DNA from: Candidatus Woesebacteria bacterium RIFCSPHIGHO2_01_FULL_38_10
GTDB taxonomy: Bacteria; Patescibacteriota; Microgenomatia; UBA8517
Assembly (NCBI GenBank): GCA_001792215.1
Contig: MGGC01000038.1
Coordinates: forward strand, 73,761-115,984
Reading direction: 5' to 3'
Length of the DNA stretch: 42,224 nt
Positions 1 to 42,224 of the stretch are shown piece after piece. Under the pieces are notes generated by a model. It was not told the origin of the DNA. It saw nothing but the letters and a program-made list of their open reading frames with translations, and searched no databases. The position numbers and the translations under genes were made by a program. Within the stretch, counting starts at the first letter, position 1; each line of letters opens with the position of its first letter.

Positions 1-115
1 CAAGATAAGTAATATCCATTTGGGACATCCTAGCAAAGACCGGCCAACTTGACAAGATCCGGCTTTTATATATACTGAATGTTTACAAAACCTCTGCCTT
101 GATTAAAATCTTCAT

Positions 116-1219
116 ATGCGCAAAGAAATAATTTTTGCTGTCGCTATCGGAATCCTTTTCGGAACGGCCATTGCTTTTGGAGTCTGGCGGGCAAATAAGG
201 CAATTAAAATAAATCAAAAAGAAGAAAGCTTTACCCAAAACGTAACTCAAGAAAAACCTGAACCGGAAAAAGAATTTAAGATCAGTTTACTTACCCCAGA
301 AGAAAATGACGTAATAACCGACTCCCCAGTCAAAATCTTAGGTTTAACAAAGGAAAACGCTTGGATGGCAATATCTGCTGAGGAAAAGGACTATATCCTA
401 CTTTCAAATGAAAAAGGAGAATTTGAACAAGAAGTTGGTCTTGTGGGAGGAATCAATCAAATAATTATTTTTGCTTTTAGCGAGCAGGGTTTATCAATTA
501 GTAAAAACTTAACCTTAGTTTACTCGACTGAAATTTTAGAAAAGGAGGATAAAACCTCCCCAGGCGGATCAACAGGGCTTTTTATTCTTAAGAATTCATC
601 CAAAATCCTGGCTCAGGAAAAAGCAACCGGAGAAGCTGATAGAGTTCAAGAAAAGGTAAAAGAAAGGCTCGATCAGACCAAAAATAAACTTAAAGCTTAT
701 ATTGGAACAGTCACCGATATCAGTAATAAAACGATACAATTAAAAAACAAAAACGATGAAATCCAACTTATATCTTTTAGTGGAGAAACAACTTTAGTCA
801 AAATTGATAAAACCTCGCAAAACATAAAAATAGATGATCTGTCTATCGCTGATTTTATTGTGGCAATGGGATACGTGGGAGAAAATCAAACACTTGAGGC
901 TGAAAGAATTTTATCTCTCAAACCCCCGGCAAGTCCAGGAAGAAACGCGGTTTTCGGCTTCGTAGAAAACGTAAGCAAAAACCAAATTAGCCTAAAAGAT
1001 CAAAATAACAATGAATATACTTTTGTTTTCGATTCCAAAACGCAAGTAACTCTTCAAAAAGAGGGTGAAATTATCAAATCAAAAAATTCAGAAATCGAAA
1101 AGGGCGATAATCTAATAATAATGTTTAGAAAAGATGAAGAAAGATTACTTGCAAGAAGAATTCACATTGTCTCCCAATTAACTCCCTCGCCCACCCCAGC
1201 AGATTCTGAAAAAGAATAA
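116..1219 (+). CDS. Membrane-anchored hypothetical protein, possibly with repeated OB/DUF5666-like beta domains
   Basis: 367-aa ORF, N-terminal hydrophobic anchor (IIFAVAIGILFGTAIAFGVW); repeated 'IGTVTDISNKTIQLK' and 'FGFVENVSKNQISLKDQ' segments. Confidence 0.75.
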   Translation: MRKEIIFAVAIGILFGTAIAFGVWRANKAIKINQKEESFTQNVTQEKPEPEKEFKISLLTPEENDVITDSPVKILGLTKENAWMAISAEEKDYILLSNEKGEFEQEVGLVGGINQIIIFAFSEQGLSISKNLTLVYSTEILEKEDKTSPGGSTGLFILKNSSKILAQEKATGEADRVQEKVKERLDQTKNKLKAYIGTVTDISNKTIQLKNKNDEIQLISFSGETTLVKIDKTSQNIKIDDLSIADFIVAMGYVGENQTLEAERILSLKPPASPGRNAVFGFVENVSKNQISLKDQNNNEYTFVFDSKTQVTLQKEGEIIKSKNSEIEKGDNLIIMFRKDEERLLARRIHIVSQLTPSPTPADSEKE

Positions 1220-1230
1220 ACTTATTGTAA

Positions 1231-1260
1231 TTGACACGATTAGTCGAAAATTGATATACT
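1231..1260 (+). promoter_or_regulatory. Sigma70-type promoter: TTGACA (1231-1236), 18-nt spacer, TATACT (1255-1260)
   Basis: Direct consensus match. Confidence 0.75.
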
Positions 1261-1272
1261 CATCCTAATATT

Positions 1273-1365
1273 ATGCAAAACAGAAGCTTTTCCCAAAAAG
1301 TCTGGCATAGGCGCCATTCTATAACCTCTCCTGGGGAGGAAGCTTTTACTGTGGAAAAAACTTAA
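1273..1365 (+). CDS. Putative 30-aa leader peptide MQNRSFSQKVWHRRHSITSPGEEAFTVEKT
   Basis: Starts 12 nt after the -10 box, ends TAA, lies just upstream of a rho-independent terminator; too short for the ORF track. Confidence 0.55.
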   Translation: MQNRSFSQKVWHRRHSITSPGEEAFTVEKT

Positions 1366-1391
1366 ATTAATATAACTTTTATTATCAGGGC

Positions 1392-1418
1392 AACCTCCCC
1401 CAAAGGGAGGTTTTTTTA
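1392..1418 (+). terminator. Intrinsic terminator/attenuator AACCTCCC-CCAAA-GGGAGGTT-TTTTT
   Basis: 8-bp perfect stem followed by T tract, ending about 7 nt before the ATG at 1425. Confidence 0.85.
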
Positions 1419-1424
1419 TTTTAT

Positions 1425-2678
1425 ATGGAAAGAGTCAAAATAGAAAAAACTGAGAAAAACTTTGCCACTGATTTACGTCAACTAGTGACCGATCTTGGTT
1501 TAGGAAATCAGGTGGGAATAGACTCCAAACCTTGCAGGTCGGGAGGAATTCGGATTATCTTTGCCGGAAAAAGAGAAATAAGCGCGGCTTGGGGCTCAGG
1601 CTTGGATCAAATAGAAAATGCTAAGTATTCCCTTTTAATTAAACTTATCGCCAGAAGTTTAGCTTGTGGAGAAAGATCGGTATCTTCCGGAGATCTTCTG
1701 GAAAAAGAAAGTTTCAGAGATGCTTGTGTTACTGAAGTTCAATTAAGTGAACCTTCTAAAGGGAATGAATTTTTATCATCTTTAACCGAAGTCGACGATG
1801 CAAGAATACCCTTTTTTTACGGATCAACCGACGGTTTAAACTTTGCAGAACTTCTAGAAACTGTTCTTACTGCTCGATACTTAGAGTCTAGAGGATTGGA
1901 TGCAACTGTTATTTTTGATACAGCAGGAAATGACTCTAAACGATCACGGCAGATGCTCTCAGAAAGCATTAGTGTTCTTCCTTATGAATTACGCCAAGAA
2001 TTTTTTAATTTTTTAAAAACTATTGGAGATACTTTGCAGGAACAAAGAATAAGCGCGGCAAAGGGTCTCTTGCCTAACACGAATCTTAGAATTTTACCTG
2101 CTGAACAGATATTTGACGCCCTGGGAAAAAAACTTACAGTTGGAAAACTCGCAGTTCTTGCCAAAATAGCCGGAGAGGATCCTCAACTCTTCCAAGGCGT
2201 GAGGGTATCTGAGCTATTAGCAAGCACTAATCAATCGAGAGAGGGTTTGCAACTACTTAAAACACTTGTCTCTGAAACTGGTTTGCAGCCTGCAGGTTTT
2301 ACCTACTACGCTAGAGATGCCGTGATCGCGGCCGAATTTCGCGGCATAGTTGGCTTTCCTTTTAAATTGACCGATCACGCAAACATTTACAAGATACTAG
2401 ATGGCTACTCTGCTCTCTATTCTCCATCAAAGGGAAGTGGGGCAATTCTTTGTCCTATCCAAAGACAAAGAATTCAAACCAGAAGTCAATCTCAAGAAGG
2501 GGCAGATCCTTTTGATGTAACTGCTTTATTTTTTTTATCCCAAAAGTTTCCGGAAGAATTTCACTTACTTATAGAAGACTTTACCCTGTCTACACGTATT
2601 CTTACACCGACAGAAGCAATTGGTATTGGTAATAAAGATAAGCGTTTTATCATTGAGGATTATTTTTTTAGAAGCTAA
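1425..2678 (+). CDS. Hypothetical protein (orphan, 417 aa)
   Basis: Long ORF without a recognised motif; 2 nt from the next CDS. Confidence 0.8.
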   Translation: MERVKIEKTEKNFATDLRQLVTDLGLGNQVGIDSKPCRSGGIRIIFAGKREISAAWGSGLDQIENAKYSLLIKLIARSLACGERSVSSGDLLEKESFRDACVTEVQLSEPSKGNEFLSSLTEVDDARIPFFYGSTDGLNFAELLETVLTARYLESRGLDATVIFDTAGNDSKRSRQMLSESISVLPYELRQEFFNFLKTIGDTLQEQRISAAKGLLPNTNLRILPAEQIFDALGKKLTVGKLAVLAKIAGEDPQLFQGVRVSELLASTNQSREGLQLLKTLVSETGLQPAGFTYYARDAVIAAEFRGIVGFPFKLTDHANIYKILDGYSALYSPSKGSGAILCPIQRQRIQTRSQSQEGADPFDVTALFFLSQKFPEEFHLLIEDFTLSTRILTPTEAIGIGNKDKRFIIEDYFFRS

Positions 2679-2680
2679 AT

Positions 2681-3388
2681 ATGAAAAAGAAAAATCTTTT
2701 AATTATTTCTGCTCATGCTGATGACAATGTAAGTTGTGCCGGCACTGTGTTTAAACTGAGCCAAGAGTTCGGTTTCACTGCCTATGAGGCAGTTCTCACC
2801 AATTCTCAACTCGGACAAAGTTTCAAAAACAAAAAAGAAAAAAAGAAAAATTTGGTTGCGAGAGTAAGATTTAAAGAACTGAAAATAGCCTCAAAATACT
2901 TGGGAATCAAAAAAACATTCCAGTTTGGTAAACCCGACCTTAGTCTTGAATACAGCCAAGAAATTACTTTTAAGTTGGCAAAAATAATAAGAAAAGTTAA
3001 ACCCGAGGTTATCTTTCTACACAACCCCTACGACGCACATCCTGATCATAAAACTTCCTATAAAATTGGCCTAGATTCAATAAAAATTGCAGCTATGGGA
3101 GTTGAAAAAGAAAAGCTTGGAACTCCCTATAGGGTGCCAATTGTCCTTTGTAGTGAAGGGATGTTGCCTGTTAAAACTCAAATTCTGGTTGACATAACTA
3201 AGTATCAAAAAAAGAAAGAAAGACTTTTTAAGCTTTACTCTTCTCAGGCAAGTCCCAAGGCACTGAAGTTTGAAAAGGGTCTTTCTATGGTCAGAGGGTA
3301 TCAGCTGAAAAAAGATAAATCATTTTATGCCGAGGCTTTTACTTTACAGGAAGAGTTTCCAATCCTTTTCTTTGAAGAAAATGAATAA
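2681..3388 (+). CDS. PIG-L/LmbE family deacetylase
   Basis: 'ISAHADDNVSCAGTV' and 'HNPYDAHPDHKTSY' motifs. Confidence 0.85.
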   Translation: MKKKNLLIISAHADDNVSCAGTVFKLSQEFGFTAYEAVLTNSQLGQSFKNKKEKKKNLVARVRFKELKIASKYLGIKKTFQFGKPDLSLEYSQEITFKLAKIIRKVKPEVIFLHNPYDAHPDHKTSYKIGLDSIKIAAMGVEKEKLGTPYRVPIVLCSEGMLPVKTQILVDITKYQKKKERLFKLYSSQASPKALKFEKGLSMVRGYQLKKDKSFYAEAFTLQEEFPILFFEENE

Positions 3389-4148
3389 GGTTTTTTTTGA
3401 CCAAAAAAGAAAAGTTTTTATTAAAGTACTGAAAGACTCTTTTAAAAAAGAGAGAGAAATTATTGGGGCAAATTGTTTCCAAAATTTTGTCAACGTACCG
3501 CTGTACGAACCCCTGGACAAAAAAACCTTAAAGATAATACCTGCAAAAGGAGTTAAATCCACCTTAGTTGATGAGCAAATTCTCAATTCTCTCATTATCA
3601 ACCTATCTACTTTAATTAAAAAAAGCAAATTTAAAGTAAATCCAAATTTCTCAATCTTGAAAGAAATAGAGGCGATTAAATTGGTTTTAAGAAATAAACC
3701 TGCAATTACTGATTGGTTAACTTCTCTCCAACTTTCTTTGGGTAGGAAAAATCTTTATCCGGTGCACGGAGATTTACAAAAACAAAACATCTTTGTAGCC
3801 AATAACAAAATCTCACTAATTGATTTTGAGCATTTCAGCTTCGCTCCGCTGGAACTGGAATTTGCTAATAATCTTTTTTTCAATAGCCCAAACTGCCTGG
3901 ATGTTGGAAAGATTATTCCTCCCCTTATCAAGAGAAAAATCGTCAGCAAGGATTTACTTACTCGTATGCTAGTTTTATACTCAATTAGGAAACTCGCAAA
4001 AGGATTAAAGGTAAAAGAGGTTGAAAAAAGACTTTCGCAAGGATTAGAGAAAATAGAAACGATTGTGGGAAAAGATCTTTCCCTTAGACTGCTTGATTTC
4101 AGAAGCGTTAAAAAGATTGACTGGACAGGGAGTTCGTGTCTTGCCTGA
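3381..4148 (+). CDS. Aminoglycoside phosphotransferase-like kinase
   Basis: 'VHGDLQKQNIFVANNKISLIDFEH' catalytic motif; start re-assigned to MNKVFF (3381), overlapping the PIG-L gene by 8 nt. Confidence 0.75.
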   Translation: MNKVFFDQKRKVFIKVLKDSFKKEREIIGANCFQNFVNVPLYEPLDKKTLKIIPAKGVKSTLVDEQILNSLIINLSTLIKKSKFKVNPNFSILKEIEAIKLVLRNKPAITDWLTSLQLSLGRKNLYPVHGDLQKQNIFVANNKISLIDFEHFSFAPLELEFANNLFFNSPNCLDVGKIIPPLIKRKIVSKDLLTRMLVLYSIRKLAKGLKVKEVEKRLSQGLEKIETIVGKDLSLRLLDFRSVKKIDWTGSSCLA

Positions 4149-4165
4149 ACTTTTAAACTGAACAT

Positions 4166-5416
4166 ATGAATAAACAAAAACTTCAAACTCTCAAAGGTTT
4201 TAGGGATTTTTTGCCGGCTGATGCCAAAAAACGTCAATTTACAATTGAAACTATTAAGCAAACTTTTGAGCTTTTCGGATTTGAGCCTTTGGAAACTCCA
4301 GCACTGGAATACCAGGAGGTTCTTCTGGGAAAATATGGTGAGGAAGCTGACAAGCTTGTCTATACATTCAAAGATAAAGGTAGAAGAGAAGTCGCACTGC
4401 GTTACGATCAGACCGTACCAACAGCTCGGGTCTTAGCTACCTATCAACAAAGATTAGCCATGCCTTTTCGTCGCTACCAAACTCAACCTGTATGGCGAGC
4501 TGAAAGACCCCAAAAAGGAAGGTTCAGAGAAATTCTTCAGTGTGACGCTGATATTTACGGATCAGCCTCTCCCCTTGCTGACACGGAAATTATTTCTTTA
4601 GCAAACTCAGTTTTCAAAAACTTAGGCTTTCAAAACTTTAGTATTTTTATCAATGACCGTAAAATACTTTTTGAACTGATGAACTACTCCTCAATCCCTG
4701 AAAACCTTCATCTTCAGGTAATTAGCGAAATTGACAAACTGGACAGAAAGGATAAAGAAGAAGTCACAATTGAGCTTACCAATTTGGGACTCTCTCAGAA
4801 AACTATAAATCATCTTTTCCAACACTTGGAGACATCCAAGCCGACCGAGAACATTGAGAAAATTACCGAATATGCCAAACTCATGGGTGTTGAAAAGGAT
4901 AAATTAAAGTTCCAGGCTCGACTTGCCCGAGGGCTGGATTATTACACCAGCACGATATTTGAAATAAAAATTGACGAGTACAAAGGCGGCTCAGTTGCCG
5001 GTGGAGGAAGGTACGACAACTTAATTGAAAAACTCTCCGGAAATTCAATCCCGGCTGTGGGAATTGCCTTTGGTATCGATAGGATCATTGAAGCAATGCA
5101 GGAAATTAAGCTTTTTTCCCAAGAAGAAAAAAGGCTTGGCTCTCTAATTACAATTTTTAACCCAGAGCTTATTCCAAGATCCTTGCGGGTGGCAAGAATC
5201 CTAAGACAAGCAAAAATTCCTTGTGAAATCTTCGTCGACCAGACTAAAGACCTTAAAAAACAACTAAAGTACGCCGATAAAAAGGGAATTAAATGGTTGA
5301 TTGTCATCGGTCCTGATGAGGCTAAAAATGCTTCAGTAATTTTAAAGGACTTAGAGACAGGATACCAGGAAAGCATTAAATTAAATGATTTAATAAGATA
5401 TTTATTAAAAAGATAA
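4166..5416 (+). CDS. hisS: Histidyl-tRNA synthetase
   Basis: Class II motifs: 'LKGFRDFLPADAKKR', 'ALRYDQTVPTARV', 'RYQTQPVWRAERPQKGRFREILQCDADIYG', 'ARGLDYYTSTIFE', 'AGGGRYDNLIEKL'. Confidence 0.95.
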   Translation: MNKQKLQTLKGFRDFLPADAKKRQFTIETIKQTFELFGFEPLETPALEYQEVLLGKYGEEADKLVYTFKDKGRREVALRYDQTVPTARVLATYQQRLAMPFRRYQTQPVWRAERPQKGRFREILQCDADIYGSASPLADTEIISLANSVFKNLGFQNFSIFINDRKILFELMNYSSIPENLHLQVISEIDKLDRKDKEEVTIELTNLGLSQKTINHLFQHLETSKPTENIEKITEYAKLMGVEKDKLKFQARLARGLDYYTSTIFEIKIDEYKGGSVAGGGRYDNLIEKLSGNSIPAVGIAFGIDRIIEAMQEIKLFSQEEKRLGSLITIFNPELIPRSLRVARILRQAKIPCEIFVDQTKDLKKQLKYADKKGIKWLIVIGPDEAKNASVILKDLETGYQESIKLNDLIRYLLKR

Positions 5417-5493
5417 ACTACTTCGACCTAAAGTCCATTTGCAAGTATTCTCCTGCTTGAATCTTTATAGCACCGACCTATATCATTTAATTC

Positions 5494-6396
5494 ATGAGCT
5501 CATATCGCCTGCGCGCCTATTTTTATTTAATCATTATTTCGATTATCTGGGGGGCAGCTGGCCCGATTATTAAATTTACCCTGGGCGGAATTGACCCTCT
5601 TCCCTTCCTTTCTTACAGATTGGCAATTGCCAGTTTATTTTCTTTGGCCTTTTTCTTTGCCAAAGGAGTTAGGCTTCCCAAATCAAAATCAAGTCTGCTT
5701 TTGCTTTTTTTGTATGGATTTTTGGCTGTTCCGCTTGCTCTGGGGATCCTTTTTATCGGTCTTTCCAGCGCAACTGTTCTGGATCTTACTTTAATTAGTG
5801 CTATTGGTCCAATGGTTGTAACTTTAGGAGCCGGCTTTCTTCTGCACGAACACATCACAAAAAAGGAAAGATTGGGAATCGTAGTTGTCCTTATCGGAGT
5901 ATTTTTAAATATCTTCTATCCCCTATTGGCAAATGGTCAATCCCATTTTACAGGAAATTTATTTCTTTTAGCTTTCCTCTTCGCTGATTCAAGCTCAGCT
6001 CTGCTTGCCAAATTTGCAGTTCGTAAAAAAATCAACTCAATTACCCTAACCAACAGCGCATTTCTTATAGGAGCCGTATTTTTAATACCAATAACCTCCC
6101 AAAAATACGGATTTGCTAACCTTGTATCTACAATCATAAATTTACCGCTCAGGTACCACTTGGGTGTTTGGTATATGGCTTTAATTTCAGGCAGTCTGGC
6201 TTACTATCTTTATGTTAAAGCTCAACGATCAATTGAGGTTTCTGAAGCCATACTATTTAATTATCTTCAACCGGTCTTTTCGATTCCCCTAGCACTATTT
6301 TGGCTGGGAGAAAAAATTACTCCGGCATTTCTTCTAGGAGCACTAATTATTGCATTAGGAGTGATAATCGCTGAATACAAAAAGGCTTATAAGTAG
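5494..6396 (+). CDS. EamA/DMT family transporter
   Basis: About ten TM segments, EamA-like repeats. Confidence 0.85.
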   Translation: MSSYRLRAYFYLIIISIIWGAAGPIIKFTLGGIDPLPFLSYRLAIASLFSLAFFFAKGVRLPKSKSSLLLLFLYGFLAVPLALGILFIGLSSATVLDLTLISAIGPMVVTLGAGFLLHEHITKKERLGIVVVLIGVFLNIFYPLLANGQSHFTGNLFLLAFLFADSSSALLAKFAVRKKINSITLTNSAFLIGAVFLIPITSQKYGFANLVSTIINLPLRYHLGVWYMALISGSLAYYLYVKAQRSIEVSEAILFNYLQPVFSIPLALFWLGEKITPAFLLGALIIALGVIIAEYKKAYK

Positions 6397-6508
6397 TAAT
6401 TCTTTCTGTTCAAATTAATTATTCTAATCAAAGAAGTGTTTTCTGTTTAATCTATGTCCTGCATTAAAAACACATCTTCCCCCAAGCCGTAATTGTCTCA
6501 TTTCATCA

Positions 6509-6775
6509 TCATAAGGCACAATATTGGGGCATCTTCAAAAGTCTATCGTCAGACCCTTTCTTGTTAAGATGAAGGGCTTGTACTTCGCCTCTAATAGGAT
6601 GTTGATTAACTTGACCGTCATTTCCTAAATAAGGATAGGTTACATTCTCATCCGACCAACAAGAAACTATCACCCAACCAGAAAGAAAAGTCCCTTCTTT
6701 TCTATCATAAGCTTGGGAAGCACAAAACGTAAGCATTTGGCCTTTTTTAACCTTAAATATCTCCGCAATACCCAT
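6509..6775 (-). CDS. Hypothetical protein (start re-assigned to MGIAEIF)
   Basis: ORF only; the longer version would overlap the rpmE promoter. Confidence 0.4.
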   Translation of the reverse strand: MGIAEIFKVKKGQMLTFCASQAYDRKEGTFLSGWVIVSCWSDENVTYPYLGNDGQVNQHPIRGEVQALHLNKKGSDDRLLKMPQYCAL

Positions 6776-6826
6776 TAAAGTTACTTCTCTAAAACCAATG
6801 TTATTGTAGCAAATAAAAGTTAATTT

Positions 6827-6835
6827 TGCTATAAT
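6827..6835 (+). promoter_or_regulatory. Extended -10 promoter TGCTATAAT for rpmE
   Basis: TGnTATAAT 10 nt upstream of ATG 6846. Confidence 0.6.
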
Positions 6836-6845
6836 TCTATTTATT

Positions 6846-7184
6846 ATGAAAGCCAAAATTCATCCCAGGACTTACTTTAATGCAAAAGTTAGCTGCGCCT
6901 GTGGCAACATTTTTACAACTGCATCCACACTTCAACAAATTACTGTTGAGGTCTGTAGCGCCTGCCATCCTTTTTATACCGGACAGATGAAATATGTGGA
7001 TACAGCTGGACGAGTCACCGCATTTAAACAAAGAAAGGCTAAAGCCCAAAAAAAGGTTATCTCGAAAACTGAAAAAAGAAAACTAAAACACCAGAAGAAA
7101 ATAGAAAAAGAGCTTAAAAAACCAGAAACTTTAGGTGAGCTTCGAAAAAAAGCCAAAGAGAAAAAGAAAAAAAAGGAAAGTTAA
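6846..7184 (+). CDS. rpmE: Ribosomal protein bL31 with Lys-rich C-terminal extension
   Basis: '[23 protein letters not shown]...[30 protein letters not shown]'. Confidence 0.92.
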
Positions 7185-7196
7185 GTTGAAGTTATC

Positions 7197-7889
7197 GTGT
7201 TACAAAAAGCCTATATCGAAATTAGACCTGCAGCAGGGGGAAATGAAGCCAAAATTTGGGCCGGCGATCTTCTCAGAATGTATATGCGCTTCGCAATAAA
7301 ATCCACTTGGAAAGTAAATCCGATTGATGAAACTGTTCTTATTGTCAAGGGAGAGGGTGCCTTTGATCTTCTTAAAAATGAATCGGGAGTTCACCGAGTC
7401 CAAAGAATTCCTCTGACTGAAAAAAGAGGGCGAATCCACACATCCACAGCAACGGTTGCAGTTTTACCTGAAATAAAAGAGTCGGAAATAACCATCAACC
7501 CCAATGAGTTAGAATGGCAGTTTTATCGGGCTTCAACACAGGGAGGACAAAATGTTCAAAAAGTTTCAACCGCAGTTAGAGTTACCCATAAGCCCACAGG
7601 TACTGCAGTAACAGCCCAAGAAGAACGCTTTCAGGAACAAAACAGAAGAATTGCGCTCGAGCTGCTTCGGGCTAAACTTTGGCAGAAAGAGGAAGAAGAA
7701 AAATTAAAAACTATTGCCAATTACCGTTCAGCTATCGGACGCGGCATGCGAGCTGAAAAAATAAGAACGTATAACTTCCCACAAAATAGGCTCAGTGACC
7801 ACAGATTAACTAAATCCTGGGGTAATTTGGAAATCATAATGAATGGAGCTTTGGAAAAAATTCTTGACGCAACTAAAAAATCAGATTAA
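7197..7889 (+). CDS. prfA: Class I peptide chain release factor, RF1-like, lacking N-terminal domain 1 (GTG start)
   Basis: 'YIEIRPAAGGNEAKIWAGDLLRMYMRF', 'GVHRVQRIPLTEKRGRIHTSTATVAV', GGQ in 'STQGGQNVQKVSTAVRVTHKPTG', 'RTYNFPQNRLSDHR'. Confidence 0.85.
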   Translation: MLQKAYIEIRPAAGGNEAKIWAGDLLRMYMRFAIKSTWKVNPIDETVLIVKGEGAFDLLKNESGVHRVQRIPLTEKRGRIHTSTATVAVLPEIKESEITINPNELEWQFYRASTQGGQNVQKVSTAVRVTHKPTGTAVTAQEERFQEQNRRIALELLRAKLWQKEEEEKLKTIANYRSAIGRGMRAEKIRTYNFPQNRLSDHRLTKSWGNLEIIMNGALEKILDATKKSD

Positions 7890-7907
7890 CTAGTATCTAA
7901 ACTCTTC

Positions 7908-8453
7908 ATGTCTTTGTTGGAAAGACAAAAAAGTCGCTGTCCAAAAAATCCGCCTTATTGGAGATTCAATTCTTCTCGAAGAAGATTCCTAAGAACTTTA
8001 GCGATATTTCCAATAATAATCCTGTTTCCTTCCTCCTGTTCCGAACAAAAGCCTATCTATCCTCAGGGAAACAAAGGATTCATTTTTAATAATTGGTTTT
8101 ATGAGGAGCGTTTCTTTGAGGGGTTTGAGATAAAAAAAGTAACCCCGTATGAGCCAGTAGTTTTAATTTCAGAAGATGGCCTCCGCTTCTCAATTGAAAG
8201 CTATGTTTCCTCTGACCTTTTTCAGACGGAAGTTATCGCATCTGAGGGAATTCAGGAAATACCCTGCTGGCCTGAAGGAAAATGGCCACGTCAGAATCCT
8301 CCCCACTCATGTAATCAATGGGCAAAAGATTCTTCAAATGCATCAATAAGGGTAATACTTGAAGAAGACAAACTTTATCTAAGACAGCCAACACGAATAA
8401 TGACTGTCGCCTGGAGGCAGGATGAATGGACGCTTGATGAAAATCAACCATAG
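7908..8453 (+). CDS. Putative lipoprotein with twin-arginine-like signal peptide
   Basis: 'SSRRRFLRTLAIFPIIILFPSSCSEQ': RR motif, hydrophobic core, lipobox-like SSC. Confidence 0.55.
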   Translation: MSLLERQKSRCPKNPPYWRFNSSRRRFLRTLAIFPIIILFPSSCSEQKPIYPQGNKGFIFNNWFYEERFFEGFEIKKVTPYEPVVLISEDGLRFSIESYVSSDLFQTEVIASEGIQEIPCWPEGKWPRQNPPHSCNQWAKDSSNASIRVILEEDKLYLRQPTRIMTVAWRQDEWTLDENQP

Positions 8454-8462
8454 AAAAAAACT

Positions 8463-8670
8463 TGACTCCTTTGCTAAAATATTATTAGCCCCGCTAAGGG
8501 TGATTAGGAAAGCTTTTTTCTCATCAAAAATCATACTGGGAGAGCTTTAGTTCCTGATTTCTAAGGAGACTAGCTAAAAACGCTTGTTTCTGATGGAATT
8601 AAGACAGCTCACCCACCTGGAAACATCCGGGAAAAAACTTCATCCGACACCTAAGCGGGGTTTACAATTA
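8463..8670 (+). ncRNA. Candidate structured non-coding RNA of unassigned family, with promoter
   Basis: Extended -10 'TTTGCTAAAAT' about 12 nt before AGCCCCGCT; closing stem CCCCGCT-aag-GGTG ... CACC-ta-AGCGGGG; internal hairpin CCTGG-AAACAT-CCGGG; no long ORF. Confidence 0.5.
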
Positions 8671-8723
8671 AACACCCAAACAATACCCCTTTTAACAAAA
8701 AAATAATTATTATTAAATAAATC

Positions 8724-8918
8724 ATGCTTAGAAATCCTGATACTGAACCTACAACACTGGAAGTCATGAAGAGGGAGGTAGACGTTACCGAGGAAATAAT
8801 CGATGAAAGTATTAATGAGTTCAGGATATTCAGATTGGAAGAAGTTATAATAAGTTATGACAAAATTACTTCCCCTTCCCTTAACAATTTCACCTCCTTT
8901 ATAAATTTTTTGAATTAG
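8724..8918 (+). CDS. Hypothetical small protein
   Basis: 64-aa ORF, AT-rich, weak. Confidence 0.3.
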   Translation: MLRNPDTEPTTLEVMKREVDVTEEIIDESINEFRIFRLEEVIISYDKITSPSLNNFTSFINFLN

Positions 8919-9117
8919 AGCAAACTAAAGCCTAAAAATCATCTGCCTCTTGATTTTACGGTAAAAATATTTCTACATTGTTATGATACCTAACTCTTCC
9001 GATCGCTTTTTTGATGACCGCATTGGTCAATTTGAGGAATCGAGCTGGGTACGATTAGTGCGGCCTTTAAAATTATTTAAGTTTTGTTCTTTAAAAGATT
9101 TAGCGCTTTTTCAGAGG

Positions 9118-9495
9118 CTAAACTTCTATTGCTAGAAACTTCATTAGAAGCATAGGAAGAGGCTTTAACTCACGATTGATTGGATCAAGAATCACACCTA
9201 ATGATTCTAATGTAACTGCTCCTAGAAGATAAATTCCTTTTTCACCAAACACTACCGGAGAACCTCGTAATCTTCCTCGATATTCGAATAATCCGTTCCC
9301 TATGAGTTTTTCTATTACTTCACCATTCGCAAGAGTGAATTTCTGTTTATCTCTCGATTTTATCCCGATTTTTTTTAAAACTGATGTTGGCATTACTGAA
9401 TAAACAGCACCAGAATCAACCAAAAAATGTCCAACTGTAAATTTCTGCGGATTTTGAGGATTTTTAACCTTAATATCAAGATACGTAATTGACAT
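9118..9495 (-). CDS. Retropepsin-like (clan AA) aspartic protease
   Basis: 'FLVDSGAVYSVMPTSVLKKIG' and 'LLGAVTLESLGVILDP'; start re-assigned to MSITYLDIK because the ORF upstream is tRNA-Tyr. Confidence 0.75.
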   Translation of the reverse strand: MSITYLDIKVKNPQNPQKFTVGHFLVDSGAVYSVMPTSVLKKIGIKSRDKQKFTLANGEVIEKLIGNGLFEYRGRLRGSPVVFGEKGIYLLGAVTLESLGVILDPINRELKPLPMLLMKFLAIEV

Positions 9496-9545
9496 ATAAG
9501 AAATTATATCATATTTTTCCTTACTCCAACCCCAATCTCCTTTTG

Positions 9546-9630
9546 TGCTAGGACCAGGATTCGAACCTGGGTAGCCCATCCGGGCGACAGTTTTACAGAC
9601 TGTTGCGTTTGACCGCTCCGCCATCCTAGC
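9546..9630 (-). tRNA. tRNA-Tyr(GTA), long variable arm
   Basis: Reverse complement GCTAGGATGGCGGAGCGGTC...ACAGT-CTGTAAA-ACTGT...GGTTCGAATCC...TCCTAGCA. Confidence 0.92.
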
Positions 9631-9775
9631 TCAATTGCCTGTCCCGTGTTTCTGCGAAGCAGAAATTTACGGGCTCCACTCCAACACCGCAATTCCTTAG
9701 CCAATTTGAACCTTCCTAGAAAATCGCACTCTGATCGACGGTTTATCCCAAAAAATCGTGCTTGCTTATCTTTTG

Positions 9776-9847
9776 AGCCGAGAAAGGGATTTGAACCCTT
9801 GACCCCCTGTTTACAAAACAGGTGCTCTACCGCTGAGCTATCTCGGC
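9776..9847 (-). tRNA. tRNA-Thr(TGT)
   Basis: Reverse complement GCCGAGATAGCTCAGCGGTAGAGC...CCTGT-TTTGTAA-ACAGG...GGTTCAAATCC...CTCGGCT. Confidence 0.92.
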
Positions 9848-9968
9848 AAGTCTGGCAAGCTGGATTTTTGAGTAAGTTATATTATACTTTTAAAAAAGGG
9901 GTCTGTTCAACTTTTTATGCCCAAAATACTTTAAAAGGAAGATTTTTACTATAATTAATCCGCGTTTC

Positions 9969-10064
9969 TTAGCGCATTACTATAAGAGCAACAATAAGAA
10001 GTGAAAAGATTGCTAAAGCCGTAACCATCTTCAACAGTTCATAAGGATCTTTTTTAACTGCCAT
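9969..10064 (-). CDS. Single-TM microprotein MAVKKDPYELLKMVTALAIFSLLIVALIVMR (31 aa)
   Basis: Complete ATG-TAA mini-ORF with charged N-terminus and one TM helix; between a CDS and tRNA-Thr. Confidence 0.4.
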   Translation of the reverse strand: MAVKKDPYELLKMVTALAIFSLLIVALIVMR

Positions 10065-10085
10065 TTACTTATCAGCCCCCCTTCT

Positions 10086-10916
10086 TCACAAAATCAAAAT
10101 CAGTGCTCCACCGATCATCAAAATCCCAATTACAATTCCCATGATTGTTGGATAGGAAATTCCCGCATCCGGTAATTCTTCTCCTCCCTTACTTGTAACT
10201 GTCGGCGTGGCTGAAATGGTTGAGGTTGGCGTTACAGTCAACCTGGAAGTCGGGGTCGGGGTTCTTGTTGCAACCAAAGTGCCAGTCGGAGTAAGAGTGG
10301 CTTCAGGAGGCGAAGTAGGCGTCACTTCAGCCTCTCCTATTGTATAAACTCCTGTACTCGAAGGAATAAGTAGAATATCCTGGTTGTCGGTTTTGCGGGT
10401 AATTACACTTGAGGCTGCGTCAAAACGCAAAGTTATAGGATTAACAGCAGGCGGTCGATTTACCTTCAGATTTACGTTGGCAAGCAAAGTATTCTCACTC
10501 GCGCTGAATCCTGAAGCGCTGGTATTGGCACAGGCAATATCGATAATTACACTCTCGCCCTGCTGGGTTGAATCTTGAGTCGGACAAGTCCAATCGCCTG
10601 TTGCCAAAAGAGTTGAATTAATCTCAATATTTTCAACGCTTACCTCCGGAGTTCCTCCAGAAAAGGGGTACATTAATCTGACTGCAACCCCAGATATAGC
10701 GATACCTGCTGGATTAAAATAAATAGTAGTCTCAATCGACTCCCCTATTTCATAACTGCCTGTTTCTGGGGAAATTGAAACTTCTGTTGTGCCGGTAGGG
10801 GTGGACGCTTTTTCCCTTAAATCTTGTCTTTCCCTAAGAAGTATTAGTCCCGCAGCAAATCCTCCAACAGCCACCAGGATGATGACCAAGGCAACAGCAA
10901 TTTTCTTGACAGGCAT
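10086..10916 (-). CDS. Membrane-anchored surface protein, cohesin-like domain, TP-rich stalk, LPDAG-TM C-terminus
   Basis: N-terminal anchor, 'VSISPETGSYEIGESIETTIYFNPAGIAISGVAVRLMYP', Thr/Pro repeats, 'EELPDAGISYPTIMGIVIGILMIGGALILIL'. Confidence 0.75.
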   Translation of the reverse strand: MPVKKIAVALVIILVAVGGFAAGLILLRERQDLREKASTPTGTTEVSISPETGSYEIGESIETTIYFNPAGIAISGVAVRLMYPFSGGTPEVSVENIEINSTLLATGDWTCPTQDSTQQGESVIIDIACANTSASGFSASENTLLANVNLKVNRPPAVNPITLRFDAASSVITRKTDNQDILLIPSSTGVYTIGEAEVTPTSPPEATLTPTGTLVATRTPTPTSRLTVTPTSTISATPTVTSKGGEELPDAGISYPTIMGIVIGILMIGGALILIL

Positions 10917-10984
10917 ATAGATTTATTTAAACATTTGCCACTAACCTTTTTCAAGGGTCAATTTCGAAGCTTAAGCTTATATAT

Positions 10985-11230
10985 TTACTCAATTTCTTCT
11001 GGACACCCTCCCAACACATCTCCCTGATCAATGTAAAATTTTAAGTCCTTTTCCTCAACTTCGATTTCAACTGAAGGCTTATCTGAAGAATCAAGTCTAT
11101 GACAGATGGTCACTATTTTCTTTCTATCTTCAGCTCTTTCTCTGTACTCTTGACTTTGCTGGACCAGTAAAACCCCGATAAAAACTCCTAAAAAAAGAAT
11201 AAAGACTCCTATGACATTTTTCCTGCTCAT
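10985..11230 (-). CDS. Small anchored protein with Cys-bounded 'VTICHRL...GDVLGGCPEE' module
   Basis: TM anchor followed by 'IVTICHRLDSSDKPSVEIEVEEKDLKFYIDQGDVLGGCPEE'. Confidence 0.65.
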   Translation of the reverse strand: MSRKNVIGVFILFLGVFIGVLLVQQSQEYRERAEDRKKIVTICHRLDSSDKPSVEIEVEEKDLKFYIDQGDVLGGCPEEIE

Positions 11231-11304
11231 ATCCTCAAATAATTCTTAGCACATTTTTGATAGTCTGACTAGATATAAAAATTTGATATAATATACCCGT
11301 CTTT

Positions 11305-11377
11305 GCCTGGATAGCTCAGTTGGCAGAGCGTGCCCTTGGTAAGGGCAAGGTCATGGGTTCGATCCCCATCCCAGGCT
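11305..11377 (+). tRNA. tRNA-Thr(GGT)
   Basis: GCCTGGATAGCTCAGTTGGCAGAGC...TGCCC-TTGGTAA-GGGCA...GGGTTCGATCCCC...CCAGGCT. Confidence 0.93.
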
Positions 11378-11406
11378 CACAATTAACTTAAAACTAAAAA
11401 CTTAAG

Positions 11407-11769
11407 ATGGGATTCAGATTTAGAGATTTTCCTATATATTCAGAACTAAGACAATTTATTAAGGGGATTTATATACTCAATTCCAAGTTGCCTCAAAAAG
11501 AAAACTATGGACTCGCTTCTCAGCTTAGAAGAGCAGCAACCTCAGCACTACTTAACTTAACAGAAGGGTCTATGAAAAAATCAGACAAGGAATTTAATAG
11601 ATTCTTGTTAATCTCAATAGGTTCAATAAGCGAAATAGTAGCTATTTTGGACATCTGTTTAGATCAAAAATATATTTCTTCTTTAATTCACAAACAATAT
11701 TTGATAAAATGCGAAACACTCGTTAAGAAACTTTACAGTTTCAGAAAGACACTAAAACTTAAGTCCTAA
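11407..11769 (+). CDS. Four helix bundle protein (23S rRNA IVS-type family)
   Basis: 'YGLASQLRRAATSALLNLTEGSMKKSDKEFNRFLLISIGSISEIVAILD'. Confidence 0.8.
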   Translation: MGFRFRDFPIYSELRQFIKGIYILNSKLPQKENYGLASQLRRAATSALLNLTEGSMKKSDKEFNRFLLISIGSISEIVAILDICLDQKYISSLIHKQYLIKCETLVKKLYSFRKTLKLKS

Positions 11770-11793
11770 GTTTTTTAGTTAACCAAAAGTTAC

Positions 11794-11967
11794 ATGGCCA
11801 AAAAAGGAGCTCGAGAAATAGTCGCACTAGTTTGCAAAAATTGCAAAAGTCAAAATTACGCCACAGTCCGTAATAAGCTTAATATGGAGGGAAAACTAAC
11901 CTTGAATAAATATTGCAAACGTTGTAAAAAACACACCGTTCATAAAGAAACTACCAAGTTAAAGTAA
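11794..11967 (+). CDS. rpmG: Ribosomal protein bL33 (57 aa)
   Basis: Manual translation MAKKGAREIVALVCKNCKSQNYATVRNKLNMEGKLTLNKYCKRCKKHTVHKETTKLK; two CxxC knuckles; missed by the ORF track. Confidence 0.92.
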   Translation: MAKKGAREIVALVCKNCKSQNYATVRNKLNMEGKLTLNKYCKRCKKHTVHKETTKLK

Positions 11968-11987
11968 AATAGTCCGAAGTTTCATTT

Positions 11988-12058
11988 AGGGCTGTAGTTA
12001 AATGGTATAACAGCGGTCTCCAGAACCGCTATTGGGGGTTCGATTCCCTCCAGCCCTG
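11988..12058 (+). tRNA. tRNA-Trp(CCA)
   Basis: AGGGCTGTAGTTAAATGGTATAACAGCGGT-CTCCAGA-ACCGCTATTGGGGGTTCGATTCCCTCCAGCCCTG. Confidence 0.92.
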
Positions 12059-12060
12059 CA

Positions 12061-12121
12061 CAGCTCTACTTATTCCAGTAGAAGCTCCTGTTACAATAAC
12101 AAATTTGCCCCGCATTCTCAT
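12061..12121 (-). pseudogene. N-terminal remnant of a short-chain dehydrogenase (MRMRGKFVIVTGASTGISRA...)
   Basis: Rossmann motif TGASTGI; ATG overlaps the upstream stop (ATGA); the frame runs into antisense tRNA-Trp. Confidence 0.7.
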
Positions 12122-12504
12122 TTAACTTTCTCGTCTAAAAATAATTTAAGAGCCTTTAGGTCTTTCTTGTCTGGGTCATAAAAATATGAGGTTATTCCCA
12201 CTGACTGGGCACTTTTTACAGCTTCTGGATTATGCTCAAAATATACGACGTCTCTTGATTTTAGATTGAAGTGTTTCAACATACTCTCAAAATACTTTGG
12301 GTCTGTCTTATCTGGGTTGTGTTTCAGAGTAAATAACTCGTAAGGCAAGCTAGTTAACCCAAATTCCACCTTCTGCTCATCGTTTGCATTAGTTAAGATA
12401 ATCTTTCTGTTTGGGTAATTTTGCAACAAATCAAACATGGGTTTGTAAATTCCTTTGCCTTCAATTACAAATGTATCTACTGCGTCTACTAAAATAGTTC
12501 TCAT
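12118..12504 (-). CDS. HAD-like hydrolase
   Basis: 'KIILTNANDEQKVEFGL', 'KSRDVVYFEHNPEAVKSAQSVGITSYFYD'. Confidence 0.65.
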   Translation of the reverse strand: MRTILVDAVDTFVIEGKGIYKPMFDLLQNYPNRKIILTNANDEQKVEFGLTSLPYELFTLKHNPDKTDPKYFESMLKHFNLKSRDVVYFEHNPEAVKSAQSVGITSYFYDPDKKDLKALKLFLDEKVK

Positions 12505-12830
12505 AATTCCTCCTCCGAAATTAAAGGGTAAATATCAAAGGCGACCTCCTCGTAAGGGTGAACCTTTCTAACTGCCTCAATTACACCCTTTGCTTTGCCT
12601 TTATCACAAACACATTCAACCCTCTCCTCCTCAACTTCCTCAAACTTGCCAACTCCACCGATAGCGGGTTTTGCACCTTCAACGGGTTTGTATCTCCCAA
12701 TACCTTCAACTGAATAACTGCAATGGCTGTAGTTGCCTATTTTGCCTGCCCCCGCGTCTCCCATAGCCTTCCTAACCACATCTGTGTGGCTTTTGGGTGT
12801 AAATACAACTAATTTAATTTGACTACTCAT
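12501..12830 (-). CDS. NIF3/YqfO-like insert-domain (CutA/PII-like) protein
   Basis: 'KLVVFTPKSHTDVVRKAMGDAGAGKIGNYSHCSYSVEGIGRYKPVEGAKPAIGGVGKFEEVEEERVECVC...AVRKVHPYEEVAFDIYPL'. Confidence 0.85.
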   Translation of the reverse strand: MSSQIKLVVFTPKSHTDVVRKAMGDAGAGKIGNYSHCSYSVEGIGRYKPVEGAKPAIGGVGKFEEVEEERVECVCDKGKAKGVIEAVRKVHPYEEVAFDIYPLISEEEL

Positions 12831-13093
12831 TTTTTGTTTATATACTTACTCCAAAGATTTTTGAAATAAGGCAAGGTAAGAGTTGAGAGTAAAAATCCAA
12901 CTGCTGGGACTATGGCATTAAGCCAAGCATTAGGGACGGCAATTGCATTAAGATAAAAACCAATAGAGAGGTAAGTAAACAAAATCAGCAAAAACCTGCG
13001 TGTCCAGCTTGTCTCCCAAGCCTTGTCAGTCTCCACTTTCTTGTTCCTATTCTCAATTTTTTTAAGCCTTGCTTCTAAATCTTTCATTTTCAT
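12827..13093 (-). CDS. Small membrane protein with N-terminal coiled coil and two TM helices
   Basis: ORF, 4-nt overlap with the downstream gene, TM pattern. Confidence 0.7.
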   Translation of the reverse strand: MKMKDLEARLKKIENRNKKVETDKAWETSWTRRFLLILFTYLSIGFYLNAIAVPNAWLNAIVPAVGFLLSTLTLPYFKNLWSKYINKK

Positions 13094-14018
13094 TATCCGT
13101 TACTTCGTTAACCTTCGGCATTATCTGTTTCCGAAGTATCGCCGGTAAAGTAATCCACCCGTTACGAAACTCTGCACCCAATGCTTCCGAAATAATTTCC
13201 CCTCCATCATCACTTTCTGAATAAATATGGCTATTCCTTGCTTCTAAATCAATTATATTTACGAATGACCAATCAGCACCCATTTTGTCTTTCAAGTTTC
13301 TTACACTTTCCTCTATCAACTTCTTGTCCGAGAAAATTTCACTTCCCCAAACAACAAGCTGGTACGCTCCGATTTTCCAACCCTCACCAAATTCCTTGGC
13401 GTCATCTTCCAAGGCGGTTTTAACATCAGCCTCAACCTCACGAGTTGCGAAATCAAACATCTCACGAATGACTCCTTCGTTTAAGTTATAATTTGTCTCT
13501 AAATATCTTACAGCTTTTCGGTCTCGCCCTGTTGTGTTTGTTGCAATAAAGTTGAGGGTGTTGTGATAAATCGCACCGTATAAAAGCATGGCGTAGTCTG
13601 GATTTATTTTCTTACCAACTTTAATAAATCTCTCAACAATAATTGTTGCTGCAGCCCCTATTATCTCATTCTGAATTCTTGCGTTTGGAAACTCCCTCTC
13701 TGGCTCACCAGTTCTGTGGTCAATAATCTCAACTACCCTATCTGGTATAACTACTTTGGGCATGCCTTTCATTGAGGAAGCGTCAACTAAAATAAACTTA
13801 TTCCAATCAGTTGAATTCTCGTCTGGCCTGGTTGGAATTGATATATTATGTTTCTCAATAAAATATCTAACTTCCGACTGTGGTGAGCCTGTAATTACAC
13901 CATTTATTTCTGTTCCCTCCTGCTTAAGTAAATCGGCATAAGCAAGCGTACAAGAAACCCCATCTAAATCTGGGTTAACTTTGGCGGTAACCAGCGTCTT
14001 ACTCCCTTTTGTCTCCAT
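13062..14018 (-). CDS. DHH-family phosphoesterase/PpaC-like protein
   Basis: 'VTAKVNPDLDGVSCTLAYADLL', 'ILVDASSMKGMP', 'VVEIIDHRTGEPEREFP'. Confidence 0.75.
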   Translation of the reverse strand: METKGSKTLVTAKVNPDLDGVSCTLAYADLLKQEGTEINGVITGSPQSEVRYFIEKHNISIPTRPDENSTDWNKFILVDASSMKGMPKVVIPDRVVEIIDHRTGEPEREFPNARIQNEIIGAAATIIVERFIKVGKKINPDYAMLLYGAIYHNTLNFIATNTTGRDRKAVRYLETNYNLNEGVIREMFDFATREVEADVKTALEDDAKEFGEGWKIGAYQLVVWGSEIFSDKKLIEESVRNLKDKMGADWSFVNIIDLEARNSHIYSESDDGGEIISEALGAEFRNGWITLPAILRKQIMPKVNEVTDNENERFRSKA

Positions 14019-14238
14019 CTAAGTCATAGTATATTTCCTGAAACTTTTTTAGGCAAAGGTAATTTGAGGATTAGGATTGAGAAATTGCTGGATTCTTTCT
14101 AAATCAAACGAGCTCAACTGACACCAAACTGTTCGTAGTTGGGATACTAAGGCCTGCCACAAGCAATCTTTGAAAGAAAGATACTTGTACCATCAGCTAT
14201 CATTTGTAGGAAAATAATATGTGGCCGAGTGACTGTTC

Positions 14239-14479
14239 CCAAAAGCTCAAAAATTAATCAAGAAAGACCCTAACCTAAATTCGGTCCTGAAAAAGCAACT
14301 TAATTTATTTAGGTCTAACCCACTCTATCCCTCACTGCATTTACATAAATTACAAGGAAAAAGATCTGAGCAGTATGCCATTAAGATAAAATCAGATCTA
14401 CGGGCTTTATCCATAAAATCTAAGTATAAAAAAAGATACGTACATATTTTTTGATTTGGTAAAACACGGCGAATATTAA
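14239..14479 (+). pseudogene. Decayed RelE/YafQ-like toxin
   Basis: PKAQKLIKKDPNLNSVLKKQLNLFRSNPLYPSLHLHKLQGKRSEQYAIKIKSDLRALSI...RYVHIF, then FFDLVKHGEY only after a frameshift in a T6 run; no start codon. Confidence 0.6.
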
Positions 14480-14668
14480 GGAGCGGATTTCAATTTAACT
14501 CCTGCCCAGGAAGCTTTTGTCTTGGGTCGCCTTAAGGATCTTGGCTACCTGACAATCGGAAGATCAATAGAAGAATATAAAAGACTCTCAGACAATACTA
14601 TAATAAGTTATGCCACCCGGGACTCAAGAAGAGCTATAGAAAATATTCGGAAAAAATTACAAGCTTAA
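14480..14668 (+). pseudogene. Start-less ORF fragment GADFNLTPAQEAFVLGRLKDLGYLTIGRSIEEYKRLSDNTIISYATRDSRRAIENIRKKLQA
   Basis: Open coherent frame after the toxin-relic stop, no canonical start. Confidence 0.45.
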
Positions 14669-14755
14669 AAAAGCCATTGAACTCTTGCCCTTTATTTGCT
14701 AAAATTGCCTCATCAAGAAAGATAATTCAATTATTTTTAAATCTGATAATCGAGC

Positions 14756-14968
14756 ATGACAATCGTTGAAAATCCAAATCCAAATGAGCGTCTTGAGAAA
14801 ATAGCAAAATATCTGAGAAATGCCAGAGGCCCTAAAACAGGAGTGGTGGAGCAGACAGGACAGGCAAGGTTAGAGGCTGCTCGACGCCAAATGAGGCCGA
14901 TTGGAGGCTTAGTAATAAATCCCGATACGGCTAGAACAAATATCCCCACAGACAACCTCAAGATTTAG
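14756..14968 (+). CDS. Hypothetical protein (70 aa)
   Basis: ORF with GATAAT -10-like box 5-6 nt upstream of ATG. Confidence 0.5.
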   Translation: MTIVENPNPNERLEKIAKYLRNARGPKTGVVEQTGQARLEAARRQMRPIGGLVINPDTARTNIPTDNLKI

Positions 14969-14977
14969 AAAGTGCAA

Positions 14978-15613
14978 TTACCTAAATCTTGTCCCTCTAA
15001 CCGTATTGCCATCTCCATCCGTAAAACTATAATCAACTCTTCCATCCTCTCTCGGAGTCACCTCTAAGCTATCTTTTTCTTGAGGAGATAAAGAACCACT
15101 AATTTTAGATACCAAATCTTGATCAATATCTCCAGCATTACTCTTCCCCCTTCCACCACCTTCATAAGCAGCTTGCGGTCTATCCGGACCAACGATTGAA
15201 GTGATGCCTATTCCACTCTCGGGCCCTTTTCCCAAAAGAGATTTCGCAACGCGCGTTAATAAACCTAAAGGCTGTATCTGCGCATGTCTTCTCCCACTAC
15301 CACCCTTTCCTCTTTCTTCAATTATATTACTCTCATGTCCTGGCTCTACTTCTACTCGTATACGACCGTCAGGAGTAGTATAGGAGGATGGTCCATCTAT
15401 CCTCGCAATTTTTCCTCTCACAGGATTAGCTGGCATTGTGGGGCGCACATCTACGCCAGTTCTTCGATAATACTCCTCTCTAACCTGACGTGCAATCTTC
15501 TGACTCTCAGAACCAGTAATCTTTACACCCCTTAAAGTCTTACCGTCTTCACTTATTTCCTGCGCATGATCGGTTAAATATTCCCGCAATTTTTCTTCAG
15601 CATATCCTCCCAT
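14978..15613 (-). CDS. Hypothetical low-complexity protein (211 aa)
   Basis: ORF; Gly/Arg/charged-rich. Confidence 0.65.
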   Translation of the reverse strand: MGGYAEEKLREYLTDHAQEISEDGKTLRGVKITGSESQKIARQVREEYYRRTGVDVRPTMPANPVRGKIARIDGPSSYTTPDGRIRVEVEPGHESNIIEERGKGGSGRRHAQIQPLGLLTRVAKSLLGKGPESGIGITSIVGPDRPQAAYEGGGRGKSNAGDIDQDLVSKISGSLSPQEKDSLEVTPREDGRVDYSFTDGDGNTVRGTRFR

Positions 15614-15648
15614 ACAATCTGAAATACTCTGTTAAGTTAAGAAGAGTT

Positions 15649-16086
15649 TCACCATTGCACCTCACCTATATCAGCCTCCCCGGCTCTCCAGTAAATAATT
15701 TCTGCCTCGGATCCCAAACCCATCTCAGCGCCCATGTCAGGAAAAGATGCTGGTCCTTTAAATCTACCTGCCTTTACCTCCGTCCCTACGACCTTCACAC
15801 CCCTCATTCTTATGGCCCCGGTTCCTCTAACCTGCCGGACCAAGCTCGCTGCGCTATCCACTACATCTCTCGAGGACTTATCAAATCCCATCCTTTCAAG
15901 ATCAGAAGTTAAACCTCCTTTACCTCCTCTCAATACTCTGCTAACTCTTCCCAATAATCCTCCTCCTCCTGACCTGGGCACTAAAGCTGTTGTAGTTCCC
16001 CTTGCTCTCCCCTTACGTCCTTGTTCCTTCTTTCTCTCTTCCTCCAATATTGCCCTCATCCGATCGCCAGCTTTTCTTCCTGTCAT
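15649..16086 (-). CDS. Hypothetical basic protein (145 aa)
   Basis: ORF; 'MRGVKVVGTEV' resembles 'LRGVKITGSE' of the 211-aa neighbour. Confidence 0.6.
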   Translation of the reverse strand: MTGRKAGDRMRAILEEERKKEQGRKGRARGTTTALVPRSGGGGLLGRVSRVLRGGKGGLTSDLERMGFDKSSRDVVDSAASLVRQVRGTGAIRMRGVKVVGTEVKAGRFKGPASFPDMGAEMGLGSEAEIIYWRAGEADIGEVQW

Positions 16087-16177
16087 AAATATTAATCTTT
16101 CGAACTTTTAAAAAAATTATAGGTTTTTGCGATTATATATCACACACAAACGCATTGTCAAAATCTGTAGCAAAACA

Positions 16178-16564
16178 TTAAATTTTTATTTTTAGAAGTT
16201 TTTTGTCGAAACTGAAAAGTTCGCAATTCTCAATTTCAGCCAAGGCTAAAAGATACGAGTCAACAAAACTTAAATTTCTACTCTTATAAATTTCTAGCGA
16301 TTTCAGAAAGACAACTCTATTATTAATTTGGAAATATTGGGTGTTAACAAGTGGCTTCAATTTCGAGGATATATCTGCTACTGGAAATCGATAGTATTTT
16401 CTCAAAATAAAATCAATTTCAAAAATTATAATTTGTGGGACAATAATTCTAATTTTCCCTTCTTTTGCCTCTCTAAAAAGATCTTCAGCTATTCTCTTTT
16501 GTTTTGGAATATCTCCAAGAAGAAATCGTAAAAAGACATTTGTATCCGCAATAACTTTTCTCAT
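16178..16564 (-). CDS. PIN-domain toxin (VapC-like)
   Basis: 'VIADTNVFLRFLLGD...VPQIIIFEIDFIL...NLSFVDSYLLALAEIENCELFSFDKKL'. Confidence 0.88.
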   Translation of the reverse strand: MRKVIADTNVFLRFLLGDIPKQKRIAEDLFREAKEGKIRIIVPQIIIFEIDFILRKYYRFPVADISSKLKPLVNTQYFQINNRVVFLKSLEIYKSRNLSFVDSYLLALAEIENCELFSFDKKLLKIKI

Positions 16565-16815
16565 TTACTGTCATTTCGATATTCTGAGGCTAAACTTTCT
16601 GCAAACATCTCATGAATCTCACTTGAACTCAAAGGAGGCTTGGTAGTTTTTAGACTTCCTCCTAATTCTAAAAAATCCTTTACCTGTTCTACTACCATTT
16701 TACCATCTTCTACCCTTACAAGAGCCTTACCAGGCCGTTTGAAACCCAATTCTTTTTGGATCTTTGCCGGTATGCTTATCTGTCCCTGAGATGTTATTGA
16801 AACGGTATAAATCAT
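16561..16815 (-). CDS. AbrB/MazE/SpoVT-fold antitoxin
   Basis: 'MIYTVSITSQGQISIPAKIQKELGFKRPGKALVRVEDGKMVVEQV'; start re-assigned; 4-nt overlap with the toxin. Confidence 0.85.
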   Translation of the reverse strand: MIYTVSITSQGQISIPAKIQKELGFKRPGKALVRVEDGKMVVEQVKDFLELGGSLKTTKPPLSSSEIHEMFAESLASEYRNDSK

Positions 16816-16825
16816 ATGACAGTTA

Positions 16826-16854
16826 ACTATATGTTTTTGCATTAAATTTGTCAA
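16826..16854 (-). promoter_or_regulatory. Promoter of the TA pair: TTGACA, 17-nt spacer, TATAGT
   Basis: Reverse complement TTGACAaatttaatgcaaaaacaTATAGT ending about 10 nt before the ATG. Confidence 0.75.
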
Positions 16855-17144
16855 TAAATAATACATATACAATTTATTAATGAAAAACCTGCTTTTTAAT
16901 TAAGGGTTATTTTAAAAACAATAAATCTTGAAGAATTCGCGTTATCCCGAGACGGTGTATCCATTCCACCAAGTCAAACTTGGTAGGTACGTTTGATGCA
17001 CCACCCCGAGGGTAGCATCTTTTATTTTCCACAGAATATTCGGAGCGATGGGAGCCGAATATGAAGAAAAAGTGCCTGTTCACGTAACAAGAGTACAAGT
17101 GTAAAAAGAGAAAGAAAGCTTTTTCAAAGTTCAACCTGAAGTTT

Positions 17145-18323
17145 TTATCTAAGAAGTTTTTTATCCCGATTACCCATATACTCTTCAACTCCTTCTCCTA
17201 ACCTATGAGTAGCGCCTCTCAAACTTTCCCACATTGCCTGCATAGCTTCTATCCTATTTTGGTGTGAAGTTGTAAATTGACAATCGGCCGCATACCCTAC
17301 CAAGGTAGTTAAAAGTGAAGTTGATCCTCCTGCTCCTAATAAAACCGCTGCAACGCCATCTTTATAGCTAGTTGTGGCTGTCCGAAGTGTTTTCCAAGCA
17401 CTCGGAATCGAACCCATTCCCATTGCATATAATGCCTGGACAGATGTTTGAAGATCAACGTAAGCCATCCCTCCTTCCGCTTCAGCCTGAGAAAGGGCGG
17501 CCACTGCCCCTAAGTATCTTTTAAGTGCAGCTAAGGCCTCATCCCGCTCTCTTTTAGAATCGTCAATCTCTATCAAAGCTGCTCTTTGTGAACCCTTTAA
17601 ACTTCTACTTACTTCTGTTTGCGCCTGTTTAACTTCGCCTGATGCTTTCTCAATGTCCGCACTATAACCTTCTGCTGATTCCAAAATATCATCTTTAACC
17701 ATCCGCGTATGCGCTATTGCAAGCCGAGCAGCCTCAACAGCCCTAAATCTTGGTTCAAGTCTTGTGTATGCACTAGCACCAGCTTGAACAAATGGCGAAA
17801 GAGCACCGATGCCGGCTATCACCTTCTCTAAGGGCATAAGAGGCGCTTCTCTTAGTCCCAATCTTCCCGCCAGTTTTTCTCCACCTTTACGTACAGCCTG
17901 ACCAGGATTTCTCAAAACCTCTAAGGCTCTTTGGAGTCCAGCCATATCTCCTGTCCAAATTAATCCTTCTGAGGCTGTTAAAAAGTCTTCATGAACATCC
18001 CTTGTCAACCCTCCTGAAGCCTGCGAAGCAGCCCAATAACATAGTCTATCTAAGCGATATATCATCACTGCACTGTTGGCGGCTAAGTAGGAGGCGGTGT
18101 CGCCACTGGCCAAGTCCTCAACAAGCTGCCTGGCTAAATCAGTACCTTCTTCTTTTTTAACTGGAGATCTTCTGCCTGAAATCCTGTCTATTGCATTTAA
18201 GGTAGCCCCCATAAGACGACCTATTTCTGGTACTCCTTTTTTGGCCATGTCCACTAAAGCCTCAGGATTAAGGGGACTGGCCTCTGGGGGTAAAACTTCT
18301 ATAAGATCTCTTCTTTCTGTCAT
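17145..18323 (-). CDS. Orphan helical protein (392 aa)
   Basis: Long ORF, Ala-rich helical composition, no recognised motif. Confidence 0.75.
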   Translation of the reverse strand: MTERRDLIEVLPPEASPLNPEALVDMAKKGVPEIGRLMGATLNAIDRISGRRSPVKKEEGTDLARQLVEDLASGDTASYLAANSAVMIYRLDRLCYWAASQASGGLTRDVHEDFLTASEGLIWTGDMAGLQRALEVLRNPGQAVRKGGEKLAGRLGLREAPLMPLEKVIAGIGALSPFVQAGASAYTRLEPRFRAVEAARLAIAHTRMVKDDILESAEGYSADIEKASGEVKQAQTEVSRSLKGSQRAALIEIDDSKRERDEALAALKRYLGAVAALSQAEAEGGMAYVDLQTSVQALYAMGMGSIPSAWKTLRTATTSYKDGVAAVLLGAGGSTSLLTTLVGYAADCQFTTSHQNRIEAMQAMWESLRGATHRLGEGVEEYMGNRDKKLLR

Positions 18324-18356
18324 ACTTCTAAACCTTTGCTGAATCTTCTTAATAAG

Positions 18357-19436
18357 TCAATAACGAACCCGACTTGTTCTGCGCATTATAGCTTCTACTT
18401 CTCTAGGAGTCAATCCTATAGGAGTTCCTCTGAACATACCCAAAGCCGCTTCTGTCAAAAAACCAATTTCAGCAGCTGTTAACCTTAAATCCCTCTGTCC
18501 AGCCATGGATGCGACCGCAGCTAACTCTGAAGAGACAAGTGCCCCTTGCACTGCCCCCCGCGCCAATCTCTTTCCCCTTGAGGCAAAATAGTTCTCACTT
18601 TCCTCCTTAACTTCCTCCAATAAATAAGGATCTTTTCCAATTACTCCTGCCGTCAGTCCACTCGTTACTGCCCTAATTCCCAGTCTGGTTGATTGAGCTA
18701 ATGATCCATTTACAATGGAACGAGTTTTGGAATCAAGCCCGCCTACAACTTCGATAAATAAAGGATCAATTCTGATAGAAGGGAATACTTCTGTCACCCT
18801 AACTCTTCCGTAGCTTACTGATTCGCCAAATTCTAATCCACCCAGAATCTCTCTGCCGCGAGATAATGCCTTAACAATTTCTTTTATCCTTTCTCCAGAA
18901 ATTGATTTTATCCGTTGAAGTCTAACTCCTGGCGTTGGCGGGTGAACAGGAATTAGTTCCGGTTGCCTTATTGTTGGTAATCCAGGCAGTGAAACAGATC
19001 TGGGACGAGAAGTGATTTCATTATCCCACCCTTCTATCACCTTCAATCCTTCAATCACTTTCCGACTTGGAAATATTTCCGGAACAACATAAGCAGGTCT
19101 TTCAAAAAACGCACTCTCTATATCCGGCCAGCCTGGTTTCATACTCCGTACGGCTTTAAGTATCTCTACACATATAGGTGTATTACTTGCGCCTTTGACA
19201 TTCTCAAAAAAAGACGCTATCAATTCCGGTCCCGGTAAGTCGAACGGTTTTAATTGTTTAAGTGCAGGTTCTTTTTGCTGCGTCGCTGCAATACGCCTCA
19301 AATCCACTGCTTGTCGGCTCAAATCATCTTTTAACCCGCCCAACTCAACCTCTCTGCCACCTTCAATCATTGATATAGCATCAGAGACTTGCTTATTCAA
19401 CTCAGCAACCATTAATAGTGGGTTCTCAGGAGTCAT
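18357..19436 (-). CDS. Orphan protein (359 aa)
   Basis: Long ORF, same strand and spacing as the 392-aa gene, no recognised motif. Confidence 0.75.
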   Translation of the reverse strand: MTPENPLLMVAELNKQVSDAISMIEGGREVELGGLKDDLSRQAVDLRRIAATQQKEPALKQLKPFDLPGPELIASFFENVKGASNTPICVEILKAVRSMKPGWPDIESAFFERPAYVVPEIFPSRKVIEGLKVIEGWDNEITSRPRSVSLPGLPTIRQPELIPVHPPTPGVRLQRIKSISGERIKEIVKALSRGREILGGLEFGESVSYGRVRVTEVFPSIRIDPLFIEVVGGLDSKTRSIVNGSLAQSTRLGIRAVTSGLTAGVIGKDPYLLEEVKEESENYFASRGKRLARGAVQGALVSSELAAVASMAGQRDLRLTAAEIGFLTEAALGMFRGTPIGLTPREVEAIMRRTSRVRY

Positions 19437-19563
19437 ACTTTAAAGATAATGATAATATATTATAGGTTTGGCATAATTGCAAGCCTTAGCGGAATTGACA
19501 ACAAATAAATTTCCTTCCCTTAAAAAACTCGTAAACTAAGGTAAAATATAGGTTAATTGAAAC

Positions 19564-20202
19564 ATGGGATTTCTTGAAATATTTAGAAAAAAACAACCAT
19601 CCCGCCTTGTAATGAGGCTCGTGGATGAAGAAGAAATGGCACGACGGCAAGAGGAATATGGTCGTTTATTCAGTGGTAAAAAACGTCCCCGTGCCGAAAT
19701 TGCAAGAGTGGCTAACTTAGTCGAAGATATCCGATCAGCCGATCCCGATTCCAGGGAAAAGGCCGAAAAGGCAATGTTGAAAGAAGCAATAGAAGATGGA
19801 CAAAGATCCAGACAAAAACTAATCAAGCTAGGAATAAAGCCCACGGATGTAATCACTGAAGGTGAATTAAATAAACTGGCTAGACTGGTGGCTAAACAAA
19901 GAATAGATATAGACCCGAATATGCTCACAGGCGTTAATCAGCGTATGCTCGGCGGAACCATACATTTTTCCTCACTTTTATTTGAAGAAACATTTGAAGA
20001 AAACGATGTTAAGAAGACTCCACGCTCTCTTGGAAGATTTAAGAGAAAGAGAAGGAGAAAAGAAAAAAAGATCCTGAAAACTTATCAACCCAAAATCATT
20101 TTTTGCGACAGATTAAAGCACAGTGCTTTTTTCCAGAATGAAATTATTCTCCCTCTACTCTTCTTCTTTTTCCCCAAGCTTCTTCGATCTGCGCCTTGGT
20201 AG
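19564..20202 (+). CDS. Hypothetical protein; C-terminus possibly frameshifted
   Basis: ORF; an alternative frame near 20005 reads MLRRLHALLEDLREREGEKKKRS*, more coherent than the annotated Phe/Leu-rich tail. Confidence 0.5.
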   Translation: MGFLEIFRKKQPSRLVMRLVDEEEMARRQEEYGRLFSGKKRPRAEIARVANLVEDIRSADPDSREKAEKAMLKEAIEDGQRSRQKLIKLGIKPTDVITEGELNKLARLVAKQRIDIDPNMLTGVNQRMLGGTIHFSSLLFEETFEENDVKKTPRSLGRFKRKRRRKEKKILKTYQPKIIFCDRLKHSAFFQNEIILPLLFFFFPKLLRSAPW

Positions 20203-20419
20203 TCACAAAACTAACGTAGGATCGCGCGGGTTCGCCTCTTTCTCTCCCAGCATCAGCATCTGCACGTTGATATCCCTCTATATCTTTCAACTGCTCTGGA
20301 GTTAATTTAAGAATTTGCTCTTCGGTCAAAGACCCAGATATCGCTACTTCTCTGAGATTAAGTCCAGGCTGTTCTTCACTAGAATCTGCAGATTTTCGTC
20401 TAAATAATGATAGTCTCAT
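20144..20419 (-). CDS. Hypothetical protein (start re-assigned to MRLSLFRRK)
   Basis: ORF with upstream TTGACA-18-TATTAT promoter on the minus strand. Confidence 0.6.
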   Translation of the reverse strand: MRLSLFRRKSADSSEEQPGLNLREVAISGSLTEEQILKLTPEQLKDIEGYQRADADAGRERGEPARSYVSFVTTKAQIEEAWGKRRRVEGE

Positions 20420-20547
20420 ATTCACCTTCTTTCTTGATTTTAGTACAACCCTATAATATACTTTCTTTGCCAAATTTGTCAAGTAACTGTTCGTATCCGG
20501 AAATTACTTTTTTTACTTCCACAAGTTTCGTACTTAAACCAAAAAAA

Positions 20548-20663
20548 CACCTCCGGGGCTTCGACCGTGAGCTCAGCCGAATCGGTGTGCGAAGTACTCC
20601 CCGGACGGTGGAAGGAATTACTTTTCACCTCGGAGGAATCCCTTCGGGCTACCTTCCGAGGTG
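20548..20663. repeat. Compound palindromic (REP-like) element
   Basis: CACCTCGGA (20626-20634) ... TCCGAGGTG (20655-20663) with nested CCC-TTC-GGG; preceding CTCCGGGG-CTTCG ... CGAAG-CCCCGG arms. Confidence 0.6.
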
Positions 20664-20736
20664 ATCTTTCTTAAAAGGCCCAAAACTTGGTTAAATATTT
20701 ACATTCTCCTGAAAAAGCCTATAATGTGTTTAACTT

Positions 20737-21009
20737 ATGGGAAGCGTTTCGATTGATAGGTTAAGCACATATCCACCCAGTAGAAAAGGAAAGGATGTTT
20801 GTTCGGGCTGTTATTTCAGACTAACATATGGAAAAACTAGATGGGGAAATGAAAAATTTGAATGTGATAAACTTATCCCGCAGACAGGAAATTGTCAACC
20901 TCCGACCGGCAAAGAACCCCAACACTGCACGCGACTTAAAAAAAGGAGTAAAATTTCTCTATCAGAACTTCCACCAAAAAAGGGCAGATCTGATATAATC
21001 GACCTTTAG
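20737..21009 (+). CDS. Small Cys-rich (putative zinc ribbon) protein
   Basis: 'VCSGCYFRLTYGKTRWGNEKFECDKLIPQTGNCQPPTGKEPQHC'; TATAAT 11 nt upstream of ATG. Confidence 0.6.
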   Translation: MGSVSIDRLSTYPPSRKGKDVCSGCYFRLTYGKTRWGNEKFECDKLIPQTGNCQPPTGKEPQHCTRLKKRSKISLSELPPKKGRSDIIDL

Positions 21010-21134
21010 TTGATCTTCTCGGCAAGGTTCTTACAATACTTAAGAAGTAATTTCTGACTACCTTGCAGGTTCTCTCCTTTAAAGGGTGCAAAAACACAAG
21101 CCGCAGCAACTACTGGTTTGGCTAAAAAGTGCAT
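21006..21134 (-). pseudogene. rnhB fragment (MHFLAKPVVAAACVFAPFKGENLQGSQKLLLKYCKNLAEKIN)
   Basis: 27-nt exact identity (21059-21085 = 24843-24869) plus protein similarity to the RNase HII N-terminus 'GCFAGPVVVGCVVFPPTFKGENLQGT'. Confidence 0.7.
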
Positions 21135-21173
21135 TTTTCAAAAAAATTTGATTAAATGCGCTATAATTAAAGC

Positions 21174-21317
21174 ATGTCTGAAGAAGTTGACAGACCATCT
21201 TCAGAAAAAAATCCCGCAGGACAGACCGTCCGTTTAACAGTTCCAGAAGAGTTAGAAGAAGACCTTAAAACAAACAGTCCTCACGCCGGCAAGATTTTTG
21301 CAATACTTAAAAAGTAA
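21174..21317 (+). CDS. Small protein MSEEVDRPSSEKNPAGQTVRLTVPEELEEDLKTNSPHAGKIFAILKK (47 aa)
   Basis: TATAAT (21162-21167) 6 nt before ATG; complete ORF below track size. Confidence 0.5.
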   Translation: MSEEVDRPSSEKNPAGQTVRLTVPEELEEDLKTNSPHAGKIFAILKK

Positions 21318-21366
21318 CTAAGATTCTTCTTGCAATCTTAAAACAATTTGAAATATACTTTACTTT

Positions 21367-22914
21367 ATGGATCCTTCTGTCCCGAAAAAAGAAATACTCA
21401 ATCCCCTTTCAGAAAGTTCGCAACCTTCCGAGCTTACCCAACCATCCGAACCTTACCACGAATTTAAAGAATCTAAAGAGAAAAAGCTCCCTAAAATAAT
21501 TCCGCTTTCAGCTATTCTTTTCATTTTCCTTCTAATTATTGCCAGTTTCTTCGCTACTGCCTGGGCTCTGGCTTACGAAAAGGTGAAGCTTGAAAAATAC
21601 CCTGATTTTCAAAAAAGGATTTCGCACTTTGTCCAAAGCCTGCCTTTAACACCCAAAACCCCAAAATTCTTAATCGAAAAAACCATAACAGCTCAACAAA
21701 ATGCAGCAAAACATTCATTTGATGTTTCTTTAGCCTTTGATTCGGACAGTCTAATCAGCTCTCTGGGTTTGGCTAAACTTGATCTTGAAGCAAAGGGCGC
21801 CGCCGATTATAGCGATCCTAAAAATCTAATCTTTGATTTAAACGCCTCAATCAGCAAAGATTTTAAGCTGGATCTGAAAAAGAAAGATGCCATTATCTTT
21901 TTCAAAATAACCAAATTTCCCACACTTCTTTTAAGTTTGGCCGGTATAAAAGAGGAGGAGCTTAGCCCAATTACCGATAAATGGGTTTCTTACGATACCT
22001 CGGGTCTAAATACTTTGGCCAGAAAAGAAGTCGATAAAAGAAAAGAGATGAAAAGTTTAAATGATTATTTAAAAGAAACTCAGGAAAAGTATCTTGATGA
22101 GTTTGTTTTGGAGAGAATGAAGACCGAGAAGGTCAGGGAGGACACTGGCACTTTTTATAAAATCAGCTTAAACCAAAGCGACGAAGTTTTAAACCATATC
22201 GGAGAGAAGCTTATTAAAGAAGCTGAAAAAAGTTATCAGGAACAATATAAACTTCCTCTTCCTTCACAAGGAGCAATCAAAATTAAAGCTTCCGACTATA
22301 TAAAAAATTTCAAGCTGGAAGTATTTATCGACAGTAATAACTTCCACACCAGAAAAATTTTACTTTCAGCCGACTTTAAAAATCTTTCCCCAATAATCAG
22401 CAACATTTATTCAGAAGAAGAAGTCTTTGGCAGATCAGATAATAAGGTTATTAAAATGGCTCTGGTTGCCAAATTTGACGATTTCGGAAAAGATGTTGTT
22501 ATTCAAAAACCGGCCGCAAGTATGAATCTTGAAGAATTCATAAATCAGTTATCGGGAATGCCAATTGCAGGGGGTTTACTGGGAATTTCTCCTTCCGATC
22601 AGCTAAAATCCTCAAGGGATACGCAAAGAAGGCAAGATCTAGCCAGGCTACAAACCCTGCTTGATATTTACTTCGCAGAATGCAAGAAATTTCCACAAGG
22701 TCTAGACAAGGACGCTTCAGGTAAAGCAGGCTGCACTGGGCTTGTCCCCGCTTACCTGGCCAATATTCCCAAAGACCCTAAAGACCAAAGTAACTACTAT
22801 TATAAATCAGACGGAAAAACTTATGATCTTTGCGCAAAACTGGAAGTAAGTAATCTTCCATCCACCTGCCCTAACCCGGCCTATAATTATAAGGTGGGTT
22901 CAAAATCCCCTTAA
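21367..22914 (+). CDS. Membrane-anchored protein with C-terminal pseudopilin-like segment
   Basis: TM 'IIPLSAILFIFLLIIASFFATAWALAY'; 'SSRDTQRRQDLARLQTLLDIYFAECKKFPQ...PAYLANIPKDPKDQSNYYYKSDGKTYDLCAKLE'. Confidence 0.75.
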   Translation: MDPSVPKKEILNPLSESSQPSELTQPSEPYHEFKESKEKKLPKIIPLSAILFIFLLIIASFFATAWALAYEKVKLEKYPDFQKRISHFVQSLPLTPKTPKFLIEKTITAQQNAAKHSFDVSLAFDSDSLISSLGLAKLDLEAKGAADYSDPKNLIFDLNASISKDFKLDLKKKDAIIFFKITKFPTLLLSLAGIKEEELSPITDKWVSYDTSGLNTLARKEVDKRKEMKSLNDYLKETQEKYLDEFVLERMKTEKVREDTGTFYKISLNQSDEVLNHIGEKLIKEAEKSYQEQYKLPLPSQGAIKIKASDYIKNFKLEVFIDSNNFHTRKILLSADFKNLSPIISNIYSEEEVFGRSDNKVIKMALVAKFDDFGKDVVIQKPAASMNLEEFINQLSGMPIAGGLLGISPSDQLKSSRDTQRRQDLARLQTLLDIYFAECKKFPQGLDKDASGKAGCTGLVPAYLANIPKDPKDQSNYYYKSDGKTYDLCAKLEVSNLPSTCPNPAYNYKVGSKSP

Positions 22915-22982
22915 TATTAAGACTTTCAACTTTTTGGGCTACAACTTGCTTTAATAATAAAACTTAAGCTATTATTTTCTCC

Positions 22983-23840
22983 ATGAATGAGGACGTGATT
23001 AAAGGCAGTGAGTTTTCCCGGGAAAAAAAGGAAAAGTTTGGCAAGCTCCCAAATATTTCAAGGGCTGAAAAAATAATAATTGCTTTAGGAGTGCTTAGCT
23101 TAATTTTAACCTTGATAGGAGGAGTCTTCTTTTTAGGCAGAATGAGCCGATTTTCTGAAACTGACGAGCTAATAACTCCATCTCCCCATCCATCGCCAAC
23201 GCCGTTTCAAGAACCGTCAGAAACTCCTCTTCCTGCTCAATCAGGAACGCCAACTCCAACAAAAAAGTCAAATCCAACGCCATTGCCCAGCGTAACTCCT
23301 GCCCCGGCTATAAAAACCAAAATTTTATCCTCAAGCGCTTCTTTGGACGGATTTCGTTCCAGTAATGGAGAAGGTCATAGCGGACTGGAGATAAGGTCCG
23401 GGAGAAACATGTATTTAGTAAGCAGAGGTTTTGTCAGCTTCAATCTTTCAAACATCCCTTCTGGCGCAAATATTCAAAAGGCAATTTTAAGGCTTTATCA
23501 GGCGAAAATTATCGGAAATCCTTACAGCGTTGGCGGGTCTTTAAAAGTTGACCACTTAACTTACGGAGATTCTTTGGAAGATGGCGATTATGCAATCTCC
23601 ACCTTAACCTCAAGTTTCGCAACTCTGGCAACTAATTCGGCAGTGGAATGGAAAGATGTTGATGTAACCGACACTGTCAGAGACGATATTGCCAACGCCC
23701 GCTCAAAAAGTCAATTTAGGATTCATTTTCAGACAGAAAATACCGGGAGAGACGCAACCGGTGATTTTACCTATTTTGAAGCCAATGAAAATTCGCAAAG
23801 TTCAGGCAATATTCCTCAACTGGTCGTTGAATACTACTGA
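22983..23840 (+). CDS. Anchored surface protein with TP-rich stalk and DNRLRE/CBM96-like domain
   Basis: 'RGFVSFNLSNIPSGANIQKAILRLYQ...VEWKDVDVTDTVRDDIANARSKSQFRIHFQTE'. Confidence 0.75.
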   Translation: MNEDVIKGSEFSREKKEKFGKLPNISRAEKIIIALGVLSLILTLIGGVFFLGRMSRFSETDELITPSPHPSPTPFQEPSETPLPAQSGTPTPTKKSNPTPLPSVTPAPAIKTKILSSSASLDGFRSSNGEGHSGLEIRSGRNMYLVSRGFVSFNLSNIPSGANIQKAILRLYQAKIIGNPYSVGGSLKVDHLTYGDSLEDGDYAISTLTSSFATLATNSAVEWKDVDVTDTVRDDIANARSKSQFRIHFQTENTGRDATGDFTYFEANENSQSSGNIPQLVVEYY

Positions 23841-23996
23841 ATGTTCTGGTAGCTTCCAACTTTCCTCGTAAGGCTTGGGGCTTAAAATTTTTAAAACTAC
23901 AACTATTTAGCAACATCTGCTAAAATAGTTTCTGGTGAATTTATATGACTCATAATCAAATATTCCAAATCACCTATCGAAAGGGGGCGAAATATA

Positions 23997-24191
23997 ATGG
24001 TTGTTGTCAAAAAGGAAAAGGGAGAATCAGAGGAAAGGCTTATTGCTCGTTTCAAAAAGAAGGTCGTGGATTCTGGAATCCTCCAGGAGATCCGTGACCG
24101 ACAACGCTATAAACCACCTTCGGAAAAAAGAAAAGAGCAAAAGTCCCGAATAAAACACTATATCGAATTGGAAAAGAAGAGAAGTTATTAA
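23997..24191 (+). CDS. rpsU: Ribosomal protein bS21
   Basis: 'MVVVKKEKGESEERLIARFKKKVVDSGILQEIRDRQRYKPPSEKRKEQKSR'. Confidence 0.85.
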   Translation: MVVVKKEKGESEERLIARFKKKVVDSGILQEIRDRQRYKPPSEKRKEQKSRIKHYIELEKKRSY

Positions 24192-24207
24192 ACCAATCTC
24201 AGAAGCT

Positions 24208-24242
24208 TTTTCAAAACCTCACTTATAATTCGGTTTTGAAAA
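24208..24242. terminator. Bidirectional terminator between convergent rpsU and rnhB
   Basis: TTTTCAAAACC ... GGTTTTGAAAA, 11-bp perfect stem. Confidence 0.7.
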
Positions 24243-24243
24243 G

Positions 24244-25002
24244 TTATATGAGTTTATTTAGGAAAGTCTGGACAAACCTTTCCCTATGAAACCTCGTAAT
24301 CCCGTATTTTAAGATTGCCTGCCTGTGTTCTTTCGTTCCGTAACCTTTATTCCTATCAAACTTGTATTTTCGAAGATTTCTCTCTTCAGAGATTTTTTCC
24401 ATAAGTTTGTCTCTATAAACCTTGGCGATAATTGAGGCAGAAGCAATCGAGAATGACTTTTCATCACCATCAATTAGCGCCAATTGTCTTGACCGAGAGC
24501 GCGAGATTAAATGCCCACTATTCCCCTTTTTTGCGTTTTTGCAGGTTTTAATATTTCTTCGTCCAACAGGAAAACCGCGCATAAAGGGAAGATAAAAGGC
24601 ATCAAGAAGTAAAAAGTCTATCGATCTTATTTTGTATTTTGACTTTAGACGCCCGTTCGCATCAATTATTGCTCTTCTAAATGCAACTGATGTTGCTCGA
24701 GTCATTCCCAACATATTTATTTCAGGAACGCTCGCCTCCCCAATTCCCCAGGTTACACTGTTTCTACGAATCCATTTATCAGCAATTTCTCTTTGTCTGG
24801 CAGTCAACTTCTTGGAATCATCAATTTTCACACCTTGGCGGGTACCTTGCAGGTTCTCTCCTTTAAAGGTGGGTGGAAATACCACACATCCGACAACCAC
24901 AGGTCCTGCAAAACAGCCTCTCCCAACCTCATCAGCTCCTGCAACTAATTTATGGCCTTTCTTCCAAAGCTTTTTTTCGAAGAAAAAATCAGGATAACTC
25001 AT
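24244..25002 (-). CDS. rnhB: Ribonuclease HII
   Basis: 'VAGADEVGRGCFAGPVVVGCVVFPP', 'IDDSKKLTARQREIADKWI', 'IDGDEKSFSIASASIIAKVYRDKLM', 'KGYGTKEHRQAI'. Confidence 0.93.
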   Translation of the reverse strand: MSYPDFFFEKKLWKKGHKLVAGADEVGRGCFAGPVVVGCVVFPPTFKGENLQGTRQGVKIDDSKKLTARQREIADKWIRRNSVTWGIGEASVPEINMLGMTRATSVAFRRAIIDANGRLKSKYKIRSIDFLLLDAFYLPFMRGFPVGRRNIKTCKNAKKGNSGHLISRSRSRQLALIDGDEKSFSIASASIIAKVYRDKLMEKISEERNLRKYKFDRNKGYGTKEHRQAILKYGITRFHRERFVQTFLNKLI

Positions 25003-25086
25003 TTTTTTACTTCCAGGCCATTATACTACCCAAACTAATCCTTTACTTTCTTTTTATTGTGCAAATACCCGTCTTACTTAAATTTA

Positions 25087-25110
25087 CTACAAGCAGTTTT
25101 ATGCTTGTAG
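25087..25110. repeat. Perfect hairpin CTACAAGCA-gtttta-TGCTTGTAG
   Basis: 9-bp perfect stem between rnhB and secE. Confidence 0.6.
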
Positions 25111-25119
25111 TTTATTAAC

Positions 25120-25167
25120 CACCTCGAACGGTGGCCCGAAGGGACAAGCTTTACTACCTCGAAGGTG
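25120..25167. repeat. REP-like palindrome CACCTCGAACGGTGG...CCTCGAAGGTG
   Basis: Same CACCT/AGGTG-ended architecture as 20626-20663. Confidence 0.5.
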
Positions 25168-25273
25168 ATTTAAGCCTTGTCTTGCGCAGGTAGACCTGTC
25201 TGCAAAACTTGTGTATTCAAAAACTCTTCGTTGTGAATTACAAACTCGAGTTTGTTGAGTATAAAAATAAATT

Positions 25274-25477
25274 ATGATAAAATTCTTATCTGTGAGGGCT
25301 TTGGTAAATTATATCCAAGAAGTAAAATCAGAATTAGAAAAAGTCACCTGGCCTAAAAAAGAGGAGATCATAAAGTTAACTCTTATTGTTTTTATCATCT
25401 CCGGGGTAGTTTCTTTTTATCTTGGAGTGCTTGATTTTACCTTCACCAAACTATTGGAACTTACCATTTCAAAATAA
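25274..25477 (+). CDS. secE: Preprotein translocase subunit SecE
   Basis: 'LVNYIQEVKSELEKVTWPKKEEIIKLTLIVFIISGVVSFYLGVLDFTFTKLLELTI'. Confidence 0.92.
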   Translation: MIKFLSVRALVNYIQEVKSELEKVTWPKKEEIIKLTLIVFIISGVVSFYLGVLDFTFTKLLELTISK

Positions 25478-25479
25478 TT

Positions 25480-26154
25480 ATGAAAGATACGCAAAAAGCA
25501 AAAAAGGTTAAGGATTTAGTTAAGAAAGACGCTGATCTTTCTGACGACGATAAGGGAAAAATTGTTACGGAACGGGGAACCGGCAGGAAAAAAATCCCCG
25601 GTCATATTGTTATAAATGAGAAAAAAAATCCTGAGGCAAAATGGTATGTTGTCCACACAACCTCGGGTCACGAAGCCCGCATCGCTGAAACTTTAAGACA
25701 AAGAGTTGAAACAATGGGGCTTGAAGAAAAAATATTCGAGATTCTCATCCCGACTCAGGACAGGATTATAATAAGACAGGGCAAAAAAGCCAATATCAAA
25801 GAAAAAATATTTCCCGGCTATATGCTTATTAAAATGCTTCTTAATGACCCCACCTGGCTTGCGGTCCGGACCACTCCGGGAATTACCGGCTTTGTCGGAG
25901 CTGGAAAAAACCCAACTCCATTGTCTCTAAACGAGGTGCAAAATATCCAAAAGTTCGTTTCCTCACCTGCCAAAAGATTTAAAACACGCTTTTCAATCGG
26001 CGAGGCGGTTAAAATCACTGACGGCCCTTTTTCTGACTTTTTGGGAACAATTGATTATATTGACGAAGAAAAAGGAAAGGTAAAGATCCTGGTTTCAATC
26101 TTCGGCCGCGAAACCCCGGTTGAGCTCGATCTTTTGCAGATTGCAAAAGTATAA
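25480..26154 (+). CDS. nusG: Transcription termination/antitermination protein NusG with about 50-aa charged N-terminal extension
   Basis: 'KWYVVHTTSGHEARIAETLRQR', 'FPGYMLIKMLLNDPTWLAVRTTPGITGFVG', KOW 'FSIGEAVKITDGPFSDFLGTIDYIDEEKGKVKILVSIFGRETPVELDL'. Confidence 0.93.
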   Translation: MKDTQKAKKVKDLVKKDADLSDDDKGKIVTERGTGRKKIPGHIVINEKKNPEAKWYVVHTTSGHEARIAETLRQRVETMGLEEKIFEILIPTQDRIIIRQGKKANIKEKIFPGYMLIKMLLNDPTWLAVRTTPGITGFVGAGKNPTPLSLNEVQNIQKFVSSPAKRFKTRFSIGEAVKITDGPFSDFLGTIDYIDEEKGKVKILVSIFGRETPVELDLLQIAKV

Positions 26155-26158
26155 AGAG

Positions 26159-26378
26159 TATCAACTCCTGGGGTTATCTACGTTCAAACCAAACCTATAG
26201 AAATTAATTAAATCTATAAAACGCGTGTAGTTCTTCTTTTTACTGAATATCGGCAACGAGGCTACTCCCCGGTTAAATACATTATACGCTTGACCATTTG
26301 CTAAAATTTCTTTTCTCCGTGGCATTATTAACAGCATACTACCGGGGTTCAAAGCTAATTAACCCCCCGAAGTTGATT
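26159..26378. mobile_element. Deletion derivative of a RAYT element with imperfect terminal inverted repeats
   Basis: Left ATCAACTCCTGGGGTTA versus right (reverse complement) ATCAACTTCGGGGGGTTA. Confidence 0.5.
26161..26325 (-). pseudogene. N-terminal remnant of a REP-associated tyrosine transposase (RAYT/Y1_Tnp)
   Basis: 'MPRRKEILANGQAYNVFNRGVASLPIFSKKKNYTRFIDLINFYRFGL', about 54 aa only. Confidence 0.75.
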
Positions 26379-26410
26379 TATTTTTCCCCTTGTTCTAATG
26401 GTTATTACTA

Positions 26411-26634
26411 TGCTAAAATTCTTTCACCTCATTCCGAGTTGTGCTTGGCATCAAGCCAGACTTTGTTTCCAAGCTTAGCTGGGTCTTAGGGAGATAGGAG
26501 CCTAAAAGCAAAGTGGCATATCGAAAGTTTGTAATTAAAATGTCTTGTTAACTTCGATGAAAAAACTTTCTGCTTAAGGAAGTCCTACTTTACCAATTAC
26601 TAATTTCTAATTATTAAATTCTAAACTCTAAAAT
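26411..26634 (+). promoter_or_regulatory. rplK promoter (TGCTAAAAT) and long 5' leader with hairpins
   Basis: Extended -10; GCTTGG...CCAAGC and TTAGG...CCTAA pairings; about 200 nt without ORF. Confidence 0.45.
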
Positions 26635-27063
26635 ATGGCTGGAAAAAAGATTTTAACCACTCTTAAATTGAACCTCAAAGGCGGTGAGGCATCACCGGCT
26701 CCTCCACTTGGTCCTGCATTGGGTCAACACGGAGTTGCCATTATGGATTTTGTCAAAGAGTATAATGAAAAAACTGCCGGGATGAAAGGTCAGATTGTTC
26801 CTGCTCTAATTACCATTTATGAGGATCGATCTTACGATTTTGAGATTAAAAAGGCTCCAGTTACCGAAATGATAAAAAAGGCAGCCAAAATCGAAAAAGG
26901 ATCGGGTACAACTCCAAGAGATATTGTTGGAACCCTTACCAAATCAGGGGTAGAGAAAATCGCAAAAGAAAAAATGGATGATTTTAACACCAAAGATTTA
27001 GAAGCTGCAAAAAGAATTGTAGAAGGTACGGCAAGATCAATGGGTGTAAAAATCGGGGAATAA
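26635..27063 (+). CDS. rplK: Ribosomal protein uL11
   Basis: 'LKLNLKGGEASPAPPLGPALGQHGVAIMDFVKEYNEKT'. Confidence 0.95.
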   Translation: MAGKKILTTLKLNLKGGEASPAPPLGPALGQHGVAIMDFVKEYNEKTAGMKGQIVPALITIYEDRSYDFEIKKAPVTEMIKKAAKIEKGSGTTPRDIVGTLTKSGVEKIAKEKMDDFNTKDLEAAKRIVEGTARSMGVKIGE

Positions 27064-27106
27064 TTTTCTTTGTTGTACTTTCTTTCCTAAAGAAAGTACG
27101 AATTAT

Positions 27107-27925
27107 ATGGGTAAAACAAAAACAGCCACAATTTCGGATTTTTCCAAAGAAAAAAAATCGGGAAAAGAAATTTATGAGGAAAAAAGGGTAAAAAAAGAAG
27201 AAAAAAGGGCGAAAGAAGAAAAGAAGACACAAGTTGAAAGTGTTGGTCTAAAAGGCGGAGAAAGAATAAAAGTCGTAACTGGCGAAATACCAGACGTGGC
27301 TGAAGAAGAAAAATCGGTAGCTAAGAGAAAAAAAGCCAAAGTCAGAGGCAAAAAATATCTGAAGCTCCGAAGTAAAATTGATAAGTCAAAATTGTATAAA
27401 TTACCTGATGCTATTAAGCTTGTAAAGAAAACTTCTTATTCAAAGTTTGATGGAACTATTGAGCTTCATCTAATCACCAAAAGGGCCAAAATAAACGAAA
27501 ATGTTAAACTTCCTTACCCAACCGGTAAAGAAAAAAAGATCGAGGTCGCAGACGAGAAGACTATCGAAAAATTAAAAAAAGGCAAAATTGACTTTGATCT
27601 ACTTTTGGCAACTTCTGAAATGATGCCCAAACTCCTAACCTTTGCTAAAGTCCTGGGTCCGAAAGGGCTGATGCCCAATCCCAAAACAGGAACATTAATT
27701 AAAGAGGCAAAAGATGCAAAAAAGTTCTCAGCAAATACCCTTGTGGTAAAAACCGAGAAGAAACAGCCGGTTATCCATACAATTATCGGTAAAGTCAGCC
27801 AAAAGGAAAATGAGCTTGAAGAAAATGCCCTGGCCATAATTAAGGCAGTTGGCGAAGGTAAACAACTCGTTAAAGCCTATCTTTGTTCAACCATGAGTCC
27901 TTCAGTGAAACTTAACCTGTCTTGA
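27107..27925 (+). CDS. rplA: Ribosomal protein uL1 with N-terminal extension and shortened middle domain
   Basis: 'KLYKLPDAIKLVKKTSYSKFDGTIELHLITK', 'FAKVLGPKGLMPNPKTGTL', 'AYLCSTMSPSVKLN'. Confidence 0.92.
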   Translation: MGKTKTATISDFSKEKKSGKEIYEEKRVKKEEKRAKEEKKTQVESVGLKGGERIKVVTGEIPDVAEEEKSVAKRKKAKVRGKKYLKLRSKIDKSKLYKLPDAIKLVKKTSYSKFDGTIELHLITKRAKINENVKLPYPTGKEKKIEVADEKTIEKLKKGKIDFDLLLATSEMMPKLLTFAKVLGPKGLMPNPKTGTLIKEAKDAKKFSANTLVVKTEKKQPVIHTIIGKVSQKENELEENALAIIKAVGEGKQLVKAYLCSTMSPSVKLNLS

Positions 27926-27944
27926 GAAGATAATCTAACTAAGG

Positions 27945-28202
27945 TTGAACCCCACAGTTGCAGTTTCAAAAATACTAACACTTCGTTTATCTCAAGATTG
28001 GGAAGTAATCGACGAATTTTTACCGTGGAGTAGTGGCAGAAAAGAAGCGGTCCCGTGTACAGATAGATGTCGGTTTTATATTGAAAATACTTGCACCGTG
28101 ACTGAAAAAAGAGTTGAAAGTGGTATGTCCTCTTGTGAAGCGCCTAATAAGAGGGGGGTAAGGAAAAAACCATTAAAATATTTACTAAAACCCCGCCTTT
28201 AA
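27945..28202 (+). CDS. Small Cys-containing hypothetical protein
   Basis: 'VPCTDRCRFYIENTCTVTEKRVESGMSSCE'; TTG start. Confidence 0.45.
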   Translation: MNPTVAVSKILTLRLSQDWEVIDEFLPWSSGRKEAVPCTDRCRFYIENTCTVTEKRVESGMSSCEAPNKRGVRKKPLKYLLKPRL

Positions 28203-28212
28203 AACCCAGCGC

Positions 28213-29619
28213 TTATAAGGATTTGAAAAGAGGAACAATCGGGCCTGAGCCCCCTGTATTTATCAAGGCAAAAATAATAAAAACTGAAACTCCTAAGAAA
28301 AGAACAATCCAAATTACGCTAAAAACTAAAGTGGTTATCCCCCATCCCACTCCCTTTTTAGCTCCAATAAAAGCTGCGGGCGCAAAAATCAAAATGGCAT
28401 AGATAATAAATGAGGCAATTATTAAAAATAGTGCAAACATACCCAAAAACTGATATTCGACTAAACCAGATAAAAATTTGCTCAACAAATAGACAAAGAC
28501 GCTATAAGCTGAAACTAAAACCGAGGAGAAAAAGCTTACTCCCAAAGTTAAAAGCAGTAAAGCGCTGCTTGAAGATAAGTTTTCCTTCTTTTCTGCGGAA
28601 TCGCCAACTTCTTTTTCTTTAAGCGCACTGAACTTTTTGTAAATCCTTTTTACCACTAAACCCGTTAAACCCACAAAAATTAAAATTAGTAAAAAGCCAA
28701 TTGTCAATTCTTTAGCATAAAGCTTTATTCGCGAAGAAGCGTAATCTCCTTCAACCTTATAAGATTCGAGGGCTGCCAGGTTTGAGGCAGATTTATTAAT
28801 TTTCCCATGGCCAATCTGGGAAACAAAGCGGTCCATAGCAATCGATTTCTGCGGAGCGGTAACTGCGCCCGCCGATTCAAGTGCGCTAAATGCCGACTCT
28901 TCAAAGCGATAAGAAACTTCCCCCTTAACACCCTTTAAAATTAAATCTGAATCGGTGGAAATCCCAAGCATCAGATTTCTTATATCTTCCTCTGCTTTTA
29001 AAGTTTCAAATTCATAATTAAACGCGCCAAATAAATTTTTCTTGGCATATCCTATGGCTCTAAAATAAATAATAAAAGCACCAGATTTGTTGGATGCAAC
29101 TGCTTTCGGAAGCGTAATTTTCAAAGTGTCAACATCAAGTTCGGCTTTGGCTTTCTGATACGAAACGTTTCCGTAATAAGAATAGTAATCAGGCTCTTCA
29201 ATTTCAATGCATCTTGAGGGAAGATAGCGATTCTCAACCGGGTCGTAGGTTCTCGACGAATATCTCAAACACCTCCCCAGACTTATCGCCTGGTAAACGC
29301 TTAAGTTAGTCGGCAGCACTTTCGTAACCCGAAGCTTAATCTCATCCAAAGTATCATCTTTCTTATTCATAAAAACTATCTTTGCCGAAACAACTGCTTC
29401 GCCGTTTCCTCTAAAAACTACGCTGTAAGAGTGGTCTTGTCCTAAAAATCCCGGCTCACTCCCAGGATAAGGTGGGTACAACGTATCAGGGGCTATAAGA
29501 GATTCTTTAGAAACTCCTTCTGAAGAGTCAACCGTCTGTGAATCTGTCTGGGCAAAAACTTCTGTTGCTGGTAATAACAATATTGCCAAAGAAGAAAAAA
29601 GTAAAACTAGCCTTTTCAT
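28213..29619 (-). CDS. Secreted/membrane protein: signal peptide, large extracytoplasmic region, four or more C-terminal TM helices
   Basis: Signal sequence MKRLVLLFSSLAILLLPATEVFA; TM pattern. Confidence 0.8.
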   Translation of the reverse strand: MKRLVLLFSSLAILLLPATEVFAQTDSQTVDSSEGVSKESLIAPDTLYPPYPGSEPGFLGQDHSYSVVFRGNGEAVVSAKIVFMNKKDDTLDEIKLRVTKVLPTNLSVYQAISLGRCLRYSSRTYDPVENRYLPSRCIEIEEPDYYSYYGNVSYQKAKAELDVDTLKITLPKAVASNKSGAFIIYFRAIGYAKKNLFGAFNYEFETLKAEEDIRNLMLGISTDSDLILKGVKGEVSYRFEESAFSALESAGAVTAPQKSIAMDRFVSQIGHGKINKSASNLAALESYKVEGDYASSRIKLYAKELTIGFLLILIFVGLTGLVVKRIYKKFSALKEKEVGDSAEKKENLSSSSALLLLTLGVSFFSSVLVSAYSVFVYLLSKFLSGLVEYQFLGMFALFLIIASFIIYAILIFAPAAFIGAKKGVGWGITTLVFSVIWIVLFLGVSVFIIFALINTGGSGPIVPLFKSL

Positions 29620-29667
29620 TATTTAATTTATTTACTCATAAGCGTGTATTAAAGTCAACTGTCTCCC

Positions 29668-29701
29668 AAGGTGTCATCTTTCCGACACCTCCGAGGTGTT
29701 T
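29668..29701. repeat. REP-like palindromes AGGTGTC-atctttcc-GACACCT and ACACCT-ccg-AGGTGT
   Basis: Overlapping perfect stems. Confidence 0.5.
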
Positions 29702-29826
29702 AACACATTTCTTCCACCCTTCTCACATTCGAAACGATTTAGTAAATCTTAACAAAAAATATCCTTAAAGGGAAAAAGATTAAAGGTTGCTTGATTCGCA
29801 CAACAAAGAGAGGGTAAAATGAAGGT

Positions 29827-31200
29827 GTGGAAGATAGCGGCTTAGGAGTAAGTTATTCAGAAGTTCTCAACGATAAACCACTCCCTTGGCAAAAAGAAGT
29901 GGACTACTCCGAACAACTGGCAGGCGGCGTTGAACTGCAAAATGCCCCGGAAAAAATTCAGGTTGCCTCCAGACAAGAAGCGGTTGATAAAATAAAAGAA
30001 CATTTCCGAAACACTCTTGAAGATCGTTTTCCCCATTTTGCCTTCCATAACGTCGAACATTCCAAAGGTGTCCTCGGTAGTGCAATTCTTTTTTCTGATT
30101 CAGTAAAGTTAGCCGATCCGACAATCTTTGAAGGGAAGAGAGAGATTTTAGAAGTCGCTGCCTCTGCACACGACAGCTGGCAGGCTTGGGAAGTTAAGGG
30201 CGGACTAAGACAAAGAAACAGAGGCTTTGTTCCACAACGGGCCGAGAAAGTCGTAAAAGATGTCCTAGAAACCGGTCGCAAAAAGCAGATAAAAATTCCT
30301 GAATACGACCATACCCATCCCGAAGAATTCTCGATCGGCAACGAAGAATACAGCGCCTATGAGCTGATAGATAAAATGACCAGATACATCATCGTTGCGG
30401 ACGGAAGAAAGGAGAATGCGTTTTCCAACGAAGAAATCCTCGAAGCAGTCGAGACGATAGGCGGAACTTACCCGAGCTTTGTCTTTAACGAATCGTTCCC
30501 GGTTAATGTTGATCCCAAAAACGAAACCTCACTTGACGTCTCCGAAATAACAGACCTTAAATCAGGTCTTCATATTTCCCAACCCTACGCGGAAAAATGC
30601 TGGGCAGCAAGAGCAATCGGCACTGGTGACTTGTGGAACCACATGGGATCTACAGAAGGTAAATTAAGTCTTCAAGCAGCCATGAAAGAGTGGGAAGAAT
30701 TCCATATAAAATTTGCTGACAAGTTAAAAAGGGCTGATCAGACTCCCGATGATAGGGTTGAAATCGCAGGCTCGATACTGGACTGGCTTTTTATGCAGGA
30801 GGGAACCATCGCCTGGCAACACCTTAATTTTGAACGCTTTCTTGCAACCAGCCCTCTTTTAAAGACACATCCCAAGGCCGATGAGATAAGAACAAATATC
30901 AGAAACGCATTTCCGCTTTTTAAAGCCAACGCCGCTTATGCCCGAGAAGCATACCTTACACTTGAATCTGCTTTTGGAGATCGCGAGTATGCAACATTCA
31001 GAAGAGAACTTGCAACAAAGGGTCCCGATGAAATAAGCGAAGAAGAAAAACAAAAACTAACAAAACTCAAAATAGAAAGGGATAAACGCTTGAAAGAAAA
31101 TTTTGGCGAAAACGACATAGAGGATGTTGAGAAAACAAAGGAAAGATTTGAATTTTTCAGAAAGAAAGTTATGCAAGTTGAATTGGAAGATTTAAACTAA
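29827..31200 (+). CDS. HD-domain phosphohydrolase-like protein (GTG start)
   Basis: 'HFAFHNVEHSKGVLGSAILF...EVAASAHDSWQAWE'; TTGATT-18-TAAAAT promoter 6 nt before GTG. Confidence 0.7.
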   Translation: MEDSGLGVSYSEVLNDKPLPWQKEVDYSEQLAGGVELQNAPEKIQVASRQEAVDKIKEHFRNTLEDRFPHFAFHNVEHSKGVLGSAILFSDSVKLADPTIFEGKREILEVAASAHDSWQAWEVKGGLRQRNRGFVPQRAEKVVKDVLETGRKKQIKIPEYDHTHPEEFSIGNEEYSAYELIDKMTRYIIVADGRKENAFSNEEILEAVETIGGTYPSFVFNESFPVNVDPKNETSLDVSEITDLKSGLHISQPYAEKCWAARAIGTGDLWNHMGSTEGKLSLQAAMKEWEEFHIKFADKLKRADQTPDDRVEIAGSILDWLFMQEGTIAWQHLNFERFLATSPLLKTHPKADEIRTNIRNAFPLFKANAAYAREAYLTLESAFGDREYATFRRELATKGPDEISEEEKQKLTKLKIERDKRLKENFGENDIEDVEKTKERFEFFRKKVMQVELEDLN

Positions 31201-31301
31201 CTTATCCCAAATAATCTTCAAGCTTCTTTAAAAATCCCTCAGCTTTCCCATTCATCAAGAAACTATAAAACTCTCAATCTTGAAAGTAAACTACACATGG
31301 G

Positions 31302-31502
31302 CTAATCCATACTGGGTTTTGGTTCTTCTCTTGCTACAATTTTGCCACTAGGATGGTGTGTCTCCATAATGCTAACTCCTCTTCTACCTCTTATTGAAGT
31401 ATTATGCCTTATTGTAAGGGGAGATTTATTTTGAGACTGAGTTCCTTCAGAACCAAAACTTCTTCTCTTCTGAGGACCTGATTGTTCCTCTGACTCATCC
31501 AT
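31302..31502 (-). CDS. Small basic disordered protein with strong Shine-Dalgarno
   Basis: Upstream GAGGTGGTGATAAAAAATGG on the minus strand. Confidence 0.55.
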   Translation of the reverse strand: MDESEEQSGPQKRRSFGSEGTQSQNKSPLTIRHNTSIRGRRGVSIMETHHPSGKIVAREEPKPSMD

Positions 31503-31588
31503 TTTTTATCACCACCTCTCTCCTATATCTATTTTATATTATACCATTTGACGCAAGGGAACATTATAGGTTACAATTTGGAATTACA

Positions 31589-31930
31589 ATGTCGGAAAGA
31601 AAAAAGCCATGGTGGAAAGGTGCAAGAAAATCGACCCCACCACCGACTCCCCAAACTTTTGAAGACCAACTTGGTGTTTCCCAAGAACCCACAGGAAGTG
31701 TAATTGGAGATAGCCGACCTTTAATTGGTGAAACACTTACTGAAAGAACAAGACAAGGAGTCATCAGAAGGGGACGACAAGAACTGGGTTTACCCTCAGA
31801 AAAACCTCCAGATGCTGATACAGACACAAAACCTACCAGACCAAAGATCAAACCACTACCTTCTAGAGTAATCGGGAATTTATTTGGTAGGATAACTGCC
31901 AAAGATCAGGGAGTTAAAAATAATAAATGA
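31589..31930 (+). CDS. Pro/Arg-rich disordered hypothetical protein
   Basis: ORF with TACAAT box upstream of ATG. Confidence 0.5.
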   Translation: MSERKKPWWKGARKSTPPPTPQTFEDQLGVSQEPTGSVIGDSRPLIGETLTERTRQGVIRRGRQELGLPSEKPPDADTDTKPTRPKIKPLPSRVIGNLFGRITAKDQGVKNNK

Positions 31931-32028
31931 AGTCCGAACTTATTTGAAGCTTATTTGAGACAAAAGTGGGGTAAGACCAGAAATTTTGACTATTGATTTT
32001 TGGATTAATTTAACTCTATAATCCGACT

Positions 32029-32217
32029 ATGTCAGAAGCACCTGGGCAACGACCTGCATGGCAGGAAAGAGAGAAAAAGCGAATTAAGGGCCAACCCGTA
32101 ACGCTAACGAGATCAACTCTTGGTCCTTCTTCAACCCCTAAAGCTCAACCGGGAGTTCCTCCTAATGTAGCAAGAATAAGACAACACCAACAACAATCCG
32201 GGGAAACAGGAAGTTAA
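32029..32217 (+). CDS. Small disordered hypothetical protein (62 aa)
   Basis: TATAAT (32017-32022) 6 nt before ATG. Confidence 0.5.
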   Translation: MSEAPGQRPAWQEREKKRIKGQPVTLTRSTLGPSSTPKAQPGVPPNVARIRQHQQQSGETGS

Positions 32218-32284
32218 AGAAATTCTCCCCCTACACTCTTTCTCAATTACGCCTTGACTACTTCCTTCCCTCTAAAGTAAAATA

Positions 32285-32420
32285 ACCTTATCCTAAGAAA
32301 GCATGCGGGATAGAGTTTAAAAACCCTTTTATTCTATCAAATAAGCCGTGCCGAGGAGCTGTAATCGCAGTTGTTTGTTGGCGGATTAATAAAGCACTCC
32401 TTGGGAGTGCATTTTTTATT
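32285..32420 (+). promoter_or_regulatory. L10 (rplJL) leader with attenuator terminator
   Basis: 'GATAGA...TCTATC' helix, 'GTGCCGAGGA' element, GCACTCC-TTG-GGAGTGC-ATTTTTT (32394-32417) upstream of rplJ. Confidence 0.7.
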
Positions 32421-32440
32421 AATGAATCTTTTACTTTAAA

Positions 32441-32965
32441 ATGAAACGCCAGGAAAAAACATTTTTTGTTGCTAATCTAACTGAAGAATTGAAATCAGCA
32501 TCAGCCTTGGTTCTAATTAATTACTTAGGACTTTCGGTTAAAATGCAGCAGGATCTTAAAGCTCGTTTGAAAGAAGTCGGAGCCTCTTTCACCGTTGTCA
32601 AAAACACTCTTTTTGCTCTGGCTGGGAAAGCTGCAAAAATTCCGGAAGAAACTTTGAAAGATACAGTTTTGCAGGGGCCTTTGGCTTTGATAATTACCGA
32701 ATCCGACCCTATTGCACCACTATATGTGTTGGCCAAGTTCGCAAAAGAGCACGAAACTCCCCAACTAAAAGTAGGAATCATCGAAGGAACATTCCAGGAT
32801 AAAGAAGACTTAACGGAACTTTCAAAGCTTCTTTCAAAAAATACCCTCTATTCCCAAGTTATCGGGACAATTGCCAATCCCATGTACGGATTGGTGTCAA
32901 TTTTAGAGGCAAATTTACAAAAATTGATATACATAATTCAAAAGTACAGGACTAAAAAAGTTTAA
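32441..32965 (+). CDS. rplJ: Ribosomal protein uL10
   Basis: 'LTEELKSASALVLINYLGLSVKMQQDLKARLKEVGASFTVVKNTLFALAGK'. Confidence 0.93.
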   Translation: MKRQEKTFFVANLTEELKSASALVLINYLGLSVKMQQDLKARLKEVGASFTVVKNTLFALAGKAAKIPEETLKDTVLQGPLALIITESDPIAPLYVLAKFAKEHETPQLKVGIIEGTFQDKEDLTELSKLLSKNTLYSQVIGTIANPMYGLVSILEANLQKLIYIIQKYRTKKV

Positions 32966-32986
32966 GATGGGAAGGTGGTGATAAAA

Positions 32987-33424
32987 ATGGCTGAAAATAA
33001 AACTAAAAAAGAAGAAAAGAAGGAAACAAAATTATCCAAAAGCGTCGAAAAATTGGTTGAAGAAATAGCAAAGTTGACAGTTATTGAACTTAGCCAATTG
33101 GTTAGCGCTTTGCAGGAAAAATTGGGAGTATCTACTCCAGTAGCAACTGCAGCAGTAACCCAACCGCAACCAACTCAGACTGCTGAAGTAGCGCCATCAG
33201 GAGGCGGGGCTACAAAGCAGACTTTAGTAATGACTGCTTCAGGCAGCAATAAAATCGCAGTTATCAAAGCTTTAAGGGAAATCAATCAAAACTGGACTTT
33301 AAAAGAGGCCAAAGACATGACCGAACAAGTTCCAACCGAAGTTTTGAAAGATGCCAAAGCTGATGATGTTAAAAATGCAACCGACAAACTGAAAGTGGCA
33401 GGCGCGAATGTTGAAGTGAAATAA
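32987..33424 (+). CDS. rplL: Ribosomal protein bL12 (start re-assigned to MAENKT)
   Basis: 'LVEEIAKLTVIELSQLVSALQEKLGV', 'NKIAVIKALREINQNWTLKEAKDMTEQVP'; SD AAGGTGGTG. Confidence 0.93.
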   Translation: MAENKTKKEEKKETKLSKSVEKLVEEIAKLTVIELSQLVSALQEKLGVSTPVATAAVTQPQPTQTAEVAPSGGGATKQTLVMTASGSNKIAVIKALREINQNWTLKEAKDMTEQVPTEVLKDAKADDVKNATDKLKVAGANVEVK

Positions 33425-33677
33425 GACACCGAGTGTCCCACAAGAATCGCCGTCTTTAGCCATGCGTATCTAGAGGTACGACATACCGAATAGTACTGGA
33501 AAAACGAAAGTTAAGATTCAGCGGAAAGCTACAGTAAGTTGAAATGTATATTTTAAATTTCATCTCTACACAAAACCTATCTAAATCGTGTAGCATTTTT
33601 CTATGACAAAATACTAATGGATAAAAAAAACTAATTGTAATAGTTGACTACCTGTAATCACAATCTGTAAACTACTA

Positions 33678-33697
33678 CTAATACATCGATGTATTAG
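33678..33697. promoter_or_regulatory. Perfect 20-bp palindrome CTAATACATCGATGTATTAG overlapping the predicted TSS of the TrpR-like gene
   Basis: Direct reading; TTGACT-18-TAAACT promoter just upstream. Confidence 0.75.
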
Positions 33698-33701
33698 CTC
33701 C

Positions 33702-34154
33702 ATGCCAAAAGTTTCAAGAAAAAAACTTGATAAAGATATCGAGACTGTTATGTTCAAGCAATTTTGGAGTTCATTAGCAAAGATAAATAATGCTTCAAAA
33801 GCTTCTGAATTCTTCTCCGATCTTCTCACTCGATCCGAAGAAATGATGCTTGCAAAACGGTTCGCGGCGGCAATTCTTCTTATTAGGGGAAAATCGCCAA
33901 CAGAAATTAAAAATTCAATACATTTAACATATACAACTATTGGATCTGTTGCATCTTGGGTCAAAAACGCTAAACCCAAAACTAAGGAAATACTTCTGGC
34001 TTTTTCTAAAGAGAAAGACTGGGAAACTATAATCGATAAAATAGAATCCTTATTAGATAAATTACCTCCACGTTTCGGAACAAATTGGAGTGAGGCCGGA
34101 AAGAAAAAATGGCAAAGAATGAAAGACAGAGCCGCTCGAAATAATCTTCGTTAA
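33702..34154 (+). CDS. TrpR/YerC-YecD-like transcriptional regulator
   Basis: 'FFSDLLTRSEEMMLAKRFAAAILLIRGKSPTEIKNSIHLTYTTIGSVASWVKN'. Confidence 0.8.
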   Translation: MPKVSRKKLDKDIETVMFKQFWSSLAKINNASKASEFFSDLLTRSEEMMLAKRFAAAILLIRGKSPTEIKNSIHLTYTTIGSVASWVKNAKPKTKEILLAFSKEKDWETIIDKIESLLDKLPPRFGTNWSEAGKKKWQRMKDRAARNNLR

Positions 34155-34160
34155 CATTCC

Positions 34161-34188
34161 ACTATCAATACATCGATGTATTGATAGT
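34161..34188. promoter_or_regulatory. Perfect 28-bp palindrome ACTATCAATACATCGATGTATTGATAGT, then TATTGATA(G/A) x3
   Basis: Direct reading; shares AATACATCGATGTATT with 33678-33697. Confidence 0.7.
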
Positions 34189-34262
34189 ATTGATAATATT
34201 GATAGTTTTACCGGGGATAAATACTACAAAATATTACAAAACTACAAACAGAAATCTAATTT

Positions 34263-34886
34263 TCACTTAAACATCGCGATTGTGAAGTCGCGCTTTCGAT
34301 AATGATGGCGAAATATGATTTTTGAGGTTAGAGTAAAGCAAAACCTCAAAATCTCAAGTGAATTTGCGTAGAACACCCTATTAACGTTCTTATTTTCAGG
34401 CTGAGGATAACCCCCTGACATATTAAAAGCAACCACCTCTCTGGCATACTCCCACATTATTTCTATTGCCTTTTTTCGATATCTTATCGAATTAGAAGGG
34501 TTCGAATTTAAAGCACCGCAACAAAGTACAACGTCAAATTTTTGCCTAAGAGGATTTTTTATATAATCCCTCACTAAGAAATGCACCCTTAGCTTTTTCT
34601 TAATATTAATTCGGTTTTTGTAAGTATCTTTTGCAACTTTAATAAACTCCGGAACTATATCGATACCTATATACTCAAAATGTTTACTTTTTTCCAAGAT
34701 ATAGGGAATTATATCTCCAAACCCACACCCAACATCCAAAACACTTTTTCCCTCAAAATCAAGGTCGGCAATAAGTTGTTTATAATGAACTTCGGCGGCC
34801 TCTTTCGAAACCCAGTGAAGGGCTCTTGGCGAAACACCATATTTTTTAAAGGATTTCTGATAACTCCTAATTTTCTTATTCAACAT
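34263..34886 (-). CDS. SAM-dependent methyltransferase (start re-assigned to MLNKKIRS)
   Basis: 'KSVLDVGCGFGDIIPYILEKSKHFEYIGIDIVPEFIKVAK'. Confidence 0.82.
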   Translation of the reverse strand: MLNKKIRSYQKSFKKYGVSPRALHWVSKEAAEVHYKQLIADLDFEGKSVLDVGCGFGDIIPYILEKSKHFEYIGIDIVPEFIKVAKDTYKNRINIKKKLRVHFLVRDYIKNPLRQKFDVVLCCGALNSNPSNSIRYRKKAIEIMWEYAREVVAFNMSGGYPQPENKNVNRVFYANSLEILRFCFTLTSKIIFRHHYRKRDFTIAMFK

Positions 34887-34914
34887 ACCTACTATTGTAA
34901 ATAGTATACGGGAT

Positions 34915-35990
34915 ATGAACGAAACTCCAGTAAGGACTCCAAAAGAAACCAAGTTTAAAGAGCCTCAAACTAAATTAAGTAAGATGTTTTGGACAGACGG
35001 GGAGGCACGGCTGGTAGGTAATTTTCTCAGGGGTAATCCAACTGAGATAGTCGAGGCGGAGGCAAAAAGACCCCTGTGGGAAGAAGTAAAATACCAACTG
35101 ATTTTGAAGACGAAGAAATTCCTGCTCTTCTTATCAGAGCTCAAGGATTTGTTAAGAACTTAAGCCCGAATCCGCTTCTTTCATTCCCACAAACTCCTTC
35201 TAAAGAAAATGTCCCGAAAACTGAATACACTTATTCTGTAAAAAAAAGATCGCAGGTTATCTTACAACTAGTTGAACCTCTATTTAGAAGATTCGGAATT
35301 TGGAGCACTGATGAATCAAGAAGAATTACTGCCTACGGAGGATTAAAGAAGCAAAGATAAGTCAAATTTTTTCCAGGCTGAATTGCTGGGCCAAGAAGTT
35401 GAGAGAGAAGGGCTTATTTCTCCTGAAGAAGGAGGGCCTTCTCTTATTGATGCAATTTACGCACCTAGATTCGAAAAAATTAAAGACCCATCTGATAAAA
35501 GAGTTAGAAGAAGTCTGGCTCATGAAATCGTTCATGCTCTTCGCGCCCTTTCCAATCGAAATTTCTGGAGAGATGTCCAAGACGAAGCCGAGCTTTTTGG
35601 TTTAAGAAAACCGGATTCTGATGAGAAGAAAAAACATATTGGAGGGTTTTACGTAGCCTCAAATATGCAAGGAGCTGAAGCGGTAGGAGAATTACTTGCA
35701 GCAGTGAGCGAACATAAGGCAGCCTATCAATCAGAACCTACTATAAAAATTTACTACCTGAATTATCTCAAAGACTACAAGTTACTATCGATAAATTTAA
35801 AAATGAGGAAAGACCCAAAAAAACTAGATATTTGACAGCCAAGCTTACCTTAGTTCATCATCTAGAACAGCTGAAAAATCTCGGATACGCTGATATTGAG
35901 GCGATTGATTTAGTTGCTTTAGGTTCCGGATACGTGAGCTTGGAAAAAGCACCAGAGCTTATTAAGCTTGGAGTTATCCAGCAGGAATAA
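34915..35990 (+). pseudogene. Frameshifted gene for a putative HExxH zinc metallopeptidase
   Basis: Four overlapping frames join into one protein; 'RRSLAHEIVHALRAL' motif; shifts near 35090, 35350 and 35745. Confidence 0.6.
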
Positions 35991-36042
35991 TATGGAAAAA
36001 TGCAACAAGTAGTTAGAAATATTTCCAATTGGCTAACTTCTC

Positions 36043-36939
36043 CTAGTGAGTCCGGCTTTCGTATAGAAGCTCAAAATATTTGATAATTTCCAAAGCAGCG
36101 TTTACTCCGGTAAACTCCTCTAATCCTCTGAACTGAGGACCTCTATTAATTTCAAGCACATAAGCTCGATGTGTTTTTTTATGAAGCATAATATCAACTC
36201 CGGCAATTTCTGTATGGTTTATTCTACTCAATTTCTCCGCTATTTCCCGTATATCAGAATTTTTATTTAAATCAAAAGACTCCCCCTTTGCACCCCGGCT
36301 GATATTACTCCTAAAATCTCCCTGAGAAGGAGTCCTTTTCATGGCTCCAATAGCTCGGTATCCAACCGTAAAAACTCTGATATCTCCGTCGTTGGGAATA
36401 AATTCGCGAATTTGGAAAGAAACAGAAGCCTTATCCTTAAGAATCACCCTTTTAATTTCCTTATAGGAATTAACTTTACTTACCCCGAGTCCTCTCTGAC
36501 CGTAACTGTTTTTTATAACAACCGGAAAATTAAAATCTTTTAAAGCCTCTCTTAAGGTCTTAATAGAAAGAACTATGCTCGTCTTGGGAAACCTTATTCC
36601 AAGTTCAATTTGTTTAATCAATTCAGAAGTCGGAGTAAAATAAACTTTATAGGCAGGATCAATCATCTTAAACTCAACTATCTTTGTTCCAAAGTTTTTA
36701 TGAAGATAGTCGCAGCTTATATACCACTCCCATTTCCTCTCGCCAACCGTAAGAAGATAGATAAGATTATACTTTTGCAAATCTAAACCCCCAACAGCGG
36801 GTTTAAAAAAATTTTTTGCGGTTCTAATTATGAGATCATAACTTGAACAATTATCAACAATATGTCCGCGTCTCCCCCCTTCTTCTTTTAACCTATTTGT
36901 CTGTCCGCTAGTTACCTTACCTACAATAAGAATTTTCAT
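36043..36939 (-). CDS. RimK-like ATP-grasp ligase (2)
   Basis: 'FPVVIKNSYGQRGLGVSKVNSYKE', 'QIREFIPNDGDIRVFTVGYRAIGAMKR', 'AGVDIMLHKKTHRAYVLEINRGPQFRGLE'. Confidence 0.88.
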   Translation of the reverse strand: MKILIVGKVTSGQTNRLKEEGGRRGHIVDNCSSYDLIIRTAKNFFKPAVGGLDLQKYNLIYLLTVGERKWEWYISCDYLHKNFGTKIVEFKMIDPAYKVYFTPTSELIKQIELGIRFPKTSIVLSIKTLREALKDFNFPVVIKNSYGQRGLGVSKVNSYKEIKRVILKDKASVSFQIREFIPNDGDIRVFTVGYRAIGAMKRTPSQGDFRSNISRGAKGESFDLNKNSDIREIAEKLSRINHTEIAGVDIMLHKKTHRAYVLEINRGPQFRGLEEFTGVNAALEIIKYFELLYESRTH

Positions 36940-37808
36940 ACTGCGTACTTCAAAGCATGCTCCAGATAAAGCCTGCCGATATTTTTGCCAGTTGCCTTCT
37001 CCATTCCCACAAACCCGGCCGTATGGTTAACCTCCAAAATATAACGCTTGCCACTCTCATCAATAAGAATATCAACTCCGCCAACACTCATATTAACCGC
37101 CCTCAATGCGTATTTTGCCAGCCTTTTCCCCTCCTCATCCAAATCATGCAGCTCAACCGATCCTCCTAAAGAAAAATTGGCTCTAAACTCCCCCTTCTTG
37201 GGGATACGGCGCATAATGAAAACGTTCTCTCCAATTATTAAACACCTTAAATCGTATTTATAAGGTATAAATTCCTGAATGATATAGCTTTTGGCCAATT
37301 TTCCCTGATCAACTAGCTGCCTTATCAGAACATCCAAACTATCTTTACTATCTACCCTAAAAACACTTGCACCTTTGCCCGACCTTACTGATTTAACAAC
37401 CACTGGGTAGCCTATCTTCTCAGCACTTTCTTGGTATTTTGAAAAGTCTCTTACATAGGCCGTATCCGGAACCAAAATCCCCTTAATTGATAACTTTATA
37501 AGATCAGTTACTTTATCAATTGAGTACCTATGTTCAAGAAAATTATTATCAAAAACCCGAACATCCTTACCTCGCAAATTATTAATCAAAACTGATATTG
37601 TTTTAATCGAATTAAAAATTCCCCGCATGATAATAACATCTGTTTGCAAATCAGAAAGTTGAGGAATAAAAAAACTGTCCTCCTTGAGAATGAAGCCGAA
37701 ATTCTTTAAATCAATGAGTTCAAAATCGTGCCCCAAAGCCTTAACTTCCTCTTCAATTCTTTTATTTTCGACCAAGGATAAAAGTGTTGTAATTAAGCTA
37801 ATCTTCAT
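36936..37808 (-). CDS. RimK-like ATP-grasp ligase (1)
   Basis: 'YPVVVKSVRSGKGASVFRV', 'QEFIPYKYDLRCLIIGENVFIMRRIPKKGEFRANFSLGG', 'GGVDILIDESGKRYILEVNHTAGF'. Confidence 0.88.
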   Translation of the reverse strand: MKISLITTLLSLVENKRIEEEVKALGHDFELIDLKNFGFILKEDSFFIPQLSDLQTDVIIMRGIFNSIKTISVLINNLRGKDVRVFDNNFLEHRYSIDKVTDLIKLSIKGILVPDTAYVRDFSKYQESAEKIGYPVVVKSVRSGKGASVFRVDSKDSLDVLIRQLVDQGKLAKSYIIQEFIPYKYDLRCLIIGENVFIMRRIPKKGEFRANFSLGGSVELHDLDEEGKRLAKYALRAVNMSVGGVDILIDESGKRYILEVNHTAGFVGMEKATGKNIGRLYLEHALKYAV

Positions 37809-37809
37809 A

Positions 37810-39135
37810 TCAGTTTGCTTTTTTTACAGCCTCCTCTTTTTCATCTTTTGTTATATCGGGATTGACTAAAAGTCCTTTTAAACTTTTTCTGCCAATAATT
37901 ACGGGAAACTTTAATGCAGTTCTTTTGGCAATTGATGCAGGAGTAGTAATTTTTCTTCCTGCCAACCAAAAGCTTAAATTAATTACCGGCCTTTTCTCCT
38001 TGCCAAATGAGCTTCTTACAGTCTTTGTCCAAAGAATATTATCATCTTTTAAAAGTCCAAGCTCACTGGCCAAACCTTCATTAATAGAAGTTCTCCAGGC
38101 ACCGGTATCAATTTTAGCAGTAACTTTTACCTTCTTTCCCCAGGCATTTACTATCTTTACTGTCTCAAACACCTTAACAGTTTTTATCCCCTCCTCAGCC
38201 TTAACCCTATCAGCAAATCTCTCTGCAAAAAGGGCTTTGGCAATTTTAACTCCGTGTTCACTATCCTTTACCGCCAAACCCATAACCCTGTCAAGCCTTC
38301 TTCTTAAACCAGCTTCATTGGCCAACTGAATTGACAATCCCGGCTGATAATTAAGTTCAAGTATCATCGGACCTTTTTCAGGATGAAGAACAACGTCAGC
38401 CCCAAAATAGCCTAAATTTGCGGCATTTCCGGCCTCAACCGCAATCTCCAACATCTCTGTCCAGTTGGGTATCTTTATACCATTTAACTTTCTTTTTGTT
38501 CCCGGTTTATAATAGATATACTCTGAGTGCCAAAAAGCTTGAGTGGTAATTCCGGTTGCAATATCAATTCCAACCGCAATTGCTCCTTGATGAAGATTAG
38601 CTCTGCCACCTGATTCTTTAGTAGGAAGTCTGAGCATGGCCATCACCGGAATTTTATTGAAAACAATGACCCTGATATCTGGAGTTCCCCGAAAGGCGTA
38701 TTTCTTAAAGGCTTTATGTCTTCCCACATACTCTTCAATATAAGCACTATCTGGCACATTGCCAACTGAAAATGCTCCCTCCAAAACATCCAAAACATGG
38801 ATTTTTAAATCCTCGATAGTAACCTTTTTCCGTTGAGTCGTTATCCAACCGCTACCGTCCTTGGTACGCTTCTTGACAACAATGATACCCTCACCTCCTA
38901 ATCCTTTTGAGGGTTTCAAAGCAAAGGAGTCAGGAAGTTTACCCCAATTAAAGTTTTTAATCTTTAAAGGTTTGCTAAATTTTGTATATATTGCGGGAAC
39001 TGGTATGCCAGCTTTTGACAAAACCTTTTTTGTTTTTATTTTTGAACTGGCGATGCTTCTTCCTCGGGCTTTATTAAAGGGATAGGAAAAAAGCTGCGTC
39101 CGGGCATTTAAACCTAAAATATCAGAAAACCGCAT
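37810..39135 (-). CDS. ATP-grasp (alpha-L-glutamate-ligase-related) fused to RimB-like retropepsin-fold protease
   Basis: N-terminal 'GLNARTQLFSYPFNKARGRSIASSKIKTKKVLSKAGIPVPAIY', 'ALKPSKGLGGEGI', 'MILELNYQPGLSIQLAN'; C-terminal 'VKVTAKIDTGAWRTSINEGLASELGL...FPVIIGRKSLKGLLVNPD'. Confidence 0.85.
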   Translation of the reverse strand: MRFSDILGLNARTQLFSYPFNKARGRSIASSKIKTKKVLSKAGIPVPAIYTKFSKPLKIKNFNWGKLPDSFALKPSKGLGGEGIIVVKKRTKDGSGWITTQRKKVTIEDLKIHVLDVLEGAFSVGNVPDSAYIEEYVGRHKAFKKYAFRGTPDIRVIVFNKIPVMAMLRLPTKESGGRANLHQGAIAVGIDIATGITTQAFWHSEYIYYKPGTKRKLNGIKIPNWTEMLEIAVEAGNAANLGYFGADVVLHPEKGPMILELNYQPGLSIQLANEAGLRRRLDRVMGLAVKDSEHGVKIAKALFAERFADRVKAEEGIKTVKVFETVKIVNAWGKKVKVTAKIDTGAWRTSINEGLASELGLLKDDNILWTKTVRSSFGKEKRPVINLSFWLAGRKITTPASIAKRTALKFPVIIGRKSLKGLLVNPDITKDEKEEAVKKAN

Positions 39136-39216
39136 AAATATAGGGCAAAATTCAAATTAGAACTAAAAACTTTCAGTTTTGATCTGTTTTGAGTTTTGCA
39201 TTTTGAGTTTTGCAGT

Positions 39217-40146
39217 TCAGCCCGAAATAAGTTTTCTGAATCTCCAAATTTCCATAAACCTTAAACCCACATACTTGCCTAACAAAAAGTCAAAAACAAA
39301 GATTGATAAAATCCAGACTTCAGGATTAAGAAGGGCAAATTCCTGAACACTCTTGGTTGCCAGCAAGACAAAAGAGGTAAGTGCCAAAATCAAAGTTTCT
39401 AAAGCTAAACTCATTGCAACTTTAACCGACTTTCCCAGTTGAACTTTACTAAAGTCCTCTGATAAAAGAACCAATACCAAAACCGGAAATATTGAGACAC
39501 TGCTTATATCAGGACTTTTTATATAAGGCGCTAAAAAAAGAAGAAATAAAATACTCAATACAACAAAATGAAGCATGAGAGCCATTCTGGGTAGGTACTG
39601 AAGTTTAATAATGGACAACCTTCGCAAAACCATACGAAAGAACGTTGAGACAAAAACAATGAGCAAAAATATGATTATTCCGACTATCGGTCCGGTTGCT
39701 ACAAAACTTACGGACAAGGCCGCCGGTAAAAAAATTCCAAAACCTCTTATTCCGATCAGATGTCTGGCTGCGGCAATCAAAGCAGCCACACCGGGAATAA
39801 GTAAAAGCAGAACTATTGTGTTAGGCGGAACGCCGGAGGCAACCGCTCCCCGAATTGCGTATTTTATGAGGTTGTAAGGCAGAACCGCACCTAATTTCTG
39901 TTCGTTGAGCAGCCTGGTCAGAGGTTCAACTGTCTCTTCTGTTTCACGGGTAATATCTGCCCGAGGAGCGGACGTTGGTTCAACTTTTTTTGCCTTTTCC
40001 AATATGGTGGAAGAAGCGGTTGCTTCTTCCTGTGAAATCTCTTCAGGCTCTTGAAGTGTATTTTTTTGAGCCAAGATTGGCAACACTTCAAAGAAAAAAA
40101 GAAAAAAGAAAAAAAAAGTTGTTGACAAAAAAATAATTTTCTTCAT
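39217..40146 (-). CDS. 7TM protein similar to the membrane region of 7TM-transglutaminase proteins
   Basis: Signal peptide; 'GVPPNTIVLLLLIPGVAALIAAARHLIGIRGFGIFLPAALSVSFVATG' plus further TM helices. Confidence 0.75.
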   Translation of the reverse strand: MKKIIFLSTTFFFFFLFFFEVLPILAQKNTLQEPEEISQEEATASSTILEKAKKVEPTSAPRADITRETEETVEPLTRLLNEQKLGAVLPYNLIKYAIRGAVASGVPPNTIVLLLLIPGVAALIAAARHLIGIRGFGIFLPAALSVSFVATGPIVGIIIFLLIVFVSTFFRMVLRRLSIIKLQYLPRMALMLHFVVLSILFLLFLAPYIKSPDISSVSIFPVLVLVLLSEDFSKVQLGKSVKVAMSLALETLILALTSFVLLATKSVQEFALLNPEVWILSIFVFDFLLGKYVGLRFMEIWRFRKLISG

Positions 40147-40486
40147 AGTCTATTCTGGAAGATTTCGGACCTTCCGGAACTTACCCAGAAACTTGATTGA
40201 TAATCAATTATATAACCCAGGAAGTCAAGTATCCATATTTAGGGAGAGGCTTCAACGTCGTTTTGTCGGATAAAATATTCAAGTCCTACTAGATTAACAA
40301 TATAGAAAGTAATGGCTGAGTCAGAGACGGTCAGAGTATAAGGTCATTATAAGCATCGGCTTGACCGTCGGGGTTACACACAACTATAGCATCTATATCA
40401 AATTGAGTAAGCATCAAGTAAGTCTATTCATCAAACTGCTAACCATAAGGCTGGTCGCCAAGATACTGAATGTGCACATCAAGACC

Positions 40487-42224
40487 CTACGGTGCCAGTT
40501 CCCTAAAGCGAGCGTGTCTTTCCCCTAAGCTGGCAGGAAAGTTCATAAGAAGATCAGGCGCAAACTTAAAGGTTTCTGCCGGAGTTATGGCGTTATTGGG
40601 AAGATCCCTGTCCATAACCAAAGTTCCCTGGCTAACCACTGATCCGCGCAGCAAAAGCGTCAAATCAGATCCTTGTACATCGGTGGTCAGAAAGTCTCTT
40701 TGGGCAAAATATAACCCTTCCATTTCAGTTACACTCTCATCAACGGTTATATTCCCGTCGGTAATCAAAAGCAGTAAACCCGTCCCATCAGTCAGATTAA
40801 TATTTTTATCGATTTTAACACTACCTCCTTGAACAAAGACAACTACTTTTCTTGAGCCGATATTCAAAGAAGCGTCTCCATCAGTCAAAGTTAAATCAGA
40901 GGGATTAGAATATTGATAGTAGTAATAGCCGCTTCCGGAAGGATATTCTGTTCCTCCGGATAATAAATTACTTTCAGTAACTGTCGGGCCAAGGCTAGCC
41001 AAACTTACACTGGTAGGAATTTTATCCCGGAAAAATTGATAGGTGTATGTATCCCCTCCGTAATCAGATCCTTCCACCACCCATCCCGGCCGAGAAGGTC
41101 CGTTTCCTGCTCCCCAGGAAACGTTTCCTCCTCTTCCAGCTGAGGGAATTCCGGCTGCCTCTTCAGGGGTGCCGGATGTATTTTTAACAAGATATGGATC
41201 ACAGGGTGGCGAATTCAGAGGGCAGCCTCCGGCAATTTGGGAAATTACATCGCCTCCGGATAATACATCCCCGTTTTCCACCTGGAACCAGGGCGGAGGA
41301 TTAATTACGCTAACCTGAGACGAATCATCACATATCGGACGACCTTCCATTACCATACTTGCATTAATAGTAGCATCCGGAGGACTTACTCCCTCGCCGT
41401 AAACATCCGTTCGGTAAGGCGAACTCCCATCGCTTCCCGGATTAACACTGGCAATTGATGTATTGCTTGAGGAAAAGTTAACTCTGTCAATGGCAATATT
41501 TGTAGGTTTATCAATATTGGTTGCCCAAAGCTGGTCAGTGGTCATTAGTTCAATTACCGTGTTTGCCGGCAATAAGTTAAAGGTACACCAGGCGCAACTA
41601 TTCCAAAGGCCACCAGTATAACCCCAATTTGAGGTTGTACAAACTCCTCTGGTTCTGACCCGACCATAATAAGTTCTGTTGGAAGTTAAGCCCCAGGTGG
41701 TGTAATTACACATTCCATCACTACACTGAAAAAAGGCTGAACTTTGCCACCAGGAATTATATACATAAGGAGCTGAGAAACTGGGTTCATTATCCACCTG
41801 TAACTGATACTCGGAAACAAATCGCCCACCGTCAGCATCCCAAACCCTGGGCCATTGCCAATTTATCCACCAATTACCGGTTTCCCTATTACAACCCCAA
41901 TCAGGCGGATCTCGGGGGCGAGGCTGGCTGCAGATTCCAGGAGTCGGAGTGGCTGTGGGGGGTACCGCTGTTGGCCGAGGCGTGTTGGTGGGTGCACCCG
42001 GAGTATTGGTTGGTCCTCCGGGAGTATTAGTCGGAGGTGGTGGTGCAGTAATTGTCAAGATAGAACTATCCGAACAAACAGCCACCTCAGAGATACCTGA
42101 ATTCATTATCACTTGAGCCGAGACAGTTGTAGTTCCTCCCGCTAAATGAGTTGCTGTCGTCGTATAAGGAACACTACTTTTACTACTGGAAGTAAGCGTG
42201 GCCACAGAAATATTTGATGAGTTA
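40487..42224 (-). CDS. Large surface protein with TNTPG stalk (partial; frame stays open at the window edge)
   Basis: 'TNTPGGPTNTPGAPTNTPRPTAVPPTATPTPG', aromatic/Cys-rich domain, C-terminal beta-rich 'GGSVKIDKNINLTDGTGLLLLITDGNITVDESV'. Confidence 0.75.
   Translation of the reverse strand, partial: NSSNISVATLTSSSKSSVPYTTTATHLAGGTTTVSAQVIMNSGISEVAVCSDSSILTITAPPPPTNTPGGPTNTPGAPTNTPRPTAVPPTATPTPGICSQPRPRDPPDWGCNRETGNWWINWQWPRVWDADGGRFVSEYQLQVDNEPSFSAPYVYNSWWQSSAFFQCSDGMCNYTTWGLTSNRTYYGRVRTRGVCTTSNWGYTGGLWNSCAWCTFNLLPANTVIELMTTDQLWATNIDKPTNIAIDRVNFSSSNTSIASVNPGSDGSSPYRTDVYGEGVSPPDATINASMVMEGRPICDDSSQVSVINPPPWFQVENGDVLSGGDVISQIAGGCPLNSPPCDPYLVKNTSGTPEEAAGIPSAGRGGNVSWGAGNGPSRPGWVVEGSDYGGDTYTYQFFRDKIPTSVSLASLGPTVTESNLLSGGTEYPSGSGYYYYQYSNPSDLTLTDGDASLNIGSRKVVVFVQGGSVKIDKNINLTDGTGLLLLITDGNITVDESVTEMEGLYFAQRDFLTTDVQGSDLTLLLRGSVVSQGTLVMDRDLPNNAITPAETFKFAPDLLMNFPASLGERHARFRELAP

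Follow-up and report, generated by a model that had tools for sequence, protein, structure and literature searches.

Four genes lie close together on the minus strand between positions 36043 and 40146 of the window, the whole 42,224-nucleotide stretch that was analysed. A 309-residue membrane protein of the 7TM_transglut family with an RloB-like C-terminal part (39217..40146; PF14402, E=2e-22) is encoded 81 nt upstream of a 441-residue fusion protein (37810..39135), in which an RloC/TIGR02291-like ATP-grasp ligase is joined to an RloA/RimB-like retropepsin-like protease. The other two genes encode RimK-type ATP-grasp ligases. RimK-2 (36936..37808, 290 residues; PF08443, E=1e-28) scores 146 bits against TIGR00768, above the cut-off, and the divergent RimK-1 (36043..36939, 298 residues; PF08443, E=1e-30) scores 124 bits, below it. 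All four reading frames were found where an earlier note, made from the sequence alone, had placed them, and PF14402, PF14397, PF05618 and PF08443 were all matched. The tight operon described there stands as regards the 4-nt overlap of the RimK genes, but the gap between the fusion gene and RimK-2 is 1 nt and not 2 nt. The four-gene cassette is genuine and a chance arrangement is excluded; its conservation over many genomes rules out both a chance reading and a frameshift artefact.

The fusion is present in 67 of 96 related genomes, and 538 candidate stretches were found in GTDB genomes. In all 120 distinct fusion loci whose contig allows the check, the gene immediately upstream on the same strand encodes the 7TM protein, at a median gap of 5 nt. 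Co-occurrence in relatives is thus strong, and the pair, carried by many of the tiny, uncultured Patescibacteria, ranges from Woese-, Moran-, Kerfeld- and Dojkabacteria to Peregrinibacteria. The RimK genes come in zero to three copies per locus, belong to several subfamilies and are missing from about one third of the loci. The invariant core of the cassette is therefore the 7TM protein and the fusion, with the RimK genes as variable accessories, and the proposal that three ligases jointly build a short tag is not supported. Across 20 wide neighbourhoods no constant third partner was found, and nothing besides RimK and the MATCAP carboxypeptidases discussed below recurs across lineages as a partner would. 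Genes seen in these neighbourhoods include those for a tRNA thiolation enzyme and for TPR, VanW, NYN and AbiEii proteins, among others. A literature search found no published description of the fused ligase-protease architecture.

The ATP-grasp domain occupies residues 16-284 of the fusion (38284..39090, minus strand). It is of the RloC type, matching PF14397 (E=1e-65) and also TIGR02291 (E=3e-79), the latter with 266 bits, below the NCBIfam equivalog cut-off of 314 bits. Every one of the 129-130 homologues covering K74, D247, E260 and N262 retains these residues, and the closest solved fold is that of RimK (5zct). The ligase of the fusion is an ATP-grasp enzyme and not a Mur-ligase-type PgsB.

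The retropepsin-like domain follows at residues 317-429 (37849..38187, minus strand) and matches PF05618 (E=1e-7, above the cut-off) and RloA3, so that a ligase and a predicted trimming protease do share a single polypeptide. The AlphaFold model of the fusion (pLDDT 87.9) resembles, in its C-terminal half, a phage acid protease (TM-score 0.74, rmsd 2.9 Å, E=1e-8) as well as several retroviral proteases, and by sequence the domain resembles the solved RloA structure 9g59 (E=3e-5). The catalytic aspartate is D343, in a DTGA motif (codon 38107..38109, minus strand); both the retropepsin fold and the catalytic residue on which the earlier note depended are therefore present. At this position 116 of 132 homologues have DTG or DSG, and the rest have Asn, an otherwise broken motif or no coverage. 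Four residues of RloA, D48, K46, R114 and R137, are needed for polyglutamate cleavage (PMC12239564). They correspond to D343, K341, R382 and R405 of the fusion, and the spacing of 23 between R114 and R137 is preserved. Among the DTG/DSG homologues, the K341 position holds Lys or Arg in 111 of 112, R382 is Arg in 110 of 112 and R405 is Arg in 109 of 112. By family match, residues and fold the domain is an RloA-type retropepsin; it lies outside the RimB family, NF052261 giving E=0.029 and 14 bits against a cut-off of 200. The domain has no cysteine, and neither a signal peptide nor a strong hydrophobic segment was found in the fusion, so the protease must be cytosolic. It sits C-terminal to a cytosolic ligase and is not the separate, secreted, disulphide-containing protease of the Rlo system.

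The 7TM protein has an N-terminal signal or transmembrane helix, about 80 residues outside and then seven helices. NF052267 (RloB) is matched only over positions 312-506 of 508, the last ~200, which is the 7TM part; the inactive transglutaminase part of RloB is absent, as the lack of a transglutaminase domain had been noticed before. In the 2009 amidoligase paper of Iyer and Aravind, 7TM-transglutaminase proteins are reportedly described beside ATP-grasp and RimB genes in Proteobacteria. An AlphaFold model was obtained (pLDDT 76.9) and 27 homologues were aligned; a fold search of the model against the PDB returned no similar solved structure. A homology to PgsC/CapC, suggested by eye, was put to the test but not demonstrated. 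The hhalign alignment with PgsC is collinear but not significant (probability 0.6%, P=0.047), the PgsC side consisting of B. subtilis PgsC, an approximate query sequence and indicative only, and two CapC repeats from another locus (L054). A search of the 27 7TM proteins with Pfam CapC (PF14102) gave no match up to E=10.

The fate of the retropepsin site in relatives bears on its function. The site is eroded, often from D to N, in three separated lineages of the tree. A MATCAP/QEGLA metallocarboxypeptidase is encoded in 15 of the 16 genomes with an eroded site (one is without it) and in 8 of the 50 with an intact retropepsin (42 are without it), and the association has a Fisher p of 5.6e-8 on the stricter motif-only coding. 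It is phylogenetically clumped, with two independent pairs in the same direction and none in the opposite direction, too few for significance. In other Patescibacteria these genes, related to the tubulin carboxypeptidases MATCAP/TMCP (PMC10499314) and to bacterial QEGLA (TIGR02421), adjoin the cassette or are fused with the ligase, and in Peregrinibacteria ligase, dead retropepsin and MATCAP form a single chain. The genome of the window has no match to PF08014, the MATCAP family. In animals, relatives of MATCAP act on tubulin, from which they remove glutamates and C-terminal residues (PMC10499314). The trimming idea of the earlier note is strengthened by the conserved polyglutamate-contact residues and by this apparent replacement of the protease with a MATCAP-type carboxypeptidase. 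These observations favour a cycle of writing and trimming in which one trimmer can stand in for another and whose probable substrates are acidic, membrane-located peptide chains.

The cassette is a rebuilt relative of Pseudomonas rloABC, its closest characterised relative (PMC12239564), which had been overlooked; the system is hence less isolated than had been supposed. An RloC-type ATP-grasp, an RloA-type DTG retropepsin with its polyglutamate contacts and an RloB-type 7TM region are encoded together in both. Pseudomonas RloA cuts polyglutamate (PMC12239564), and the operon has a part in biofilms, in antibiotic sensitivity and in the tolerance of osmotic stress. Losing either rloB or rloC rescues mutants that lack all rloA proteases (PMC12239564), as would follow if A removed a product of B and C; the rescued phenotype of rloA mutants is hypo-osmotic lysis. 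The two systems differ in several ways. The protease is periplasmic in Pseudomonas, whereas here it is fused and cytosolic and has neither signal peptide nor disulphide cysteines, and therefore the product may differ. The Rlo 7TM protein carries an inactive transglutaminase; in its place the Patescibacterial protein has a short linker, as here, or in others a PKD domain. The Patescibacterial version also adds RimK, and in relatives MATCAP can replace the protease. RimK and RimB likewise pair an ATP-grasp ligase with a cytosolic retropepsin acting on polyglutamate (the predicted substrate here), but the ligase of the cassette is of another family, is fused and has a membrane partner. RimB trims and also stimulates polyglutamate synthesis by RimK (PMC11957791), so a covalent ligase-protease pair is sensible. 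PgsBCA/CapBCA may be a functional parallel, as a ligase with a multi-span membrane protein, although its ligase has a fold other than ATP-grasp.

We lean modestly towards the view that the Patescibacterial form of the Rlo system is associated with the membrane and writes and trims peptide chains that are acidic and probably of the glutamate type. In the order of events envisaged, the ATP-grasp half would add residues in the cytosol through acyl-phosphate chemistry, and the fused retropepsin, presumably as a dimer, would cut chains beyond a minimum length. A single polypeptide would thereby control how long the chains become. On the 7TM protein, the conserved cytosolic face and the conserved C-terminal helix, with its GLRxxEYxRFRKL motif, may serve as the docking site of the fusion or as the place where it hands over its product, and accessory RimK ligases could attach additional or capping residues. 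Trimming would pass to a MATCAP/QEGLA carboxypeptidase in several lineages, with the retropepsin decaying.

Other explanations were weighed against this one. The ligases may instead lengthen one particular protein, of the membrane or the ribosome, at its C-terminus, with the protease or carboxypeptidase resetting it. The precedents are RimK and RimB on S6 (PMC11957791) and the tubulin ligases with MATCAP (PMC10499314), and the RimK genes share an operon with the fusion; however, the 20 neighbourhoods hold no conserved third partner, and S6 of the window genome, the known RimK target, is 96 residues long, has no acidic tail and terminates in GGDL. We regard such tagging as rather unlikely. It is less likely still that the ligase makes free poly-alpha-glutamate, the ATP-grasp standing in for the Mur-ligase-type PgsB, that the 7TM protein exports it in the manner of PgsBCA and that the protease clears unexported chains. 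The non-significant PgsC comparison, the absence of Pfam CapC and the lack of a similar solved structure for the 7TM model argue against export, even though the alignment with the approximate PgsC query runs collinear over the full PgsC length. The rescue of rloA lysis by rloB or rloC loss would fit the build-up of a periplasmic polymer. A true PgsB-like ligase does occur in one Patescibacterium, beside a tandem CapC protein, so the chemistry exists in the group; this tandem protein has no relative in the PDB, and no further CapC sequences were found in Patescibacteria or plasmids.

Two further alternatives concern one half of the fusion each. The Pfam name of PF14397, 'sugar-transfer associated ATP-grasp', and the envelope phenotypes of rlo mutants would suit a ligase that joins something other than an amino acid, such as an envelope or sugar-linked precursor. 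This is improbable, as the domain shows more similarity to the RimK-related ligases of TIGR02291, and no glycosyltransferase recurs among the annotated neighbouring genes. A retropepsin half that mainly regulates or structurally stimulates the ligase, as RimB does RimK (PMC11957791), with proteolysis secondary, could explain why the fold is kept despite a dead site, for example NTG in at least six MATCAP loci. Of the 43 genomes without MATCAP, 42 nevertheless retain every catalytic and contact residue, which suggests selection for cleavage in them, and we give this reading equally little credence.

The write-and-trim reading can be taken further, though only tentatively: the cassette may be a widespread and mechanistically uniform peptide-chain editor of the Patescibacteria, a one-protein ligase-trimmer with a membrane channel or receptor, in which retropepsin and MATCAP, two proteases of unrelated kinds, are interchangeable on one product. 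If true, the eukaryotic MATCAP tubulin-tail enzymes would share a type of ATP-grasp write and erase cycle with bacterial ones. Since ligase and protease form a single protein, the fusion identifies the two as direct partners. The family keeps the polyglutamate-binding residues and has a second trimmer that apparently replaces the first. It also ties the editing of peptide chains in bacteria to the family of enzymes at work on tubulin tails. For cells with genomes of about 1 Mb, the cassette is a conserved function.

The four minus-strand reading frames that the earlier note had claimed at 36043-40146 are present as it stated, and all of them match the expected Pfam families. First in transcription order is the 7TM protein (39217-40146; PF14402, 7TM_transglut, E=2e-22), followed by the fusion, a 441-residue polypeptide with an ATP-grasp ligase half and a retropepsin-like protease half (37810-39135; PF14397, E=1e-65, and PF05618, E=1e-7). 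RimK-2 (36936-37808) and RimK-1 (36043-36939) come third and fourth, and both match PF08443 (E=1e-28 and 1e-30 for the two genes). The 7TM gene and the fusion are separated by 81 nt and the fusion and RimK-2 by 1 nt, while the RimK genes overlap by 4 nt. NCBIfam matches were obtained for the ligase half (TIGR02291, E=3e-79), the protease half (RloA3, E=2e-7) and the last 200 residues only of the 7TM protein (RloB, E=8e-17), each under the NCBI curated cut-off. These matches point to the Rlo system; since they fall under the cut-offs, the cassette is better described as a relative of Rlo than as an annotated member. Two neighbouring plus-strand frames converge on the cassette (35076-35960), one with a zincin-like HEIVHAL motif, and look like a metallopeptidase gene that is decaying or has suffered a frameshift. 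Upstream lies a 572-residue threonine/proline-rich surface-type protein (40487-42205, minus strand) with no Pfam or NCBIfam match; some genomes (L011, L016, L046) have a relative of it upstream of their cassette. The same genome carries a further RimK-like ATP-grasp of 401 residues, unlinked to the cassette (L165, G000:C32:18221-18895).

The retropepsin fold that had been proposed for the C-terminal domain of the fusion is also borne out. An AlphaFold model built from 32 homologues has a mean pLDDT of 87.9, and the nearest PDB fold to its ligase half is RimK (5zct). The C-terminal half superposes on a phage acid protease (TM-score 0.74 on the target, with an rmsd of 2.9 A over 123 columns; E=1e-8) and also matches several retroviral proteases. 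In the model of the 7TM protein (pLDDT 76.9) an N-terminal helix is followed by a poorly ordered linker and seven membrane helices, and the fold search returned nothing similar among solved structures. If the linker is placed outside, the basic segments (RMVLRRLS.., GLRFMEIWRFRKL) would lie inside; among the family's invariant residues that are charged or polar, Q236, R296, E299 and R302 would be on the same inner side. Alignment of the 7TM protein with an approximate sequence of the polyglutamate exporter PgsC is collinear but not significant. One Patescibacterial genome, G100, encodes a PgsB-like Mur ligase followed by a 353-residue protein with two tandem CapC repeats (L054, 167-2490), together probably a polyglutamate synthase. 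The pair is rare in Patescibacteria and was found in one of 146 relatives of G100 searched.

The fusion is present in 67 of 96 related genomes, including most of the window's family, and in 538 candidate stretches of GTDB genomes. The best 80 of these 538 include records named Woese-, Blackburn-, Moran-, Kaiser-, Shapiro-, Levy-, Kerfeld-, Falkow-, Dojka- and Peregrinibacteria. The expectation that the cassette genes co-occur in relatives held in a neighbourhood survey: a 7TM gene lies directly upstream of the fusion on the same strand in 120 of 120 testable loci, with a median gap of 5 nt. A strict script had recovered it in 111 of 122 distinct loci. In nine of the remaining 11 the 7TM gene is present and was missed only through its overlap with the fusion, whose ORF had been taken from the longest start; in the other two the fusion is at a contig edge, which takes them out of the testable set. 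RimK genes occur within 4 kb downstream in 74 of 115 loci (at least two in 34), thus the core is the 7TM protein plus the fusion and RimK is accessory. Genomes near the window have either a RimK-2 orthologue (51-60% identity) or a different RimK subfamily (25-35%). Beyond the window's family the 7TM protein varies from about 210 to 550 residues, and the long forms examined have a PKD domain, not a transglutaminase, before the 7TM part. One locus (L126, 3218-7417) encodes an 854-residue fusion with about 380 extra residues after the retropepsin, then a 541-residue RimK with a long tail; neither extension has an assigned domain. Reading frames are interrupted in single genomes (the fusion in L020 and L071, RimK in L010), through either assembly error or decay. 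An AbiEii-type nucleotidyltransferase of a type IV toxin-antitoxin family adjoins the cassette in two genomes (L050, 4444-5241; L052, 4896-5690).

The products of rloABC in P. aeruginosa are a retropepsin that is secreted, a 7TM protein with an inactive transglutaminase, and an ATP-grasp in the cytosol. Mutants without the protease are sensitive to hypo-osmotic conditions, and losing rloB or rloC rescues them (PMC12239564). RloA cuts runs of at least eight glutamates and requires D48, D48N serving as the catalytically inactive control; activity was affected most strongly by R114A and R137A, neither of which complemented in vivo (PMC12239564). In a profile alignment of the fusion with solved RloA (9g59), ERPVI lies opposite KRPVI and TDRS opposite AKRT. 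By our own mapping R114, R137 and K46 correspond to R382, R405 and K341; the spacing of 23 between the arginines is the same, and K341 lies two residues before the Asp. Among 112 homologues with DTG or DSG, these positions hold K or R at 341 (111), R at 382 (110) and R at 405 (109). Because these putative contact residues are kept, the substrate class is likely the same as that of RloA. Whereas the Pseudomonas protease is secreted, the Patescibacterial one must share the cytosol of the ligase, since inspection of the fusion sequence found no signal peptide or strong hydrophobic segment, and no cysteine in the protease domain. RimB stimulates chain synthesis by RimK besides trimming (PMC11957791), a precedent for why the ligase and the protease might be fused here.

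The protease is not intact in all lineages. Genes for MATCAP, a metallocarboxypeptidase (PF08014; NCBI QEGLA, TIGR02421), adjoin the fusion in several lineages, and at such loci the retropepsin motif is often NTG, not DTG. In Peregrinibacteria and one relative (L135, L142, L147, L148), ATP-grasp, degenerate retropepsin and MATCAP form one chain of about 780-800 residues next to a PKD-7TM protein; the MATCAP domain (PF08014, E=1e-48 to 1e-59 in Peregrinibacteria) has the HExxTH and QEGLA motifs. MATCAP was scored by whole-genome search, or by locus adjacency for L084, L100, L112 and L138. It accompanies 15 of 16 eroded protease sites, as against 8 genomes with and 42 without it where the site is intact. 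On a separate coding of the sites by motif alone, Fisher p is 5.6e-8. The sole eroded case without MATCAP (L124) differs at R405 only, and its fusion frame is interrupted. One eroded fusion (L131) was set aside, its contig being 1.3 kb long and its bin carrying the name Verrucomicrobiota. When 66 ligase domains are placed on a tree, rows with an eroded site are spread over three separated lineages: Peregrinibacteria, the L036/L080/L140 group and L146. The association is clumped on the tree, and a test on independent pairs has too few informative ones (two in the expected direction, none against) to reach significance. Genomes with both an intact site and MATCAP resemble a transitional stage, consistent with decay that follows redundancy. 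No MATCAP was found in a search of the window's genome, where the retropepsin is intact.

The domain families were known before, as was their association in Proteobacteria. The literature searched, which did not cover the 2009 amidoligase survey, yielded no description of the fusion or its Patescibacteria-wide spread, of the cytosolic relocation of the protease, of 7TM forms with a PKD domain or a short linker, or of MATCAP substitution and the triple fusion; the 2009 survey may mention some of these.

Retropepsins build their active site from two subunits, and the fusion should therefore dimerise. Its ligase half would add amino acids by the ATP-grasp chemistry of its family, with glutamate suggested by the protease, and its protease half would trim the chains. 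The 7TM protein is the invariant partner, with anchor, sensor and exporter as candidate roles, and the RimK proteins would be optional additional ligases. MATCAP would serve as another trimmer. Its animal relatives, the MATCAP/TMCP enzymes, take C-terminal residues and glutamates off tubulin (PMC10499314), which directly parallels an ATP-grasp write and erase cycle.
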